Positions 1 to 63,435 of a stretch of DNA of 63,435 bases are shown here, piece by piece. Numbering within the stretch: the stretch's first letter is position 1; every line of letters begins with the position of its first letter. The position numbers were made by a program, and so were the translations under genes. Origin of the DNA: Alphaproteobacteria bacterium (GTDB lineage: Bacteria > Pseudomonadota > Alphaproteobacteria > RF32 > CAG-239); contig JAGBDC010000004.1 of assembly GCA_017937705.1 (NCBI GenBank), positions 1 through 63,435 on the forward strand, read 5' to 3'. Below the pieces are notes generated by a model that worked only from the letters and a program-made list of their open reading frames with translations, was not told the origin of the DNA and ran no database searches.

Positions 1-81
1 CATTCCGAACTCGACTGTTAAACCCTTTTGCGCCGATGGTACTTTGTCTTAAGACACGGGAGAGTAGGTCGCAGCCAGATC
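1..81 (+). rRNA. rrf: 5S ribosomal RNA, 3' part
   Basis: The first ~81 bases match the 3' two thirds of a bacterial 5S rRNA: the conserved CCGAACTCG loop, GCGCCGATGGTACT, then the GACACGGGAGAGTAGGTCGC helix IV/V block and the GCCAG closing strand. The 5' end lies before the window. An rRNA operon therefore ends here, transcribed left to right. The exact 3' end is uncertain by a few bases. Confidence 0.93.
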
Positions 82-110
82 TTCTAAACATCCTTTCGTT
101 TACTAGTCTT

Positions 111-141
111 AAGCCTCACTATTCAAGTGAGGCTTTTTTTT
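111..141 (+). terminator. rRNA operon terminator
   Basis: AAGCCTCACT and AGTGAGGCTT pair around a short ATTCA loop and are followed by a run of T. This is a classical intrinsic terminator 30 bases after the 5S gene. Confidence 0.9.
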
Positions 142-274
142 TATTCCCTTTCTTCTTCATTCAAACCTGTTCTTATCGAAGATATTATCCTTAAAATTTG
201 TTTAACTACTCATAATGACAAAAAAATTTGCATTTGTTTAAGCCCCTGTAAAGCAATCAAAAATAAAAACAGTT

Positions 275-2518
275 ATGAAAGAGCATAACTTAACATCAGA
301 TGATTTAAAAAAGATTCCTGAATTGCTTGCTAATCCTGAATATGTTTTTGAATCTAAAACAGATGAAAAAGCTTTTGTGGCAATTGTAGATAAAAATATT
401 GAGCCATATACGGTGGTTGTTTCATATGTTGGAAATGGTTTAAAAATAAAAAACATTATCAAAAGTGCATATAACAAAGATGCTAATTTTATAAAAAGAG
501 AAACAAATGCGGGGCGATTGTTATATGACAAAAATAGCCTCCAAGAAGGGGAATCCGAAACCAAATCCGGTGCCATCGAGGAAGCTATTAACATAAATAT
601 AACACCATCCGGCAGAGATGTCAATAGTCCTCGTTATCAAACAGAAGAATATGATGAGCAGCTTGAGGCTGATTTAGCGGAGTTTGATAAAATATTAGAT
701 AGCTTTGCCGAGGAAAATAAAGAGTATTATAGTAAAAAAGGAAAATTTGAAGATGCTAAAAAGATACAAAAGAAGTATAAAGACTTCTTTATGTATAACA
801 TAGCTGATGCCTCTGTTAGTACAGCTTTGCACGATCCTTTTTATTTTGAGTATGACGGCCAAAAAGATATTACAAATATATGGATTCCCAAGAAATTGGA
901 AAAGAATAGCAATATTATATTGTATCGCTATGCAGAACAAATATCTATACCAGTTAATAAATTTGAGAAAAGCAAATTTAAGAAGTTAGGATTTAAGCGC
1001 CAAAAACTATATGATGAGGGTATGAGGGATATATACACTCTTAATAAGGAAGAAAAAAGCGATGATGCCAGAGATTTTGTGCGTGAAAATGGAAAATATA
1101 TAAGAAAACCAAGTGCATATTATCAAACAGCATATGCAGGAAGTAGGGTTGATTATGACAAGCCAAGTCTTGAGGCTATCGGTACGGGAGAGGGGCATCA
1201 AGCACATGGTTGGGGCTTGTATTATGCTTTGAGTAGAGATACTGCAGAGAGGTATAGAGAGTATTTTGATTTGGATAATTATTTCTTTGATGAAGAAGCT
1301 CTTGAAAATGAAAGAGCTAAAGCAGAAAAAGAAGCAGGGAAAACAAAAGACTATAGTAAAGTAGAGTTATTAGAAGACTTGCTTGTTCAACATAATGAAA
1401 GCAATCTTTCAAATTATCCCGAAGATTTAGTTGAATGGTATAATAAAAATATTCGAAATAAAGTCTTAAACAAGGATTATAAGAAAACACAAGTTCATGA
1501 AGTTGATATTCCCGAAAATCCATATTTGCTTGATGAACAAAAACCGTTTAGCGAACAATCAGATATTGTCAAGAAGGGTATAATTGATACACTCAACTCT
1601 ATGAGCTTAACAGAAAAACAAAAAGAGAAATTTAGAAACAATATCGAAAACAGGCGAGATACAGGTAAGGAAATATACGATGAGCTTGTTGTAGCTATGG
1701 GAACAAGCAAGGGGGATGGTTTAATATCTTCATCTAAAGAAAATATGCCACTTGTATCAAAAGCGTTATCAGAAAATGGAGTTAAGGGTATAACCTATGA
1801 GGGCAGACAAGACGGAAGATGTTTTGTTATCTTCAATCCTAAAGATGTTAAGGTAATACAAAAGTTTTATCAAACACAAGCTGAAGGTGGGATTAATCTT
1901 GAAGTAGGCGGTGGTAGAAAGCCGTTGAAACCATATAAGAGACATCCTCTCAAAGTTATGGGGCAATATGAGCCGACAAAGAAGATGATTACTCTGTTTA
2001 AGGGAAGAAATCCGACTACACTTGTTCATGAGATGGGACACCATTATTTGCCGATACATTTACGATTGTTAGAAAAGGCAGGTAAATGGGATAAGCTGAA
2101 ACCTTTGTATAAGGAGTTAGGCATCAGTTCTGTTGAGCAGATGAACAGAGAGGCAGAAGAAAAGCTTATCGATATGTTCACAAGCTATATTTATTATAAC
2201 GAAGCTCCGAATGTGGAAACACAATCTATTTTTGAAAGAGCAAAGCAATGGATGATTAATGCTTATAATACCGTAAAGAATTTTGTGAAACCGAGTGAGG
2301 AAGTTACCAAGTTCTTTGATGAGTTGATTGCCGGAGAAGAAAATGCACCGGATGTGTCTCACAAAAACAAAAACCGTTCTTTTTATGAACGGTTTTTTGC
2401 AAAAATTATGTATATCTGTTCTCTAAAAGTGCCAACGAACAGCATTTTGTTCATCTACACAATATTTAGCAGCTTCAGATGTTGTAACTACACCGGTAAA
2501 TCTGGTTCCCCATCCTGA
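275..2518 (+). CDS. Phage-type polyvalent protein remnant (nuclease-like, ART-like and zincin-like domains), probably truncated at both ends
   Basis: The open frame runs from 242 and the first ATG is at 275, but there is no ribosome binding site before it. Residues ~3-75 resemble the phage Barnase/EndoU/ColicinE5-RelE-like (PBECR) domains of polyvalent proteins (HNLTSDDLKKIPELL, then NAGRLLY). Residues ~285-530 resemble the ADP-ribosyltransferase-like domain of such proteins (IGTGEGHQAHGWGLYYA, later GVKGITYEGRQDG and FVIFNPKDVKVI). Residues ~585-690 carry a zincin HExxH (LVHEMGHHYLP). In intact phage and ICE proteins these modules sit inside much longer chains. The last ~50 residues run through a terminator hairpin and then antisense into the next gene, so the natural 3' end is missing. 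It is probably a decayed piece of a mobile element landed behind an rRNA operon. It could still be expressed, but nothing in the sequence argues for that. Confidence 0.6.
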   Translation: MKEHNLTSDDLKKIPELLANPEYVFESKTDEKAFVAIVDKNIEPYTVVVSYVGNGLKIKNIIKSAYNKDANFIKRETNAGRLLYDKNSLQEGESETKSGAIEEAININITPSGRDVNSPRYQTEEYDEQLEADLAEFDKILDSFAEENKEYYSKKGKFEDAKKIQKKYKDFFMYNIADASVSTALHDPFYFEYDGQKDITNIWIPKKLEKNSNIILYRYAEQISIPVNKFEKSKFKKLGFKRQKLYDEGMRDIYTLNKEEKSDDARDFVRENGKYIRKPSAYYQTAYAGSRVDYDKPSLEAIGTGEGHQAHGWGLYYALSRDTAERYREYFDLDNYFFDEEALENERAKAEKEAGKTKDYSKVELLEDLLVQHNESNLSNYPEDLVEWYNKNIRNKVLNKDYKKTQVHEVDIPENPYLLDEQKPFSEQSDIVKKGIIDTLNSMSLTEKQKEKFRNNIENRRDTGKEIYDELVVAMGTSKGDGLISSSKENMPLVSKALSENGVKGITYEGRQDGRCFVIFNPKDVKVIQKFYQTQAEGGINLEVGGGRKPLKPYKRHPLKVMGQYEPTKKMITLFKGRNPTTLVHEMGHHYLPIHLRLLEKAGKWDKLKPLYKELGISSVEQMNREAEEKLIDMFTSYIYYNEAPNVETQSIFERAKQWMINAYNTVKNFVKPSEEVTKFFDELIAGEENAPDVSHKNKNRSFYERFFAKIMYICSLKVPTNSILFIYTIFSSFRCCNYTGKSGSPS
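2371..2399 (-). terminator. Terminator of the pseudopilin gene
   Basis: AAACCGTTC pairs with GAACGGTTT around an eight-base loop. A/T runs on both sides let it work in either direction. It lies just beyond the stop of the minus-strand pseudopilin gene and inside the read-through end of the plus-strand remnant. Confidence 0.75.
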
Positions 2519-2968
2519 AGATAAAACGGTATTTTCACCGACTTTATTTACTGTCATTAGTTTTGTATATCCGTTATACGGCAATGTAAGAAGATAAACG
2601 CAAATATCTCTGTCTAAATCACCGAATCTGACAACAAACTCGTCGCTTCCATCACTATTTTGAGATATTAAACATCTACCGTGCAAGGCGTGAATACAAT
2701 TACCATCCTTATCTATCATTTCTGGAGGTAGAAGAATTTTATTTATAAATTCAGGTTTAAAAAATTCTCCGCGATTACTCGTTGTTTCTTTATAATAGAT
2801 ATAATTAGCAACTACTGTTTGAACTTGGTCTGCAAGCTTATTGGCACGATAACTTGCCATTGCCTTTGTGTACCCTGCAATACCACCCGTAGATAATACT
2901 CCGATAATCGCCAATATGCCCAACATTTCTATCATTGAGCGACCTTTTTGTTCAGACAAAATACGCAT
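2423..2968 (-). CDS. Type IV pilin / type II secretion pseudopilin-like protein
   Basis: This 181-residue protein starts with a short basic leader and a class III signal: after KG comes RSMIEMLGILAIIGVLS, with the conserved Glu at +5 and a ~20-residue hydrophobic helix. That is the prepilin peptidase recognition and assembly segment of pilins and pseudopilins. The rest (residues ~45-181) has several cysteines (CIHALHGRC, DICVY, AAKYC) that may form disulfides, as in minor pilins. The start at 2968 has AGGAAAAATAA before it. No pil or gsp genes are nearby, so it is an orphan relying on machinery encoded elsewhere. The family is secure; the exact role (pilus subunit, pseudopilin or adhesin) is not. 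Confidence 0.8.
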   Translation of the reverse strand: MRILSEQKGRSMIEMLGILAIIGVLSTGGIAGYTKAMASYRANKLADQVQTVVANYIYYKETTSNRGEFFKPEFINKILLPPEMIDKDGNCIHALHGRCLISQNSDGSDEFVVRFGDLDRDICVYLLTLPYNGYTKLMTVNKVGENTVLSSGWGTRFTGVVTTSEAAKYCVDEQNAVRWHF

Positions 2969-3063
2969 TTATTTTTCCTAAAATTTTTATATAACAAATT
3001 TATACAATATATATATTAAATGTCTATTAATTTTTTATATGATAAGTTCACACGGGGTGAGCT

Positions 3064-3891
3064 ATGCAACATGAAGAATTAATGTTTTTAAAACAAGCGT
3101 TTAATTCAGCTAAGAGTGAGCTGAATAATGATAGGCTGTACATAAGCGTTATTAAAAGAAAATTTGCCCATTCTTGGCGAGTGTTGCAAAATGGGCGCCA
3201 AATTATATATAGCGGCGAGATTCCGCTTTTGGTGACAAATAAAAAGTTAAGAATCCAAGCCAAACAAGCTTTGCTGTTTCATGATATTGGTCGTTTTGAA
3301 GAAACTGTTTTGGCTTATAAAAATTCGAGTCTTGATACTTTTGGAAAAAAATATGACCACGGAGTATTAGGAGCAGATATATTATCTGAAAATCCGCCGT
3401 TTAATGATATGAAAATTGTTTTAGCTGTCAGACATCACGGACATTTGATAGAAGAGTTTTATAATGATAAGGACTATAAAAATTTATCGGCAGAGGAACA
3501 GAAAATTGCAGAAATATATATAAAAATAGTAAGAGATGCCGATAAACTTGATTTGTATAATTTGCAGAAAACCGAATATTCTATTGAAAAAGATCCGTTC
3601 TTTTGCAGTTTGTCCGAGGAGCAAAAATATGCTTCTCTTTCTGACGAGGTAAAAGAACAGTTTTTTAATATGACAACCATAAATCATAAAAACATAAAAT
3701 GTTTTGCAGACAGAATATTAGGATGTATATCTTGGATTTTTGATATTAATTATAAATATAGCTTAAATTTTGTTGCAGAGAACGGATATATAGATGTGTT
3801 AATAAATATCATGAAAAAATACTGTTCAGATAATGATGATATTGAAAAAATCAGTTTTTTTGCAAAGGAATGGATAAAAAAAGAGCGTTAG
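3064..3891 (+). CDS. HD-domain phosphohydrolase
   Basis: The 275-residue protein contains the metal ligands of the HD superfamily in order: H36 (KFAHSWRV), H73-D74 (LLFHDIGRFEE), H99 (YDHGVLGA), the HH pair at 124-125 (VRHHGH) and D158 (VRDADKLDLY). HD proteins of this shape hydrolyse phosphate esters, often nucleotides or cyclic dinucleotides, but the substrate cannot be read from sequence. The start is backed by GGGGTGA six bases upstream. It stands alone and is closed by its own terminator, whose hairpin begins inside the stop region. Confidence 0.8.
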   Translation: MQHEELMFLKQAFNSAKSELNNDRLYISVIKRKFAHSWRVLQNGRQIIYSGEIPLLVTNKKLRIQAKQALLFHDIGRFEETVLAYKNSSLDTFGKKYDHGVLGADILSENPPFNDMKIVLAVRHHGHLIEEFYNDKDYKNLSAEEQKIAEIYIKIVRDADKLDLYNLQKTEYSIEKDPFFCSLSEEQKYASLSDEVKEQFFNMTTINHKNIKCFADRILGCISWIFDINYKYSLNFVAENGYIDVLINIMKKYCSDNDDIEKISFFAKEWIKKER

Positions 3892-3912
3892 CCTTGGGCT
3901 AACGCTGTTTTC
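3884..3912 (+). terminator. Terminator of the HD-domain gene
   Basis: AGCGTTAGCC pairs perfectly with GGCTAACGCT across a TTG loop, followed by GTTTTCT. The stop codon of the HD gene lies within the first arm. Confidence 0.85.
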
Positions 3913-3930
3913 TGAAGAGAAACATTGCTG

Positions 3931-4173
3931 TTACTGTTTCTTCAGCTGCGCAAGAATTGCGTCGTAGACTTCCGCTGTAATGCGACCGGCCTTGAGCAGT
4001 TCCTTCGCCATCTTCTTCGCCGCACGTTTCTGAGAGCGAGTTAATTTCTGATTCCAACCATTGCTGTCTACCATAGATTGGATGAATGCTGCGCCGTCTT
4101 CTGCTGCGGTTGGCTTGTTAAAGTTCGATGTTGCACCGATCTTTACTTCCTGAGGATTGTTGTTCTCTTTCAT
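3931..4173 (-). CDS. Small orphan protein with SHOCT-like C-terminal motif
   Basis: This is an 80-residue cytosolic-looking protein of unknown function. Residues ~44-80 (RSQKRAAKKMAKELL then KAGRITAEVYDAILAQLKK) form a short helical motif like SHOCT domains. They closely match the C-terminal tail of the 880-residue protein at 50968-53610. Base use is richer in G and C at third positions (AAG, GCG, CTC, CTG) than in neighbouring genes. It has a good sigma70-type promoter (4221-4249) with a ~50-base leader, but no Shine-Dalgarno site before its ATG. The coding call is supported by this promoter and by the shared motif. Confidence 0.75.
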   Translation of the reverse strand: MKENNNPQEVKIGATSNFNKPTAAEDGAAFIQSMVDSNGWNQKLTRSQKRAAKKMAKELLKAGRITAEVYDAILAQLKKQ

Positions 4174-4220
4174 ACGATATTGGTTTTAAATTGTTTATAG
4201 AATAATCTTTTACTGATAAC

Positions 4221-4249
4221 AATATGGACTAAAAATATTTTTTTGTCAA
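4221..4249 (-). promoter_or_regulatory. Sigma70-type promoter of the 3931-4173 gene
   Basis: Reading the minus strand, TTGACA (4249-4244) and CATATT (4226-4221) are 17 bases apart. The leader that follows has no Shine-Dalgarno sequence. Confidence 0.65.
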
Positions 4250-4261
4250 CATTATTTTGTA

Positions 4262-4295
4262 TAAAAATAAAAAAAACCGCCGATTTTTTCGGCGG
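4262..4295 (-). terminator. gpsA terminator
   Basis: On the minus strand CCGCCGA pairs with TCGGCGG, followed by a long U tract (the A run at 4262-4276). It lies 20 bases past the gpsA stop. Confidence 0.85.
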
Positions 4296-4314
4296 CTTTA
4301 TTAAATTGCGGTTA

Positions 4315-5292
4315 TTAGTTGTTAAATTCTTTTTTCAGACCTCGTTCGAAAATTGAACGAATAGTAGTTTTTATATCTGCATTTTCATATACTGCTTTAT
4401 AAAGAGCTTGACAAATAGGCATATCCAAACCTTCCTTGTCCGCAATTAATTTAACCGCCTTCAATGTCGGAACACCTTCGGCTAGTTTTTCAAATTGTTT
4501 ACCTTGGGCAAAACCCTCGCCAAAAGTACGGTTATGACTGTGCTTTGAAAATAACGTGGCTTCATAATCGCCTAAATGGGCAAGTCCGTACGCAGACATC
4601 GGGTCACCGCCGAAATGTTTAATTAAACGTCCAACTTCAATCGGGGCACGGGCCATTAATGCACCTTTTAATCCGTACCATTCCAATCCATCCAAAATTC
4701 CTGCCGCAATTCCGATAACGTTTTTCAGAGCGGCACCTATTTGATTGCCAATTAAGTCATTGCCATAATAAAAACGAATCAAGTCACTTTGCAATAGTTT
4801 AATCAGATAATCTTGCGTTTCCGGTTCTGAAGAATCAATAACTGCCGCAGACGGAACATTTTTCATATAATCTTGAACATGTCCGGGACCTGATAGGGCA
4901 GCTACATGGATGTTTTGATGTATTTCTTCTTTGAAAATATCGTGCATTATTTTTGCGGTAGGAACTTCCAACCCTTTCATTGCCAACAAAAAGGTTTTGC
5001 CCTCTACATTGTATCCGTTCAGTTCTTTGGCTAAAGAACGCAGATGTTGGCAGCCGATAGAAACGATAATTGTATCATTTACCAAAACATCAGCCAAATT
5101 TTCGTATAAAGACATATTATCAGATAAAGATAAATATTCATTTTTACGAGTGTCGCGTAATTCTATAAAATTTGGAGATGTTTTTAAGTCGTACATCAAA
5201 ACGTTTTTAATTTTTTCAGGACAACGATTTGCTGCATACCAAGCTAAAAACGTTCCCCAACGACCGCAACCGATAACGGAAATATCTTTCAT
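4315..5292 (-). CDS. gpsA: Glycerol-3-phosphate dehydrogenase [NAD(P)+]
   Basis: The 325-residue protein reduces dihydroxyacetone phosphate to sn-glycerol 3-phosphate, the backbone for phospholipids. The N-terminal Rossmann motif GCGRWGTFLAW (residues 8-18), the LSGPGH segment (133-138) and the catalytic lysine K190 in GAALKNVIGIAAGILDGL are all present. LGDYEATLFS and the HNRTFGEG motif follow in the C-terminal helical domain. Length is normal for the family. The usual GLGDL stretch reads HLGDYEAT, a mild divergence. The start has AAGGA upstream. It is monocistronic with its own terminator. Confidence 0.93.
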   Translation of the reverse strand: MKDISVIGCGRWGTFLAWYAANRCPEKIKNVLMYDLKTSPNFIELRDTRKNEYLSLSDNMSLYENLADVLVNDTIIVSIGCQHLRSLAKELNGYNVEGKTFLLAMKGLEVPTAKIMHDIFKEEIHQNIHVAALSGPGHVQDYMKNVPSAAVIDSSEPETQDYLIKLLQSDLIRFYYGNDLIGNQIGAALKNVIGIAAGILDGLEWYGLKGALMARAPIEVGRLIKHFGGDPMSAYGLAHLGDYEATLFSKHSHNRTFGEGFAQGKQFEKLAEGVPTLKAVKLIADKEGLDMPICQALYKAVYENADIKTTIRSIFERGLKKEFNN

Positions 5293-5388
5293 GACATAAT
5301 TCCTTAAAAAGTTAAAACAATATATGTCTTAAGGAATACTCCAAAAAAACGATGTATGCAAATGATATATGAAAAACTCACAGGTTGA

Positions 5389-5745
5389 TTAAAATGCTTT
5401 TTTAATCCGCTGACGTTCGAGAATTGCGTTTACATGGTCAAATTCTTCAAAAGAGCGATATGCTTCATCATAGCCTTTTTTATCAAAATTATAAAAAACT
5501 TGGTTAGCTAACAATTTAATTGCGTTATCAATCTTTTCAAAGGCCGCGTTATAATCCGCATTGAAGTTGTTTTTAGTTTTTTTCTTAACAACATTGTGAT
5601 ACGCCTTTATAACTTTTAAGGTTTCATCGGCAGAATTGGCATATCCTTTATCCTCAAAATCACGCATAATTTGAGCAGTTGTTTGATAAAAGTATTTATT
5701 CGTCAATATACTTTTTTGTTTAGCGTTGTTACTATCGATAATCAT
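5389..5745 (-). CDS. Hypothetical helical protein
   Basis: This 118-residue soluble protein has no signal peptide or membrane segment and I do not recognise it. It is rich in Lys, Asn, Tyr and Phe and looks mostly helical, with a run of aromatic residues (QVFYNFDKKGYDEAYRSFEEF). A promoter-like pair (5778-5805, minus strand) precedes a ~30-base leader with at best a weak ribosome site. Its framing between gpsA and a divergent membrane gene gives no functional hint. Confidence 0.6.
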   Translation of the reverse strand: MIIDSNNAKQKSILTNKYFYQTTAQIMRDFEDKGYANSADETLKVIKAYHNVVKKKTKNNFNADYNAAFEKIDNAIKLLANQVFYNFDKKGYDEAYRSFEEFDHVNAILERQRIKKAF

Positions 5746-5777
5746 TCTCTATATCCAAAGTTACAATCTAGGTAAAC

Positions 5778-5805
5778 AATATAGCAAAATTTTTGAAAAA
5801 ATCAA
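5778..5805 (-). promoter_or_regulatory. Probable promoter of the 5389-5745 gene
   Basis: On the minus strand TTGATT (5805-5800) and TATATT (5783-5778) are separated by 16 bases, about 30 bases before the start codon. Confidence 0.5.
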
Positions 5806-5841
5806 CAGTTTTCGATTTTTAAAAATTTTTCAGATTTTTAT

Positions 5842-5870
5842 TTGACAAAAATAACCAAAAAATGTACCAT
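5842..5870 (+). promoter_or_regulatory. Sigma70-type promoter of the 5920-6372 gene
   Basis: TTGACA (5842-5847) and TACCAT (5865-5870) are 17 bases apart. This argues against using the in-frame TTG at 5842 as a start and for ATG 5920. Confidence 0.65.
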
Positions 5871-5919
5871 ATACTCCTATCTAAATAACTATTTATCAAC
5901 TATTAAAAATTATCTGTTT

Positions 5920-6372
5920 ATGAAGGTTAGAACACAAACTTTGGGTTTGTTGTGGATCGTGGTGTTTGCTGTAACGTCCATCGCTATTGCATCCAGCCGT
6001 CAGTACAACAATAACCAGAAAGAAAATCTTTCTGTTGAAGTTGCGACCGTTGGAACATTCGATTGCAAAGTTACCGATGACACTTGGATCGAGACATCTA
6101 ATGGCGAATTTTTAGACAGTAGAACTGTTGGAATTCGACTGCAGGGAGATGAGACTGTTTATCCGGTAAGAGGAAAAATTGATTTCCAAACGGGAGACAG
6201 TGTTTTTATTACTACCGATGGGGTAGCCTTATCTAGTCGTCCTAATAGTCAGGATGATGTTAGAGAGGTGCTATACCCGACGAAAACAGCATACCTTTGG
6301 ATTAATTTAATCTGCGGGTTGTTTTGGGTGTTAGCTACATTATTGAGCTATTTGAAATTACGTTCATTGTAG
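5920..6372 (+). CDS. Small membrane protein, two transmembrane helices
   Basis: The 150-residue product starts at ATG 5920 (MKVRTQTLGLLW). An in-frame TTG at 5842 would place the promoter inside the gene. A hydrophobic helix at ~7-24 and another at ~126-146 bracket a ~95-residue hydrophilic middle with a beta-rich look (CKVTDDTWIETSNGEF, GDSVFITTDG). This central part is probably periplasmic. No family recognised. The gene is monocistronic, has no Shine-Dalgarno site and ends at a bidirectional terminator. Confidence 0.7.
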   Translation: MKVRTQTLGLLWIVVFAVTSIAIASSRQYNNNQKENLSVEVATVGTFDCKVTDDTWIETSNGEFLDSRTVGIRLQGDETVYPVRGKIDFQTGDSVFITTDGVALSSRPNSQDDVREVLYPTKTAYLWINLICGLFWVLATLLSYLKLRSL

Positions 6373-6397
6373 CAACACTTTGATTGTATGATGAAAG

Positions 6398-6427
6398 AAA
6401 AAGCCTTACTGTGAAGTAAGGCTTTTT
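6398..6427. terminator. Bidirectional terminator between 5920-6372 and secF
   Basis: AAAAGCCTTACT pairs with AGTAAGGCTTTT across four bases, with A and T runs on both flanks. It serves both convergent genes. Confidence 0.85.
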
Positions 6428-6432
6428 CGCTA

Positions 6433-7362
6433 TTATTCTACATCTCCGAACGGATTAATGTTTTTCTCCGCATTTTGACTTGCTCGTAAATCAAACAAAT
6501 TCATAATGGTTGTAGATACATAAATTGAAGAATATGTACCAACGATTACACCCCACAGAATTACAAAAGAAAAACTGCGCAAAGCATCACCACCGAATGC
6601 AAACAAAGCAACGGAAGCCAGCAATGTAGTAATACCGGTTAATATTGTACGTGAAAAAATATCATTTGTACTTTTGTTTAACAAATCATATTGTGGCATC
6701 TTCTTGTATTTACGCAAATTTTCACGGATTCTGTCATAGTTAACAACAGTATCGTTTACTGAGTAACCTGCCAAAGTTAAAATTGCGGCGACGGTTGTTA
6801 AACTAATGTCAAAATTAAACAAAGACAATAACCCGACAGTTGTGAAAATGTCATGAGCCAATCCGAGCATTGCTCCCAATGCAAATTGCCATTCAAAGCG
6901 GAACCAAATATAAAGAGAAATAGCTAAAATAGCAATTAAAGAAGCTGTAACTCCGGCTTTTTTTAGCTCATCACCAACTTGCGGACCTACAAATTCAACT
7001 TTAGGATATTCATAATTATCTCCTAAAACTTCTTTTATTTGATTAACTACAGCTTGACCATCAGAGTTTTCGGTTTGAGCTCTAATCATCATTTCATTTC
7101 CGGATTCTCCGATTGATTGTAGGTTTATGTCTTTCAAATCAACCTTGGTCAATTCTTCACGAACATTTTCCATATCAATCATTTCTGAGCTTTTCATCTC
7201 AATTAAGATACCGCCGGAAAAGTCGATGCCATAATTAAAGCCTTTGAAAGCAATGCTTGCTGCTGAAATTATGCATAAAACGATAGATAAAACATATCCT
7301 AATTTACGATATTTCATAAAATCGATTGAGGTGTCTTTTGTTACCCAACTAAATATTCTCAT
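6433..7362 (-). CDS. secF: Protein translocase subunit SecF
   Basis: SecF works with SecD and YajC in the inner membrane, using proton motive force to finish preprotein export by SecYEG. The 309-residue protein has the first transmembrane helix, the periplasmic domain starting FNYGIDFSGGILIEM, and the RND-type membrane region (LSLFNFDISLTTVAAILTLAGYSVNDTVVNYDRIREN). That segment holds the conserved D and R residues of the proton path. Start 7362 has AGAGGAAAAACAAA upstream. It lies 20 bases after secD, and the order yajC-secD-secF is standard. Confidence 0.96.
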   Translation of the reverse strand: MRIFSWVTKDTSIDFMKYRKLGYVLSIVLCIISAASIAFKGFNYGIDFSGGILIEMKSSEMIDMENVREELTKVDLKDINLQSIGESGNEMMIRAQTENSDGQAVVNQIKEVLGDNYEYPKVEFVGPQVGDELKKAGVTASLIAILAISLYIWFRFEWQFALGAMLGLAHDIFTTVGLLSLFNFDISLTTVAAILTLAGYSVNDTVVNYDRIRENLRKYKKMPQYDLLNKSTNDIFSRTILTGITTLLASVALFAFGGDALRSFSFVILWGVIVGTYSSIYVSTTIMNLFDLRASQNAEKNINPFGDVE

Positions 7363-7382
7363 TTTGTTTTTCCTCTTTCAAA

Positions 7383-8924
7383 TTAAATTGGTAACTTGGT
7401 TGGTTTGTATTTCATAATCCAACCGGTAATGATTAATCTGGTAACGGTAACCGATGTAAACATCGAAGTTGCAATACCGATAGCTAGAGTAACGGCAAAA
7501 CCTCTAACCGGACCTGTTCCGAAATACAATAAAACAAATGCGGCAACTAATGTTGTCAAGTTTGAGTCAACAATGGTTGTCCATGCCTCGGTAAAACCGG
7601 CTTCTGCAGCATCTTTAGTTGAACGACCGTTTTTAACTTCTTCACGCATTCTTTCAAAAATCAACACATTTGCGTCTACAGCCATACCGATAGTTAAGAT
7701 TACACCCGCAATACCCGGAAGAGTAAGTGTTGCATCAATAATGCTCAAAACACCTAACATTAAAAACAGATTTAAGAATACGGAAACTGTCGTGAATAAG
7801 CCAAACAAACCGTATGCAGCAACCATAAACACAACAACGCAAATTAAACCTATTATGGAAGCAGTGATACCTGCATTAATAGAATCTGCTCCCAGTCCGG
7901 CACCAACGGTTCTTTCTTCCATAACCTCTAACGGAGCCGGTAAAGCACCGGAGCGAAGTAACATAGCCAATTCGTTTGCGGATTCTACGGAAAAATTACC
8001 GGAAATAATACCGGAACCTCCGGTAATCGGTCCATTAATATTAGGAGCGGAAATAACTTCGTTATCTAATACAATAGCCAGCCTTTCTCCAACATTCTTG
8101 GATGTAGCTTCGCCGAATTTTTTACTACCGAAACTATCAAACCTAAAGCTTACAACGGGTTGACCGTTTTCGAATGCAGCTGAAGCATCAACTAAATGCT
8201 CTCCGGTGACAACCGGTTTGCGACTGATAACTAACTGTTCACCGTTTTCACCGCTGATTACTCTTGAAGCACTGTTCAATTTACCTCTGCGGGCATCTGC
8301 GGCAGTTGTACGGCTATCAACCATATTGAAAGACATTTTGGCAGTTTTACCTAACAATGCTTTTACATATTCGGGGTTTTGTTCTCCCGGAAGTTGAACA
8401 GCTATGCGGTCAGCTCCTTCTCTTTGAATGGAAGGTTCTTTTGTTCCGGCGGCATCAATACGACGACGAACAATTTCGATAGATTGGTCAACAACTTTGA
8501 TTTTTAAATTAGTCATAGCTTGTTCTGTGTATGAAATTTCAATTATACCATTGTTATCGACAACATTATAATCTGCATCCATTTTTTTGAACAATGCTAC
8601 AGCTTTAGAACGAGCATTAAAGTTGTCAATTTTAACTTTAACACTATCATTACCTGCATTCAAATTTTGATAACGAATTTTATTTTCACGCAAAGATTGA
8701 CGAACATCATCTTCAATCATTGCCATTCTTTCTTTCACAACGTCATCAATTTTCACTTCCAACAAAAGGCTGGAACCACCTTGTAAGTCAAGACCTAAGT
8801 TAACAGGTTTCCACCATGTCGGTAAATTTACTTTGCCACCCAAAAAGTTTGGTACGGCAAAAAATATTCCGGCTAAACAAATAGCCAAAATAATACCAAT
8901 TCTTGTACTGGATAATTTATACAT
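7383..8924 (-). CDS. secD: Protein translocase subunit SecD
   Basis: This is the 513-residue partner of SecF. It has an N-terminal membrane helix, the conserved NLGLDLQGGSSLLLEV motif, and a large P1 head (residues ~50-320, with RRRIDAAGTKEPSIQREG). The six-helix RND region carries GMAVDANVLIFERMREE. I start it at ATG 8924 (MYKLSSTRIG), which has AGAGGA eight bases upstream. The frame is open to 8978, but the extra basic leader has no family counterpart. It is in an operon with yajC upstream and secF downstream. Confidence 0.96.
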   Translation of the reverse strand: MYKLSSTRIGIILAICLAGIFFAVPNFLGGKVNLPTWWKPVNLGLDLQGGSSLLLEVKIDDVVKERMAMIEDDVRQSLRENKIRYQNLNAGNDSVKVKIDNFNARSKAVALFKKMDADYNVVDNNGIIEISYTEQAMTNLKIKVVDQSIEIVRRRIDAAGTKEPSIQREGADRIAVQLPGEQNPEYVKALLGKTAKMSFNMVDSRTTAADARRGKLNSASRVISGENGEQLVISRKPVVTGEHLVDASAAFENGQPVVSFRFDSFGSKKFGEATSKNVGERLAIVLDNEVISAPNINGPITGGSGIISGNFSVESANELAMLLRSGALPAPLEVMEERTVGAGLGADSINAGITASIIGLICVVVFMVAAYGLFGLFTTVSVFLNLFLMLGVLSIIDATLTLPGIAGVILTIGMAVDANVLIFERMREEVKNGRSTKDAAEAGFTEAWTTIVDSNLTTLVAAFVLLYFGTGPVRGFAVTLAIGIATSMFTSVTVTRLIITGWIMKYKPTKLPI

Positions 8925-8937
8925 AGAAAATGTCCTC

Positions 8938-9300
8938 TTATTTTTTCTTGTTTTTAGAAACTTTTTCTGTTTTAGCAACGGGCATAGTCACTTTTTCGTC
9001 AACAACGTCACGAACGGTTGCACGATGAACAACGACAGTAATACCTTCGGCAATTTTAACATCTAATTTATCTTCGGTTGCTTTTTCAACAATGCCGTAA
9101 ATTCCGCCACCGGTAATGACTTTGTCGCCTTTCTTGATAGCATTTAACATAGCTTCATGTTCACGAATTTTCTTTTGTTGCGGACGAATCAAGATAAAAT
9201 AGAAAATAACAAATATAAGTACCAACTGCACAATCATACCTGTTGTTGAGTTAGCTGCGGCAGCTCCGGCTGTTTGTGCAAAAGCGTCACTAATAAACAT
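8938..9300 (-). CDS. yajC: Preprotein translocase accessory subunit YajC
   Basis: This 120-residue single-pass membrane protein binds SecDF. A short periplasmic N terminus precedes one helix (~23-38) ending in the hallmark FYFILIRPQQKKIREH. The small beta domain follows with KGDKVITGGGIYGIV. A lysine-rich tail ends the chain. AAGGAGAAAAAT precedes the start. It is first in the yajC-secD-secF operon. Confidence 0.95.
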   Translation of the reverse strand: MFISDAFAQTAGAAAANSTTGMIVQLVLIFVIFYFILIRPQQKKIREHEAMLNAIKKGDKVITGGGIYGIVEKATEDKLDVKIAEGITVVVHRATVRDVVDEKVTMPVAKTEKVSKNKKK

Positions 9301-9397
9301 ATTTTTCTCCTTAAAAACTAATAAACTAGGCTCGAATATACACCATTATCCACAGATAACAATATTTAAAAGAAAAATATTCAACAAGAAAATGCTT

Positions 9398-10264
9398 TTA
9401 TTGTAGATAATTAACCGGATTTACCGGATTTTTTCCGGCTCGGATTTCAAAATGAAGTTGCGGAGTATTTGTACCGCCGGTAGAACCGACAGTTGCGATT
9501 TTTTCTCCTCTTTCAACACGTTGTCCTTTTTTGACTAACAGTTTTTCATTATGAGCATAAGCGGTTATCCATCCGTCGTCATGACGAATTAAAATCAAAT
9601 TACCAAATCCTTTTAACTCGTTACCTGAATAAGCAACCATTCCTTTGTCAGCGGCTTTTACCGATGTTCCTCTGGGGGCTTTAATGTTTATGCCGTCATT
9701 GGCTCTTCCCTTTCCGATAGCTCCATATTTTGAAACAATAGTTCCTTTAACCGGCCATAAAAATTTTGTTTTTCTATATTTTGATATCTTTGTCGGTTTT
9801 GAATATGATTGGCGGGTTGTTGTTTTCTTTGTACTTGCGGTGTTTCTTCGGGTTGATACACTGGGTCTGGGCTGATTATGGTTTGAAGCGGATATCGCAT
9901 TGCTTTTTCCTCTGACGGCAAGTTTTTGCCCGATAACCAAAGTGTACGGATAGTCTAATCCGTTGTTATCGGCGATGGTCTTTACGTCAACTCCGTATTG
10001 TCGGGAAATGCTGTATAGAGTATCTCCTTTTTTAACGGTATGGTGATTGGTTGCCGGAGCAATAAGAACCTGTCCCACTTTTAAGGTGTATGGCGGTTTA
10101 AGGTTGTTTGTGTCAATCAAATCTCTGAGTTGATAGTCGTAACGTTTGGAAATGCTGTATAACGTATCGCCTCGTCCGACTTCTATTTCGGACGGAGGTT
10201 CTCCCCATAATGAGCCGCAGGCATTAAGAGCTAAAGTTAACAACAATGTTACTAAAATGCGCAA
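9398..10264 (-). CDS. LysM/LytM (M23) lipoprotein, NlpD-like amidase activator
   Basis: The 288-residue protein has a lipoprotein signal ending LNAC (Cys16). Two LysM peptidoglycan-binding repeats follow at ~27-70 and ~74-115, each with GDTLYSIS. A Ser/Thr-rich linker leads to a C-terminal LytM domain (~175-287). In the LytM domain the usual zinc ligands are gone: HxGxD reads NDGIN and the HxH pair reads QLH. This is the pattern of NlpD and related proteins, which switch on cell-wall amidases at division rather than cutting peptidoglycan. The start is a TTG at 10264, because a stop lies just upstream in frame and AAGG precedes the TTG. Confidence 0.85.
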   Translation of the reverse strand: MRILVTLLLTLALNACGSLWGEPPSEIEVGRGDTLYSISKRYDYQLRDLIDTNNLKPPYTLKVGQVLIAPATNHHTVKKGDTLYSISRQYGVDVKTIADNNGLDYPYTLVIGQKLAVRGKSNAISASNHNQPRPSVSTRRNTASTKKTTTRQSYSKPTKISKYRKTKFLWPVKGTIVSKYGAIGKGRANDGINIKAPRGTSVKAADKGMVAYSGNELKGFGNLILIRHDDGWITAYAHNEKLLVKKGQRVERGEKIATVGSTGGTNTPQLHFEIRAGKNPVNPVNYLQ

Positions 10265-10340
10265 AAATCCAACCTTTCAAATATTTATCATCAGTTTAAA
10301 ACATATATGTTTAAATTTTTCTTTATTTCTAAATATTAAC

Positions 10341-10369
10341 TTGCATTTTTGAGCAAAAAAAAGTAAATT
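10341..10369 (+). promoter_or_regulatory. Probable promoter of the suf operon
   Basis: TTGCAT (10341-10346) and TAAATT (10364-10369) are 17 bases apart, 38 bases before sufB. I see no obvious IscR or Fur site. Confidence 0.5.
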
Positions 10370-10406
10370 GCGGGCATTGAATTAAAGTATATTAAACGAG
10401 ATAAAA

Positions 10407-11861
10407 ATGAGTAAAAACGTGGATATAAAACAAATTGTTGAAGATAGCGGTGATAAATATAAATACGGCTTTGTTACCGATATTGATTCCGATACGGCTC
10501 CAAAAGGGCTAAATGCGGATATAATTCGTTTTATTTCGCAGAAAAAAGGTGAGCCGGAGTGGCTGTTGGAAAGTAGATTAAAAGCTTTTGAGTTTTGGCA
10601 GTCAATGAAAGAGCCGGAATGGGCTAAATTATCCTATGATAAGATAGATTATCAGGATTTATATTATTATTCGGCTCCTAAACAAAAAGTTGCTCCCAAA
10701 AGTTTAGACGAAGTTAATCCTGAACTGCTCAAAACCTATGACAAGCTGGGAATTCCTCTTAAAGAACAGGAGGTTTTGGCAGGAGTTGTTGCTGTTGATG
10801 CTGTTTTTGACAGTGTATCTGTTGCTACAACTTATAGAGCAAAATTGGCAGAAAAAGGGGTTATTTTTTGTTCAATATCAGAGGCAATAAAAGAACATCC
10901 TGATTTGGTTCGCAAATATTTGGGCTCAGTTGTTCCTTATACTGATAACTTTTTTGCTTGCTTAAATTCTGCCGTATTTACTGATGGCTCTTTTGTATAT
11001 ATCCCTAAAGGCGTACGTTGCCCGATGGAATTATCAACATATTTTCGAATTAATGCCAAAAATACCGGACAATTTGAACGTACTTTAATAGTAGCAGATG
11101 AAGGGAGTTATGTTTCATATTTAGAAGGTTGTACGGCTCCTCAAAGAGATGAAAATCAACTTCATGCAGCAATCGTTGAAATTGTGGTTTTAGACGATGC
11201 CGAGGTTAAATATTCTACGGTTCAAAACTGGTATCCCGGAGATAAAGAAGGAAAAGGCGGGGTTTATAATTTTGTTACCAAAAGAGCGGCATGTCGTGGA
11301 AGAAATTCTAAAGTTTCATGGACACAGGTCGAAACAGGTTCAGCAGTAACTTGGAAATATCCCAGTTGTGTTTTGCAAGGAGACAATTCTGTTGGAGAAT
11401 TCTATTCGGTTGCTTTGACTAATAATTATCAACAAGCGGATACCGGTACAAAAATGATACATATTGGCAAAAATACATCGTCTCGCATTATATCAAAAGG
11501 TATTTCTGCCGGAAAATCTGACCAAACATACCGAGGATTGGTGAAAATTGCCCCGAGTGCCGACAATGCCCGTAATTACTCTCAATGCGACAGCTTATTA
11601 ATCGGCTCTGATTGCGGTTCACATACAATACCGTACATTGAAAACAGAAATAAAACGGCACAACTTGAGCATGAGGCTACTACTTCAAAGATAAGTGATG
11701 AACAATTGTTCTATTGTCGAAGCAGAGGTATAAGCGAAGAAGATGCCGTAAGCTTAATTGTAAGTGGTTTTTGTAAAGAAGTTATGCAACATCTTCCGAT
11801 GGAATTTGCAATTGAAGCGGCAAAGCTCATAAACATAAGTTTAGAAGGGAGTGTAGGGTAA
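10407..11861 (+). CDS. sufB: Fe-S cluster assembly scaffold SufB
   Basis: The 484-residue SufB is the scaffold on which SufBCD builds Fe-S clusters from sulfur passed by SufS-SufE. Recognisable blocks are [20 protein letters not shown]-like sequence at ~180-205, [16 protein letters not shown], the EGCTAP motif, [20 protein letters not shown], and the C-terminal [17 protein letters not shown] segment. Length is usual. It opens the suf operon, and its stop TAA shares one base with the ATG of the MazG-like gene. No sufA or Rrf2-type regulator precedes it. Confidence 0.97.
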
Positions 11862-12136
11862 TGGATACACTGAAAAGAGCCTTAAAAGTTTGGGGAAAAG
11901 ATGCTCAAATGCTTCAGGTAATTGAGGAAATGAGCGAGTTAACCAAAGAAATTCTGAAAAATGTAAACCGTAAAAAAAATAACGTTGCCGAACTTATTGA
12001 AGAAACGGCAGATGTTGAGATTATGTTGGAACAATTAAAACATTGTTATCAAATTCATGAACAAGTTGAAGAATATAAAACAGCAAAAATTATGAAAATA
12101 AAAAAACGTTTAGATGAATGGGAGAGCAAAAAATAA
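11861..12136 (+). CDS. MazG-like nucleotide pyrophosphohydrolase-fold protein in the suf operon
   Basis: The 91-residue all-helical protein matches the MazG-like / all-alpha NTP pyrophosphatase fold. It has the acidic motif EEMSELTKEILK (E..E) followed by EETADVEIMLEQL (E..D), the magnesium-binding residues of this family. Such enzymes hydrolyse (d)NTPs to NMP and pyrophosphate. It overlaps sufB and sufC by one base on each side, so it is translationally coupled to them. A MazG-like gene between sufB and sufC is not part of the standard suf set, and its role there is unknown. Confidence 0.8.
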   Translation: MDTLKRALKVWGKDAQMLQVIEEMSELTKEILKNVNRKKNNVAELIEETADVEIMLEQLKHCYQIHEQVEEYKTAKIMKIKKRLDEWESKK

Positions 12137-12894
12137 TGAGTACCCCTTTACTTGAAATTGAAGATTTATGTGCACGTGTCGGCAATAAGGAAATTATCAA
12201 AAACTTTAATTTGACGATAAATGAAGGTGAAGTTCATGCCATAATGGGACCTAACGGTGCCGGAAAATCTACTCTATCTTATGTTTTAAGCGGAAAACCA
12301 GGATATGAAATTACATCCGGAAGTATCAAATTCAAAGGGAAAGATTTGATTTCCATGTCTGTTGAGGAGCGGGCAAGAGAGGGAATGTTCTTAATTATGC
12401 AATATCCGGTAGAAATCCCCGGTGTTCCTGTTAATAGTTTTTTGAAACATGCCGTAAATGCTTTGCACCAACACAATAATGAATCCGAGCTTGATACGAT
12501 GGAATTTTTGAAAATGCTTCGGGAAGAAGCTAAAAAACTCGGTATTGATAATGAAATGCTGAAAAGAGCTGTGAACGTTGGTTTCTCCGGAGGAGAAAAG
12601 AAAAGACTTGAAGCATTGCAAATGTCTGTACTAAAACCATGTTTTGCAATTTTGGACGAAGCAGATTCCGGACTTGATATTGACGCGATAAAGGTTGTTT
12701 CGAATTGTGTAAATAATATGTTGGATGGTAAACGTTCCTTATTGATAATTACTCATTATCAAAAACTTCTCAATTATATTGAGCCTGATTTTGTGCATGT
12801 TTTTGCAGACGGACACATTGTTAAGTCAGGAAATAAGAGTTTATCGGAAGAAATAGAAGCCAATGGTTATGCTTCGTATGTGAAGGAAAAATAA
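12136..12894 (+). CDS. sufC: Fe-S assembly ATPase SufC
   Basis: The 252-residue ABC-type ATPase powers conformational change in the SufBCD complex. Walker A is GPNGAGKST, the Q-loop is around MQYPVEIPG, the signature is FSGGEKKR, Walker B is AILDEADSGLDID, and the switch His lies in LLIITHYQKLL. The start is ATG 12136 (MSTPLLEIEDL), overlapping the MazG-like stop; the in-frame ATG at 12118 lies inside that gene. Confidence 0.97.
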   Translation: MSTPLLEIEDLCARVGNKEIIKNFNLTINEGEVHAIMGPNGAGKSTLSYVLSGKPGYEITSGSIKFKGKDLISMSVEERAREGMFLIMQYPVEIPGVPVNSFLKHAVNALHQHNNESELDTMEFLKMLREEAKKLGIDNEMLKRAVNVGFSGGEKKRLEALQMSVLKPCFAILDEADSGLDIDAIKVVSNCVNNMLDGKRSLLIITHYQKLLNYIEPDFVHVFADGHIVKSGNKSLSEEIEANGYASYVKEK

Positions 12895-14228
12895 TGGTCG
12901 GACTATTAGAAAATATAGAACTTTTCGGTCAAAATATTCCTTGGCTGGAAGCTTTGCGAGAAGAGGGAAGGAATATATTTACTTTACCGGGAGCAAAAAC
13001 CGAGGCTTGGAAATATACAAAATTACACGATTTGCGCTGTGATGATTTTGTTTATTCTCCATCTAAATTTATAGAAGAACTTGAAGGTGGTTATGAGGAC
13101 AATGAAGACTGCGGTTGTTCTGATTGTGATCAATCCGACCATTCTTGCGGTTGCGGTGGTGGTTGTTGCTGCGGAAACCACTTGAACCTATATATTGATA
13201 TACCTTTTGAAGCATATCAAATTCATTTTAATAACGGAAAATTTGTTCCCTTATATCCGGCTCTTCCGTTGGGTGTTGAGGTGATGACCTTAATGCAGGC
13301 CATTGTTGAGGGAGAAGCACGAAATTATGTCGGAAAATATATTGAGTTGAAAAAATATCCGTTTGCTGCTTTGAATACGGCATATTTGGAAGAAGGGGTT
13401 TTTATTTCAATAGAAAGAAATGTAAAACTGGCAAAACCGATAATGATTGTTTATCATACTTCAACCAAACATAATTTGGTCAGCCATATCCACAATATAA
13501 TTGTTGCTGAAAACAATTCTTCTGCGGTGGTAGTGGAGTACTATAAACATACCGGAGCAGACAAAGACAGATATTTTAATAATATAGTGAATGAGTTTTA
13601 TCTATCTCCAAAAGCAGAAGTAAAACACTATAAGTTTCAAGAAGAGGCATATAAATCAGTTCATATTGCACTTAATCATGCAGTTGTAAAGGATGGAGCG
13701 AAATATAAAAGTTTTTGCTTACAAAAAGGAGCAAATTTAGCTCGAAACGAAACTAAAGTTGAACTTTTGCAAGAAAACGCAAATACGGAAGTTAATGCAG
13801 CATATATTATGAATGGTTGGGCAACGATAGATACTACAACCGACATAGCACATCTTTCTGAAAAAACAACATCTTCTCAGTTGGTAAAGGGTGTTGTCGG
13901 TGGTGAAGCCAGAGGAGTTTTTCAGGGAAAAATAGCCATTTCAAAAAATGCTCAAGAGACCGAAGGCTATCAACAACATAGAGCATTATTATTAAGTGAT
14001 ACGGCAGAAATTGATGTAAAACCTGAATTGGAAATTTATGCTGATAATGTAAAATGTTCTCATGGTGCGGCTTGCGGAGAACTTGATAAAGAACAGTTGT
14101 TTTATATGCGTTCTCGTGGTATCGGAGAAGAAGACGCAAAACAAATTTTAATAGATGCGTATCTGACAGATGTTATCGACAAGATAGACGATGAAGATAT
14201 AAAAGAGTGGATTCGTGCAAATGTATGA
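12894..14228 (+). CDS. sufD: Fe-S assembly protein SufD with a cysteine-rich insertion
   Basis: The 444-residue SufD forms a heterodimer with SufB. Family marks are TEAWKYTKL near residue 37, the long beta-helix, and the C-terminal VKCSHGAACGELDKEQLFYMRSRGI with the conserved cluster-assembly His. Between the N-terminal helical part and the beta-helix, residues 73-93 hold eight cysteines (CGCSDC, then SCGCGGGCCCG) flanked by acidic residues and two histidines. I do not know this from other SufD proteins. It may be a metal-binding loop. The gene starts at ATG 12894, overlapping the sufC stop, and overlaps sufS by eight bases. Confidence 0.95.
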   Translation: MVGLLENIELFGQNIPWLEALREEGRNIFTLPGAKTEAWKYTKLHDLRCDDFVYSPSKFIEELEGGYEDNEDCGCSDCDQSDHSCGCGGGCCCGNHLNLYIDIPFEAYQIHFNNGKFVPLYPALPLGVEVMTLMQAIVEGEARNYVGKYIELKKYPFAALNTAYLEEGVFISIERNVKLAKPIMIVYHTSTKHNLVSHIHNIIVAENNSSAVVVEYYKHTGADKDRYFNNIVNEFYLSPKAEVKHYKFQEEAYKSVHIALNHAVVKDGAKYKSFCLQKGANLARNETKVELLQENANTEVNAAYIMNGWATIDTTTDIAHLSEKTTSSQLVKGVVGGEARGVFQGKIAISKNAQETEGYQQHRALLLSDTAEIDVKPELEIYADNVKCSHGAACGELDKEQLFYMRSRGIGEEDAKQILIDAYLTDVIDKIDDEDIKEWIRANV

Positions 14229-15435
14229 TATAGAAAAAATCAGGTCAGATTTTCCTAATTTGGCTTTGAAAGTAAACGGTAAAGCCAATACATTTCTTGA
14301 TACGGCTGCTTCAGCACAAAAACCGCAAGAAGTGATTGATAAAATTGTACACACATACATATATGACTATGCAAATGTTCATAGAGGAAGTTACTACTTT
14401 TCTGAACAAGCAACAGCCGAATACGAAAAAGCTCGTACAATAATCAAAAATTTTGTTAATGCCAGACAAGATAATGAAATAGTTTTTACTCGATCCGCAA
14501 CAGAGAGTATAAATTTGGTTGCATCTTCTTGGGGGCTTAATAACCTCAAAGGAGGTGATGAAATTTTACTTTCGGAAGCAGAGCACCATGCCAATATTGT
14601 ACCTTGGCAAAATGTTCGAGATAAAACCGGTTGTACATTAAAATTTTTCAAAATCCACGATGACGGAAGTTTTGATGCGGAAAGTTTTTATAAAGCACTA
14701 AATCCTAAAGTTAAAATCGTCGGTGTTACGGCGATGTCAAATGTTTTGGGAACAGTTTTTCCGGTTAAAGAAATTGTACAAGCGGCACATTTAGCAGGCG
14801 CTCTATGTTTGGTTGATGCTTGTCAATCCGTTGTTCACACAAAAACCGATGTTCAAGATATAAATTGCGATTTTTTGGCTTTTTCCGGACATAAACTATA
14901 CGGACCGACAGGAATAGGCTGTTTATATGCTAAATATGACTTGTTGGAAAAAATGCCTCCTTATCAATTTGGCGGAGACATGGTTGAAGATGTTACCTAT
15001 GAGCGCACATTATACTCAATGCCGTCTTCACGTTTTGAAGCAGGAACACCTGCTATTGTGCAAGCAATCGGTTTGGGAGCAGCCATAGAATATGTACAAA
15101 AGTTGGGTATGGATAACATAGAGGCTCATGAAAAAGAGCTGATTAAATATGCTAACTCTCGCTTTAATGAAATAAAAAATATGAAAATAATCGGAACGGC
15201 AAAAGAAAAAGGCGGGGTATTTTCCTTTGCTTTAGGCGACATTCATCCGCAGGATGTGGCTTTTATTTTGAACAAGGAAGGAATTGCAATTCGTACCGGT
15301 CATCATTGTGCTCAACCGGTTGTAAATCGTATGGGATATACTTCTTTGGCCAGAGCTTCTTTGGGGTTATACACTAATCATGAAGACATTGACCGATTTG
15401 TCGAGGCACTCAAAAAAGTACAGACATTTTTTTAG
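14221..15435 (+). CDS. sufS: Cysteine desulfurase SufS
   Basis: This 404-residue PLP enzyme takes sulfur from cysteine, giving alanine and a persulfide passed to SufE. The PLP lysine is K225 in FSGHKLYGPTGIG. The active-site cysteine is C363 in RTGHHCAQPV. The SEAEHHANIVPWQ motif is present. It belongs to the group II desulfurases. I use ATG 14221, overlapping sufD; a GTG at 14215 would add two residues. Confidence 0.96.
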   Translation: MYDIEKIRSDFPNLALKVNGKANTFLDTAASAQKPQEVIDKIVHTYIYDYANVHRGSYYFSEQATAEYEKARTIIKNFVNARQDNEIVFTRSATESINLVASSWGLNNLKGGDEILLSEAEHHANIVPWQNVRDKTGCTLKFFKIHDDGSFDAESFYKALNPKVKIVGVTAMSNVLGTVFPVKEIVQAAHLAGALCLVDACQSVVHTKTDVQDINCDFLAFSGHKLYGPTGIGCLYAKYDLLEKMPPYQFGGDMVEDVTYERTLYSMPSSRFEAGTPAIVQAIGLGAAIEYVQKLGMDNIEAHEKELIKYANSRFNEIKNMKIIGTAKEKGGVFSFALGDIHPQDVAFILNKEGIAIRTGHHCAQPVVNRMGYTSLARASLGLYTNHEDIDRFVEALKKVQTFF

Positions 15436-15443
15436 GATATAAA

Positions 15444-16334
15444 ATGGAAAATCTGTGGTGGTTATTAGCTTTATTTAGCGGAATGTTGATGGCTGGTATG
15501 ATATATGCCAACCAAATATTTAAAATGCCGTCATCATTAATGATGATATATCGTGGCGGTGTTCAAGGGTTAATACTTTTGCCGTTTATTCCCTTTTTTG
15601 CAGTACCAACCAATCCATTGTTTTGGTTGTTTGCGATTATTCAAGGATTAATGGTAGCATATAACGACAAAAAAACATTTTTGTGTTCTCGTAAGTATGG
15701 AGGAGAAATAACCGCTTCTATTAAACCATATTCGGTTGTTATGACATTTATATTTTGGTTGCTCATAAAACCAACGCAATTATTCCAAATGATTGATAAT
15801 CCGATTCGCTCATTAGGAATTATAGCATGCCTGATAGCTTCAGCATATTCATTAATGCTAATAAATAAAAGCAAAATCAGTAAAGAGGCTTTTTTTGAAT
15901 TATTACCCGCATTACTTTTATCTGTTATGATAGATGCAAATAATAAAATTACCACTACTTATGGAGCCTCAACGGATTTAATTTCGGCCATTTTTTATTA
16001 TTGTATGATAACAGCCTTTTTCTCGGGGTTGCCCAATATTGTTGCCTTTATTCGCAAAAATGATTGGCATGAAATGTTTGTTCCAAAATATATCATTGGT
16101 GGTTTTGTGGTCATATTTTTTAGCATAACTTCAAATATATTTAAAAATTCTGCAATGTATTATGCCGAAAATCCTGCTTATGTAGGAGCGGTTATTGCCA
16201 TGTATCCGATATGGATTATAATATGGAATATATTTTATTACAAATTTAGAAAAAGTGAGCAGTATCCCCGTTGCAATTTTGTTGGTATTGGTATATTGTT
16301 GCTTTCCGTAGTTTTATTGATATTGTTGCAGTAG
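15444..16334 (+). CDS. EamA/DMT-like membrane transporter
   Basis: The 296-residue protein has about ten predicted membrane helices and the two-half layout of drug/metabolite transporters. The loops are short and a basic loop separates the halves. No substrate can be read from sequence. It sits eight bases after sufS and six before sufT, so it is co-transcribed with the suf genes, with AGGATATAAA as ribosome site. Whether it has a role in sulfur, cysteine or metal movement is conjecture. A similar-sized transporter lies at 27104-27964. Confidence 0.75.
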   Translation: MENLWWLLALFSGMLMAGMIYANQIFKMPSSLMMIYRGGVQGLILLPFIPFFAVPTNPLFWLFAIIQGLMVAYNDKKTFLCSRKYGGEITASIKPYSVVMTFIFWLLIKPTQLFQMIDNPIRSLGIIACLIASAYSLMLINKSKISKEAFFELLPALLLSVMIDANNKITTTYGASTDLISAIFYYCMITAFFSGLPNIVAFIRKNDWHEMFVPKYIIGGFVVIFFSITSNIFKNSAMYYAENPAYVGAVIAMYPIWIIIWNIFYYKFRKSEQYPRCNFVGIGILLLSVVLLILLQ

Positions 16335-16340
16335 GTAAAA

Positions 16341-16763
16341 ATGAGCGAAGAAAAAAACATTACAGATGCCGAAGCAGGATTGTTACAAGCGATGGCTTCA
16401 CAAGTTCCCGTTGACGATTTTTCGGTAAGCGAAGGTGAACCGCTAGAAAATCCGGAAAATAAGGCTACTCGTGAACAACTTATAGAAGCATTGCGAACGG
16501 TTTGTGACCCTGAAATTATGATAAACATATACGATTTAGGACTCGTTTATGATATTCGCCAATATGAAAGCGGCAATGTTGATGTTGATATGACTTTAAC
16601 TGCTCCTACCTGTCCGGTAGCCGGAATTTTGCCCGGACAAGCCGCAGCCGCTCTTGCAGCCCTTGATGGAGTAGGAATTGCAAAAGTTACATTGGTTTGG
16701 GAACCGGCATGGACACCGGAACGTTTAACTGAAGAAGCAAAAGCAATTTTAGAAATGTTTTAA
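16341..16763 (+). CDS. sufT: SufT-type Fe-S maturation factor (MIP18/DUF59)
   Basis: The 140-residue protein has a variable N-terminal ~48 residues and then the MIP18 (DUF59) domain: TVCDPEIMINIYDLGLVYDI, MTLTAPTCPVAGILPG with its conserved Cys, and WEPAWTPERLTEEAK. SufT helps mature Fe-S proteins. It is the last gene of the suf operon. It overlaps the convergent M20 peptidase gene by four bases, and there is no clear terminator between them. Confidence 0.92.
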   Translation: MSEEKNITDAEAGLLQAMASQVPVDDFSVSEGEPLENPENKATREQLIEALRTVCDPEIMINIYDLGLVYDIRQYESGNVDVDMTLTAPTCPVAGILPGQAAAALAALDGVGIAKVTLVWEPAWTPERLTEEAKAILEMF

Positions 16764-17851
16764 AGCAAACTGTCAATAAATGTTTTTTGAATATCCCTTA
16801 ATGCGAAAATAGAATCTATTTCTGCATATTCATTGTCACCGTGCAAATCTTTGCCGTTAATACTGTGCATTATGATAACCGCATCTTTGTCGGCAAACAT
16901 TCTGGAATCTGTCGCTCCGCAAGAAGTTGATATTTCTATTTTAGAATTAATAACCGCTTCGGCAACTGATATGTATTGTTTTATATAAGGATTGTCGGCA
17001 TTCATATAAACCCCGCAACTTGAGAGCAATATTTCGTAGCTGCAATTGTTTTTAATAGTGACTGTTTCTAAAATACTTTTCAGTTTTTCAAGAGGCGTTG
17101 TCTCAGTGAGGCGAAAATTTACTCTGGCAACAGCTTCAGCCGGAACAACATTATAAGTTGCAGGAGAATTAATTGCGGTAACAACCATCGTATCTACCCA
17201 AGTATTTTGTGGTGGGTTTCCTTTTTCAAAACGAGGAAACATTTGTTCCAATTCGTTTATGCAGCTTATTAAATTATTAACGGCATTAACTCCGTTCCAA
17301 GGTTGAGAGCTATGCGCATTTTCTCCCTTTGCAGTTATTGAGATGCTGACCGGATGCTTATATTTTTCGGTAAGATGCGTTAAATCACCGGAATCCGTAT
17401 CCAAAACAATCTTTGCATTTATTTTATTTTCTTTTTGCAATGCTTTCATTCCGCCGGAGCTGGTTTCTTCGTCAGAAGTGATGAGAACTCCGAATTTAAT
17501 ATTTTTTCCTAAAGTATAAAGCAGAGTTTCTAAACATACGGCAACTGATGCTTTCATATCTAAGCTGCCACGTCCGTATATTTTATTATCTTCGATACGC
17601 GGATTGAACATATTATCTTTTGCCGGCACAACATCAATATGCCCTATTGTAATAACATCAAAATTTAAATCATCACAATTAGATAATAACATAACCGGAG
17701 AGGCGTTTTCAAAATTATATCTGTGGGCAACAACTCCGTCTTTAACATATAATTTTTCAATCAAGTCAAACATCATGCTTATTTCCGTTAAATTACCGGA
17801 AATGCTTTTAATTTTCATCATTTCGATAATGTTTTTAATAAGACTGTCCAT
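16760..17851 (-). CDS. M20-family metallopeptidase / deacylase
   Basis: The 363-residue protein has the two-zinc M20 core: TIGHIDVVPAKDN (first ligand), IYGRGSLDMKASVAV (bridging Asp), TSDEETSSGG (catalytic Glu and next ligand), LDTDSGD, and a C-terminal His in NGKDLHGDNEYA. A dimerisation domain lies between ~165 and 270 (NAHSSQPWNGVNA). The family includes DapE, ArgE, aminoacylases and dipeptidases, and the substrate cannot be fixed here. Its start overlaps the 3' end of the GNAT gene by 17 bases, so the two form a small operon. Confidence 0.85.
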   Translation of the reverse strand: MDSLIKNIIEMMKIKSISGNLTEISMMFDLIEKLYVKDGVVAHRYNFENASPVMLLSNCDDLNFDVITIGHIDVVPAKDNMFNPRIEDNKIYGRGSLDMKASVAVCLETLLYTLGKNIKFGVLITSDEETSSGGMKALQKENKINAKIVLDTDSGDLTHLTEKYKHPVSISITAKGENAHSSQPWNGVNAVNNLISCINELEQMFPRFEKGNPPQNTWVDTMVVTAINSPATYNVVPAEAVARVNFRLTETTPLEKLKSILETVTIKNNCSYEILLSSCGVYMNADNPYIKQYISVAEAVINSKIEISTSCGATDSRMFADKDAVIIMHSINGKDLHGDNEYAEIDSIFALRDIQKTFIDSLL

Positions 17852-18560
17852 TTTTTTGTTGTACCATAGTTATATAGGTTTTGCTTAATTGTTTATCTCG
17901 CATACAGTTGATGGCATTATCAATAGTTGTATGTGCAATAGCTACATCGCTAATACAAAAAGTTGTTTTTCCGTCCTTTTTTATTATATGGTCAAAATCT
18001 TGAGTTTTTGCAAAAGCTCTAAATCCGATTCCTTTATAAAATTTTTCAGCATTTTCATTATGAGCATTATACTCAATTATTAAACTTTCATAACCTTGTT
18101 TTTTCAATTCAGGGATAGTTTTGCTCAATAAATAGGTTCCTAATCCGCATCGCTGAATTTGCGGATCTAAATAAATTTGGTTTACTATTAATGTTTTGTT
18201 GTTCAATTGAACGTCTCTCTCAAAATTAACCTTTCTGTACCATGCAAATTCAAAGCCGTCTAACATTCCCTTTTCTAAATCACGACTTTGACCGTTTACC
18301 GGACAAGTATAATACTCCGGAATTGCAGAATATCTGACGAAACCGCAAGGCTTATCATCGATATTGAGTACCGCAACGACAGAGTCTTTATCTTCTGCCA
18401 TTTTCCATAATTTTTTTAGAAAATATCCTTTGGTATACAGAGCCATCTCTTCAGGGCTTTTATATCCTTGTGACAATTTATTATATGAGCGTTGATATGC
18501 TTCAGCCAAAGGTAAAATTTGACTGAGTTTTTTTTCCAAACAGCGAATAGATACTCTCAT
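17835..18560 (-). CDS. GNAT-family N-acetyltransferase
   Basis: The 241-residue protein carries the acetyl-CoA binding motif A (NQIYLDPQIQRCGLGTYLLS) and the motif B end NENAEKFYKGIGFRAF around residues 140-200. About 100 extra N-terminal residues are of unknown role. The acceptor is unknown. It is first in a two-gene unit with the M20 deacylase, which hints at an acylation/deacylation pairing but does not prove it. There is no clear ribosome site before the ATG. Confidence 0.8.
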   Translation of the reverse strand: MRVSIRCLEKKLSQILPLAEAYQRSYNKLSQGYKSPEEMALYTKGYFLKKLWKMAEDKDSVVAVLNIDDKPCGFVRYSAIPEYYTCPVNGQSRDLEKGMLDGFEFAWYRKVNFERDVQLNNKTLIVNQIYLDPQIQRCGLGTYLLSKTIPELKKQGYESLIIEYNAHNENAEKFYKGIGFRAFAKTQDFDHIIKKDGKTTFCISDVAIAHTTIDNAINCMRDKQLSKTYITMVQQKNGQSY

Positions 18561-18698
18561 TTTATAAACTTTTGTAAAACATTAATAAAAACAAAGTACA
18601 GTATATATTTAGGTGTAAAATGAGTCAAATATTTTAATAAAACAATAGACCTTTATTTATATTAATGATAAGAATTATAAAAAATAAAAGGATAAAAA

Positions 18699-19097
18699 AT
18701 GCAAATAGAAGAATTGATTGAAAATTTTGAGATTTTAGACGATTGGGAAGACAAATATCGCTATTTGATTGATTTAGGAAATAAGCTTGCTTCTTTTGAT
18801 GACAAATATAAAACTGAGGAGTGGAAAGTTGTCGGTTGTCAATCTCAAGTTTGGCTTGTTCCATACATGAGTGATAAAAATGATATTTACTTTGAAGGCG
18901 ACAGTGATGCGGCTATCGTTAAAGGGTTGATTTATGTTGTTTTAAGTATTTTTAACCATCATCCCCAAAGTCAAATTAAAGATATTGAAGTTGAAGATAT
19001 TTTTGCTAAAATGGGGTTGGAGGAGCATTTATCTCCAAGCCGTCGCAACGGACTTAATGCGATGGTTGAAAAAATTAAGTTTTATGCACAAAACTAA
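18699..19097 (+). CDS. sufE: Sulfur acceptor SufE
   Basis: The 132-residue SufE takes persulfide sulfur from SufS and passes it to SufBCD. The acceptor cysteine is C47 in VVGCQSQVWL, on the usual exposed loop, and the C terminus has GLEEHLSPSRRNGL. AAAAGGATAAAAA precedes the start. It lies two kilobases past the suf operon and 15 bases ahead of the sucC-like gene, so its expression is tied to that unit. Confidence 0.95.
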   Translation: MQIEELIENFEILDDWEDKYRYLIDLGNKLASFDDKYKTEEWKVVGCQSQVWLVPYMSDKNDIYFEGDSDAAIVKGLIYVVLSIFNHHPQSQIKDIEVEDIFAKMGLEEHLSPSRRNGLNAMVEKIKFYAQN

Positions 19098-19112
19098 ATT
19101 AAGAGAAAATAT

Positions 19113-20312
19113 ATGGATATTCATGAGTATCAGGCAAAAAAGATTCTAAGTTCAAACGGAATTAAAATTCCGAAAGGGAGAATTGCTTATACTCCGGCAG
19201 AAGCACGCAAAGTTGCAAAAGAGGTTTCTGCACGTGGTCCATGGGTATTAAAAGCTCAAATTCACTCCGGAGCCAGAAGATTAGGGCGTTTTATTGATGC
19301 TAAAGCCGGAGTAAGTGGCGGTATAAGGATAATTGACAGTCTAAAGGATATATATTCTAATGCCGAAGAAATGTTGGGTTCAACTTTGGTAACCTCACAA
19401 ACATCGCCTAAAGGAAAATTGGTTAGTCGTATATATGTCGAAGCTTTTAACAAAGTCAGCCATACTTTTTATGTAGGAATGGCAATTGACAGAACAAATT
19501 CTTCCATAGTGTTATTGGCAGCCAATACAAAAGATGAAGATATTGCCGATATTGTTGCAAACAGGCCGGATAAAATACTTCGCATACCGATAGATTTAAA
19601 TGGTCCTACACATTCGCAAACCAGCCAACTGACAAATTTTTTAAAGCTTCAAAATAAAAGTGCCGAAAGTTTTCATAAGTTTATAAGAGGAATGTTTAAG
19701 ACCTTTGTTTCAAATGATGCTTTAATGATTGAAATAAATCCGGCCGGAGTATTAAAAAACAACGAAATTGTTGCTCTAGACGCAAAAATAAGAATTGATA
19801 ACCGAGGTTTATCTCGTCATCCTGAATTGGAATGTTTAAGAGATGACTATGAAATAGAGGAAAGAGAATTAAAAGCTCTAAAATATGGTTTTGCATATAG
19901 TGAGTATGACGGAAATATAGGATGTATTGTTAATGGCTCAGGACTTGCACTGGCAATGGTTGATACCTTAAAGCAAGGGGATAATGCGATAGCCTGCTCA
20001 TTAAACGTAAAGGGAAGTGTTGATAGAGATAAAATAGCTGCCGGAATTAAACTTATTGCTACCAACCCAAAAGTTGAAGGTATTATTATTTACATTTTAG
20101 GTGGTTTTTTGCGGTGCGATTTGATTGCTGACGGAATTATTGATGCCGCAGCTGAAGTCGGAATGAATATACCTCTTGTAGTTAGGTTTGAAGGAACTAA
20201 CCGCGATGATGCCGAAAATATCCTTGAGCAGGCAAAACTTCCGCTGATTATGGCTGATAATATGGAAGATGCCGTTTCAAAAATTGTAAAAGCGGTGGAG
20301 GAAAATGAATAA
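19113..20312 (+). CDS. Succinyl-CoA ligase beta subunit-like (SucC family), divergent ATP-binding and glycine-rich motifs
   Basis: The 399-residue protein aligns end to end with SucC, from MDIHEYQAKKIL through IEINPAG and LDAKI to GFLRCDLIADGIIDA. SucC binds nucleotide and succinate in succinyl-CoA synthetase. Key loops differ: the usual GGRGKAGG after the first ATP-grasp strand reads SGARRLGRF, and the GGGA phosphate loop reads NVKGSV. IFGG reads ILGG. With the changed SucD partner it may not make ATP from succinyl-CoA. I withhold the gene name for that reason. AAGAGAAAATAT precedes the start. Confidence 0.85.
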   Translation: MDIHEYQAKKILSSNGIKIPKGRIAYTPAEARKVAKEVSARGPWVLKAQIHSGARRLGRFIDAKAGVSGGIRIIDSLKDIYSNAEEMLGSTLVTSQTSPKGKLVSRIYVEAFNKVSHTFYVGMAIDRTNSSIVLLAANTKDEDIADIVANRPDKILRIPIDLNGPTHSQTSQLTNFLKLQNKSAESFHKFIRGMFKTFVSNDALMIEINPAGVLKNNEIVALDAKIRIDNRGLSRHPELECLRDDYEIEERELKALKYGFAYSEYDGNIGCIVNGSGLALAMVDTLKQGDNAIACSLNVKGSVDRDKIAAGIKLIATNPKVEGIIIYILGGFLRCDLIADGIIDAAAEVGMNIPLVVRFEGTNRDDAENILEQAKLPLIMADNMEDAVSKIVKAVEENE

Positions 20313-21184
20313 TGTCAATTCTTGCCGATAAAAATACAAAAGTTTTGGTTCAAGGTATTACCGGAACGCAGGCTTCTTTCCACGTCAAACGTTCAATAGA
20401 TTATGGAACAAATGTCGTTGCCGGTGTTACACCCGGAAAAGGCGGGATAATCCATTTAGGAGTTCCGGTTTTTGATAGTGTAAAAGAAGCGGTAGTAACT
20501 ACGGGAGCAGAAGCAACAGTATTGTTTGTTCCTGCTCGCTCAGTGAAATCAGCAGTAAGAGAATCTGTTGAAGCCGGATTAAAACTTATTGTTTGTATTT
20601 CCGACAGTGTGCCGGTGAAAGATATGCTGGAAGTTAAAAACATATTGAAAGGTAGCGACATAAAATTTGTCGGTCCTAATACACCGGGAATAATAACACC
20701 TGATGAAGCTCGTTTAGGTATATTTCCGGAAAACATCCATAACAAAGGACGAATAGGCATTGTTTCACGCTCTTCAACTTTAACCTATGAAGCTGTTCTT
20801 GAAACACGTCGTTCCGGAGAAGGACAGTCAACCGTGGTCGGCTTAGGGGATGATATGGTGATAGGTATAAACTTTGTAGATACTTTGAAACTGTTTCATG
20901 ATGACAAAGATACAGAAGCTGTCATTATGGTAGGCCAAATGGGTGGTATGTTTGAAGAACAAGGAGCAGAATGGTATGCTCAACAGAAAAATAAAAAACC
21001 GATTATAAGTTTTATTGCCGGTAATAATCTTACTTTTCGCCGGCACGTAGGTTATGCCGGAGATATTATAACCAGAGGAAGAATTACGGCCGAAGATAAA
21101 AGAAAAATTATGACTGATGCCGGAATAGTTGTTGTTGACAGCATCAATCAAATACATGAAGAATTAAAGAATCTGATTAAATAA
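20312..21184 (+). CDS. Succinyl-CoA ligase alpha subunit-like (SucD family) lacking the phosphohistidine
   Basis: The 290-residue protein aligns along its whole length with SucD: GITGTQASFH, GVTPGKGGIIHLG, VSRSSTLTYEAV and the C-terminal RITAEDKRKIM. SucD carries the active-site His in RMGHAGAII. Here the stretch reads RHVGYAGDII, so Tyr248 (codon TAT) replaces it. The Glu that steadies the phosphohistidine (GEIGG in SucD) is Gln209 (GQMGG). The GPNCPG Cys is Thr124 and GGDP is GDDM. The fold and CoA domain look kept, but normal phosphotransfer should not work. It overlaps the sucC-like stop by one base. Confidence 0.85.
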   Translation: MSILADKNTKVLVQGITGTQASFHVKRSIDYGTNVVAGVTPGKGGIIHLGVPVFDSVKEAVVTTGAEATVLFVPARSVKSAVRESVEAGLKLIVCISDSVPVKDMLEVKNILKGSDIKFVGPNTPGIITPDEARLGIFPENIHNKGRIGIVSRSSTLTYEAVLETRRSGEGQSTVVGLGDDMVIGINFVDTLKLFHDDKDTEAVIMVGQMGGMFEEQGAEWYAQQKNKKPIISFIAGNNLTFRRHVGYAGDIITRGRITAEDKRKIMTDAGIVVVDSINQIHEELKNLIK

Positions 21185-21909
21185 TGTTTTTTGAAATTTT
21201 TGAGAAATTGCTTAATTTTATTTTTCCTCGTCGATGCTTAAAATGCGGAAAAGTTTTGTTCGAAGAGGGATATTTGTGTGACAAATGTGTCGAAGAAATA
21301 AACTTTATCACTCCTCCCTATTGTTGTAAATGTGGTCATCCCATCAACGAATTAACAGCTGACGGAAAAATGTTATGCGCATCCTGTGCCGGAAAGAAAA
21401 GACATTTTTTCAGAATGATGAGATCTGCATTTGTTTATGATAACAGCAACAAAAATTTGATTTTAGGTTTTAAGTTTTTTGACAAGACTGAAAATGCAAC
21501 ACTTTTGGCAGCTATGTTGAAAATTGCCGGAAAAGATATTTTTTCACAAGGAGCAGACATTATAGTTCCCGTTCCGTTACATTATTCCCGTTTAATTAAA
21601 CGTAAATATAATCAATCAGTAATATTGGCAGATAAATTAAGCAAAATGGTCTGCATTCCGGTTGACAGATTTTCTTTGATACGACATAAGAAAACCCGTC
21701 CGCAAGTGGAATTTTCCGGTCGCCAACGGGTTAATAACGTAAAAAATGCGTTTAGTGTAAAAAACTCTGAAAATATCAAAGATAAAAGAATAATTCTTAT
21801 TGATGACGTTTTGACTACTGGATCGACAGTAAAAGAATGTTCTTCCGTACTGAAAAAAGCCGGAGCCAAGTCAATAGATGTCTTAACTGTAGCCAGAACT
21901 GCAGACTAA
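21184..21909 (+). CDS. comF: ComF-family phosphoribosyltransferase-like protein
   Basis: The 241-residue protein starts with two zinc-ribbon Cys pairs (CLKCGK/LCDKC and [15 protein letters not shown]). It ends in a phosphoribosyltransferase domain with the PRPP loop [14 protein letters not shown]. Before that come [18 protein letters not shown] and [15 protein letters not shown], typical of ComF/GntX. ComF proteins take part in DNA uptake or repair, and their enzymatic substrate is unknown. The ATG overlaps the sucD-like stop by one base, making it the last gene of the sufE unit. Confidence 0.92.
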
Positions 21910-22040
21910 TTTTGTTCAAAAAAGTCTTTTCCTACACCGCAAACAGGACATACCCAATCTTCAGGCAGTTCTTCAAACGGAGTTTCTTCGTCATAAACAT
22001 ATCCGCAAACGGTACATACCCATTGTTTTTCATCGCTCAT
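21906..22040 (-). CDS. Rubredoxin
   Basis: This is a 44-residue gene. It encodes two CxxC knuckles, [11 protein letters not shown] (residues 7-17) and [13 protein letters not shown] (residues 29-41). Their four cysteines hold one iron. Spacing and flanking aromatic residues are those of rubredoxins, small electron carriers common in anaerobes and used to reduce oxygen or peroxide scavengers. AAGGAGAAAAACT precedes the ATG. Its stop overlaps the convergent comF stop by a few bases. No rubrerythrin or rubredoxin reductase gene is nearby. Confidence 0.95.
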
Positions 22041-22096
22041 AGTTTTTCTCCTTCAAATAAGTATTTTATTATAATATAAACCCATAAATCAAAAAA

Positions 22097-22306
22097 TCAA
22101 TAATGAGGGGGGCGAGTTTCTTCACTCAGCGGTTTAACTGTATCTTCCTTCAAAGCTTCAAAAAGTATTTTATTTTGTTTACGCAAAATATCAATAAGTT
22201 TTCCTTGTTCAATTACCACTGAGTTTAGCTCTTCAAGCATTTTTTCTTGATTAGCCAAGTTGATTTCAATATCAATAAAACGTTGTTCTAAAATTTTGTC
22301 TTCCAT
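22097..22306 (-). CDS. slyX: SlyX family protein
   Basis: This 69-residue coiled coil has regular heptads (RFIDIEINLANQEKMLEELN) and ends in the ETRPPHY signature of SlyX proteins. Their function is unknown. A weak purine stretch precedes the start. It lies 56 bases upstream of the rubredoxin gene on the same strand and may share its transcript. Confidence 0.9.
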   Translation of the reverse strand: MEDKILEQRFIDIEINLANQEKMLEELNSVVIEQGKLIDILRKQNKILFEALKEDTVKPLSEETRPPHY

Positions 22307-22364
22307 ATTTGCTCAATCTGTTTTAAGTTAGCTTATAACTTATAGCATAAATTAGGAAAAAAAG

Positions 22365-23627
22365 ATGTCAATTTTAATAAAAAATGTTTTGCACAACAAT
22401 CAAACAACCGATGTTCTTATCAAAGATAACAAATTTTCTCTTATAGCCCCCAATATAGAGGTTGAGGCGGACAAAATAGTAGATGGCAGCAATAAGGCGA
22501 TATTACCGGCTTTTTACAACACACATAACCATGCGGCAATGTCCATATTGCGAGGATTCGGCGATGATAAGCCTCTCTTTGAATGGCTTAATGAAGATAT
22601 ATGGCCGATTGAAGATCAGCTGACCGAAGAAGATATTGCGATTGCCAGTCGCTTAGCGATTCTCGAAATGATAAAGTCCGGCACGGTATTTTTTGCTGAT
22701 ATGTACTTTTTTGGAGAACAAACTATGCAAGCTGTTGCCGATATGGGAATTAGAGCAGCAATATCAAGAGTTGAGATGGATTTGTTTGATGAGCAAAAAT
22801 TTGAACAAAAAAAGATTGATACGGCAAATTTTATCGAATTTTCCAATCCTTGTCCGCAAAGAATTATAAAATGTTTGTCATGTCATGCTGTTTACACCGT
22901 TTCTGACGAATTATTTAAGTTTGCAAAAGAGACGGCAGAAAAACAAGATTGGTTTATGCAAATTCATGTATCGGAAACCAGACAAGAAGTTGATGATTGT
23001 TTTGCAAAGTGGGGAATGTCTCCGGTTGCAAAATTAGACAGTTTAGGTTTATTAACTCCTAAAACTATTCTGGCACATGCGGTTCACTTATCTGATGAAG
23101 ATATTGAAATTGTCAAAAAACGAGGTTGTTATATTTCAACTAACCCGATTTCTAATTTAAAGCTCAATTCCGGTATGTTTATGTTTGAAAAAATGTATAA
23201 AATAATGCCTGAAAATATAACATTGGGAACTGATGGTGCAAGCTCTAATAATAATTTGAATATGTTAGATTCTATGAAGTTTTGTTCTCTTGCCGCCAAA
23301 GCAGAATCCGATTCGGCTCTAGGTGGAAAAGCCGGTGATATTTATCAAGTTGCAACAATAAACGGAGCAAAAGCTTTTGGGCTTAATGCCGGAGAAATAA
23401 AAGAAGGTTGTTTAGCCGATTGCCTTTTGGTCGACTTAGACAATGTCTTCTTAACTCCAAATTATAATATAATTTCCAATATGGTATATTCTGCTGACAG
23501 TTCATGTATTTGTGATGTAATTTGCGATGGTTGCTTGATTATGGAAAACGGAAAGGTTGCCGGAGAAAAAGAAATCATTGATAATGCCAAAAAGTTGGCT
23601 GAAAAAATAAAAAATATGAAAAAATAA
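22365..23627 (+). CDS. mtaD: 5-methylthioadenosine/S-adenosylhomocysteine deaminase-type amidohydrolase
   Basis: The 420-residue metal-dependent hydrolase carries the amidohydrolase ligands in order: the HxH of FYNTHNHAAMS, the His of FMQIHVSETRQE, the His pair in LAHAVHLSDED, and the Asp of LGTDGASSNNNLNML. GDDKPLFEWLNEDIWPIE is typical of the MtaD/SsnA group, which deaminate MTA or SAH to the inosine form. Related guanine or chlorohydrolase-like activities cannot be ruled out. AGGAAAAAAAG precedes the ATG. No SAH hydrolase or MTA nucleosidase is nearby. Confidence 0.88.
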   Translation: MSILIKNVLHNNQTTDVLIKDNKFSLIAPNIEVEADKIVDGSNKAILPAFYNTHNHAAMSILRGFGDDKPLFEWLNEDIWPIEDQLTEEDIAIASRLAILEMIKSGTVFFADMYFFGEQTMQAVADMGIRAAISRVEMDLFDEQKFEQKKIDTANFIEFSNPCPQRIIKCLSCHAVYTVSDELFKFAKETAEKQDWFMQIHVSETRQEVDDCFAKWGMSPVAKLDSLGLLTPKTILAHAVHLSDEDIEIVKKRGCYISTNPISNLKLNSGMFMFEKMYKIMPENITLGTDGASSNNNLNMLDSMKFCSLAAKAESDSALGGKAGDIYQVATINGAKAFGLNAGEIKEGCLADCLLVDLDNVFLTPNYNIISNMVYSADSSCICDVICDGCLIMENGKVAGEKEIIDNAKKLAEKIKNMKK

Positions 23628-23649
23628 ATTTATAACCCTTGAAAAGCTG

Positions 23650-23690
23650 AACTATGCTCATAAATAAAAAACGTCGAACATAGTTGACGT
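23650..23690 (+). promoter_or_regulatory. Competing stem-loops in the cold-shock gene leader
   Basis: AACTATG (23650-23656) can pair with CATAGTT (23679-23685), and ACGTC (23671-23675) with GACGT (23686-23690). The two pairings interleave with no linker between CATAGTT and GACGT, so they should exclude one another. This resembles a two-state leader, as used by some cold-shock mRNAs, but the arms are short. Confidence 0.35.
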
Positions 23691-23718
23691 GGTTTAATTT
23701 TTTGCAAAGGGAACTAAA

Positions 23719-23928
23719 ATGCTAAATGGTACGGTAAAATGGTTTAATAATAAAAAAGGTTATGGATTTATCAAGGCACCTAATACGGAAAAGGATATTT
23801 TTGTTCACATAACGGCAATTCAAAAATCCGGCTTGGATTATATCAGTGAAGGTCAAGAAGTTTCATTTGATATTATTCCGGATAAACAAGGTAGACCGGA
23901 AGCTCACAATATAAGTATTTCAAATTAA
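23719..23928 (+). CDS. Cold-shock domain protein (CspA family)
   Basis: The 69-residue OB-fold protein has both RNA-binding motifs: GTVKWFNNKKGYGFIKA (RNP1, KGYGFI) and DIFVHITAI (RNP2). Length matches the family. It binds single-stranded nucleic acid and acts as an RNA chaperone. AAAGGGAACTAAA precedes the ATG. Its leader contains two mutually exclusive short stems. Confidence 0.96.
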   Translation: MLNGTVKWFNNKKGYGFIKAPNTEKDIFVHITAIQKSGLDYISEGQEVSFDIIPDKQGRPEAHNISISN

Positions 23929-23992
23929 AACTTGATTTTACTTTTTATTTTATATACAACACCAGCATTGTTAATCTCTACGAGGAATATCA

Positions 23993-24547
23993 ATGTTTGG
24001 TGTTGTTCTTTTAGCTTTTGCTCTTTCTGCCGATGCTTCTGCTGCAGCTTTTTCTTATGGACTTATTTTTAAGAAAAATATTATCAAAAATGCTATTTTA
24101 TTAAGTTTTGCTACAGGGTTAGGGCAGTTTTTATTTCCGATTATTGGTTGGTTTGCAACCAAATCAGTTTATAAATATATTGAAGTATATGACCATTGGT
24201 TAGCTTTTTTTGTTTTTCTTGCATTAGGAATAAATATAATTATTGATGCGTTAAGTGAGAAAAAAGATAACGATAAACATCATGAAATTTTGAGTTTTTC
24301 GACATTGTTTATGATAGGTGTTGCAACAAGTATTGATGCTTGTGTTGCGGGGATTACGTTATATTTTATGCCGATAAATATTTTTGTTTCGGCGTTGGTT
24401 ATCGGGATAGTTTGTTTTGTTTGCTCCTTTTGTGCATTTTTATCAACTTGTTGTTTCCAAAAATTTCCTACAAAATATTTGCAAATTTCAGCCGGAATAA
24501 TTATGATTTTTTTAGGCTGCAAAGTTTTGTATGAACATTTATCATAA
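23993..24547 (+). CDS. mntP: MntP-like manganese efflux pump
   Basis: The 184-residue protein has six membrane helices. The repeated LysE/MntP motif is visible in both halves: LAFALSADASAAAFSYG near the N terminus and IGVATSIDACVAGITL near residue 110. Each carries the conserved Asp in the helix. MntP exports Mn2+. The protein is cysteine-rich in the C half (VCFVCSFCAFLSTCCF), which is unusual. CGAGGAATATCA precedes the ATG. I see no yybP-ykoY manganese riboswitch in the short 64-base leader. Confidence 0.82.
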   Translation: MFGVVLLAFALSADASAAAFSYGLIFKKNIIKNAILLSFATGLGQFLFPIIGWFATKSVYKYIEVYDHWLAFFVFLALGINIIIDALSEKKDNDKHHEILSFSTLFMIGVATSIDACVAGITLYFMPINIFVSALVIGIVCFVCSFCAFLSTCCFQKFPTKYLQISAGIIMIFLGCKVLYEHLS

Positions 24548-24568
24548 AATCAATAATTTTGAGCAACC

Positions 24569-24606
24569 AAATCGCTTTGAAATATATTTTAAAGCGGTTT
24601 TTTATT
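24569..24606 (+). terminator. Terminator of the mntP-like gene
   Basis: AAATCGCTTT pairs with AAAGCGGTTT (one G-T pair) and is followed by TTTTA. Confidence 0.75.
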
Positions 24607-24660
24607 GTCCTTTCATCATTGTCATTACATGCGACGAAGCCTAGCGAAGCAATATTGGAT
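24605..24660 (+). repeat. Single copy of a dispersed intergenic repeat
   Basis: The stretch beginning CCTTTCATCATTGTCATTAC and running on through GCGACGAAGC and GCGAAGCAAT resembles the units clustered at 63050-63395. It lies in the same setting, directly behind a terminator. It has no coding frame. Confidence 0.65.
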
Positions 24661-24698
24661 AAAAAGGTGTTTTTTGAAATAAATTGTAGAAAAAATAT

Positions 24699-24728
24699 TT
24701 GACAAAAAATGTAAAATAAGGCTATAAT
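24699..24728 (+). promoter_or_regulatory. Strong sigma70-type promoter of the 24784 gene
   Basis: TTGACA (24699-24704) and a perfect TATAAT (24723-24728) are 18 bases apart, 55 bases before the ATG. The leader lacks a Shine-Dalgarno site. Confidence 0.75.
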
Positions 24729-24783
24729 CCGCTCATAAATTTCTACTATTAACATAATTATCCACTTTTAAAATCTCAAAGCA

Positions 24784-25287
24784 ATGAAAACTTTTAAGAT
24801 TTTTGCAATGTTTGCAATGCTGATTATGCTTGCATCTTGCGCAGACGAAAAGAAGACGCAGGAACCTGTTGTTACGGCACCGCCTCCGGTAGAGGTATAT
24901 CAGCCTACTCATCAGACTGCCAATGTTGATCTCGCCGCTATCAAGACGTACGAGTACCGCAATGCTCCGACCGGTGTCGCTGCGACATCCGTTGAAGTTA
25001 AGTACGACAAGACTCCGTACGCTCAGCCGATTGAGATTAAGTATTCCTATGCGAACGGCGACACGTTTACCTATGTGATTCCGAAGGATTTCGGCATTTG
25101 GGCAAATGAGAACGGTAAGCTTCGTGTTGTGAAGGATGCTGATTGCACTGTATGGATTCAGGGACAGACTAAGAGAGGTAAGTTCCATGAACTCATTTTC
25201 TACGGCAATCCGAAGTACAACGGAACCAAGATTAAGCCGAATTCGTACCGCAATCCGCCGGCAGGAGAGATTAAGTATCGTAAATAA
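24784..25287 (+). CDS. Putative lipoprotein of unknown function, atypical base composition
   Basis: The 167-residue protein begins with a lipoprotein signal, MLIMLASCADEKK (lipobox LASC, Cys18-19 region). A proline-rich linker (APPPVEVYQPTHQ) and a beta-rich domain follow, with YGNPKYNGTKIKPNSYRNPP near the end. No family recognised. The codons end in C or G far more than elsewhere in the window (AAG, TAC, GAG, CTC), which suggests recent arrival by transfer. It is monocistronic with a near-consensus promoter, no Shine-Dalgarno site and its own terminator. Confidence 0.8.
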   Translation: MKTFKIFAMFAMLIMLASCADEKKTQEPVVTAPPPVEVYQPTHQTANVDLAAIKTYEYRNAPTGVAATSVEVKYDKTPYAQPIEIKYSYANGDTFTYVIPKDFGIWANENGKLRVVKDADCTVWIQGQTKRGKFHELIFYGNPKYNGTKIKPNSYRNPPAGEIKYRK

Positions 25288-25317
25288 ATTTTCTCCCCGG
25301 AGCCTTAGGGCATTTTT

Positions 25318-25346
25318 AGGACATAGATTTTTCTATGTCCTTTTTT
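25318..25346 (+). terminator. Terminator of the 24784 lipoprotein gene
   Basis: AGGACATAGA pairs with TCTATGTCCT around TTTT and is followed by TTTTT. Confidence 0.9.
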
Positions 25347-25361
25347 GTATGTGAAAAATAA

Positions 25362-25397
25362 AAAAAATCCCGAAAAATGCTATGCAATTTCGGGATT
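25362..25397 (-). terminator. Terminator of the 25415-25837 gene
   Basis: AATCCCGAAA pairs with TTTCGGGATT around a short loop. On the minus strand it is followed by a U run. Confidence 0.85.
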
Positions 25398-25414
25398 AAG
25401 AATGGGAGGATTGG

Positions 25415-25837
25415 TTAACCGAAAATCAGCTTCCAATACTCTTTTTCTGTCAGGCGTTTTACTTCTTCGTAACAATCTTTACCTGACTTACTTTCATAAC
25501 TACGTCTTTTTACACTCACAATCGCACCGGCCAAAATGGGACCTTTTTCCGTAGCCTTATAATAAGGTGCGGTCCTTTCATATCCCTCTTGAGCCGTAAT
25601 GATTTGGTGACCGGGAAAAGCATTTAGATACTCTCCCGTCAGTTCTTTTTCGCCCTCAATCTGTGCAGCAAGCAGAAACTCGTCTCTTTTTGCTTTGAGT
25701 TCGGCTTTCAGCAAATCAGATTCCAACGAACGCTTTTCTTGCTCCAGTTTTACAACCTTAATGTAATAACAAATACAGGCAGCTAAAACTACGACAAACA
25801 AAATCGTTGAGCCAATCCAACAAAGTGTATCAATCAT
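25415..25837 (-). CDS. Membrane-anchored coiled-coil protein, hypothetical
   Basis: The 140-residue protein has one N-terminal membrane helix (~8-27). A charged coiled coil follows (EQEKRSLESDLLKAELKAKR, ~32-65), then a ~75-residue C-terminal region with GHQIITAQEGYERTAPYY. No family recognised. It has its own terminator and an AT-rich leader without a Shine-Dalgarno site next to the ATG. Confidence 0.68.
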   Translation of the reverse strand: MIDTLCWIGSTILFVVVLAACICYYIKVVKLEQEKRSLESDLLKAELKAKRDEFLLAAQIEGEKELTGEYLNAFPGHQIITAQEGYERTAPYYKATEKGPILAGAIVSVKRRSYESKSGKDCYEEVKRLTEKEYWKLIFG

Positions 25838-25947
25838 AAAATTTAGTTTTTGTGAGGTTACCCTCGGTTAATAAAATAAAAATTTAAACACTAATCAATT
25901 TAATGATCTCAAACTAGCATAAGGAACGAAAAAAATCAATAACTATA

Positions 25948-25976
25948 TTGACAAAAAATGCACAAAAATATATATT
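25948..25976 (+). promoter_or_regulatory. Sigma70-type promoter of the 26021 gene
   Basis: TTGACA (25948-25953) and TATATT (25971-25976) are 17 bases apart. A 44-base leader without a ribosome site follows. Confidence 0.65.
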
Positions 25977-26020
25977 ATCCGTATTGAACATATTATAAAC
26001 GTTTATTAAATATTCAATTT

Positions 26021-26500
26021 ATGAAGAAAGTAACATCTTTTTTTGCCGTTGCAATAATTGCAGCCGCATTAGCTTTTGGACTGCCCGCAGTAAATTTCTG
26101 GGGAATGGTTATCATCTTCCTGCTCACAATTCTTTTAGCCCTCGGCTCTGCTATGTTTACTGAAGAGAGCATGAGCGATTTTGGTGGCAGAGAGTTTGCA
26201 ATGTGCATATTTTCCGCAATTTTTGGAATGTGCGCACTTGGAGGATTGATTAACGGTTACGATTTTCCTTTATGGGTAATCGTGGTCATAACTACCATTG
26301 TTTTGTGGATTAAACCGGATAAATGTATGCTGCCTTTTGCTGCATGGATGACCGGTTGCGGCACAGTGTTCTTTGTGCAATCGTGTCTGCACAATGGGTT
26401 TATTCTTGAGACATGCGTGACAGCCGCTTGTGTTATTGGTTTCGTTATCAGCACTATTTGTGCTTTTTTCGTAAAGAAAAAGGATAAGAAACAAAGTTAA
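26021..26500 (+). CDS. Polytopic membrane protein, hypothetical
   Basis: The 159-residue protein has about five hydrophobic helices (~6-24, 27-46, 61-78, 83-97, 104-150 in two parts), short loops and a lysine tail (KKKDKKQS). It has several cysteines inside or near helices (CIFSAIFGMC, MTGCG, SCLHNG, TCVTAAC). No family recognised. It is monocistronic, with promoter and terminator but no Shine-Dalgarno site. Confidence 0.72.
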   Translation: MKKVTSFFAVAIIAAALAFGLPAVNFWGMVIIFLLTILLALGSAMFTEESMSDFGGREFAMCIFSAIFGMCALGGLINGYDFPLWVIVVITTIVLWIKPDKCMLPFAAWMTGCGTVFFVQSCLHNGFILETCVTAACVIGFVISTICAFFVKKKDKKQS

Positions 26501-26521
26501 GTAGCTTTCTAAAAAATCAAG

Positions 26522-26554
26522 GCTCTCACTTTTCATAGTGGGAGCTTTTGTTTT
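26522..26554 (+). terminator. Terminator of the 26021 gene
   Basis: GCTCTCACT pairs with AGTGGGAGC (one wobble pair), followed by TTTTGTTTT. Confidence 0.8.
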
Positions 26555-26575
26555 AAAATGAAAAAAGAGCAGACG

Positions 26576-26965
26576 TCATGTTCCGCTCTTTTTACCAAGT
26601 TCAAAACTTCGAACATAGGATTTTCCTGTTTTGCCTCTTCCGACAAGAACAGTTAGTCGATTATTGTTCAAGTAGAAAAGTATACGATACATTTTTCCGT
26701 TATATTTAACTTTCATCGCTTCATAATCCCATTTTGATATTTTTATTCGGTTTTGATGAGCGGTAAGGGAAGTCTTACGTTGATGAGGAAAAACAGAATA
26801 TTCTCTATAGCAAGTCATATTCTCATTTCCTACAACAATCTCCGTTTCGGTTATTCGTATCGTTTCCATAATTTCTATCAGAGCTTTCCTGCTATCATTT
26901 TGAGCATAAGATGAGAAAGAGCCGATAAAGAAAAAGAGCACATAAAAAATGAAATATCTTTTCAT
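26576..26965 (-). CDS. Secreted small protein, hypothetical
   Basis: The 129-residue product has a clear signal peptide (MKRYFIFYVLFFFIGSFSSYA, cut probably before QND). A ~105-residue basic, beta-looking domain follows (TCYREYSVFPHQRKTSL, MYRILFYLNNNRLTVLVG). No family recognised. Signal peptides ending in SYAQ are common in Bacteroidetes, and the leader lacks a Shine-Dalgarno site, as in that phylum. That is a hint, not proof, of transfer. Confidence 0.7.
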   Translation of the reverse strand: MKRYFIFYVLFFFIGSFSSYAQNDSRKALIEIMETIRITETEIVVGNENMTCYREYSVFPHQRKTSLTAHQNRIKISKWDYEAMKVKYNGKMYRILFYLNNNRLTVLVGRGKTGKSYVRSFELGKKSGT

Positions 26966-27103
26966 AATTATTATGAATATTAAAAAATTACACTTCCAGC
27001 CTTGATATTTGATTTTATAGATGCAACACTTCTGTCGAATAATAGATACAACAATATAAATTGATACCTACTTCTAGCACATATATATCAAAATTTCAAG
27101 TTG

Positions 27104-27964
27104 CTATTTAATCAAAATCAGCGGCAAAGCCAATGCTAACGAAATGATACCGAAAATTAGCTGGTTTTTCCAGCTTTGTTCTTTATATTTAAATGCCGAT
27201 ACCAGCATAACAATTGGAGTTGCCAAACGCATAAACATAGAAACAAAAGTTACCGGCAATATATTAATCGATGCATATATGATTAAAAATTCCGTGATGC
27301 CAAAAAATGAACCTGCAGTAACAATAGATTTATTTTTGAAAATAATTTTAAAATCGTTTTTAGAAACTTTTGCAATAAGGCAGGTTAAAAACATAAAAAT
27401 AGAAGAATAAAGAAGATGAGCATACCATCCTATCTGGGGAATTGCAATGTGGTCCTGAACACTGAATAGAGCTCCGATTATTACGGCAATAAAGAAAGCA
27501 ATTTTATTTTTTACGGATAATCTTCTTGCATCTCCCATTATGATAAAAGCAATTCCTAAAACCCCGAATCCGCAGATACATAAAATTTGGAACAGTTTTA
27601 ATCCTTCGTGGAAAAATATATTGTTTATCAAAGAAGACAAAGCCAAAGAAACAAATGTATAAAAAGAAGAAGATGATGTGCTTTGTTTATTAATGCTTTG
27701 TTGAAGTTTTACGGATACCCATAAAAGAATTCCTTTTAACATACTCAATAACAAATATGGAGAAGTGGTAATTTCAATAAATCTGTCAGTATATAAATGT
27801 CCGAACCAAGGAAATGATAACACCAGACAAACAATTAGCCATGTACTTGTAAACAATGAGGATAAATTTAACGGGAAATGTTCAGCCGCCGGTTTATATA
27901 AAAATGGACGCATAATCATTATTAATGTTAATAATAAACCTATAAAAAGCTGAAAACTTGTCAT
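27104..27964 (-). CDS. EamA/DMT-like membrane transporter
   Basis: The 286-residue protein has about ten hydrophobic helices in two halves, as in drug/metabolite transporters. It has the typical end ATPIVMLVSAFKYKEQSWKN (a basic loop before the last helix). GGGAG lies 12 bases before the ATG. Substrate unknown. It is similar in size and layout to the transporter in the suf operon (15444-16334), though the two are not close copies. Confidence 0.75.
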   Translation of the reverse strand: MTSFQLFIGLLLTLIMIMRPFLYKPAAEHFPLNLSSLFTSTWLIVCLVLSFPWFGHLYTDRFIEITTSPYLLLSMLKGILLWVSVKLQQSINKQSTSSSSFYTFVSLALSSLINNIFFHEGLKLFQILCICGFGVLGIAFIIMGDARRLSVKNKIAFFIAVIIGALFSVQDHIAIPQIGWYAHLLYSSIFMFLTCLIAKVSKNDFKIIFKNKSIVTAGSFFGITEFLIIYASINILPVTFVSMFMRLATPIVMLVSAFKYKEQSWKNQLIFGIISLALALPLILIK

Positions 27965-28085
27965 CTTAATATTCTCCCAGCTTCTTTATAAAAAATATCG
28001 GTTACTAAATTATAAATACGCTAAAAATATTTGTAATTAATTTACTTTATTGTATCATTATAAAAACAATCTTGGGAGAAAGAGC

Positions 28086-28700
28086 ATGGAACAAAAAAAA
28101 TTTAGAATAATACTTCTTACCCTGATTGGAATAGTGTATGGTTTTGTTTTGTTATTTATCGTAAATCCTGAAATCTATGAATCGCTTATAGATATTCATT
28201 TTTTAGGAAATAGAGCTTTTTCTAAAAAAGAAGAAAAAGAGTTTGATAAAAAAACAGCCAAGCAACAGGTCGAATTGTACCAAACTTACTATTTTAATAA
28301 AGATTATCCCAATATATTTCTTTTAGGATTTGGGGAAAGTATTAATGATGGTAAGTGGACTCATGGAAATTTAGCAAAAATATCTTTTACCCTTCCTAAA
28401 ATTAATTTTTCTGTTGTGTTAGATTTTAAATTAGCAGCATATATAAATCAGCATAATCCGCGGATAACCGTAGTTCCCGTTATAAATGGCAAACAGTATA
28501 ATGCTTGGAGTTTTGAAAACGGAGGAAAATCAAAACGACGAGAACTGCTTATTTCTCCGGAAAATATAGGAAGTAATGGAAAAATTGTTGTATCTTTTAA
28601 CATAGAGGGTATGAAATCCCCTCATGATTTAGGCCATGGAAATAATATTAATAAACTTGGACTTTTTATTGAAGAAATGAAAATAAAACCCAAACATTAA
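28086..28700 (+). CDS. Membrane-anchored protein with a DUF7024-like beta-sandwich
   Basis: The 204-residue protein starts at ATG 28086, preceded by TTGGGAGAAAGAGC. One N-terminal helix (~7-27) anchors a periplasmic domain. The domain shows FGESINDGKWTHGNLAKISF and, near the end, SPHDLGHGNNINKLGLFIEEM. This SPxxLG...LGL pattern is what I associate with DUF7024-type domains found beside cell-surface glycosyltransferases. Here the domain stands alone. Function unknown; the family link is from memory of the pattern only. Confidence 0.65.
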   Translation: MEQKKFRIILLTLIGIVYGFVLLFIVNPEIYESLIDIHFLGNRAFSKKEEKEFDKKTAKQQVELYQTYYFNKDYPNIFLLGFGESINDGKWTHGNLAKISFTLPKINFSVVLDFKLAAYINQHNPRITVVPVINGKQYNAWSFENGGKSKRRELLISPENIGSNGKIVVSFNIEGMKSPHDLGHGNNINKLGLFIEEMKIKPKH

Positions 28701-28767
28701 TTTAAGCATTGCAGAATGTAAATATTTAGATTAAATCATCATGGAAAAATGACAGAAAGGATTTAAA

Positions 28768-29583
28768 ATGACAAAAATCACGTGGAAACCCGGAACAATG
28801 GAATATCCGCTACCTCCTGTAATGGTTAGTTGCGGAACAATGGAAAAACCAAATATTATGACTGCTGCTTGGACCGGAATTGTCAGTTCTGATCCTGTTA
28901 TGACCTATGTTTCCATTCGTCCATCCCGATACTCCCATGAATTAATAAAAGAAAGTGGTGAATTTGTAATTAATTTAACCAATCTTCCTTTAGTTACTGC
29001 TGCTGATTATTGTGGAGTAAAATCAGGCAGAGACGTAAATAAATTCAAAGAAATGAAACTTACTCCCGCTAAATGTTCACAAGTTTCTGCCCCTCAAATA
29101 GAAGAAAGTCCCGTATCTTTAGAGTGTAAAGTAAAAAATATTACTAACTATGGTACACATGATATGTTCTTAGCAGAGGTTGTAGCCGTAAATGTTGATG
29201 ATAAATACATTGATGAAAATGGTAAATTATGGTTGGAAAAATCAGGACTTATTGCTTATGTTCATAATTACTATTATACATTAGGCCGAAATGTCGGGTT
29301 TTTTGGTTTTTCAGTATGTAAAAGTGCTATGAAAGCCAAAGAAAGAATGAAAAATGTAGTAGTCGAAATTAAAGAAGCCAAAATAAAAACGGAAGAAAAG
29401 CCTAAAAATAAATTTGAAAGAAATCGTTCTTCGTGGAGTAATAGAAACGGTCCAAAAAATAATAAAAAGAAATTTGACGGTAAGAAAAAGTTTGATAATT
29501 TTAATAAAAAAGAAAAACAAGGAAACGATGTAAATAAAAAGAAAAGCTTTTCATCTAAACCTCGAAAATCTTTTAAGAAATAA
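28768..29583 (+). CDS. Flavin reductase / flavoredoxin-like protein with a basic C-terminal tail
   Basis: Residues 1-190 match the FMN-binding flavin reductase-like family: PVMVSCGTMEKPNIMTAAW, VSIRPSRYSHELIKESGEFV, AADYCGVKSGRDVNKF, then HDMFLAEVVAV. Residues ~200-271 are an unusual tail made almost only of Lys, Asn, Arg, Ser and Phe (KNKFERNRSSWSNRNGPK, KKFDGKKKFDNFNKKEKQ). This looks disordered and nucleic-acid binding, as in helicase tails. AGAAAGGATTTAAA precedes the ATG. The enzyme part would pass electrons from NAD(P)H or a rubredoxin partner via FMN; partners are unknown. Confidence 0.85.
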   Translation: MTKITWKPGTMEYPLPPVMVSCGTMEKPNIMTAAWTGIVSSDPVMTYVSIRPSRYSHELIKESGEFVINLTNLPLVTAADYCGVKSGRDVNKFKEMKLTPAKCSQVSAPQIEESPVSLECKVKNITNYGTHDMFLAEVVAVNVDDKYIDENGKLWLEKSGLIAYVHNYYYTLGRNVGFFGFSVCKSAMKAKERMKNVVVEIKEAKIKTEEKPKNKFERNRSSWSNRNGPKNNKKKFDGKKKFDNFNKKEKQGNDVNKKKSFSSKPRKSFKK

Positions 29584-29588
29584 AAAAC

Positions 29589-29622
29589 GGCTCTTTATCA
29601 TCGAGATAAAGAGCCTAATTTT
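29589..29622 (+). terminator. Terminator of the flavin reductase-like gene
   Basis: GGCTCTTTATC pairs perfectly with GATAAAGAGCC around ATCGA. The T-rich tail follows. It abuts the convergent gene at 29621. Confidence 0.85.
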
Positions 29623-30031
29623 AGCATTGTTTTTTCTTGCGAAAAACAGTAATCACACGGGCAATAAGTATTGCGCATGCGCCAATAGCAATTGCCAAGA
29701 AAATGTTAAAATCCCCCGTTATGTAGTAAAGAGAAACAAACATTCCAAGAGAAACAATCATTGCTATTCGCCACCAAATATTGCTGTATTTAAAAACAAC
29801 AGTAAAAGGAAGCACCACCAAGATTATTCCTGCAAATGCAAAACTAATATGAGCCAACCATACGCAAGAACACAAAATTGATATCACCACTGCGATACCT
29901 GTTACACTTTCAACAAGCCCCACAATTCTGTTGAGTTTCGGGGTTTTCTCACTCAATAACTTCTCACTTGCAAAAAACATCGCAAACAACGTTGCCATAA
30001 TAGCAACAAACAAAATAATCAGTTCTGTCAT
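29621..30031 (-). CDS. Small polytopic membrane protein, hypothetical
   Basis: The 136-residue protein has four to five hydrophobic helices and ends in a basic RKKKQC. No family recognised. It has a good promoter (30058-30085 on the minus strand) and a ~27-base AT-rich leader without a Shine-Dalgarno site, as do several other small genes in this window. Confidence 0.68.
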   Translation of the reverse strand: MTELIILFVAIMATLFAMFFASEKLLSEKTPKLNRIVGLVESVTGIAVVISILCSCVWLAHISFAFAGIILVVLPFTVVFKYSNIWWRIAMIVSLGMFVSLYYITGDFNIFLAIAIGACAILIARVITVFRKKKQC

Positions 30032-30057
30032 AACATAAAAATTTTTATTTATAACGG

Positions 30058-30085
30058 ATTATAACAAAAAAATCTAAAAAAGCAA
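30058..30085 (-). promoter_or_regulatory. Promoter of the 29621-30031 gene
   Basis: On the minus strand TTGCTT (30085-30080) and a perfect TATAAT (30063-30058) are 16 bases apart. Confidence 0.6.
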
Positions 30086-30100
30086 TAATCTGCTAAAAAA

Positions 30101-31369
30101 TTAATGATTTATTGGGGAATTTATAATTTTTTGCCTTTTATAATGCAACTGTTGCTGGCGATTTATGGTATATTTACATTTAACGTACAGTATACGATTG
30201 TTTTTTTGTTTATCGCAAACATCTTCTTTATTTAAGAACATGTCTACGCTTCCAAGTTTGTTTAAGTTTATTGACAAAGCATTTTTTTCTTCATTTTCTA
30301 TAATTTTACAAATTTCTTCCGCTGTTTTCGGATTATCATAGAATTGAGTTCTGAAACCGTATCTGTACATTAATAAGTGTTCTTCCCAATCTGCTTCTAT
30401 TTGTAAACGAGGGCAGTCATAGAGTTTTCCTGCTTCTAATGCTATTTGAAATAGGGCCTTTATAATATTTTTTTCATCAAATTCATCAGATTTTGCAACT
30501 GACCAATATTCTGCAAAAGTTTTATCGAGAAATTGTTCATCTCCATACCATGAAAAAACCGACCATTTAGGATATGTTCCGAAATTGCTTATAAAACGTC
30601 CGTTATCAAGATAAAAATAATTTAAAACAATTTTTCCGATTTTTTGTTTTTTTCTTTTTTGTGCAGCAGGTCTGCAAATTGTATATACTTCCGCTTCGGT
30701 ATCACAATCTTCTCGATAAACCAAAAGCCGCTCTTTTTTATGTGTTCTGTTGTTGAAAATACGAACATTTCCGACACAACTTTTCTCATCAATAATTTTT
30801 TGATAATCTAATATTGGAGTGTTAAAACTGTTGTATTTATTAATAAGTTCAATTTGTGGTAAATACATCGGCAAACAACCTATTTTTAATATTTCTTTTA
30901 TGTCGTTGTTTTTCAAAGCATTATCACACATATTTGCATCGATGATTTTTTGGTCTTTAGGCCTATATCCCATTTGGTAGTGGTGTAAAATACTGTTCCA
31001 ACTGGCGGTTAAATCAACTCCGTCACAATCTAAATCATACATTCGATCCAGAACTATTTGCGATAATATATGTCCTACTCTATAATGAGTATCCGTGCTG
31101 CCGAATAGAGGAACTTGAATACGATTATTTTCTTTATATAAAAGGCAATAGGCAATGATATGCTTTTTGCGAATAATTATTTTGTATAATTCGCATTCAT
31201 GTCCCATTTCTTCATTAAAATCATTATCGATACATAAAAAAACTTTTGCGGTTGTTTTAAAACGCTTATCTCTGGAATAAACAATCGTTTTTCCAACCAG
31301 ATATTTTTCTGTTTCTGTCTTGTCGATATTTATCGGTTTTATCAATATTTGTTTATTTTTCTTTGCCAT
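30101..31369 (-). CDS. Hypothetical protein with two GNAT-like halves
   Basis: This 422-residue soluble protein is of no family I can name. Two stretches echo each other: GVDLTASWNSILHHYQMGYRPKD (residues ~118-140, given here as two pieces, GVDLTASWNSILHH and YQMGYRPKD) and LQIEADWEEHLLMYRYGFR at ~330-350. Both look like the closing strand-helix-GF turn of acetyltransferase folds, so the protein may be a tandem of degenerate GNAT domains. No acetyl-CoA P-loop is obvious. AAGGTGAGTT precedes the ATG. It stands alone between a membrane gene and marC. Confidence 0.65.
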   Translation of the reverse strand: MAKKNKQILIKPINIDKTETEKYLVGKTIVYSRDKRFKTTAKVFLCIDNDFNEEMGHECELYKIIIRKKHIIAYCLLYKENNRIQVPLFGSTDTHYRVGHILSQIVLDRMYDLDCDGVDLTASWNSILHHYQMGYRPKDQKIIDANMCDNALKNNDIKEILKIGCLPMYLPQIELINKYNSFNTPILDYQKIIDEKSCVGNVRIFNNRTHKKERLLVYREDCDTEAEVYTICRPAAQKRKKQKIGKIVLNYFYLDNGRFISNFGTYPKWSVFSWYGDEQFLDKTFAEYWSVAKSDEFDEKNIIKALFQIALEAGKLYDCPRLQIEADWEEHLLMYRYGFRTQFYDNPKTAEEICKIIENEEKNALSINLNKLGSVDMFLNKEDVCDKQKNNRILYVKCKYTINRQQQLHYKRQKIINSPINH

Positions 31370-31489
31370 AACTCACCTTGATAAAGAATGTTACATTATA
31401 TTTATTAATTAAAATTAAATTATATGATTGACTATACTTTTTATGGTGTTAATAAGGGGCATAAAATAACTTAATTAAAGAGGAATAAA

Positions 31490-32098
31490 ATGTTTTTTTC
31501 ACAATTTGATTTTCAACAATTTTTCGGGGCATTTGTGGTTTTGTTTGCAGTTATCGATATTATCGGTTCTGTTCCAATCATAATAAACTTAAAAAAACAC
31601 GGTAAAAAAATAAGCCCTCGCAAGGTATCATTGTTGTCTTTGGCAATGTTCTTGGTATTCTTTTATGTCGGAGAACTTTTTCTGAAATTGTTTAATCTCG
31701 ACTTGTCATCTTTTGCTATTGCCGGTTCGTTAATTATTTTTGTTATGGCAATGGAAATGATTTTGGATATAGAGATTTTTAGAGAAAGTCCTGACACTCC
31801 CAAAGAAGCTAATTTTGTGCCGTTGGTATTTCCGCTTATTGCCGGAGCAGGCGCTTTGACAACTCTTCTTTCAATTCGTGCTCAATATGCCGATATAAAT
31901 GTATTGCTTGCGATTTTTGTAAATATATTAGTCATTTATATTGTTGTGAAAGCGGCAAAAGTTATTGAAAAGAAGCTCGGTCAAGGCGGTATTTATGTTA
32001 TGAAAAAATGCTTTGGTATTATATTGCTTGCGATTTCAGTTAAAATTTTCATTACAAATATTGCAATTTTAATTGATCAAATTTCCAATGCTTCATAA
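31490..32098 (+). CDS. marC: MarC-family integral membrane protein
   Basis: The 202-residue protein has six membrane helices with the MarC marks FAVIDIIGSVPIIINL near the N terminus and VPLVFPLIAGAGALTTLL at ~108-125, where the family has PLxxPxxAGPG. Function of the family is unknown; the old link to antibiotic resistance was withdrawn. AGAGGAATAAA precedes the ATG. It lies 65 bases before the Bat operon and may be transcribed separately. Confidence 0.88.
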   Translation: MFFSQFDFQQFFGAFVVLFAVIDIIGSVPIIINLKKHGKKISPRKVSLLSLAMFLVFFYVGELFLKLFNLDLSSFAIAGSLIIFVMAMEMILDIEIFRESPDTPKEANFVPLVFPLIAGAGALTTLLSIRAQYADINVLLAIFVNILVIYIVVKAAKVIEKKLGQGGIYVMKKCFGIILLAISVKIFITNIAILIDQISNAS

Positions 32099-32163
32099 TT
32101 TAATCTCTTGATATTTATCTGATTACCGCTTAAATTTAAGGTAATTGAACAGAGGTTGTTATT

Positions 32164-32613
32164 ATGAATGATAATTTGCCTGAATTAAGAGATATACATT
32201 TTCCGCAAGATACTATTTCCATTTGGCCATTGGCTTATGGGTGGTGGTTGATATTGTCTGTTATACTTTTTATGGCAGCAGGAATTTATTTGTTTCGTTT
32301 ATATCGTACGAAAAGTAAAAAGCTTTATGCGATAAAGTTGCTTGATTCTCTCAGTAACGAAACATCTTCGGCAATAAAAATGTCGGAAATTTTGCGTAGA
32401 ATATGTATATATAAATATCCGGAAGCCTCGACCCTTCTGTCGAAGGAGTGGATAAACTTCTTAAATTCTCATAGCAAAAGCCCTATAAAAGACGGAGCTG
32501 CAAATTTGTTGGTTAATGCTCCTTATATAAATCCTACATCTGTTGCATATAGCAAGCAAGATATAAAAGATTTACATAATTTTTGTCGCTCATGGATAGG
32601 AGAAAACCTATGA
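32164..32613 (+). CDS. DUF4381 protein of the Bat operon
   Basis: The 149-residue protein has LPELRDIHFPQDTISIWPLAYGWWL, the proline/tryptophan-rich start typical of DUF4381, given here in part. One membrane helix at ~28-46 and a helical cytosolic part follow. This small protein usually sits between the DUF58 protein and batA. ATGA coupling links it to batA. Upstream moxR and DUF58 genes, normally first in such operons, are absent here. Confidence 0.82.
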   Translation: MNDNLPELRDIHFPQDTISIWPLAYGWWLILSVILFMAAGIYLFRLYRTKSKKLYAIKLLDSLSNETSSAIKMSEILRRICIYKYPEASTLLSKEWINFLNSHSKSPIKDGAANLLVNAPYINPTSVAYSKQDIKDLHNFCRSWIGENL

Positions 32614-33617
32614 TATCAATATTGTATCCTTGGGCTTTTTTGTTATTGGTTGCCCCGATAATCGTTTATCGACTGTTCAAACCTGTAAAAGGTATGCATG
32701 GTGATGCTCTTCGAGTTCCATTTGTAAAGGATATTGCAAAAATAAATATTCTGTCAGGATCACTATGGAGCAGAAATTATAATGCGGGTAATAGCAAAAA
32801 AATATGGAATTTAATGTATTTAGCATGGGTGTTTATGACCATAGCCGTTGCCAGACCGCAATGGATAGGCGAGCCGATACGATTGAATAATGTCGGTTAT
32901 GATATATTGATGATTACGGATATATCAAATTCAATGCGTGAAGCAGATTTCAGTTATCAAGGTCGTCAAATAGACCGCCTAACTGCTGTAAAAATTGCAG
33001 CGGACGGTTTTATAAAAAAACGTCCTAACGATAGAATAGGTCTAATTTTATTTGGAAGTCGCGCATATTTGCAATCTCCGATAACTTTTGATAAGGCTGC
33101 AATTTCGGATATTTTGTGGTCAACAGACGCCGGAATGGCAGGTACATCTACAGCAATTGGAGATGCCGTGGGTTTGGCGCTGAAGACACTACGTAAAGAT
33201 CAGAATAAGGACGGCGATAAAATAATAATTCTTCTTACTGACGGTGAGAATAATGATGGTAGCTTGACTATGCCTGAAGTATTAAAATTAGCTAAGGATG
33301 AAAATATTAAGATATACACAATAGGTGTCGGCTCAGAAAGTCGTTTAATCAATTCATTTTTCGGCATAAAAATTCCTCAGGCAAGCGGACTCGATGAGCA
33401 AAGCTTAAAACAATTGGCCTCTGAAACTAAAGGCAGTTATTTTAAAGCTTCCGATACAAAAGGGTTGCAAAAAATATATCAGGAGATTGATGCTTTGGAA
33501 GCAAGTATTGATGAGGAAAGATATATTCAGGATAGCAAAGATTTATATTTCTATCCGCTATTCATTTCACTAATAATTTCATTGTTGGTTCTTATATTTT
33601 ATGGGCGGAGAAATTAA
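32610..33617 (+). CDS. batA: von Willebrand factor A protein BatA
   Basis: The 335-residue inner-membrane protein has a helix near residue 10, another near 70, a vWA domain (~90-290) and a C-terminal helix. The metal-ion site is complete: DISNSM (DxSxS), the Thr in GTSTAIGDAVG, and the Asp in LLTDGENNDG. Bat proteins are linked to stress or aerotolerance, and their exact role is unsettled. The start is ATG 32610 with AGGAGAAAACCT before it; the in-frame start at 32583 lies inside the DUF4381 gene. Confidence 0.92.
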   Translation: MISILYPWAFLLLVAPIIVYRLFKPVKGMHGDALRVPFVKDIAKINILSGSLWSRNYNAGNSKKIWNLMYLAWVFMTIAVARPQWIGEPIRLNNVGYDILMITDISNSMREADFSYQGRQIDRLTAVKIAADGFIKKRPNDRIGLILFGSRAYLQSPITFDKAAISDILWSTDAGMAGTSTAIGDAVGLALKTLRKDQNKDGDKIIILLTDGENNDGSLTMPEVLKLAKDENIKIYTIGVGSESRLINSFFGIKIPQASGLDEQSLKQLASETKGSYFKASDTKGLQKIYQEIDALEASIDEERYIQDSKDLYFYPLFISLIISLLVLIFYGRRN

Positions 33618-35411
33618 ATGACAGAGTTGATTAATAATTTTCATTTTTTGCGTCCATGGTTTTTGGTGTTATTGATAATTCCGCTTTTTGCATATCGACA
33701 TTTTTTTTCAAATTTAAAAAACATATCAGCATGGGAAAATGTTTGCGATAAAAAATTGCTCAATTTTTTGCTTATTCGAGGTAGTTCACAGCAAAGAAGT
33801 TTTATAGGTTATTTGGCTATTATCGGTTTGTTTTTTGCGGTTTTATCGTTGTCAGGACCTACTTGGCAAAAGAAAAATATGCCTTCATTTGCACCAGAAA
33901 ATCCGGTGATGATTTTATTAAATCTCTCTTCGGATATGGAAAACACCGATATTACTCCGAACAGATTGGCTAGGGCTAAATACGGAATAAGTGATTTGGT
34001 TAAAGAGCTGAAAACACAAACAGGGCTTATCGTCTATACTAATGAGCCGTTTCTTATAAGTCCGATTACGGAGGACAATAATATAATTATTAACCTTCTT
34101 CCCGCAATAGGGCGGAATATAATGCCTGAAAATGGGGATAAGCTTAATCGAGCAATAGATATGGCGGTCGAGCGATTAAAACAAGGGGGATATTCTAAAG
34201 GAAATATTGTTATATTTACCGCAGATGCCGGTCAAGAATTTAATGCGGCATTAGATTCGGCAAGCAAGTCATTTTCAGATGGTTATGATGTAAATGTTAT
34301 TGCAGTCAGAACATCTGAAAACGAAAAACTTAATCTTATAGCCAGTAAAGGCGGCGGTATGATATTAAACATTGCTGATAACATGAATCCGCTGATTGAT
34401 GAAATAAACAATCAAATTTCTGCGGAATTGAAAAAAACGGAAAATGAAAGAGAAGTCTGGAAAGATAACGGATATTATTTATTGTTTATTCCGCTATTTT
34501 GTGCCTTGTATTTTTTCCGTAAAGGAATTTTAACGATTGTCTTATGGTTAGTAATGACTTCAACTGCCTCGGCCGGTTTTTTTACTAATGCAAATCAAGA
34601 TGGGGCAAAAGCATTTTCTGAAGGGAATTATGCGCAAGCTGCAGATAGTTTCAGTAATACCAAATGGAAAGCAACAGCTTTTTATCGTCAGGGTGATTTT
34701 GAAAACGCTTCAAAATTCTTTGCTAAAAATACTGATGTCGAAAGTATGTATAATTTAGGAAATGCTCTGGCAAAGGGTGGAAAAATTGAAGAAGCAATAA
34801 AAAAATATGAGGAAGTTTTAAAAATATCTCCTGAACACGAAGATGCAAAATTTAATTTAGAATATCTTAAACAACAGCAGCAAGAACAACAAAAAAATCA
34901 AGATCAATCAGATAAGAATAATAAAGAAGACAAGCAAGACGAAAGTAGCAGCTCCGGAAGTAAAAAACAACAAACGGAAGAGGGCGAGAACAGTAACAAT
35001 TCCGGTCAAGGAGATAAAGGCGAACAACAGAAAACACAAGAAAACAAAGAAGATAAATCCGGGGGAGAAAGCGGAGAAAACCAACAACAAAATTCGGATA
35101 ATTCTCAAGACAAAAAAGAACAAAACAATCAACAATCATCTTCTCCTCAAGCTCAAAATGAAAATAATGATGAAAAACAATCATCTTCGTCGGCCGCAGA
35201 AACCCCTACACCTTCTCCGTCAGATCCACAGGAAAAAACAGATGAGGAAGCAAGCGCTCAAGGAGGATATACTCAAGATGATAAAGGTCAGTTTGATGAA
35301 GAAACTCAAGCCAGAGAAGTTGCATATCGCAATATTCCGGAAGATGCAGGCGGTTTATTGAGAGCTTTTATTCGTAAAGAATATAACAAAAACAGATATG
35401 GAGATAAGTAG
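33618..35411 (+). CDS. batB: BatB-BatC fusion: vWA domain, TPR and low-complexity region
   Basis: The 597-residue protein has two N-terminal helices and a vWA domain (~95-275). A helix at ~290-310 and a signal-like helix (~312-322) precede TPR-type repeats at ~330-420. A long Gln/Glu/Lys/Asn/Ser tract runs to ~555. Fusion of BatB with BatC is seen in other proteobacteria. The metal-ion site is broken: DxSxS reads N102-L-S104-S-D106 and the Thr-bearing loop reads ENGDKLN. It should not bind metal as BatA does. It starts directly after the batA stop. Confidence 0.9.
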   Translation: MTELINNFHFLRPWFLVLLIIPLFAYRHFFSNLKNISAWENVCDKKLLNFLLIRGSSQQRSFIGYLAIIGLFFAVLSLSGPTWQKKNMPSFAPENPVMILLNLSSDMENTDITPNRLARAKYGISDLVKELKTQTGLIVYTNEPFLISPITEDNNIIINLLPAIGRNIMPENGDKLNRAIDMAVERLKQGGYSKGNIVIFTADAGQEFNAALDSASKSFSDGYDVNVIAVRTSENEKLNLIASKGGGMILNIADNMNPLIDEINNQISAELKKTENEREVWKDNGYYLLFIPLFCALYFFRKGILTIVLWLVMTSTASAGFFTNANQDGAKAFSEGNYAQAADSFSNTKWKATAFYRQGDFENASKFFAKNTDVESMYNLGNALAKGGKIEEAIKKYEEVLKISPEHEDAKFNLEYLKQQQQEQQKNQDQSDKNNKEDKQDESSSSGSKKQQTEEGENSNNSGQGDKGEQQKTQENKEDKSGGESGENQQQNSDNSQDKKEQNNQQSSSPQAQNENNDEKQSSSSAAETPTPSPSDPQEKTDEEASAQGGYTQDDKGQFDEETQAREVAYRNIPEDAGGLLRAFIRKEYNKNRYGDK

Positions 35412-35413
35412 TT

Positions 35414-37126
35414 ATGCGAAAATTTTGGTTAATACTTGTTGTCAGTTTGTTGTTTAGTTTAACGGCAAGAGCAGAGAGTTTTGTTGCTAAGATTAATCGA
35501 AATCCCGTCCCCGTAGGAGAAACTTTCGTATTAACATTACAATACGAAGGAAATCCGGGAACGTCTCAACCTGAACTTGCTTCGTTAGAAAAAGATTTTA
35601 CGATTTTTTCAGTTGGGAGAGAATATAAAAGCAATACTATCAACGGAAAAACCAGCAGATACTACTCATGGAATGTTGTTATGTCTCCTAAAAAAAACGG
35701 TGATATAATAATTCCTTCTATTGCATTTAAAGATTTATCGACCAAGCCGATAAGATTAAAAGTTGCCAATGAAAATGCTCAAGGAACAAATATACCTAAA
35801 TTTGCTATCGGTAGAAGTATCAGCAATAATACTCCGTTGGTTCAAGAACAAATTATATATACTTTAGTAATTAAAACAACCGAACAACTACAGGGAAATC
35901 TTCCGCAATTTTCCGATAACGGAAATAAGGATTGGGTGATAAAACAACTTGATAATCCTGTTGTAACCGAAGAAATTGATAACGGAATCGAAGTTAAAAA
36001 AATTGAGATTAAATATGCCTTATTTCCACAAAAAAGCGGAAAAATGACAATACCTGAACTGCGTTTTAACGGATATTATGTAGATGAAAACAAAGTTCGT
36101 AATGGTTATGCCGATATGTTTAATGTTTGGTTTGATAACAGTTTTACCGGAATAGGTGGAATGAATCCGGCGATGAGCAGTGTTAATTTGGTGGCTCAGC
36201 CGGTTAATGTTGATGTCAAACCGATACCACAAGTTAATAACGGTTACTGGTGGTTGCCATCAACACAAGTTGAAATAAGTTCAGATTGGGATAAACAGTT
36301 GCCCGAATTTAAGGTCGGAGAATCCGTAAATCGCAAAATTATATTATTAGCTGCCGGTGTAACAGAATCTCAGCTTCCTAAACTTGTTTTTCCGGAAGTA
36401 AGAGGAATTAAACAATATCCGGAAAATCCGCAAACAGAAAGTGTAATATCCGAACAAAATATAATATCTAAAATGGAGATTAATGTTGTTTATATTCCGG
36501 ATGAAGGCGGAAGGATAACCATTCCTGAAATTGTCGTTCCTTGGTATAACGTAAAAACTAAAAAAATGGAAAAAGCAATTCTTCCTGCGATGGAAGTCAA
36601 TGTTATCGGTCAAACAGTTAAGCCTAAAGCCAAACTTACTCAGACCGATAATAATGTTACTAAAAATGAAGATAAAATTGTGCCTGAATCCGCAGAAACG
36701 GGGTTGCCGCTAAAAGCAATTATCGGATTGATTGCGCTAGCTTTTGCATTGGGACTGGGGGCAAGCTATGTTTTGCTTAAACTTCAACAATCACCTACGG
36801 AAAAAAAGGAAGAATCTAAAAAAGAAGTCCAACCGGATGTAAAAAAAGCCATAAAAAGTCGAGACTTAAAGAATATTCGTGATGAAGTGATTTTATGGGC
36901 AAAAAATAATAATCCTGATGATGTTATTCGCAATCTTGATGATGTTGCAGATTTATATAATGATGAGGAATTGTCATATTGCTTAAAACAATTGACAGCA
37001 AAATTATATTCTTCTCAACAAGGCGAATTTGATTTTCAACGATTAGATAAAGTAATGTCTGCACTGTCTAAGAAAAATAAAGGCAGTAAAGATAAAAAAT
37101 CGTTACTGCCCGAACTTTACAAATAG
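35414..37126 (+). CDS. batD: BatD (oxygen-tolerance / DUF7939-like) protein
   Basis: The 570-residue protein starts with a signal peptide (LLFSLTARAES). Several beta domains follow (PVPVGETFVLTLQYEGNPG at ~18-36, VGREYKSNTINGKTSRYY), then a single membrane helix at ~437-457 (IIGLIALAFALGLGASYVL) and a ~110-residue cytosolic tail. This is BatD architecture. It is last in the operon, two bases after batB/C. It converges on the ABC exporter gene with no terminator between them. Confidence 0.9.
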   Translation: MRKFWLILVVSLLFSLTARAESFVAKINRNPVPVGETFVLTLQYEGNPGTSQPELASLEKDFTIFSVGREYKSNTINGKTSRYYSWNVVMSPKKNGDIIIPSIAFKDLSTKPIRLKVANENAQGTNIPKFAIGRSISNNTPLVQEQIIYTLVIKTTEQLQGNLPQFSDNGNKDWVIKQLDNPVVTEEIDNGIEVKKIEIKYALFPQKSGKMTIPELRFNGYYVDENKVRNGYADMFNVWFDNSFTGIGGMNPAMSSVNLVAQPVNVDVKPIPQVNNGYWWLPSTQVEISSDWDKQLPEFKVGESVNRKIILLAAGVTESQLPKLVFPEVRGIKQYPENPQTESVISEQNIISKMEINVVYIPDEGGRITIPEIVVPWYNVKTKKMEKAILPAMEVNVIGQTVKPKAKLTQTDNNVTKNEDKIVPESAETGLPLKAIIGLIALAFALGLGASYVLLKLQQSPTEKKEESKKEVQPDVKKAIKSRDLKNIRDEVILWAKNNNPDDVIRNLDDVADLYNDEELSYCLKQLTAKLYSSQQGEFDFQRLDKVMSALSKKNKGSKDKKSLLPELYK

Positions 37127-37127
37127 T

Positions 37128-38900
37128 TTATTGAGCTTTTTTAAATTGAGCATTGTATAATGCTTGATATGCTCCATTTTCAATTTGCATTAATTGTTCG
37201 TGATTGCCGGTTTCAACAATTTCTCCGTTATTAATAACCACAATGGTATCTGCATTTTGAATTGTAGATAAACGGTGAGCAATAACAAATACGGTTCTGT
37301 CTTTCATTAGGTTCTCAATAGCTTTTTGAACAACAGCTTCTGACTTATTATCAAGAGCAGATGTTGCTTCATCTAAAATAACTATCGGAGCATCTTTTAT
37401 CATGGCTCTGGCAATTGCAAGTCTTTGACGTTGTCCGCCGGATAATGAAGAACCTCTTTCGCCGATATACGTATCAAGCCCATCTTCTTGTGAGTTTACG
37501 AAATCCTCCAAATATGCCATCTGCAAAGCCTTTTGAATTTCATCATTGCTTGCATTAGGTTTACCTAAGAGGATATTGTCACGGATTGTACCGGAAAACA
37601 GAAAGTTATCTTGAAATACAACAGCTATGTTATCGCGCAACGATTCGAGGGTATAATCTCTTATGTCTTTATCATCTATATTGATGTTTCCTTTACAAAC
37701 ATCATAAAAACGAGGTAGCAAATTTACAATAGTTGTTTTCCCTCCGCCGGAATTTCCGACAAAAGCAACGGTAGAGCCTGCTTTAATATCTAAATTTATA
37801 TTTTTTAACACATCAATTTCAGGTAAATATCCGAAGGTAACATTTCTAAATGATATGCTTTTGCTGATTTTTTTCAGCTCTTTCGCATTTTCTTTGTTTG
37901 TTATTGTCGGCTCTGTTTCCAAAATTTCCATAATGCGTTCAATAGCCAAGAAAGAAACTTGTACATTGTTAAAGTTTTTTCCGATACCTTTTATCGGAGT
38001 ATACAGCATAATTAGGGCCGTAATGAACGAAACGAAATTACCGGAGGTAATTGTTCCGTTTACAATCAAATAACTTCCATAACCTATAACACCACCGACG
38101 CCGACCGAAACAACAATATGCATTGCCGGTGTCATCCAGCCGGTTCTTTGCACCATTTTCATTGTAAGTTTGAATAAAGAACGCAGAATATCATTGAATT
38201 GATTATACATTTTTTGCTGCAAGTTATAAGAAGCGATAGTTTTACTTCCTGCATAACTTTCGTTATAGTGAGTCAAAATTGTAGATGATTCATCGATAGT
38301 CTTTTTTATAATTCCTTTAATACGTCTTCTTACTTGAGCCAGCGGTAATAATGCGCATAAAAGAACGATAACTGCAATTATGGCTAATTGCCAAGAATTA
38401 TAGATTAATACCACAATTAATGATACTGAAGAAAAGAAACGAGAAACGAACAATTTAAGATTGTCTAAAAGTCCCGTACATGCAGTATCTGCATCGGTTG
38501 TAAAGCGTTGTATAATATATCCGGAAGCATTTTTATCATAAAAAGCTGCTTCAAAAGACATCAGTTTCTTAAACAGGGCACGTTTTAAATCATGATTTAT
38601 TTTTGTTCCCACCCAAGTATTCAAATAAGTTGCAGCATAATTGAGAAAACCTTGAACAGTAGTAAAGGCTACAATTAAAATAGGAATATATGTCGGAGAA
38701 GATGCTGACTTATCAACCAACACATAATCCATGTATGGCTTTAAAGACAAAGCAATAACGGAATCCAAAGCTCCAACCGGAATACATATTAATATTCCCA
38801 ATAAAGCTCTAAACCAATATGGTTTAACAAAAGGCCACATTTCCTTATAATGTTGTGAAAATTTAAGTTCTTTACCGACTATTTCATTTTTAAGTTTCAT
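37128..38900 (-). CDS. msbA: MsbA-like ABC exporter (lipid A flippase family)
   Basis: This 590-residue half-transporter has six membrane helices (~30-310) and an ATPase domain (~345-585). The ATPase domain has Walker A GNSGGGKTT, signature LSGGQRQRLAIARA, Walker B VILDEATSALD and the H-loop FVIAHRLST. SASGYIIQRFTTDAD-type coupling sequence (YDKNASGYIIQRF) and overall length match MsbA, which flips lipid A-core across the inner membrane. Other lipid or drug exporters of this subfamily remain possible. AAGGATTTTGGATA precedes the ATG. It lies 21 bases after the DUF1294 gene. Confidence 0.87.
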   Translation of the reverse strand: MKLKNEIVGKELKFSQHYKEMWPFVKPYWFRALLGILICIPVGALDSVIALSLKPYMDYVLVDKSASSPTYIPILIVAFTTVQGFLNYAATYLNTWVGTKINHDLKRALFKKLMSFEAAFYDKNASGYIIQRFTTDADTACTGLLDNLKLFVSRFFSSVSLIVVLIYNSWQLAIIAVIVLLCALLPLAQVRRRIKGIIKKTIDESSTILTHYNESYAGSKTIASYNLQQKMYNQFNDILRSLFKLTMKMVQRTGWMTPAMHIVVSVGVGGVIGYGSYLIVNGTITSGNFVSFITALIMLYTPIKGIGKNFNNVQVSFLAIERIMEILETEPTITNKENAKELKKISKSISFRNVTFGYLPEIDVLKNINLDIKAGSTVAFVGNSGGGKTTIVNLLPRFYDVCKGNINIDDKDIRDYTLESLRDNIAVVFQDNFLFSGTIRDNILLGKPNASNDEIQKALQMAYLEDFVNSQEDGLDTYIGERGSSLSGGQRQRLAIARAMIKDAPIVILDEATSALDNKSEAVVQKAIENLMKDRTVFVIAHRLSTIQNADTIVVINNGEIVETGNHEQLMQIENGAYQALYNAQFKKAQ

Positions 38901-38921
38901 TATCCAAAATCCTTGTTAGAT

Positions 38922-39377
38922 TTATATAAAATTCAAATATCTGAGAATAAAATATATTAATGCGGCTTCTGCAAACATTAATGCCCAGAAGAATGACTGA
39001 TAGCTTCTTTTTTTGCTTTTGTGACGAAAAAAATTCTGCCCGATTACGGCACCGCACCATCCTCCCATAAATTCCAGACTGTGCAGTTGTGCTTCCGGTA
39101 TTCTCCATGCTCCTCTTTGAGCTGCACGTTTATCTGCCCCGTATGCCAAAAATGTAACGAAATTTATTGAAATCAAATGAATTACCGCAAAAATCATCAA
39201 AACACTACGCCATTTTTTTATAAAAACGTGCAATTCAACATTCGGAAAATATGTCGTTTCTATATACCATGCTGCTCCAATGACCAATAAAATGTGCAAA
39301 ATGTAAAAATTATTACGTTGTAACGGCTTGATTAAAGCCAACAAACTCAGTAATATTGCCGTGATTATAAGAATCAT
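38922..39377 (-). CDS. DUF1294 membrane protein
   Basis: The 151-residue protein has four hydrophobic helices. Between helices 3 and 4 it shows the DUF1294 pattern: AYGADKRAAQRGAWRIPEAQ, then LEFMGGWCGAVIG, then FRHKSKKRSYQ. Function unknown. AGGAATAAAA precedes the ATG. It is upstream of and probably co-transcribed with the MsbA-like gene. Confidence 0.88.
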   Translation of the reverse strand: MILIITAILLSLLALIKPLQRNNFYILHILLVIGAAWYIETTYFPNVELHVFIKKWRSVLMIFAVIHLISINFVTFLAYGADKRAAQRGAWRIPEAQLHSLEFMGGWCGAVIGQNFFRHKSKKRSYQSFFWALMFAEAALIYFILRYLNFI

Positions 39378-39514
39378 TTTTATTCCTAAAATTTTTAAAA
39401 TCCTTAGGCACTATAAAGCATAATTTTGTCTTTGGCAACTATTGGTAAAATTTTGTTTGATAAGTAATAAAAAATCGTCTATGCTACACAAAAATAATTT
39501 TATGGGGAAACATA

Positions 39515-40054
39515 ATGAAATATATTTATGCATTGCCAGTTGTTTTAATGATGGCAGCTTGTTCAAACGGAGCAATATTCGGTAGTGACGATTCTTCAGC
39601 AAAAACAGTTGAAGATATCAAAACTCTTCCTGTTTTATATCAAAATAAACCATATAAAGAAGCAACATCACAACAGATATACACTGTTTTGGCTTCTCGT
39701 TCGGTTAATAAAATGTTGAAAGATACATCTGCAAAATATTCTGGAGGAAAATTACCGACAATTTATGTTTTAGAACCAAGACAAGAAGGTTCGGTTATTG
39801 TTCCAGATAATAAGGAATATGCTGTAAAAGTAACAAAAGACATTATACAAGGAACAAAAAAATATATATTGGCGGATAGCGAACTCAAGGCCGATTATGT
39901 TTTGGAAACCATAATCAGCAGAAATCCGATTCCTGCCAGAAATACAAGTATTATTGTATATAAAACGATAATGAGAGATAATCGAAAGAATGAAGTTGGG
40001 ACATGGGTTGAAACATTAAGTCCCATAATGAATGATGATCAGAGTTGGTGGTAA
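39515..40054 (+). CDS. LpoB/CsgG-fold-like lipoprotein
   Basis: The 179-residue protein has a lipobox (MMAACSNG, Cys16). Its C half (ADSELKADYVLETIISR, then SIIVYKTIMRDNRKNEVGTW) has the shape of LpoB, the outer-membrane lipoprotein that activates penicillin-binding proteins, and of related CsgG-like folds. That link is by pattern and is not certain. TGGGGAAACATA precedes the ATG. Its stop overlaps the ATG of the next gene, so the two are coupled. Confidence 0.72.
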   Translation: MKYIYALPVVLMMAACSNGAIFGSDDSSAKTVEDIKTLPVLYQNKPYKEATSQQIYTVLASRSVNKMLKDTSAKYSGGKLPTIYVLEPRQEGSVIVPDNKEYAVKVTKDIIQGTKKYILADSELKADYVLETIISRNPIPARNTSIIVYKTIMRDNRKNEVGTWVETLSPIMNDDQSWW

Positions 40055-41103
40055 TGAAATCTAAAATTTTACTTTATACATTATGTTCTTCGCTTATTGC
40101 TTTTTCTGCTTCGGCAAAAGAAGATATAATAAATGTATCGGGTACTGCGTGTGAAATTTTTAACAGCAGTCATTCAAAATCAAGTGTTCGTGTAAGAGTA
40201 ACCGATAAAGCCAGTTACAACGCGGTTAGTCAAATTCCGTCATTATTAGAGCTTAAATCTAATATGTTGGAACATGATTATAATGTTATAGTATATAATT
40301 TGGTTGATAACTATGTTCAGAATATGTCGGTTAAAACAACCAGCCAAGATGCAAACGAGTTATGTGTTGAAGTTAAAGGCTCCATTCCTGCACAAGATAT
40401 TGTTACCGTGATTGCTAATTATTCTCCATCTAATCCGGCGCCGGAATACGATTTCAAAAAAGAGAATAATATTACTGAAGAAAGTGCCGAACCGATAAAA
40501 GAAGTTTCGGAATCTCCGCTTATGTATGATGGAGCAAAAGAATTTAATGTTGTTCCTGAACCGACAAAAGCTGAAGTAGCTTACGAAGGTGAGCCGGCAG
40601 AAACAGAAGTTGCGGAAGAAAAAACAGAGATCCAACCGGAAATAGCGAAAACAGAAGAAACGGATTTATACGGGGAGCAACCTAAAGCATTAGTATATAT
40701 TGCGCCGGTTCAGTTTTATAATAATACTCACTCATCAAAACCGATTAGCGTTTTGAAAGAGTTTTTTGTAAATGAGGATTTATATACTTTATTAGAAAAT
40801 CCTGACGGTGCAGATTATACCATTACATCAAAGGTTCTTAAAGCAAAAATTGATCCGATAAACGCTCAAACCAAAAGAATGCAAATGGTTGTATCCGTTG
40901 AACTCAGAATGAAAGATGCTGATGGCTCCATCAATGATCACCAAAACAGATTTGTTCTATTTGAAAATGGAGAAAACGAACAAGTTGTGGCAATGAATTT
41001 ATTGAAAAAGCTCTTACAAAAATCAGGTGAAAAGTTAATTATCAGAATTGAGCAAAACGAAAACAAACGTCCTGATAGACCATTTTTAAGACCGGGAAGT
41101 TAA
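40054..41103 (+). CDS. Periplasmic protein paired with the LpoB-like lipoprotein
   Basis: The 349-residue protein starts at ATG 40054 with a signal peptide ending FSASAKED. A small N-terminal beta domain and a Glu/Pro-rich linker (~150-210: EPTKAEVAYEGEPAETEVAE) follow. The C-terminal domain (KALVYIAPVQFYNN, then GADYTITSKVLKAKIDP) recalls the same LpoB/CsgG-like fold as its neighbour. The overlap with the upstream gene and the shared pattern suggest partners in the envelope. Function unknown. Confidence 0.72.
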   Translation: MKSKILLYTLCSSLIAFSASAKEDIINVSGTACEIFNSSHSKSSVRVRVTDKASYNAVSQIPSLLELKSNMLEHDYNVIVYNLVDNYVQNMSVKTTSQDANELCVEVKGSIPAQDIVTVIANYSPSNPAPEYDFKKENNITEESAEPIKEVSESPLMYDGAKEFNVVPEPTKAEVAYEGEPAETEVAEEKTEIQPEIAKTEETDLYGEQPKALVYIAPVQFYNNTHSSKPISVLKEFFVNEDLYTLLENPDGADYTITSKVLKAKIDPINAQTKRMQMVVSVELRMKDADGSINDHQNRFVLFENGENEQVVAMNLLKKLLQKSGEKLIIRIEQNENKRPDRPFLRPGS

Positions 41104-41107
41104 AAAT

Positions 41108-41137
41108 AAAAAAGACAGGTTATTTCCTGTCTTTTAT
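41108..41137 (+). terminator. Terminator of the 39515-41103 pair
   Basis: AAAAGACAGG pairs with CCTGTCTTTT around TTATTT. Its flanks allow use from both sides. Confidence 0.85.
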
Positions 41138-41863
41138 ATTTTTACATACAAAGTTTAAATTGTATATTCGCTTTGCTCCGGCGGACAACAAATAACCGTC
41201 TATTTTACTGTCGATGAGCATTTTATATTTTTTCAGATTAAAATCATAATTACTGAAATATAAAACAATTTCAATATCTGTAAATCCTCTGTCTGTATAT
41301 GAGTTAAAATCATATCCGCAAATGAGTGAACCGAAATTATCGGCAATGATTTTCTGAATATTGGTAAAATGTGTAGAATATCCTGTTCTGATATATGTGT
41401 CTGCAAATTGATTTAATGATTTAAGCAACGCATTAGATAAATTAGTAATTGCGATTCTTTTTAAAAGAGAGGCATTGCCGATCATTAAGGCATAACGTAT
41501 CATTTCCAACGGAAATACTTTCATTCCTTCATTTATATTTTCAAATTTTGGGCGAATTAATACGGTGGCCATATCTGTCATTCCCAGATTGATTAAATCG
41601 TCTAAATACATTTTTTCGAACATCAAGCTTATATTTCCGCCTAATTCCCACACTCTGTTTGCAATAGCACGAGCTTTTTGTTCTTGTGAGTTCATAATTT
41701 GTAAATGAGTTTGCAAAATCAAAAGTTCGGTATTATTTCGATATTGAGCAGAAAGTCTTTCTGTTTCTGCAATCAATCGCAAAACCGAAGTAGTGTCACT
41801 ATATCTTATTTCTTTAATTTTGTAGTATAAATCGTTAATCTGTTGTTGCAAAGAATCAAGCAT
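41120..41863 (-). CDS. Hypothetical helical protein downstream of a META lipoprotein
   Basis: The 247-residue soluble protein has a helical N half (MLDSLQQQINDLYYKIKEI, then ETERLSAQYRNNTELLILQT), like helical-repeat proteins. The C half (CGYDFNSYTDRGFTDIEIVL) is of mixed type. No family recognised. It starts two bases after the META-domain gene, with AGAGGAATAGTT lying over that gene's end, so they are one operon. No signal peptide. Confidence 0.7.
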   Translation of the reverse strand: MLDSLQQQINDLYYKIKEIRYSDTTSVLRLIAETERLSAQYRNNTELLILQTHLQIMNSQEQKARAIANRVWELGGNISLMFEKMYLDDLINLGMTDMATVLIRPKFENINEGMKVFPLEMIRYALMIGNASLLKRIAITNLSNALLKSLNQFADTYIRTGYSTHFTNIQKIIADNFGSLICGYDFNSYTDRGFTDIEIVLYFSNYDFNLKKYKMLIDSKIDGYLLSAGAKRIYNLNFVCKNIKDRK

Positions 41864-41865
41864 AA

Positions 41866-42243
41866 CTATTCCTCTTCAGTTTGTTCAAATTCCATTGATT
41901 GAGTGTTTGTTTTTAATATGAGTTTATTTTCTTTTATTGTATATGAATCTACTTCGCTCAAAAATTTGAAATATGTAGCTTCCGTATTCATTAGTTCTTC
42001 GGGAGCTGCCATCATTGTAGAGCCTCCTAAAGAAAACTTAATGCTTCCTTTTTCGCTGGAATACGTGCCGAAATAATTATTAACGGCTTGTCCGTAAAAA
42101 TCGTTAGAGTTTTTATCAAAAACTAATGAAATTTCCAAACCTTTATCATTGGTTATATATTTGTTTCCTTTAATGCTGGCATAGTTATTCGAATTGCATC
42201 CGAACAATAAAATACAAGCGGCAGCCATAAGTATTTTTTTCAT
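41866..42243 (-). CDS. META-domain (HslJ-like) lipoprotein
   Basis: The 125-residue lipoprotein (lipobox LLFGCN) carries a META domain: ISLVFDKNSNDFYGQAVNNY, then GSTMMAAPEELMNTEATYF, the conserved TxMACP-like core given here as TMMAAP without its usual Cys. These domains are found in HslJ and secreted stress or inhibitor-binding proteins. The start is ATG 42243, with TTGGAGAATGAT before it; a TTG start at 42255 would remove that ribosome site. Confidence 0.83.
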   Translation of the reverse strand: MKKILMAAACILLFGCNSNNYASIKGNKYITNDKGLEISLVFDKNSNDFYGQAVNNYFGTYSSEKGSIKFSLGGSTMMAAPEELMNTEATYFKFLSEVDSYTIKENKLILKTNTQSMEFEQTEEE

Positions 42244-42302
42244 ATCATTCTCCAAAAAATAAAAACATGTATAATATATATTACAATTTTAATTTTTACC
42301 AC

Positions 42303-42332
42303 AAAAAAACTCCCGAAAGAGATTTCGGGAGT
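42303..42332 (-). terminator. Terminator of the 42350-42541 gene
   Basis: ACTCCCGAAA pairs with TTTCGGGAGT around GAGA. On the minus strand a U run follows. Confidence 0.88.
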
Positions 42333-42349
42333 AAAAAGTTTTTTGTTGA

Positions 42350-42541
42350 TTAATAATCCTCTTGCATATCACAAGATGAGTCTTTAAGAAGCTCATTGAT
42401 AATATCAAGACGCGGTTTATCTGTGATTTCCTGTGAAAGGATGCGAGCCTTTTCTAAACGCAGCTCATGGCGAGAATAAGTCAGGTACTCTTCACGAATA
42501 GCTTCTAATTCTTCGCATTCTTCGTAATTGAATTTTGACAT
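42350..42541 (-). CDS. Small acidic helical protein, hypothetical
   Basis: The 63-residue protein is charged and helical (NYEECEELEAIREEYLTYSR, HELRLEKARILSQE). It has a Cys near each end (EECEE, SSCDM). No family recognised. It has its own strong terminator and promoter-like sequence in an AT-rich leader without a Shine-Dalgarno site. These are the marks of the small monocistronic genes elsewhere in the window and the main reason to call it real. Confidence 0.6.
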   Translation of the reverse strand: MSKFNYEECEELEAIREEYLTYSRHELRLEKARILSQEITDKPRLDIINELLKDSSCDMQEDY

Positions 42542-42638
42542 AATATATATTGTTAAGAATTGTTAAATTGTATATATGCTAACATACTTATTATATAAAA
42601 GTCTAGACAAAAAATGTAAAAATAAGATTGGAATAAAT

Positions 42639-43757
42639 ATGATAAAAAAAATATTGTTAACATCCTGTATATTAAGCATATTATCCGCTAATGCATATTC
42701 CGGAGAGTGGCACTTTGAAGCTTTTGGTAAAGCGAAAACGCTTTATGGTTATAGCGATTTGGATTCCGATTCGTCTCGTAGCGATTCGCACAATCATTTA
42801 CCGACACGTATATCAGCAAGTTTAATAGCTCAATATCATTTTGCGGAGGATTATCAATTAGGAGCCTATATAGATTTATCTTATGGCATTGATCAACAAA
42901 TAAAAGACTATAACCACGGAAATTGGGGAGAAGAAGTTTATGGTATATTTGATTCTCCTTACGGAAAACTTATTTTCGGTCAGAGCTATAATGCAGCTTA
43001 TCAATTAGGGGTAAGTGCTCCGGATATAGGTGTTTTAGGCGTGAATCAAAGTGATGTTGTAAATTTTGTTGCCAATCCTAATTGGCAAAGAAATAGCTTA
43101 GGAACAGGTTATCGAACACTAAATTCTACAGATATAAATACAGATGGAACCGCTCCGAAAATTACGTATATCTCTCCGGAATTTAATGATGGTACAATGT
43201 TTGGTTTTTCTTATGTGCCAAATACTTATAGCCGAGACGGGCTGGTAAATCGTCATGCTTCATATAAATATAAGTCAGGTTATATTGCATCTGTTTATCA
43301 TTCCGGAGAATTGGCGGATTTGAGTTTGTCAGGTTCATTAGGGGTAGCATATTTTGATGATAATGATACAGAGATTTCTGCCGGATTTAATGTTTATCGT
43401 AAAGGTTGGACATTAGGTGGAGGTGTTCGTCGTACTTGGGTAAATCATTATGATGAGAGTATAAATAAGCCGACGAGAGATGCTATAGAATACTTTGACG
43501 GTTATAGAGATGCGTGGGCGTATAATGTAGGTTTAAGCTATGAAATAGGACCATTGAAAACGGCATTGACTTATTTTTATTCTAAAGCCGACGGACAAGA
43601 TTATGAAGATGAAATAATTCAATTATCCGGTTTATATCAATATAATCGTTATATCGATTTTTATACGGCTGTTGCTCATGCCAGGTTTGAAGGACAAACT
43701 TCAAATGACAGCAACAAAGGATATGCGTATATTGCCGGTGTCGGTGTAAAATTTTAG
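42639..43757 (+). CDS. Gram-negative porin
   Basis: The 372-residue outer-membrane beta-barrel protein starts at ATG 42639 with signal peptide ILSILSANAYSGEWH. Alternating-residue strands run throughout. It has the porin-like motif FDSPYGKLIFGQSYNA (compare G.l..Gr in porins) and ends in the C-terminal phenylalanine (VGVKF) needed for Bam recognition. It would form a channel for small solutes, with specificity unknown. The frame is open from 42576, but the extra residues precede the signal peptide. The next gene, a regulator, starts nine bases downstream. Confidence 0.88.
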   Translation: MIKKILLTSCILSILSANAYSGEWHFEAFGKAKTLYGYSDLDSDSSRSDSHNHLPTRISASLIAQYHFAEDYQLGAYIDLSYGIDQQIKDYNHGNWGEEVYGIFDSPYGKLIFGQSYNAAYQLGVSAPDIGVLGVNQSDVVNFVANPNWQRNSLGTGYRTLNSTDINTDGTAPKITYISPEFNDGTMFGFSYVPNTYSRDGLVNRHASYKYKSGYIASVYHSGELADLSLSGSLGVAYFDDNDTEISAGFNVYRKGWTLGGGVRRTWVNHYDESINKPTRDAIEYFDGYRDAWAYNVGLSYEIGPLKTALTYFYSKADGQDYEDEIIQLSGLYQYNRYIDFYTAVAHARFEGQTSNDSNKGYAYIAGVGVKF

Positions 43758-43766
43758 GAGATAAAA

Positions 43767-44387
43767 ATGGCTAATATATTATTTGTTTCCAAGTCGGACA
43801 ATTTTGCTCATGATATTGAAGAACAATTAAAATTATATACAGAAGGTTTTTCAATTTTTGATGAGTGGAACGAAGATATAATTTTTGATATGGCAGTTGT
43901 TGATGATGATATCGATTCGGTTAAAGAGCTGCAAAAAAGGATTCGTAAAAGTCCCATAATATTTTTAGGTAATACGGATGATGATTTAGGCGATTCCGTA
44001 ACCGTAATATCAAAACCTTTTCGTCTTGAATATTTTTTAGATATGGTTTTATCTTGCAGTAATTTATTTGCACACAGTAGCGATGGACAACTAATGTTTG
44101 ATAAATATATTTTGGATAGCGGTAAAAAAGAATTATATAACACGTCAAGCAATAGCCATACCAAATTAACCGAAAGAGAAGTTTCTATAATCAAATATTT
44201 GTATAAGGCTCATGAAAAAGTTGTATCTAAAAATGAACTTTTATCCGAAGTTTGGGGATATAATCCTGAAGCTACGACTCATACGGTAGAAACACATATT
44301 TATCGTCTTCGCCAAAAAATTGAAGAAGAAAATCCGGACGATAATATAATTATTACTGAAGATAATGGTTACAGATTAAATTTCTAA
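43767..44387 (+). CDS. OmpR-type winged-helix regulator with a degenerate receiver
   Basis: The 206-residue protein has an N-terminal receiver-like domain (~1-95) and a C-terminal winged helix (~125-206: TEREVSIIKYLYKAHEKVVS, then THTVETHIYRLRQKIEEE). In the receiver, D46 (AVVDDDID) and K83 (ISKPF) stand where the phosphoacceptor and lysine belong. The acidic pair after strand 1 is lost (ILFVSKSDN) and no Pro follows D46. It may act without phosphorylation. It follows the porin gene by nine bases with GGAGATAAAA as ribosome site. No kinase is nearby. Its 3' end overlaps xthA by 12 bases. Confidence 0.85.
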   Translation: MANILFVSKSDNFAHDIEEQLKLYTEGFSIFDEWNEDIIFDMAVVDDDIDSVKELQKRIRKSPIIFLGNTDDDLGDSVTVISKPFRLEYFLDMVLSCSNLFAHSSDGQLMFDKYILDSGKKELYNTSSNSHTKLTEREVSIIKYLYKAHEKVVSKNELLSEVWGYNPEATTHTVETHIYRLRQKIEEENPDDNIIITEDNGYRLNF

Positions 44388-45164
44388 TTCGGCAATTATC
44401 GGAACATGATCGGAAGGACGTTCCTGTAAGCGGAAACTTTTGAGTATTTTTACTTTATTTATTTTTGGAGCAATATCCGGGCTACACCAAATATGATCGA
44501 GTCTTCGCCCTTTGTTATTGGTTTGCCAATTAGGGTTGCGATAACTCCACCACGAATATACTTTTTCCGGTTCGGGATATATGTTACGCACAATATCAAT
44601 AAAATTACCGCAATCAAACCAGTTATTTATTTTTTCGATTTCAATGGGGGTATGTGAGATAATCTTTAGCATTGCCTTATGATTCCAAACATCATTATCA
44701 AGAGGAGCGACGTTAAAATCTCCGCAAATAATGCGTTTTTTATTTTGTGTTTTGCTAAAAAAATCTTTCATTTCATCAATGAAATTAAGCTTATGAACAA
44801 AAGACGGATTATTATTTATATCAGGAACATCACCACCTGCCGGAACATATATATTGTGTAATTCAATACCATTATTCAATTCAACACTAATGTGTCTGGC
44901 ATCATTTTTTTCGACACGAGTATATTTTTGTTCGTTTGAAAAAGGATTTTTAGATAAAATTGCTACACCGTTATATCCCGGCATACTGTATAGCGCAATA
45001 TTATCGAATCCCAGTTTTTTTATTTCATTAAAAGGAAAATCAATTTCTTTGGCTTTTACTTCTTGCAAACATATAATATCAGGATTTTCACTACTGATAA
45101 GTTCCGCCAAAAGGTTTAGCCGAATCCGAATTGAGTTTACGTTCCAAGTCGCAAGTTTGAACAT
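44376..45164 (-). CDS. xthA: Exodeoxyribonuclease III
   Basis: The 262-residue AP endonuclease/3' exonuclease acts in base excision repair. Motifs are LATWNVNSIRIRL at the start, ICLQEVKA with the metal-binding Glu, YSMPGYNGVAILSK, IICGDFNVAPLDND, and RPSDHVPIIAE with the catalytic His at the end. Length is standard. Its start overlaps the lolA stop by one base, and lolA-xthA adjacency is common in alphaproteobacteria. Confidence 0.95.
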   Translation of the reverse strand: MFKLATWNVNSIRIRLNLLAELISSENPDIICLQEVKAKEIDFPFNEIKKLGFDNIALYSMPGYNGVAILSKNPFSNEQKYTRVEKNDARHISVELNNGIELHNIYVPAGGDVPDINNNPSFVHKLNFIDEMKDFFSKTQNKKRIICGDFNVAPLDNDVWNHKAMLKIISHTPIEIEKINNWFDCGNFIDIVRNIYPEPEKVYSWWSYRNPNWQTNNKGRRLDHIWCSPDIAPKINKVKILKSFRLQERPSDHVPIIAELEI

Positions 45165-45778
45165 TAGCGTCCTTTTTTCTTGTTTAACGGATTCGTTTTT
45201 TTACGGAATTGAAACAGTGATTGATCTAACTCGTTATCGGTTTGAATGCCATATAAAGAAACAGATATTTCCACGCTTTGAGGATCAACAATTTTCCATT
45301 GTTTCAATTCAAACGGAGAATTTCCGAAAGTTAAGGTTATCGGTCCCATATCTCCTTTTTCTTTATAGTCAAGACCGATAATTGTTGTGCCGCCATCTTT
45401 ATAAAAAGAATCGACCTTAATATTTTTGCCGTCAATTTTTATATCGTTTCCCAAAATTAACGATGCCGGAATATCTTCATAATCAATGTTGCTGATTTGA
45501 TCTAAGTCCTTATCGTTATACACAATATAATCTCCGTTACCCACAATTAATACATTGGTCGGAGCATCATATTCCATTCTTATTTTATTAGGCTTTTCTA
45601 TATATATGGTTCCTTCAGCAACATTTCCGTTACTTGCATTTTGAACAAATCTTGCCTGTAATGTTTTAACCGAGTTAAGATAGTTTTCGATTCTTTCCAG
45701 GTCGTTAGCTGTTTGGGCTAATGCCACAGATGTTCCCAGTAAAGTAAAAACCGTACAAGTTGCAATAAATTTATTCAT
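45164..45778 (-). CDS. lolA: Outer-membrane lipoprotein carrier LolA
   Basis: The 204-residue periplasmic protein ferries lipoproteins from LolCDE to the outer membrane. The signal peptide is MNKFIATCTVFTLLGTSVALA. After it come LNSVKTLQARFVQNASNGN, EGTIYIEKPNKIRMEYDAP and YNDKDLDQISNID, the usual LolA beginning. I use the ATG at 45778; in-frame ATGs at 45784 and 45793 would only lengthen the signal peptide. It is coupled to xthA by a one-base overlap. Confidence 0.92.
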   Translation of the reverse strand: MNKFIATCTVFTLLGTSVALAQTANDLERIENYLNSVKTLQARFVQNASNGNVAEGTIYIEKPNKIRMEYDAPTNVLIVGNGDYIVYNDKDLDQISNIDYEDIPASLILGNDIKIDGKNIKVDSFYKDGGTTIIGLDYKEKGDMGPITLTFGNSPFELKQWKIVDPQSVEISVSLYGIQTDNELDQSLFQFRKKTNPLNKKKGR

Positions 45779-46133
45779 TATCATATTTCCCATATTTATT
45801 TTGTGACTTTTGCTAATATAATCAATTTTATGCGGTAATACAACAATTAAACTTTTTTAGAGCTGTTTTTATGGATAAAATAATTCTTTTAGAATCAATG
45901 AGTTAGATTTAACTATTTGATTTTACATAAATAAAAAATAGTCCACAGCATAATCTGTAATTAAAAAAATTTTTTTTGTCGTTTTTATAATAGGGTAGGT
46001 GATTTAAAGCATTTTTGTTTTCAAATTTTAGGAAATGGGTATTGCTGAAAAGTGTAGTTTATAGCACTATAGACGAAGATTATTTTTCTTGCCGATTCAA
46101 AGCCGAAAGATAGAAGTTTAAAAAGCTGTGAAT
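45779..46133. other. Gene-free stretch upstream of nrdD
   Basis: This very AT-rich stretch has no convincing reading frame. It has a short inverted repeat TATAGCACTATA (46060-46071) whose arms resemble half NrdR sites. Nothing like a tRNA or known small RNA is visible. Confidence 0.5.
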
Positions 46134-46176
46134 ACTATATATAGTTTATTTACTTTTTTTTAATACTATATATAGT
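46134..46176 (+). promoter_or_regulatory. Two NrdR boxes
   Basis: ACTATATATAGT occurs perfectly at 46134-46145 and again at 46165-46176, 31 bases apart centre to centre, or about three helical turns. Tandem sites of this sequence and spacing are the operators of NrdR, the ATP/dATP-sensing repressor of ribonucleotide reductase genes. They lie 52 bases before nrdD, where they can cover the promoter. Confidence 0.9.
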
Positions 46177-46227
46177 ACACAAGAAAATAAATGAGCAACC
46201 ACTAAAATAGAAGGAAAAAAAGTTAAA

Positions 46228-48282
46228 ATGTCTAACCACGAATATGAAGCATCGAAGATAGCTAACAGCACAAAAATCTCCAATGTTACCAAAAGAGATG
46301 GTACATTAGCTCCATTCGATAGTGATAAAATTTTTAATGCTATTCGAAAAGCAGGAGAGTCTACCGGAGAATTTGGAGAACAAGAATGCTATCTTTTGAC
46401 CGGACAAGTTTTGAAAGTTTTAGAACACAAATTTACAGATTCTTTACCGACAATTGAATGTATACAAGATGTTGTTGAGCAAGTATTGATTTCAGCAAAC
46501 TATTTTGCTACTTCCAAAGCTTATATTTTGTATCGTGATCAACGTTCTCGTGCTCGTAGTGATAAAAAGGTTGTGGTTGATGTTGAAAGTTCTATCAATG
46601 AATATCTTAATAAATTGGATTGGCGTGTAAATGCCAATGCTAACCAAGGATATTCTAACGGTGGTCTTATTTTGAATGTTTCCGGTAAGGTTACGGCTAA
46701 CTATTGGTTAAGCCACGTTTATCCTGCTAATGTCGGAGAAGCTCACCGCAATGGCGATATTCATATTCATGACTTGGATATGTTAGCTGCTTATTGTGCC
46801 GGTTGGTCTTTGAAAAACTTGCTTCATGAAGGTTTTAACGGTGTTCCGGGCAAAGCTGAAGCCGGTCCTGCAAAACATCTTTCGGCAGCAATAGGTCAAA
46901 TGGTTAACTTTATGGGAACTTTGCAAAATGAATGGGCCGGAGCGCAAGCGTTTTCTTCCGTAGATACATATTTGGCTCCGTACATCAGAGCAGATAATTT
47001 GAATTATGAGCAAGTAGAACAATGTTTCCAAGAGCTTATTTATAACTTGAATGTTCCTTCTCGTTGGGGATCACAAACTCCGTTTACAAACTTTACTTTT
47101 GACTGGGTATGTCCGGAAGATTTGCGTGATAAGCACCCATTGATTGCAGGTGTTGAACAATCATTTACTTATGGCGAATTGCAAAAAGAAATGGATATGA
47201 TTAACAAGGCATATATTACCGTTATGATGAAGGGTGATATTAAAGGTCGTCCGTTTACTTTCCCGATTCCTACCTACAACATGACTCCTGATTTTCCGTG
47301 GGAAGATGAGAATACCGTTTTGTTATTTGAAATGACAGCAAAATATGGTTTGCCTTATTTTCAAAACTTTATCAATTCAGTATTAAAACCGGGACAAATT
47401 CGTTCTATGTGTTGCCGTTTGCAACTGGATTTGCGCGAATTGTTGGCTAAAGGTAACGGTTTATTCGGTTCTGCTGAACAAACAGGTTCAATCGGTGTGG
47501 TCACATTTAACTGTGCTCGTTTGGGATATGTATATAAAAATAACGAAGCAGGATTGTTTGCTCGTGTTGACGAATTGATGAACATTGCCCGCACATCATT
47601 AGAGTTAAAACGTAAAACAATCCAAGAGTTGATTGATAAAGGTTTATTCCCGTTCACCAAACGCTATTTGGGAACATTAAGAAATCACTTCTCTACCATT
47701 GGTGTTAACGGTATTAATGAAATGATTGCCAACTATACTGACGGAAAACACGATATCGGTGATGAATGGGGACGTGCATTTGCTGAAAAATTCTTGGATT
47801 ATATTCGTGCTCGTTTAGTGAAAATTCAAGAAGAAACCGGTCACATGTATAACCTCGAAGCAACTCCGGCCGAAAGTGCAACATACCGTTTTGCTCGTGA
47901 AGATAAAAAACGCTTTATCGGTATTATTCAAGCCGGAACAGAAGAGAATCCTTATTATACAAACTCTTCACAATTACCGGTTGACTATACGGACGATCCG
48001 TTTGAAGCTTTAGAATTGCAATCTAATTTGCAATCAAAATATACCGGAGGAACCGTTTTGCACCTCTATATGGGACAAAGCATATCTTCTCCGCAGGTTT
48101 GCCGTGACATTGTTCGTCGTGTGCTGACCAACTACAGATTACCGTACATTACAATTACTCCGACTTTCTCCGTTTGCCCGAAGCACGGTTATATTTCAGG
48201 AGAGCACAAATTCTGTCCGAAGTGTGATGAAGAGCTTTTGGCAGAAAAAAGAAAGGCTGCCGCTTCTGTAGAAGTTGCATAA
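46228..48282 (+). CDS. nrdD: Anaerobic ribonucleoside-triphosphate reductase, catalytic part without glycyl-radical site
   Basis: The 684-residue class III reductase makes dNTPs from NTPs under anaerobic conditions. An ATP-cone (~18-105, TKRDGTLAPFDSDKIFNAIR) precedes the ten-stranded barrel (HIHDLDMLAAYCAGWSL, SRWGSQTPFTNFTFDW, SMCCRLQLDLRELLAKG). The zinc site (CPKHGYISGEHKFCPKC) lies near residue 660. After it, normal NrdD proteins run on into the RVxGY glycyl-radical loop, but this one stops at EELLAEKRKAAASVEVA. The loop is on the next gene. Two NrdR boxes lie upstream and GAAGGAAAAAAAG serves as ribosome site. Confidence 0.95.
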   Translation: MSNHEYEASKIANSTKISNVTKRDGTLAPFDSDKIFNAIRKAGESTGEFGEQECYLLTGQVLKVLEHKFTDSLPTIECIQDVVEQVLISANYFATSKAYILYRDQRSRARSDKKVVVDVESSINEYLNKLDWRVNANANQGYSNGGLILNVSGKVTANYWLSHVYPANVGEAHRNGDIHIHDLDMLAAYCAGWSLKNLLHEGFNGVPGKAEAGPAKHLSAAIGQMVNFMGTLQNEWAGAQAFSSVDTYLAPYIRADNLNYEQVEQCFQELIYNLNVPSRWGSQTPFTNFTFDWVCPEDLRDKHPLIAGVEQSFTYGELQKEMDMINKAYITVMMKGDIKGRPFTFPIPTYNMTPDFPWEDENTVLLFEMTAKYGLPYFQNFINSVLKPGQIRSMCCRLQLDLRELLAKGNGLFGSAEQTGSIGVVTFNCARLGYVYKNNEAGLFARVDELMNIARTSLELKRKTIQELIDKGLFPFTKRYLGTLRNHFSTIGVNGINEMIANYTDGKHDIGDEWGRAFAEKFLDYIRARLVKIQEETGHMYNLEATPAESATYRFAREDKKRFIGIIQAGTEENPYYTNSSQLPVDYTDDPFEALELQSNLQSKYTGGTVLHLYMGQSISSPQVCRDIVRRVLTNYRLPYITITPTFSVCPKHGYISGEHKFCPKCDEELLAEKRKAAASVEVA

Positions 48283-48320
48283 CAAATGTTAATATGATAA
48301 AATAATTTATGGAGATAAAA

Positions 48321-48530
48321 ATGACAGTTGTAAATTTTGAAGATATTAAATTAAACGATTCTGAAAGACAGCCTTGTGAAGTTTGGACCAGAGTTATGGG
48401 CTATTTGCGTCCGGTTTCTGAGTTCAACAAAGGTAAAAAGTCAGAGTTTTATACACGTAAATATTTTGCAGAAAGCAAAGCCGTAATCGGTTGCGGATGT
48501 GAAAATATTTCAAGTATTGCTGCTGAATAA
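48321..48530 (+). CDS. Stand-alone glycyl-radical domain of anaerobic ribonucleotide reductase
   Basis: The 69-residue protein holds what is normally the C-terminal end of NrdD: CEVWTRVMGYLRPVSEFNKG, with the radical glycine at G27, then KKSEFYTRKYF. It ends with a CGC motif (VIGCGCENIS). It begins at ATG 48321 with its own GGAG ribosome site, 38 bases after the nrdD stop and in another frame. It is three bases from nrdG. The clean start, clean stop and preserved motif argue for a real split gene, not decay. It probably docks on NrdD in trans and is the substrate of NrdG. Confidence 0.9.
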   Translation: MTVVNFEDIKLNDSERQPCEVWTRVMGYLRPVSEFNKGKKSEFYTRKYFAESKAVIGCGCENISSIAAE

Positions 48531-48533
48531 TTT

Positions 48534-49247
48534 ATGATACAAGAAACGATTAGAGTCGGCGGTGTTGAAACATTCAGCACCGTCGATTTTCCTGAAAAGA
48601 TATGTGCAACGGTTTTTATGCAGGGATGCCCTTGGCGATGCCCGTTTTGTCATAATGCAATGTTGCAAGATATAAATACGGATAGCGGTTTTGTCTGGTC
48701 AAAATTTGTTGAATTTTTAAAAACCAGAACAAAATTGCTTGATGCTGTCGTTTTTAGCGGTGGTGAACCCTTAGTTCAAAACGGGCTTGAAACTGCAATA
48801 AAACAAGTTAAAGAACTTGGCTTTAAAATTGGTCTTCATACCGGCGGATATCGTCCCGAACATCTTGAAAAAATTATTCCGTTACTTGATTGGGTGGGCT
48901 TTGATATTAAGGCTCCGTTCGTTGATGATAAATATGAAAAAGCAATCGGAGTTTGTGTAAAAACGCAATTGCCTGCAGTATTAAAATCGCTGGACATTCT
49001 TCTTGCAAGCGGAATTGATTTTGAATGTCGTACAACTTGTGATCCGCGAATTTTGTCTATAAAAGATATCGAAAATATCGCCGTTTTTTTAGCAGACAAG
49101 GGTGTGAAAAAATACTTTTTACAAAAATATCGCCCGATTCCGTCAGATACGCAAACCAGTGATTCTGATTGTGAAAAATTCTTTGTAGATAAAGAGTTTT
49201 TATCGTCTCTGCAACAAAAATTCGAAGTGTTTGGTGTTCGTAAATAA
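48534..49247 (+). CDS. nrdG: Anaerobic ribonucleotide reductase activase (radical SAM)
   Basis: The 237-residue activase uses a [4Fe-4S] cluster and S-adenosylmethionine to place the radical on the glycine of the reductase. The cluster cysteines are C32, C36 and C39 (MQGCPWRCPFCHN). VVFSGGEPLVQNG is the SAM-binding GGE motif. The length fits the longer NrdG class. It starts three bases after the radical-domain gene, completing nrdD-radical domain-nrdG. Confidence 0.94.
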   Translation: MIQETIRVGGVETFSTVDFPEKICATVFMQGCPWRCPFCHNAMLQDINTDSGFVWSKFVEFLKTRTKLLDAVVFSGGEPLVQNGLETAIKQVKELGFKIGLHTGGYRPEHLEKIIPLLDWVGFDIKAPFVDDKYEKAIGVCVKTQLPAVLKSLDILLASGIDFECRTTCDPRILSIKDIENIAVFLADKGVKKYFLQKYRPIPSDTQTSDSDCEKFFVDKEFLSSLQQKFEVFGVRK

Positions 49248-49284
49248 TTTAATAAAAAATCCACATTTTTACTAAACAAAAAAC

Positions 49285-49313
49285 TAGACAAAACGGTTTT
49301 TGCGTGTTATTCT
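49285..49313 (+). promoter_or_regulatory. Promoter of the 49358 gene
   Basis: TAGACA (49285-49290) and TATTCT (49308-49313) are 17 bases apart, 45 bases before the ATG. Confidence 0.55.
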
Positions 49314-49357
49314 AAACGCAATATGAATAGTTGTACCCATTCAAACGGAGGCTTAAA

Positions 49358-50833
49358 ATGAGTGAGAAAAAATATACTGAAGAAGATATTGAAAGAGCAA
49401 AAGTATTTGTAGATTCATTGCTGGAAAAACCGGAATTTCAGGAAGAACTTAGAGTTGCTAAAGAATCTTTTAAGGATATGGTTGAGAAAAAAGATGGGAA
49501 AAACCACTTTGTAGAAGCTTTATCCGCTAGGAAAAAAATAAGTAATCATGTTTTGGATGAAATGAAAAAAACTGGCGATTTTGATATGTTTTTCGAAAAC
49601 AAAGATTCTATGTGGATGTCTGAATATGATGATATAGTAGGAGAGAGAATAGAAATTGAAGATTTAGAATATCATGCTTATAAGTACGGAAAACTTCCTG
49701 ATGGTTTTTTGGAAACAAAAGGGAATGTTAGTAGTGTAATGACTGCTGCTGAATATAAAGCTCTGCTTGCAGAAGCTAAAGAATTTAATCTACAACAAAA
49801 AGTTCAAGGTAAAATTAAAGACGGAGATTCTTTAAATCAAGAAAACCCGAAAACTGATGAAAATAATAAAAAATTAGCCGCAAATGAAATCGAATTAGTT
49901 GATGGTAAAGGTGACCAGCTCGTGGATGAAGACCAAGATTGGGTTCAGCGTTACGAAGCCATAATGAAGCAATATGCGGCTGACAATCAACAAGAGTGGG
50001 TTCGTGAAGAAAAAAATGAGGAAGGTCAGCCTTATGAGGGATTAAAAGGAAAAATCGGCGAAGCTGACTATCACTTTACTGCTCCTAATAGAGCACAATC
50101 TAATCTTGCCGGTATCGATGGTATAGTTGCACTTGCTCAAAAAGAAGGATTAAGCCTGGCATATAACAAAGAATGGAGTGATGAATTTAAGGCTGAAGTG
50201 ATGAAAGCTTGTGAAAAATATGGCGTTTCTATTGAAGGTATGCCGGAACAAGCTCAACAGCAAACAAAACAAGAAGAAGAGCCAACTCCTGCTCCGGTTG
50301 AAGAACAAAAAGAAGAACCGGCTCTTGATGATAACAAAGGACAAACCGAAGAAAAGAAGGCTGAGCCTAGTTATAAAGTAAATCCTAAAATTTCTACTGC
50401 AAAAATGGCTGATTATTCCAATAAAGTAAAGACACCTTTGGGAATCAAACAGTTGAAAACAGAGGTGGAAAAAGAAGAAAAATTATTGGCAGCAAGGGCA
50501 TATCAATCATCAGGGCAAGCTGTGGAGGATAAGGTTACAGCTGAAGTATTGATGAAAAAATATGCGATAGCTGTTAAGGAAGGAAATCAAGAAACAGCGG
50601 ATACTTGTGCATTGGCTCTGCAACGTTATGGTGTAGAGAATATTGTGAGAAATCCAAATGAAGAAAATGGTAAATACACCGTTGAAGCAGGAAAGCCATA
50701 TTCTGAACGTACTGACGAAGAAAAAGCCAAGATTAATGAAGCTTTGGATAAGAGTTTGCCGAAAAAACAAGAACAGTATAATCCGGAAGTATGGAATCAA
50801 CTTGCTCAAGCTAAGGCAAATAATACTAAGTAG
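49358..50833 (+). CDS. Large charged protein of unknown function, first of a paralogous pair
   Basis: The 491-residue protein starts at ATG 49358 after GGAGGCTTAAA. It has a helical N part, then a ~100-residue domain at ~195-300 (WVQRYEAIMKQYAADNQQEW ... IDGIVALAQKEGLSLAYNKE ... FKAEVMKACEKYGVSIEG). That domain recurs in the next gene and recalls the LPD7-type domain of mobile-element polyvalent proteins (Ala-rich helix, strand, helix, G-V/I strand). A Glu/Pro/Gln linker (~300-345) and a helical C part follow. There is no signal peptide or membrane segment. Family unknown; the LPD7 likeness is a guess from pattern. Confidence 0.78.
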   Translation: MSEKKYTEEDIERAKVFVDSLLEKPEFQEELRVAKESFKDMVEKKDGKNHFVEALSARKKISNHVLDEMKKTGDFDMFFENKDSMWMSEYDDIVGERIEIEDLEYHAYKYGKLPDGFLETKGNVSSVMTAAEYKALLAEAKEFNLQQKVQGKIKDGDSLNQENPKTDENNKKLAANEIELVDGKGDQLVDEDQDWVQRYEAIMKQYAADNQQEWVREEKNEEGQPYEGLKGKIGEADYHFTAPNRAQSNLAGIDGIVALAQKEGLSLAYNKEWSDEFKAEVMKACEKYGVSIEGMPEQAQQQTKQEEEPTPAPVEEQKEEPALDDNKGQTEEKKAEPSYKVNPKISTAKMADYSNKVKTPLGIKQLKTEVEKEEKLLAARAYQSSGQAVEDKVTAEVLMKKYAIAVKEGNQETADTCALALQRYGVENIVRNPNEENGKYTVEAGKPYSERTDEEKAKINEALDKSLPKKQEQYNPEVWNQLAQAKANNTK

Positions 50834-50887
50834 CTAAAACGTATCTCGTGTTGTTAATTATTAATATTTTGTAAAAAAAGTACAAAT

Positions 50888-50931
50888 TTGACAAAAAAGT
50901 GCTTGTCGCTATGATGTTTTTGTGTTATAGT
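50888..50931 (+). promoter_or_regulatory. Two overlapping promoters of the 50968 gene
   Basis: TTGACA (50888-50893) with TATGAT (50910-50915) at 16-base spacing, and TTGTCG (50903-50908) with TATAGT (50926-50931) at 17-base spacing, overlap just before the gene. Confidence 0.6.
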
Positions 50932-50967
50932 GCTTGCAAAATCAAGAATTAAACAGGAGACAAAACT

Positions 50968-53610
50968 ATGGACGCAAAGAAAGCCGCCCAAATTATAAAG
51001 TCAGGAAACTTTACTGCGAATGACTTTCAAATATTATATGCTGCATTGAACGGAAAAGACGAGTTTGCAGAAGAATTTAACGAATTGCGCAAAGCAATGT
51101 TAAAGTCTTATGCCGATGGTGAAAGTATTGAGGTTAATCAATCCGGAAAAGTTGATCAACAAGATGTTATGGTTGTTGATCAAAATGCTGATGAGCCATT
51201 AAGTCAGGAAAAACAACTGAAAGATGTTGAACCTTGGAAAATTCAACGTCGCCAAGAAATTATGCAATGGGCAGCAAAAAATAAGAATAGTGAAATTGCC
51301 GATATTAAGGCCAACAAAGATGGTTTGAGTACATCATTCAAAGATGGTACGCAAGTAAATTTTGTTGCTGAAAATCATGTTTCGGTCAAAACTCCTAATG
51401 AACCGAAAGCACAAAATTTTGATATGGTTGTTGCATTAGCCAAAAACAGCAACAAAAGGGTTAAGCTTGGCGAAAATATGTCTCCTGAATTTCGTGTAGC
51501 ATTAATCGAGGCTTGTGCAAAGTCAAATGTTCAAATCAGCAATTTATCGATTGAAGATTTAGATACGTATATGAAATTCTTGCCTAAACAAGAAGAAAAA
51601 CAGGTGTTGAATGTTGTTGAACAAAAGTCTCAAACTCAAACACAACAGCCACAAGCTGGTCAGCAACAAGCTGTTGCTAAAGAAGAGCCAACTCCGGCTG
51701 TGAAGGAAGAAAAAACAACTGTTACTACTCCTAAAGATAATGGAATTGCTCAGGTTGTGGCTGCAGTTGCTGCTCATGCTGAAGCCAAAGAAGCTGCTGA
51801 AGCTGCAAAATCGGCACCTAAAAAAGCAAGTAAAAATAAAGGCAGTGAAAGAATTGCTCAACAAGCTGCTGAAGCTGCAGTAATTGCTCGTGAAATACAA
51901 GCAATGGCAGGAAAACAAGCCGAACAAAAAACGGAACAACCTGCAACCGAGCAACCGACAGCAGAAACACCGGCTGTTTCAAACAATGAGAAAAAACAAG
52001 AAGCAAAGCCAACAAAAACTACAACACAGCATCCTGTTCAGAAAAAAGAAAATAAGGGTGCAAAACAGGATATTGCTTTCATTCCGGTTGCTCGTTCATT
52101 GCAAGAAGAACTTGAAGAGCAACCTGTTGCTGAACAAACTCCTGTGGTTGAAAGTAAAGGAACTAAAGACAAGTCTAAAGAAGAAAAAACTCCGATTGCC
52201 GGTAAGACCTCAGTTTCTGAAAAAGGTCAAAAATCAGTAACAGAAACTCCTGTTGCAGAACAACCGGGTACCCAATCTAAAGGTAGTACAACCGGAAAAG
52301 GACAGCCGGCTCCAAAACCTGCGGATAAAAAACAAGAACCTAAGAAAGAAGGTTTTTGGTCGAAATGGGGACGAAAAATCAAACATGGTGCGATTATTCT
52401 TGGAGTTGCAGTTGCTTCATTCTTCGTTGGGCGTTGCAGTAGTACCCCAACTGAGCAAGGAGCCGGAAACAACGACGGAGAAAAGGCTAAAACGGAGATT
52501 GTAACAAAACCGACAGTTACTCCGATTGTTGCAGATACATTGCAGAATGAAACTCCGGATGATACATTTGAACTCAAGATGGCTCCGACTAAATGGGATG
52601 CCAGCATGGGGATTACTGAAGCTCAATTTAATAATATGTACAATATTATTCATAAACATTCTCCTGATGGTGAACTATGGGGCAGAATGCATCTGAATGC
52701 TCAATTACATGCTGCAGAATTTAGTGCAGACGAAAATAATCCGATGACAGCAGAACAATTTATGTTCAAAGCTCTTCGTATGGCTGCATGGACAAATAAG
52801 CTCAATGGAAAAATTTGTGAAACTCATAATGCTGAATGGGCTCATAATTATAGCGGTGCATTTGGTCATGTTTTAGGTCCGACAATGGCTGTGCTCAAAT
52901 GTGGTGACCATATTGAGACTGAAACTTTGGAAAAAGCAAAAGTTATGTTGAGTGCGGTAGGTACAAACGGAAGTATTAATGTATTTACATTAGACAAGGT
53001 TGTTGCCGGAACATCTAAATTTAATAATCATGACGAACATGGTTGGATTATCGGTACTACAAGAAATGTTATGACCGGAATTGATAATGATTGTGGTAGA
53101 GAGTCTGAAGTTGAATTTAGAAGAGGTGGAGAAGTTACTCCTAAGCCTGTTCCTGAAAAGAAAGTAAAACCACAACCTCGCCAAGTTATAGAACAAGATA
53201 CGATTGTTGTGAAAAAAGATCCTATAACAATTGAAATCCCCGGCGATACAACAGTGGTAAAACAACCGGATGTTGTTATCGAAATTCCTGGTGATACTAT
53301 AGTTAATGTACCAACCAGAGCAGTTCCTGAAAAACCGCAACCGGAAGAAAAACTTCAAGTTAATATTGGTTCAAGAGCAAACTTGAGTGCTCGTCCGGCT
53401 GCAGAAGCTGTTGATCATACTCAAGAAGTTATTAGTAACGGAAGTGAACAGAATATGACAGCGGCACAACGCAGACAAGCTCGCAAAATGGCTAGAGAAA
53501 TGCTGGAAAGTGGCAGAATAGATCAAGATACCTATGATGCAATGCTTGACGAAATTAAAGAACCGACAGCGAGAAGTGCGGCGCCGATAAATTCTAACAC
53601 CGGTAGATAA
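50968..53610 (+). CDS. 880-residue single-pass membrane protein with low-complexity regions, second of a paralogous pair
   Basis: Order of parts: N-terminal helical segment (~1-50); the domain shared with the upstream gene (~90-195; IQRRQEIMQWAAKNKNSEI ... FDMVVALAKNSNKRVKLGEN ... FRVALIEACAKSNVQISN); Gln/Glu/Pro/Ala/Lys low complexity (~205-470); one membrane helix (~472-489, GAIILGVAVASFFVGRC); an unknown ~190-residue domain (~530-720, with MGITEAQFNNMYNIIHKHSP); two and a half 16-residue repeats built on DTxVV...IEIPG (~745-785); and a SHOCT-like tail (~830-865, AAQRRQARKMAREMLESGRI). Basic residues before the helix suggest the N part is cytosolic. Unknown family. AACAGGAGACAAAACT precedes the ATG. 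Confidence 0.82.
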   Translation: MDAKKAAQIIKSGNFTANDFQILYAALNGKDEFAEEFNELRKAMLKSYADGESIEVNQSGKVDQQDVMVVDQNADEPLSQEKQLKDVEPWKIQRRQEIMQWAAKNKNSEIADIKANKDGLSTSFKDGTQVNFVAENHVSVKTPNEPKAQNFDMVVALAKNSNKRVKLGENMSPEFRVALIEACAKSNVQISNLSIEDLDTYMKFLPKQEEKQVLNVVEQKSQTQTQQPQAGQQQAVAKEEPTPAVKEEKTTVTTPKDNGIAQVVAAVAAHAEAKEAAEAAKSAPKKASKNKGSERIAQQAAEAAVIAREIQAMAGKQAEQKTEQPATEQPTAETPAVSNNEKKQEAKPTKTTTQHPVQKKENKGAKQDIAFIPVARSLQEELEEQPVAEQTPVVESKGTKDKSKEEKTPIAGKTSVSEKGQKSVTETPVAEQPGTQSKGSTTGKGQPAPKPADKKQEPKKEGFWSKWGRKIKHGAIILGVAVASFFVGRCSSTPTEQGAGNNDGEKAKTEIVTKPTVTPIVADTLQNETPDDTFELKMAPTKWDASMGITEAQFNNMYNIIHKHSPDGELWGRMHLNAQLHAAEFSADENNPMTAEQFMFKALRMAAWTNKLNGKICETHNAEWAHNYSGAFGHVLGPTMAVLKCGDHIETETLEKAKVMLSAVGTNGSINVFTLDKVVAGTSKFNNHDEHGWIIGTTRNVMTGIDNDCGRESEVEFRRGGEVTPKPVPEKKVKPQPRQVIEQDTIVVKKDPITIEIPGDTTVVKQPDVVIEIPGDTIVNVPTRAVPEKPQPEEKLQVNIGSRANLSARPAAEAVDHTQEVISNGSEQNMTAAQRRQARKMAREMLESGRIDQDTYDAMLDEIKEPTARSAAPINSNTGR

Positions 53611-53621
53611 AAACCACAAAA

Positions 53622-53687
53622 CAAACCCCACACAAAAGTGTGGGGTTTGCTGTATGCCGCCCTCAGCAAGGCTAGAGGGGGTTTTTG
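53622..53687 (+). terminator. Double hairpin terminator after the 880-residue protein gene
   Basis: CAAACCCCACAC pairs with GTGTGGGGTTTG around AAAA. A second stem, CCCTC with GAGGG, is followed by GTTTTTG. Confidence 0.8.
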
Positions 53688-53694
53688 TAAAACA

Positions 53695-54780
53695 TTAACC
53701 GATATAATTTCTTATAAAACGTGGGTTTTTGCCGATTCTCGATAATATTTCATATCCGATTGTTCCCGCATCACGTCCTATATCATCAAGAGTATAAAAG
53801 TCGTTTATTATTTCAGCCATATCCCCGATTTGTAAATTTTCTACATCGGTAACATCACATATAATATTATCCATGGAAATTCTGCCTAAGATACGAGCTT
53901 CCTGAATTTTGTTATTTACATTGAAAAACACTTTTCCCTTGTTGGATAAAGAACGAGGAATCCCGTCTCCGTAACCGATGGATACAATTGCAATTTTTCT
54001 GTCGGTTGCAGCTCTATATGTAACGGAATATCCTACAAAATCTCCTTTTTTTAATTTTGCTATATCAAGTACCGGAGCAACAATTTTTATACATGGCAAC
54101 ATTTGGTTAGTTCTGTACGGAGCGGTATTAATTCCATACATGGCTGCACCAAGTCTTACCATATCCTTTTGAAAACTTTCTCCTAAAAATGTTCCGTCAG
54201 AAGCAGATAAAGTTGCTTTCTGTTTTGGAAAAAAACGCTCTTTTAGCTCATTAAAACGCAGAAGTTGATGTTCATTCATAAAGTGTTCTTTTTCATCTCC
54301 GCAAGCTAAATGTGATAGCACTACCGAAAATTCTTTTTTGTCATCTTCAGACAGTTGTTCTAACTCTTCTTCTCTAAAACCCAGACGATTAAGTCCGGTT
54401 TCAATTTGTATTAAAGGTTTGATACCTTTTATTTTATTGTTTTTCCAAAACTCAAACTGTTGAGGGTTAGCAATTACCGGAGTTAATTTTGCTTTTTTAA
54501 ACGATTCCAAACTATCTTCACCGATTCCTTGTAAAACAAAAATATCCGAATTACCGACAAAAGGTCTTATTTTTTCTCCCTCAATACCATGTGCAACAAA
54601 AAAATTATGGCAGCCGATACTATAAAGTTTATCAGCAACTTTTTCTGCGCCTATTCCGTAAGCATCGTCTTTAACTACTGCAGCTGCGATTGCTTTTGGG
54701 GAAATGGAGTGTAACAGCTTATAGTTCTTAACTATGTTATCAAGATTTATTTCCAAAATCGGTCTTGTCAAAATACTCAT
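53695..54780 (-). CDS. alr: Alanine racemase
   Basis: The 361-residue PLP enzyme makes D-alanine for peptidoglycan. K37 in AVVKDDAYGIGA binds PLP. LSHLACGDE, LSASDGTFLG, VRLGAAMYGINTAP and VSIGYGDGIPRSLSNKG are conserved blocks, with the second catalytic Tyr in VGYSVTYRAATD. Length is typical. It is divergent from tatD, with 46 bases between the start codons. Confidence 0.94.
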   Translation of the reverse strand: MSILTRPILEINLDNIVKNYKLLHSISPKAIAAAVVKDDAYGIGAEKVADKLYSIGCHNFFVAHGIEGEKIRPFVGNSDIFVLQGIGEDSLESFKKAKLTPVIANPQQFEFWKNNKIKGIKPLIQIETGLNRLGFREEELEQLSEDDKKEFSVVLSHLACGDEKEHFMNEHQLLRFNELKERFFPKQKATLSASDGTFLGESFQKDMVRLGAAMYGINTAPYRTNQMLPCIKIVAPVLDIAKLKKGDFVGYSVTYRAATDRKIAIVSIGYGDGIPRSLSNKGKVFFNVNNKIQEARILGRISMDNIICDVTDVENLQIGDMAEIINDFYTLDDIGRDAGTIGYEILSRIGKNPRFIRNYIG

Positions 54781-54826
54781 AACTTCTTATTATCCTTTAT
54801 ATAAAATTTATTTGAAAGCAAATTGC

Positions 54827-55570
54827 ATGGATTTTATCGATATACACATTCACTTGCAAGACTATAAATCGAACTTTGCCACAGATATAGTAAAAAAAGC
54901 GCAAACATTAAACTATAAAAAAATGCTTTGTGCAGGAATTTCGGAAAAAGATTGGGATATAGTTGCAAAATGGGCAGATTTATTTCCTGACTTGATAGTT
55001 CCTGCTTTTGGAGTTCATCCTTGGCAAGCAACTAAGGTAGGTGATAATTGGGATAATTTATTGTGCTCATATCTGGAAAAATATCCGCAAGCCCTAATCG
55101 GAGAAACAGGAATAGACGGTTTAAAAGAAAATCCTCAACAACAAAAACAACTATTTATTCATCATATTGACATAGCAAAAAAATATAATCGTCCTTTGAT
55201 AATTCATGCTGTAAAAGCAATTTCGTTTTTTGATAGTTTGTGGAATGAACTTCCTGAAAAATTTATGTTTCACTCTTTTAATGGAAAAGCCGAACATCTA
55301 AAACCCATTTTATCTAAAAACGGATATATTTCTTTTAGTGCTTCAATCTTGAAAAATAAAGATTTTGAAAAAATAGTACAAATTGTACCCGTTCAAAAGA
55401 TTTTGTTGGAAAGCGACGGACCATATCAACCCTTTGAAAAAGGAACAATATCAACTCCGTTTTTTATTCCCGAATTACTAAAATATATTGCCAAAGCTCG
55501 AAAATGCGATTATGAAGAATTGGCTTGTCAAATATATCAAAATTCTTTGGAGTTTATTAATGTCGGATAA
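54827..55570 (+). CDS. tatD: TatD-family metal-dependent hydrolase
   Basis: The 247-residue protein has the TatD metal ligands: DIHIHLQD at the start, GETGIDGL (Glu), PLIIHAVKA and MFHSFNGK (His), and LLESDGPYQP (Asp). TatD enzymes are 3' exonucleases or D-aminoacyl-tRNA-type deacylases. FGVHPWQA is a family mark. I use ATG 54827; the upstream open frame overlaps alr. The next gene starts 11 bases before its stop. Confidence 0.9.
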   Translation: MDFIDIHIHLQDYKSNFATDIVKKAQTLNYKKMLCAGISEKDWDIVAKWADLFPDLIVPAFGVHPWQATKVGDNWDNLLCSYLEKYPQALIGETGIDGLKENPQQQKQLFIHHIDIAKKYNRPLIIHAVKAISFFDSLWNELPEKFMFHSFNGKAEHLKPILSKNGYISFSASILKNKDFEKIVQIVPVQKILLESDGPYQPFEKGTISTPFFIPELLKYIAKARKCDYEELACQIYQNSLEFINVG

Positions 55571-56312
55571 TCGTTTCATGCGCACAAAAGCCCTTTTAGG
55601 TGATGAGAATTTTTCATATTTGAAAAATTCATCAGTTATGATTGTGGGGTTGGGAGCTGTCGGAGGATATACATTAGAAGCTTTAGCCAGAGCCGGAGTA
55701 GGCAAACTCATTTTGGTTGATTTTGACAAAGTAGAAGAAACAAATATAAATCGCCAAATTTTAGCTTTAGAATCCACAATCGGACAATCAAAAGCAACAG
55801 TTGCAGCTCAAAGAGTAAAAGATATAAATCCTTCTTGTGAAATTGTTATAAAAGAAATTTTTGTAAATAATGAAACTTTGCCCTCTCTTTTGGAAGAAAA
55901 AGCAGATTTTGTTATTGATGCTATCGATTCTCTAAATCCTAAATGCGGATTGATGGAGATGTTGGTCAATAATCAGATACCTTTTATCTCTTCGATGGGG
56001 GCTGCCTTAAAAACAGATGCTTCACGCATAAAATTGCAACCCTTACACAAAACATCAAATTGTCATCTTGCTCGTTTTATTCGTAAAAGGCTGAAAAGAA
56101 GAGGTGTAGATATAAGCAAAATAATGTGCGTATCTTCGGACGAACAAATAAATATCCCGGATACGGCTCTTTTCATAGATGATACGGAACTTCCTGCCGA
56201 AAATACAAGAGTTCGACATACAATGGGTTCACTTCCGACAATTACGGCAATTTTCGGTTTAACTATTGCAAATGCGACAATACTTTATCTGTCTAAATTA
56301 AAAAAATTTTAA
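55560..56312 (+). CDS. tcdA: tRNA threonylcarbamoyladenosine dehydratase (TcdA/ThiF family)
   Basis: The 250-residue E1-like enzyme has the ATP-binding loop VMIVGLGAVGGYTLEALARAG, the DFDKVEETNINRQ motif, the LNPKCGLM block and the C-terminal HTMGSLPTITAIFG. It makes cyclic t6A at tRNA position 37. Other ThiF-like functions are less likely given the length and RFMRTKALLGDE start. It starts at ATG 55560 inside the end of tatD, so the two are coupled. Confidence 0.87.
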   Translation: MSDNRFMRTKALLGDENFSYLKNSSVMIVGLGAVGGYTLEALARAGVGKLILVDFDKVEETNINRQILALESTIGQSKATVAAQRVKDINPSCEIVIKEIFVNNETLPSLLEEKADFVIDAIDSLNPKCGLMEMLVNNQIPFISSMGAALKTDASRIKLQPLHKTSNCHLARFIRKRLKRRGVDISKIMCVSSDEQINIPDTALFIDDTELPAENTRVRHTMGSLPTITAIFGLTIANATILYLSKLKKF

Positions 56313-56354
56313 TATTGATATTATAGTATTGTATCGAAGGGAAGGACTGTCGCT

Positions 56355-57221
56355 ATGAAAATGATTAAACCTGTTGTTAATATATCTAAAATTATGAATG
56401 CTCATGACGTAATTGTATGTGGGCTGAATGGAGTTATATATGACGGCAACAGCTTTAATTCAGATGCTATTGATGCTCTTATTCGTCTTCGCAAAAACGG
56501 TAAACAAGTTATTTTGCTAAGCAATACTTCTATGCGAATTTCCGAACTGGTTAATAAACTTTATGCTTCTCATATTTCTCCGTTGGTATTTAATAATATT
56601 ATAACAATGGGCGAAATTTTACACTACAAATTAAGTTCTTCTAACAGCCAATATGTTGCTTTAGGAAAGCAATATTATAATTTAGGTGATGAACAAGACC
56701 AAGGTGTTTTCGAAGGATTAGGTTATCAATGCGTTGAAAATTATGCTCGTGCGGAATTTTTATATGTAGGACAAACATCTAAAACCAGAGCTTTAACTCA
56801 AGATGTTGTCGAAGTTTTAAGCCATTCTGCAAGTTTAGGTATTCCTATGCTTTGTGTCGGAAATGATATTTCTGCATTTGTTAATGGTGAAATCGGTAAT
56901 GCAGCCGGTGCATTTGCAGAGCAATATGCGGTATTAGGCGGTAAAATAATTACTATCGGAAAGCCTGATAAGACAATCATTGAATATGCAATAGAGCCAT
57001 ACAAAAAATTAGAGCGTAATAAAATATTACTGATAGGTGATAGTGTTCAAACCGATATAAAGGCTGCAAATATTGCAGGAATATCCAGTGTTTTGATAAC
57101 CAAAGGAATTCACGTTAATTATCTCGGTGAAGGATATATTCCTGATGTTACAAAAACCAGAGAATTATCATCGGCAACAGGTGCATATCCGGATTATATA
57201 ATATCTAATTTGCGCTGGTAA
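56355..57221 (+). CDS. TIGR01459-type HAD-IIA protein lacking the nucleophile Asp
   Basis: The 288-residue protein is HAD-like throughout, close to the class IIA family found in alphaproteobacteria. Motif II is ILLSNTS, and motif III-IV is IGKPDKTIIEYA plus LLIGDSVQTDIKAA. Motif I should be DxDGVxxDG but reads CGLNGVIYDG, so G23 replaces the nucleophile and N25 the acid. Phosphatase activity is not expected; a binding or regulatory role is likelier. GGAAGGA precedes the ATG. It overlaps the convergent ABC-F gene by 17 bases. Confidence 0.85.
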   Translation: MKMIKPVVNISKIMNAHDVIVCGLNGVIYDGNSFNSDAIDALIRLRKNGKQVILLSNTSMRISELVNKLYASHISPLVFNNIITMGEILHYKLSSSNSQYVALGKQYYNLGDEQDQGVFEGLGYQCVENYARAEFLYVGQTSKTRALTQDVVEVLSHSASLGIPMLCVGNDISAFVNGEIGNAAGAFAEQYAVLGGKIITIGKPDKTIIEYAIEPYKKLERNKILLIGDSVQTDIKAANIAGISSVLITKGIHVNYLGEGYIPDVTKTRELSSATGAYPDYIISNLRW

Positions 57222-59022
57222 TTTCTTCGGCCAAAATTGATATTTCTAACCACTGATTTTCTGCTTCGGATTTTTGATTTTCGAGTTCTTTCAATTCATC
57301 GCTCAATGCAAAGAATTTTTCTCGATTGTTCTGGTATAAATCAGCATCGGCAAGTTCGTTGGTAATATTTGCAATCTTGTTTTCAATTTCTTCAATTTGT
57401 GCCGGCAAAACCTGTAAAAGTCTTTGTTGATTATAAGACAATTTTTTCATACTTATAATTTTAGGTTTTTCCTGTTTTTCTTGTGGTTTGTTTTTTTCGA
57501 TTTTTTTCTCTTTTTCTGCTTGCGGAGATAGCTTTGCCAATACATCGCTATAGCTTCCTACATGTTCATCAATGGTTCCGTCACCTTTCATATAAATTAT
57601 GGAAGTAACCAATTTATCTAAAAAGTCTCTATCGTGGCTGACAATAATCATTGTTCCGTCATAATCGCTCAACATTTCTTGTAAAAGGTCAAGCGTATCC
57701 ATATCCAAATCGTTTGTCGGCTCATCTAAAAGTAAGAAATTAGATGGTTGAGCCAATACTTTTGCTAACATTAAACGATTTTTTTCTCCTCCGGACAGAG
57801 CTGCGACAGGTGATTTCGCTTGTTCCGGCGTAAATAAAAAATCTTTTAGATAGGCAACGACATGTCGATATGAACCTCTTACCCAAATGTGATCGCCCTC
57901 ATCACAGAGTGTTTGCCATAGAGTTTTTTGCGGATTTAAGGTAAAACGATTTTGGTCAAAATAGGCTTCTTGAAGATTTTTTCCGATACGAGTGAAACCT
58001 GAGTCCGGTTCAAGTTTTTTGGTAAGTAACTTAATCAATGTTGTTTTTCCGGCACCATTAGGACCGACAATACCAATTCTGTTACCGCGAATAATTTTGG
58101 TGGAAAAATCTTTAACAATTGCTCTGTCACCGAAACTTTTACATATATGTTTAGCTTCAATTACTAATTTTGATTTCCAAGCCGTATTTTCAATATCCAT
58201 ATTAACCGAGCCGATTTGTTTAATCTGTTCTCTGCGTTCTTGTCTTAGTTGTAATAGACGGCGTAATCTTCCCTGATTTCTTCTTCGGCGGGCGGTAACT
58301 CCTTTATGTAACCACTCTGTTTCCTCAGCGAGTTTTTTGTTCAGATTTTTTTGAGCAATAATTTCTTGTTCAATAATTTGATCTTGCCATTCTTCAAAAA
58401 ATTGAAATCCTTTATTGTTTCGATGCATAATTCCTCGATCGAGCCAAAAGGTAGTACGAGAAATATTACATAAAAAACGTCGGTCATGGCTTATGACAAT
58501 AACTGCGCCGGAATAAGAAGCGATAAGTTTTTCCAAAAACTCGATAGTCGGCATATCTAAATGGTTGGTAGGCTCATCTAACAACAAAATATCCGGCTCA
58601 CCAATAAGAGCTTTTGCTAAAGTAGCTTTTCTTCTTTCCCCTCCCGAAGAAAATTCCGGATTTTGATCTGCAGCTATTGATAATTGGTCAATTAATATTT
58701 GAGCTTTATAATCTTGAGAAGCATCATCCTTTGATAATCCGGAAAGAACAACCTCACGCAATGTTTTATATGCGCTCAAATCGGCATCTTGAGGCATATA
58801 CCCGATAGATGTTCCCGGTTGAATAAAAATTTCTCCGTCATCGGTTTCTTGAATGCCGGCAATGATTTTAAGCAGTGTTGATTTTCCTGAACCGTTACGT
58901 CCGACTAAAGAAATTTTATCTCCACGATTTATATATAGTTCAACGTTATGAAACAGTTGATTGGTTCCGAAACGTAATTTTATATCTTTTAATGTATATA
59001 TAGGAGGTTCAAATACCGCCAT
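57205..59022 (-). CDS. ABC-F ATPase (Uup-like)
   Basis: The 605-residue soluble protein has two ABC domains. The first: GRNGSGKST, SSGGERRKATLAKAL, ILLLDEPTNHLD. The second: GPNGAGKTT, LSGGEKNRLMLAKVL, FLLLDEPTNDLD. The linker between them is basic (TARRRRNQGRLRRLLQLRQE), and a C-terminal coiled coil starts at ~515. This is the Uup branch of the ABC-F factors, which act on ribosomes or branched DNA. CGAGGATAAA precedes the ATG. Confidence 0.92.
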   Translation of the reverse strand: MAVFEPPIYTLKDIKLRFGTNQLFHNVELYINRGDKISLVGRNGSGKSTLLKIIAGIQETDDGEIFIQPGTSIGYMPQDADLSAYKTLREVVLSGLSKDDASQDYKAQILIDQLSIAADQNPEFSSGGERRKATLAKALIGEPDILLLDEPTNHLDMPTIEFLEKLIASYSGAVIVISHDRRFLCNISRTTFWLDRGIMHRNNKGFQFFEEWQDQIIEQEIIAQKNLNKKLAEETEWLHKGVTARRRRNQGRLRRLLQLRQERREQIKQIGSVNMDIENTAWKSKLVIEAKHICKSFGDRAIVKDFSTKIIRGNRIGIVGPNGAGKTTLIKLLTKKLEPDSGFTRIGKNLQEAYFDQNRFTLNPQKTLWQTLCDEGDHIWVRGSYRHVVAYLKDFLFTPEQAKSPVAALSGGEKNRLMLAKVLAQPSNFLLLDEPTNDLDMDTLDLLQEMLSDYDGTMIIVSHDRDFLDKLVTSIIYMKGDGTIDEHVGSYSDVLAKLSPQAEKEKKIEKNKPQEKQEKPKIISMKKLSYNQQRLLQVLPAQIEEIENKIANITNELADADLYQNNREKFFALSDELKELENQKSEAENQWLEISILAEEITSAN

Positions 59023-59168
59023 TTTATCCTCGTAATTATTTAATTTTTCGGCATTATAACGACTATTTTATAAAAATAAATAGAAAATACACCAAAATAA
59101 AAAACTATTTGAACAACAACAAAATTTGTATATTATAAATAAAGATACAAATTTTATGGGATACACCG

Positions 59169-60383
59169 ATGATTAAATATATTTTTATTATGCTTTTATC
59201 TTTTATGTTTACTTTTCCTGCAACTGCTGATGATGGAGAACCGTCGCTCATCGATTTATTTGGTGAAGAAGAAAAAAAAGAACAGGTTGAAAAAGAACGA
59301 GAAGCTCCTGATTTGTTCAGTAAAGCAGCAAAAGCAGAAGAAACCCAAAAAACAGAAAGCGAAGAAGTCAAAGAAGAAGTAGATGAGAAAGGGATGTTTT
59401 CTTTCCTGAATTTTTCGTTTCTTCGTGATAAAGAAAAAGCTAAAGAGTTTACCCGTAAAGATAATGAGCCGAAAGAAAGCTACGAAGAACGTATGACGCG
59501 TTTGGCCGAGGAAGGAGATACCGATGCTTGTTTAACTCTCGGATATATGTATCTGTATGGCGAGGGGGGGATGCAATCAGATAGTGAAAAGGCCTTCAAA
59601 TACTATTCTATGGCTGCCGATAAAGGTGATAAAATCGCTATGAATAATTTAGGAAGTCTTTATTATAGCGGTATCGGAACCCAAAAAGATGTTCGTCAGG
59701 CCGTAAAGCTTTTTGATGAAGCTGCAAAATTAGGAAATAACGAAGCTGCCGTAAATTTAGCGTTTATATATCTTACATCGGGAGCAACCGATAATCCTAC
59801 AGTTAAAAGTACGGTAGTGAAATTGTTTAATCAAGCTGCTAACGGGGATAATATAACCGCTCAATATATGATGGGAATGATTTATTACAATGGGTTCGGT
59901 ATAACTAAAAATGATGATAAGGCATTTCAGATGTTAAGAAAGGCAGCAACTCAATATGACGAGGCGCAATATCAATTAGCTTTGCGCTATATGAATGCGG
60001 AAGGAACACCACGTAACTATGGTAATGCGGTAGCTAATTTGATTAAGGCCGCAAAACAAGGTCATATCCCGTCAATGTTATGGCTAGGAGATATTTTAGC
60101 GGCCGGAACAAGCTTCCCGAAAAATGAATATGAAGCTTATGTCTGGTACAATATAGCTTCGGTTTACGATGCTAAAAATGCTTCGGAAAAACGAGATATG
60201 CTGGAAGGAAAGTTAAAAATAGAAGAAGTTTTGCAAGCTCAATCAACGGCAGAGAAATTTAAGACACAACCGACAGCAATAACCGATTATGTTCATAAAA
60301 CATTCGGGGTTAACTTGGCAGAATATGTAACCGAAAAAGCCCCCGCAACCACCAATAAGAGAGATAAAAAACAAACCCGCTAG
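59169..60383 (+). CDS. Secreted Sel1-repeat protein
   Basis: The 404-residue protein has a signal peptide (MLLSFMFTFPATADDGE). A Glu/Lys-rich segment (~30-105) and about six Sel1-like repeats (~110-345) follow, each like ACLTLGYMYLYGEGGMQSDS or AMNNLGSLYYSGIGTQKDV. Sel1 repeats form helical scaffolds for protein contacts, often in the envelope or host interaction. The function is otherwise unknown. GGGATACACCG precedes the ATG. Confidence 0.9.
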   Translation: MIKYIFIMLLSFMFTFPATADDGEPSLIDLFGEEEKKEQVEKEREAPDLFSKAAKAEETQKTESEEVKEEVDEKGMFSFLNFSFLRDKEKAKEFTRKDNEPKESYEERMTRLAEEGDTDACLTLGYMYLYGEGGMQSDSEKAFKYYSMAADKGDKIAMNNLGSLYYSGIGTQKDVRQAVKLFDEAAKLGNNEAAVNLAFIYLTSGATDNPTVKSTVVKLFNQAANGDNITAQYMMGMIYYNGFGITKNDDKAFQMLRKAATQYDEAQYQLALRYMNAEGTPRNYGNAVANLIKAAKQGHIPSMLWLGDILAAGTSFPKNEYEAYVWYNIASVYDAKNASEKRDMLEGKLKIEEVLQAQSTAEKFKTQPTAITDYVHKTFGVNLAEYVTEKAPATTNKRDKKQTR

Positions 60384-60395
60384 ATTTAGCGGGTT
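60374..60395. terminator. Hairpin between the Sel1 and LuxR-type genes
   Basis: AACCCGCTA pairs with TAGCGGGTT around GATT. The stop codon of the Sel1 gene lies within it. Convergent genes share it. Confidence 0.75.
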
Positions 60396-60405
60396 ATTTG
60401 TTAAA

Positions 60406-61020
60406 TTATATAATTCCCATTTTTTGAGCAGTGATGACCGCTTGAGTTCGATTCGTTGCTCCGACTGAGCGGAGTAGAGCGTTTATATGAAGTTTTACCG
60501 TTGCTTCCGAAACACCTATTTCATAAGCAATTTGTTTATTGGACATACCTTGTGCCACCAGTCCTAAAACTTGATTTTGCCGATGAGTTAATATTTTGTT
60601 TTTTCCCATATTATCGGTATTGCGATTTAGAAGAGTTGACGGAACATAAGTTCCTCCGTCCAGAACAAGTTTTAATGCGCTGGTCATAATATTATTTTCA
60701 GAACGTTTACTGATAAAACCGCAAGCGCCTTTTTCTAATATATTTCTGATATTTCTAATATTTTCCGACGCAGAAATTATTACAATTTTAGATGTAGGGG
60801 CGGCTTTTTTTATTTTTTCGAATCCTTGTTCCCAAGAAGATACGTCGCTCATTTCCAAATCGGTTATAATTAAATCGAAATCATTTTCCTGATTTAATAT
60901 TTTAAGAGTTTGCGCAAAATTTGATGTTTGAACGATGGTTATTGTATCGTCGAGAGACTCAACTAACTTTCCGAGCGCATCTCTGAATAATGCGTGGTCA
61001 TCGGCAATTAAAACTTTCAT
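60406..61020 (-). CDS. NarL/LuxR-type response regulator
   Basis: The 204-residue protein has a complete receiver (acid pair D7-D8 in IADDHALFRD, phosphoacceptor D54 in LIITDLEM, Ser/Thr in IVIISASE, Lys in FISKRSE). A LuxR helix-turn-helix follows (~140-204: LTHRQNQVLGLVAQGMSNKQ, then IAYEIGVSEATVKLHINALL). It has AGGAGGTTTT as ribosome site. No sensor kinase is adjacent, so its signal is unknown. Confidence 0.93.
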   Translation of the reverse strand: MKVLIADDHALFRDALGKLVESLDDTITIVQTSNFAQTLKILNQENDFDLIITDLEMSDVSSWEQGFEKIKKAAPTSKIVIISASENIRNIRNILEKGACGFISKRSENNIMTSALKLVLDGGTYVPSTLLNRNTDNMGKNKILTHRQNQVLGLVAQGMSNKQIAYEIGVSEATVKLHINALLRSVGATNRTQAVITAQKMGII

Positions 61021-61096
61021 AAAACCTCCTAAAACTTGCTATATCTTTGTTTTATGTAATCAGATATATAAAAATTTAAAGAGGTTTTTGAGAAGT

Positions 61097-61552
61097 TTAT
61101 TTCAATATTTTATATTCGATTCCCGCTTCTTTGAACATCTGTTCCGAATATGAAAGTTTATCTCTCCAAGTTCCGGTCGGCGTATTCGAGTCGATTTTCA
61201 TTTCGTTTGTAACCACCATTTTGATACCGGACTGAATAATTGCTCGAGCACAATCGGTACAAGGAGGATGAGTTGCGTACAAAACACAGCCCTTCAAACA
61301 AGTTCCGGTCAGACAGGCATTAAAAATAGCATTGCGCTCCGCATGTTCAAAAAAGTCATATTTGGTAGGGCGTTCCATACGTTCCGGAATGTTGTCATCA
61401 ACACCTCTAACCAAACCGTTATATCCGGTTGCTCTGATTTCTCTATCCGGTCCGACCACTACGGCACCGGTTTTTGTACTTGTATCTTTTGACCATGTGG
61501 ATACCAGTTTGGCCACTTCCATAAAGCGATAATGCCATTTATCTGAAAACAT
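61097..61552 (-). CDS. dCMP deaminase-family zinc enzyme
   Basis: The 151-residue protein has the cytidine/dCMP deaminase zinc site: HAERNAIFNA (His and catalytic Glu) and PPCTDCARAII (two Cys). WSKDTSTKTGAVVVGPDREI and GYNGLVRGVDD are typical of the dCMP deaminase/ComEB group, which makes dUMP for thymidylate. I start at ATG 61552, which has CGGAG eight bases before it; the open frame continues to 61582. Confidence 0.87.
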   Translation of the reverse strand: MFSDKWHYRFMEVAKLVSTWSKDTSTKTGAVVVGPDREIRATGYNGLVRGVDDNIPERMERPTKYDFFEHAERNAIFNACLTGTCLKGCVLYATHPPCTDCARAIIQSGIKMVVTNEMKIDSNTPTGTWRDKLSYSEQMFKEAGIEYKILK

Positions 61553-61686
61553 TTTTAGCTCCGTTAATATGTTATTTTTCATAAGTTTAATAACTAATTA
61601 TAATAAAGGCAATTTTTTTTTGCAAAGTTTGAGCATATAGTTAAGCGAATACTTGACAAATTCATTAAAATAGCCGACTAATATGA

Positions 61687-62994
<1,308 letters not shown>

Positions 62995-63017
62995 TCATAT
63001 TTGATTGTTTTAACAAT

Positions 63018-63047
63018 AAAACCGCTCTGTTTTCAGGGCGGTTTTTT
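63018..63047 (+). terminator. Enolase terminator
   Basis: AAACCGCTCTG pairs with CAGGGCGGTTT (one wobble pair) around TTTT and is followed by TTTTT. Confidence 0.9.
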
Positions 63048-63049
63048 GT

Positions 63050-63395
63050 TGTCTTTTCATCATTGTCATTGCTAAACCGTTTAGGGCTGTGGCAATCCTC
63101 ATTCCAAACTGTCATTACGAGGAGTGAAACGACGTGGTAATCCAGTTTACCACTTCGTCATTACGAGGAGCGAAAGCGACGTGGTAATCCAGTTTATCAC
63201 TTCGTCATTACGAGGAGCGAAAACGACGTGGTAATCCAGTTTACCATCCCGTCATTACGAGGAGTGAAACGACGTGGTAATCCAGCTTACCACTTCGTCA
63301 TTACGAGGAGCGATAGCGACGTGGTAATCCATAGAGGTTATAAGGCATATATTTTCTGGATTGCTTCGCAAGACTTCGTCGCTCGCAATGACAGT
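63050..63395 (+). repeat. Cluster of palindromic intergenic repeats
   Basis: Four 46-47 base units stand in tandem at 63111-63156, 63157-63203, 63204-63250 and 63251-63296, and a fifth partial unit runs to ~63331. Each starts GTCATTACGAGGAG, has GACGTGGTAATCCAG, and ends with a hairpin GTGGTAA/TTACCAC. A divergent unit at ~63057-63098 (GTCATTGC ... GGCAATCC) precedes them. One in inverted orientation follows at 63356-63394 (GGATTGCTTCGCAAGACTTC ...). A related copy lies at 24605-24660. No frame or unique spacers are present. Confidence 0.85.
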
Positions 63396-63435
63396 TTTGG
63401 GGTAAAAATGGGGTGGATTGTGGTTCGAAGAGGAA
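63396..63435. other. Unassigned end of window
   Basis: The last 40 bases are G/T-rich and contain nothing I can assign. Confidence 0.4.

Follow-up and report, generated by a model that had tools for sequence, protein, structure and literature searches.

The single-chain class III ribonucleotide reductases, such as the NrdD enzymes of T. maritima, T4, Prevotella copri, and S. thermophilus, share a barrel core, an RVxGY-type glycyl-radical loop, and the NrdG activase, and some of them also carry an ATP cone. In these enzymes, the chain itself ends in the loop at its C terminus. Small, free radical-loop proteins are known from another glycyl radical enzyme, both in a host (YfiD/GrcA of E. coli) and in a phage (Y06I of T4); these are activated by the activase of the partner enzyme (PMC8683613). 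The partner of YfiD, pyruvate formate-lyase, carries its own loop and relies on YfiD once it has been cleaved by oxygen. A reductase distributed over two genes is likewise known in class II (NrdJa/NrdJb), but this is a B12 enzyme. Six cases of split nrdD in phages consist, in the accessible portion of their description, of pieces arising from introns, inteins, or unexplained fragmentation rather than of a conserved free loop gene (PMC3653736). Within the literature searched, we found no description of a split class III reductase with a separate radical-loop gene.

Here, we analyze such a locus in a 63,435-nt stretch of alphaproteobacterial DNA (referred to here as the window), where the loop has its own gene, in contrast to the single-chain enzymes; elsewhere, this gene is sometimes unlinked to nrdD. 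We propose, with a probability of roughly 90%, that the locus encodes a two-subunit class III reductase composed of NrdD and a 69-residue glycyl-radical subunit, the latter serving as an exchangeable radical cartridge. At the level of sequence, this reading is grounded in the split and its conservation, the sole-reductase status, the separated loci, the regulatory boxes, and the phage copies.

NrdD and its radical loop are encoded by separate genes

Table 1. Features of the split class III locus, in window coordinates
Feature	Position	Strand	Details
NrdR-type box pair, ATACTATATATAGTTT + ATACTATATATAGTAC	46132..46178	+	Start-to-start distance 31 bp; both cores are exact ACTATATATAGT
nrdD	46228..48282	+	684 aa, TAA stop; ATP cone and class III core, ends after zinc site, without glycyl-radical loop
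Zinc-site motif of NrdD, C650-P-x-H653 ... C663-P-x-C666	48175..48225	+	Invariant columns; putative metal site
GGAG, likely ribosome-binding site of small gene	48311..48314	+	Read from sequence
Separate glycyl-radical domain gene	48321..48530	+	69 aa; ATG at 48321, stop 48528-48530
Radical-glycine codon GGC (RVMG*Y; Gly27 of small chain)	48399..48401	+	Aligned with Gly621 of TmNrdD
nrdG, radical-SAM activase (NrdG2 type)	48534..49247	+	TIGR02495, 199 bits versus cutoff of 131

The sequence-only reading had claimed that NrdD stops after its zinc site and that the loop is a 69-residue gene of its own; the coordinates, the GGAG, the frame, and the division of the Pfam match (Table 1) all bear this out. 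The nrdD stop and the ATG of the small gene are separated by 38 bases, and the two frames differ (48321-46228 = 2093, remainder 2); another in-frame ATG, at 48309, would give a 73-aa product. The window NrdD retains the core that defines a class III reductase, matching PF13597 at positions 2-529 of 562 in addition to the ATP cone PF03477, and was also assigned to NF006126/PRK08270. With the profile match stopping at 529/562, the C-terminal glycyl-radical loop is absent from this chain. The 69-aa protein matched only positions 531-562 of PF13597 (E 3.3e-9; threshold E 0.001), and together the two products span the whole profile. The activase expected of a class III system, NrdG, is encoded directly downstream of the small gene.

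Comparison with sequences of solved structures gave the same division. On T. maritima NrdD (4coi), the alignment of the window NrdD extends as far as residue 612, and residues 614-647 are covered by the small protein, a weak match when taken alone (E 0.03). The RVMG glycine of the small protein falls on Gly621, the radical glycine of the T. maritima enzyme (PMC4493059). The zinc-site residues C650, H653, C663, and C666 of the window NrdD occupy invariant columns in an alignment of 19 NrdD sequences.

Two structure models were compared with known folds. The first (26 rows) was poor across the loop, with pLDDT <50 for residues 712-757, while in the second (66 rows) the Gly loop was better modeled, at middling confidence (block mean pLDDT of 62); the native spacer linked the two chains for modeling, which helped docking. 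The closest solved structures were 4u3e, 8p23, and 9d3x; Foldseek against the PDB used the first model, VIA-align used the second, and the aligned range denotes ends only.

The split arrangement is conserved across genomes

Of the 131 genomes searched, 78 gave a match, the window's own genome included, and the split arrangement was collected at 143 non-identical loci. Conservation on this scale excludes chance as an explanation. The sequence-only reading had suggested searching related gut alphaproteobacterial genomes for the same gene order; the split is peculiar neither to the window's genome nor to gut Alphaproteobacteria, and split NrdD turned up in three genome surveys. For the 80 named loci, a tblastn-based count gave 68 split, 11 stand-alone, and 1 fused, superseding a motif-based count of 66, 13, and 1, respectively. 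A Massilia locus (L160) was scored as fused by the scripts, yet a start codon precedes the loop and the frame comprises only 234 codons. Start codons at the 143 split loci were chosen partly by Shine-Dalgarno match, and a Shine-Dalgarno tally at these loci is therefore not independent.

The small gene is under purifying selection (pN/pS of 0.078 across 38 codons, from 12 sequences of the same genus). Glycine occupied the radical column in the best match at all 249 host loci and all 74 viral loci; the patterns used to scan viral loci did not contain this glycine, and those for the named genome loci contained it in one of two cases.

The split enzyme is the only reductase found, and its genes can be unlinked

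The window's genome is 99% complete, and its single nrdD is the split one. PF02867, the class I/II core that an enzyme of the NrdJa/NrdJb type would also possess, gave no match in this genome, while the same search was positive in 11 of 14 control genomes. Judged by its genome, the organism has the split class III enzyme as its only ribonucleotide reductase, which answers the concern that an intact second copy might make it redundant.

In four genomes, the sole radical-loop gene found lies apart from nrdD, either on another contig or 9 kb away, and three of these four lack class I/II reductases. With no linked loop gene and, in three cases, no class I/II reductase, assembly in trans appears all but forced in these strains, with the proviso that most genomes used were drafts in which a second copy may have been overlooked. 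Judged by these gene positions, completion in trans, as previously suggested from the window, is strongly supported.

These observations also bear on simpler accounts of the locus. A frame error, programmed frameshift, or read-through would let both frames yield one chain; the genes are indeed adjacent at most collected loci and are co-inherited (Mantel r of 0.82 for 121 loci, a value that shared descent predicts). Against this, all three relative frames occur among the 143 split loci (38, 57, and 48 loci for frames 0, 1, and 2), the gap between nrdD and the small gene ranges from -41 to 244 nt, the small gene in the window has its own start and a Shine-Dalgarno-like GGAG, and the two genes lie on separate contigs or 9 kb apart in the four genomes described above. 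We consider a single chain of this origin very improbable, and a sequencing error, which the sequence-only reading had raised as its possible undoing, accounts no better for a break that recurs in this way. Ligation or trans-splicing of the small protein onto NrdD after translation would regain an ordinary single chain, but the NrdD tails and small-chain heads differ in both length and sequence between loci, and we give this route scarcely any weight. The missing catalytic segment could alternatively mark a decayed, nonfunctional enzyme, with dNTPs supplied by another reductase or by salvage. Such decay is hard to credit in view of the low pN/pS, the occurrence in three genome surveys, the lack of another reductase in the window's genome, the retained NrdR-type boxes, and the NrdD of Cupriavidus necator H16, which is split too.

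NrdR-type boxes precede nrdD and some free small genes

The box pair upstream of nrdD is the sole pair in the 63-kb window at 31-bp spacing with ≤3 mismatches, and an NrdR gene is present in the window's genome. Published NrdR sites show spacers of 15-16 bp (PMC12051234). A box pair of this NrdR-type consensus was found at 77 of 134 linked nrdD/small-gene records, and pairs resembling those of nrdD precede the free small-gene copies in relatives (7/7 in the family). Such a pair is absent from all seven prophage-classed copies and from several other free ones.

Prophages and viral contigs carry the small gene alone

Stand-alone radical-loop genes without nrdD occur in relatives, prophages, and viral contigs. 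In IMG/VR, 73 of 74 loci hold the small gene with no nrdD in the available stretch, and copies on phages and mobile elements are accompanied by neither NrdD nor NrdG. When the window's small protein was searched against 50,697 INPHARED phage records, there was one match, in ANMV-1 virus, annotated as anaerobic ribonucleoside triphosphate reductase. At that sensitivity the records yielded no free copy, which restricts what we say of phages to IMG/VR contigs and prophages. A tree of the small protein, built on 48 columns, implies 25 changes, only 2 of them forced by starred branches, and is too poorly resolved for phage acquisitions to be counted.

In several prophages, the small gene adjoins an integrase, and at one locus (L051) a tRNA lies beyond the integrase. 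We also weighed whether the small gene is where the phages integrate, but the prophage copies look whole with their own starts and L051 has the tRNA; we prefer to regard the prophage small gene as a cargo gene. A different role for the phage and mobile copies would be that of decoys, which compete for NrdD or NrdG and thereby stop or redirect host DNA synthesis. That these copies come without NrdD and NrdG fits such a role, as does the lack of NrdR-type pairs at all seven prophage-classed copies, which suggests expression apart from the host system. We nonetheless judge decoys unlikely: the glycine is kept at every viral locus, although a decoy need not keep it, pN/pS is low (four prophage sequences), and T4 Y06I restores its partner enzyme (PMC8683613).

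Proposed mechanism

The sequence-only reading had called the small domain swappable, like YfiD, an idea supported by the phage copies and by those unlinked copies that have NrdR-type boxes; repair by exchange itself, along with docking, radical transfer in trans, and phage benefit, we infer. In the two-subunit reductase, two catalytic chains would be translated separately, with NrdD providing the ATP cone, the barrel with its catalytic cysteines, and the zinc site. The small chain would dock at the place of the ordinary NrdD C-terminal domain, NrdG would abstract hydrogen from its Gly27, and the docked loop would hand the radical to the active-site cysteine, from which point reduction would follow the usual class III course. 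Since it is the radical loop that oxygen destroys, synthesis of an 8-kDa chain could repair the damage and spare the cell the making of another 77-kDa enzyme. Lineages would keep extra copies controlled by the NrdR-type boxes that nrdD also has, and phages supplying their own small chain would allow dNTP synthesis to continue. A broader scenario, to which we assign about even odds, is that a large clade has made its oxygen-labile radical site a cartridge with spares in the NrdR regulon, and that phages and mobile elements carry the cartridge alone to seize or deregulate host anaerobic dNTP synthesis.

Relation to known systems

Like GrcA/YfiD, the 69-aa product is a small free loop protein, with free-standing copies in relatives and phages. 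It shows no homology to the pyruvate formate-lyase C terminus, only PF13597 being matched at E 0.001. Unlike the YfiD partner, the window NrdD lacks a loop of its own, and the small chain should accordingly be obligate. According to Andorfer et al. (2021), YfiD and Y06I, which serve pyruvate formate-lyase, are the only spare parts validated so far, and other glycyl radical enzymes may have spare parts as well (PMC8683613); for ribonucleotide reductase, the split small genes are direct candidates. If the reading is correct, this is a natural class III reductase that has its radical site on a separate protein and occurs in strains whose searches revealed no second reductase. Radical installation, docking, and catalysis would then be separable components, open to mixing and titration. 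Two reports disagree on what the radical domain does in dATP inhibition (PMC11226230 versus PMC12662201), and the split enzyme bears on this dispute because binding studies are feasible with a free domain. The reading also points to a function for the phage genes close to phrog_4132, a PHROG of unknown function.

The nrdDG region of C. necator H16 pHG1 has the same layout as the window: a 676-aa NrdD that stops with the zinc motif, a 66-aa radical-loop gene, and nrdG. Siedow et al. (1999) reportedly described this system as nrdD and nrdG only and mutated Gly650 as the radical glycine. Gly650 of this NrdD sits in the zinc loop CPTHG, and we suggest that this result be reread. The earlier impression that no characterized class III enzyme is built this way does not hold: one example known from genetics, that of C. 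necator H16, already has this build.

The class III ribonucleotide reductase split between two genes

The split class III enzyme is genuine and widespread. In the window, the coordinates agree with the sequence-only reading, according to which nrdD stops past its zinc site and the glycyl-radical loop is encoded 38 bases on by a small gene with its own GGAG and ATG in another frame. By Pfam, the NrdD comprises an ATP cone and PF13597 as far as position 529 of 562, and coverage of PF13597 by the small protein is limited to 531 to 562. On the T. maritima NrdD chain, the window NrdD alignment stops at 612 and the small-protein alignment starts at 614; the small-protein glycine aligns, in a match that is weak by itself (E 0.03), with Gly621, marked as the radical glycine in PMC4493059. 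Two large ORFs directly past nrdG (491 and 880 aa; 49358-53610) gave no Pfam match above the cut-off.

Positions of reductase genes in the window and of separated or reinterpreted genes elsewhere
Feature	Location	Strand	Remark
nrdD, window	46228-48282	+	ends after zinc motif CPKHGYISGEHKFCPKC and an 18-residue tail
Small gene, window	ATG at 48321, 69 codons	+	GGAG ahead; 38 bases past nrdD; frame differs from nrdD
nrdG, window	starts at 48534	+	downstream of small gene
nrdD and loop gene, genome G344	contigs 2 and 23
nrdD and loop gene, genome G370	contigs 67 and 41
nrdD and loop gene, genome G176	contigs 41 and 16
nrdD and loop gene, genome G777	one contig, 9 kb apart
NrdD, C. necator H16 pHG1	locus L257, 771-3144		Gly650 in zinc loop, outside radical loop

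Alternatives to a two-subunit enzyme

Classification of 249 places (overlapping loci counted in, 74 viral loci excluded) gave 193 split, 39 free (a loop gene without nrdD beside it), and 17 fused. A frame error interrupting a single gene is ruled out by the 143 non-identical split loci, in which the break recurs in all three relative frames (0/1/2 in 38/57/48 loci) and with variable gaps between nrdD and the small gene (−41 to 244 nt; median, 33). The gene order of the window, which the earlier reading had proposed to seek in other genomes, was recovered: 140 of these 143 loci also contain an nrdG match, mostly <100 nt past the small-gene stop. Purifying selection acts on the small gene, with pN/pS over 38 codons of 0.078 (12 genus sequences), 0.136 (9 free copies), and 0.175 (4 prophage copies). 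The radical glycine is kept in the best hit at 249/249 host and 74/74 viral loci.

Redundancy with another reductase would also have weakened the case, and the window's own genome (1.58 Mb, 99.15% complete) holds a single nrdD and no class I/II large subunit detectable by a search that was positive in 11 of 14 control genomes. Among 41 further chosen family genomes, a class I/II subunit was present in 7 and absent from 34, two of which (G024 and G055) yielded no nrdD either. NrdD was found in 22 of 24 genomes searched for it. In four genomes (G344, G370, G176, and G777), the loop gene lies away from nrdD: the stretch fetched downstream of nrdD contains none, and the drawn surveys give one loop match per genome. 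Completion in trans, as originally suggested, is strongly supported by this arrangement. Class I/II reductase is present in G777 and was not found in the other three, whose sole reductase would thus consist of two separately encoded chains if the drafts hide no further copy. Taken from the genomes, two-subunit function appears nearly forced (probability of roughly 0.9).

Distribution and history of the split

Across the window's own genome and its relatives, the small protein and NrdD each match 78 of 131 genomes, the two sets differing by G055, with a match to the small protein alone, and G009, with a match to NrdD alone that lies at the end of a contig. Three drawn surveys used profile A1, with short open frames representing split genes, free genes, or genes truncated where a contig stops. 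Such frames accounted for 41/52 places in the class survey (385 genomes; 43 matching), 13/16 in the phylum survey (398 genomes; 16 matching), and 27/34 in the survey of the class of genome G512 (369 genomes; 33 matching). Genomes without any match are the majority in all three, and, given these counts, the free or split form predominates among matching genomes. The other places lie in frames of at least 600 codons, which GC-rich DNA can yield by chance and which are fused NrdD as far as inspected; the exception is G126, with a fused 331-codon frame at a contig end. Of the best 80 named loci, from at least 545 stretches encoding relatives, 68 show the split and 11 a free gene, with one scored as fused. 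Split carriers include Rugamonas apoptosis, a Duganella, Janthinobacterium psychrotolerans, Thauera linaloolentis, Parasutterella secunda, Devosia sediminis, and Rhodopseudomonas faecalis; the split is plasmid borne in Paracoccus ferrooxidans and Cupriavidus necator H16, and MAGs labelled Omnitrophota, Acidobacteria, Elusimicrobia, and Geobacteraceae also yield split loci. Genome G039 carries a second nrdD-small gene-nrdG operon, truncated by a contig end (L065, contig 9, 3510-5067).

A tree of the NrdD core was built from 145 rows truncated ahead of the loop (133 split, 12 fused), with the partial fused G126 omitted because it was too short. All split rows fall inside a single clade of 136 (SH-aLRT 97) alongside three fused rows (L273 to L275), and the split/fused label changes 2 times versus 11.7 in shuffles. 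The topology, with weak support (8 to 88) on branches near L273 to L275 and two long-branch joins flagged, suggests a single fission and a single re-fusion.

NrdR-type boxes and additional loop genes

Two exact ACTATATATAGT boxes lie 31 bp apart upstream of the window nrdD, the sole pair at that spacing in a scan of the window allowing ≤3 mismatches. The spacing agrees with the 15- to 16-bp spacers of NrdR sites published in PMC12051234, and the own genome encodes NrdR.

Two to four small-protein matches occur in 11 of the 78 matching genomes. One kind of extra copy is free and distant from phage genes, sitting, for example, ahead of clpB (L053) or near genes read by eye as htpX and an ATP synthase operon. 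An NrdR-type box pair at 31 bp precedes all seven such family copies (L053, L059, L060, L061, L066, L067, and L070) and three named rumen loci (L113, L114, and L116) that share their sequence type, 79 to 96 bp upstream of the start in these 10. Scanning 13 family loci (112,530 bases; given strand, 31- or 32-bp spacing) returned seven pairs, all ahead of these small genes. Under looser settings (≤3 mismatches each, 28 to 35 bp), 16 of 39 free-copy records have a pair of any kind, and free copies L284, L286, and L288 of f74, for example, have none.

The other kind resides on mobile DNA. An integrase (PF00589) adjoins the small gene in all five prophage loci tested (L051, L062, L064, L068, and L069), and the box pair is absent from these and the two other copies classed as prophage (L063 and L163). 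On contig 42 of G046, L051 and L052 are the same prophage stretch twice, ~42.1 kb apart, representing either a circular phage genome assembled beyond one round or tandem prophages. In G076, free small genes L055 and L057 lie on short contigs, with neighbors resembling mobilizable-element genes by eye.

IMG/VR contributed 74 matching loci; within ≤8 kb per side, 73 lack an nrdD match and all 74 lack an nrdG match. Among 40 whole records, which may be fragments, 39 match PF13597 solely from profile position 526 on, one is unmatched, and none contains the core. One neighboring gene per contig, picked by size or position, was scanned on eight contigs (L175, L177, L184, L191, L204, L207, L214, and L235), and each of the eight hit a phage family: reverse transcriptase, virion protein, helicase, integrase, dUTPase, terminase, tape measure, and tail fiber. 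The nearest PHROG to four viral small proteins tried is phrog_4132 (unknown function), and INPHARED (50,697 records) gave one match to the window small protein, in a gene annotated as a whole reductase. That the loop is an exchangeable cartridge in cells and phages is well motivated, at about even odds. An N-terminal extension of ~70 to 115 residues ahead of the loop seems present in some phage copies (L069, 4620-4973; phrog_4132). The L175 reverse transcriptase (4665-5813; phrog_1423) lies on a phage that carries the small gene, and ORFs in L051 (1897-3030) and L068 (2241-3392) resemble it by eye; the enzyme possibly belongs to a diversity-generating retroelement.

Comparison with the Cupriavidus enzyme

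In the literature searched, with most subscription journals outside its scope, no class III reductase is described whose radical loop has a gene of its own. Existing records label some small genes nrdD or "hypothetical protein." PMC2864759 calls NrdDG essential for complete denitrification, citing Siedow et al. 1999, and lists Rmet_5137 and Rmet_5139 as the nrdDG genes in strain CH34. In C. necator H16, NrdD has 676 aa (76.19 kDa) and its residue 650 is the glycine in the zinc-loop sequence CPTHG, and the RVMGY loop is a separate 66-codon CDS annotated nrdD. Siedow et al. in 1999 reportedly described a 76.2-kDa NrdD in which G650A abolished function, taking Gly650 as the radical glycine. If so, Gly650, which is the zinc-loop glycine, was probably misassigned.
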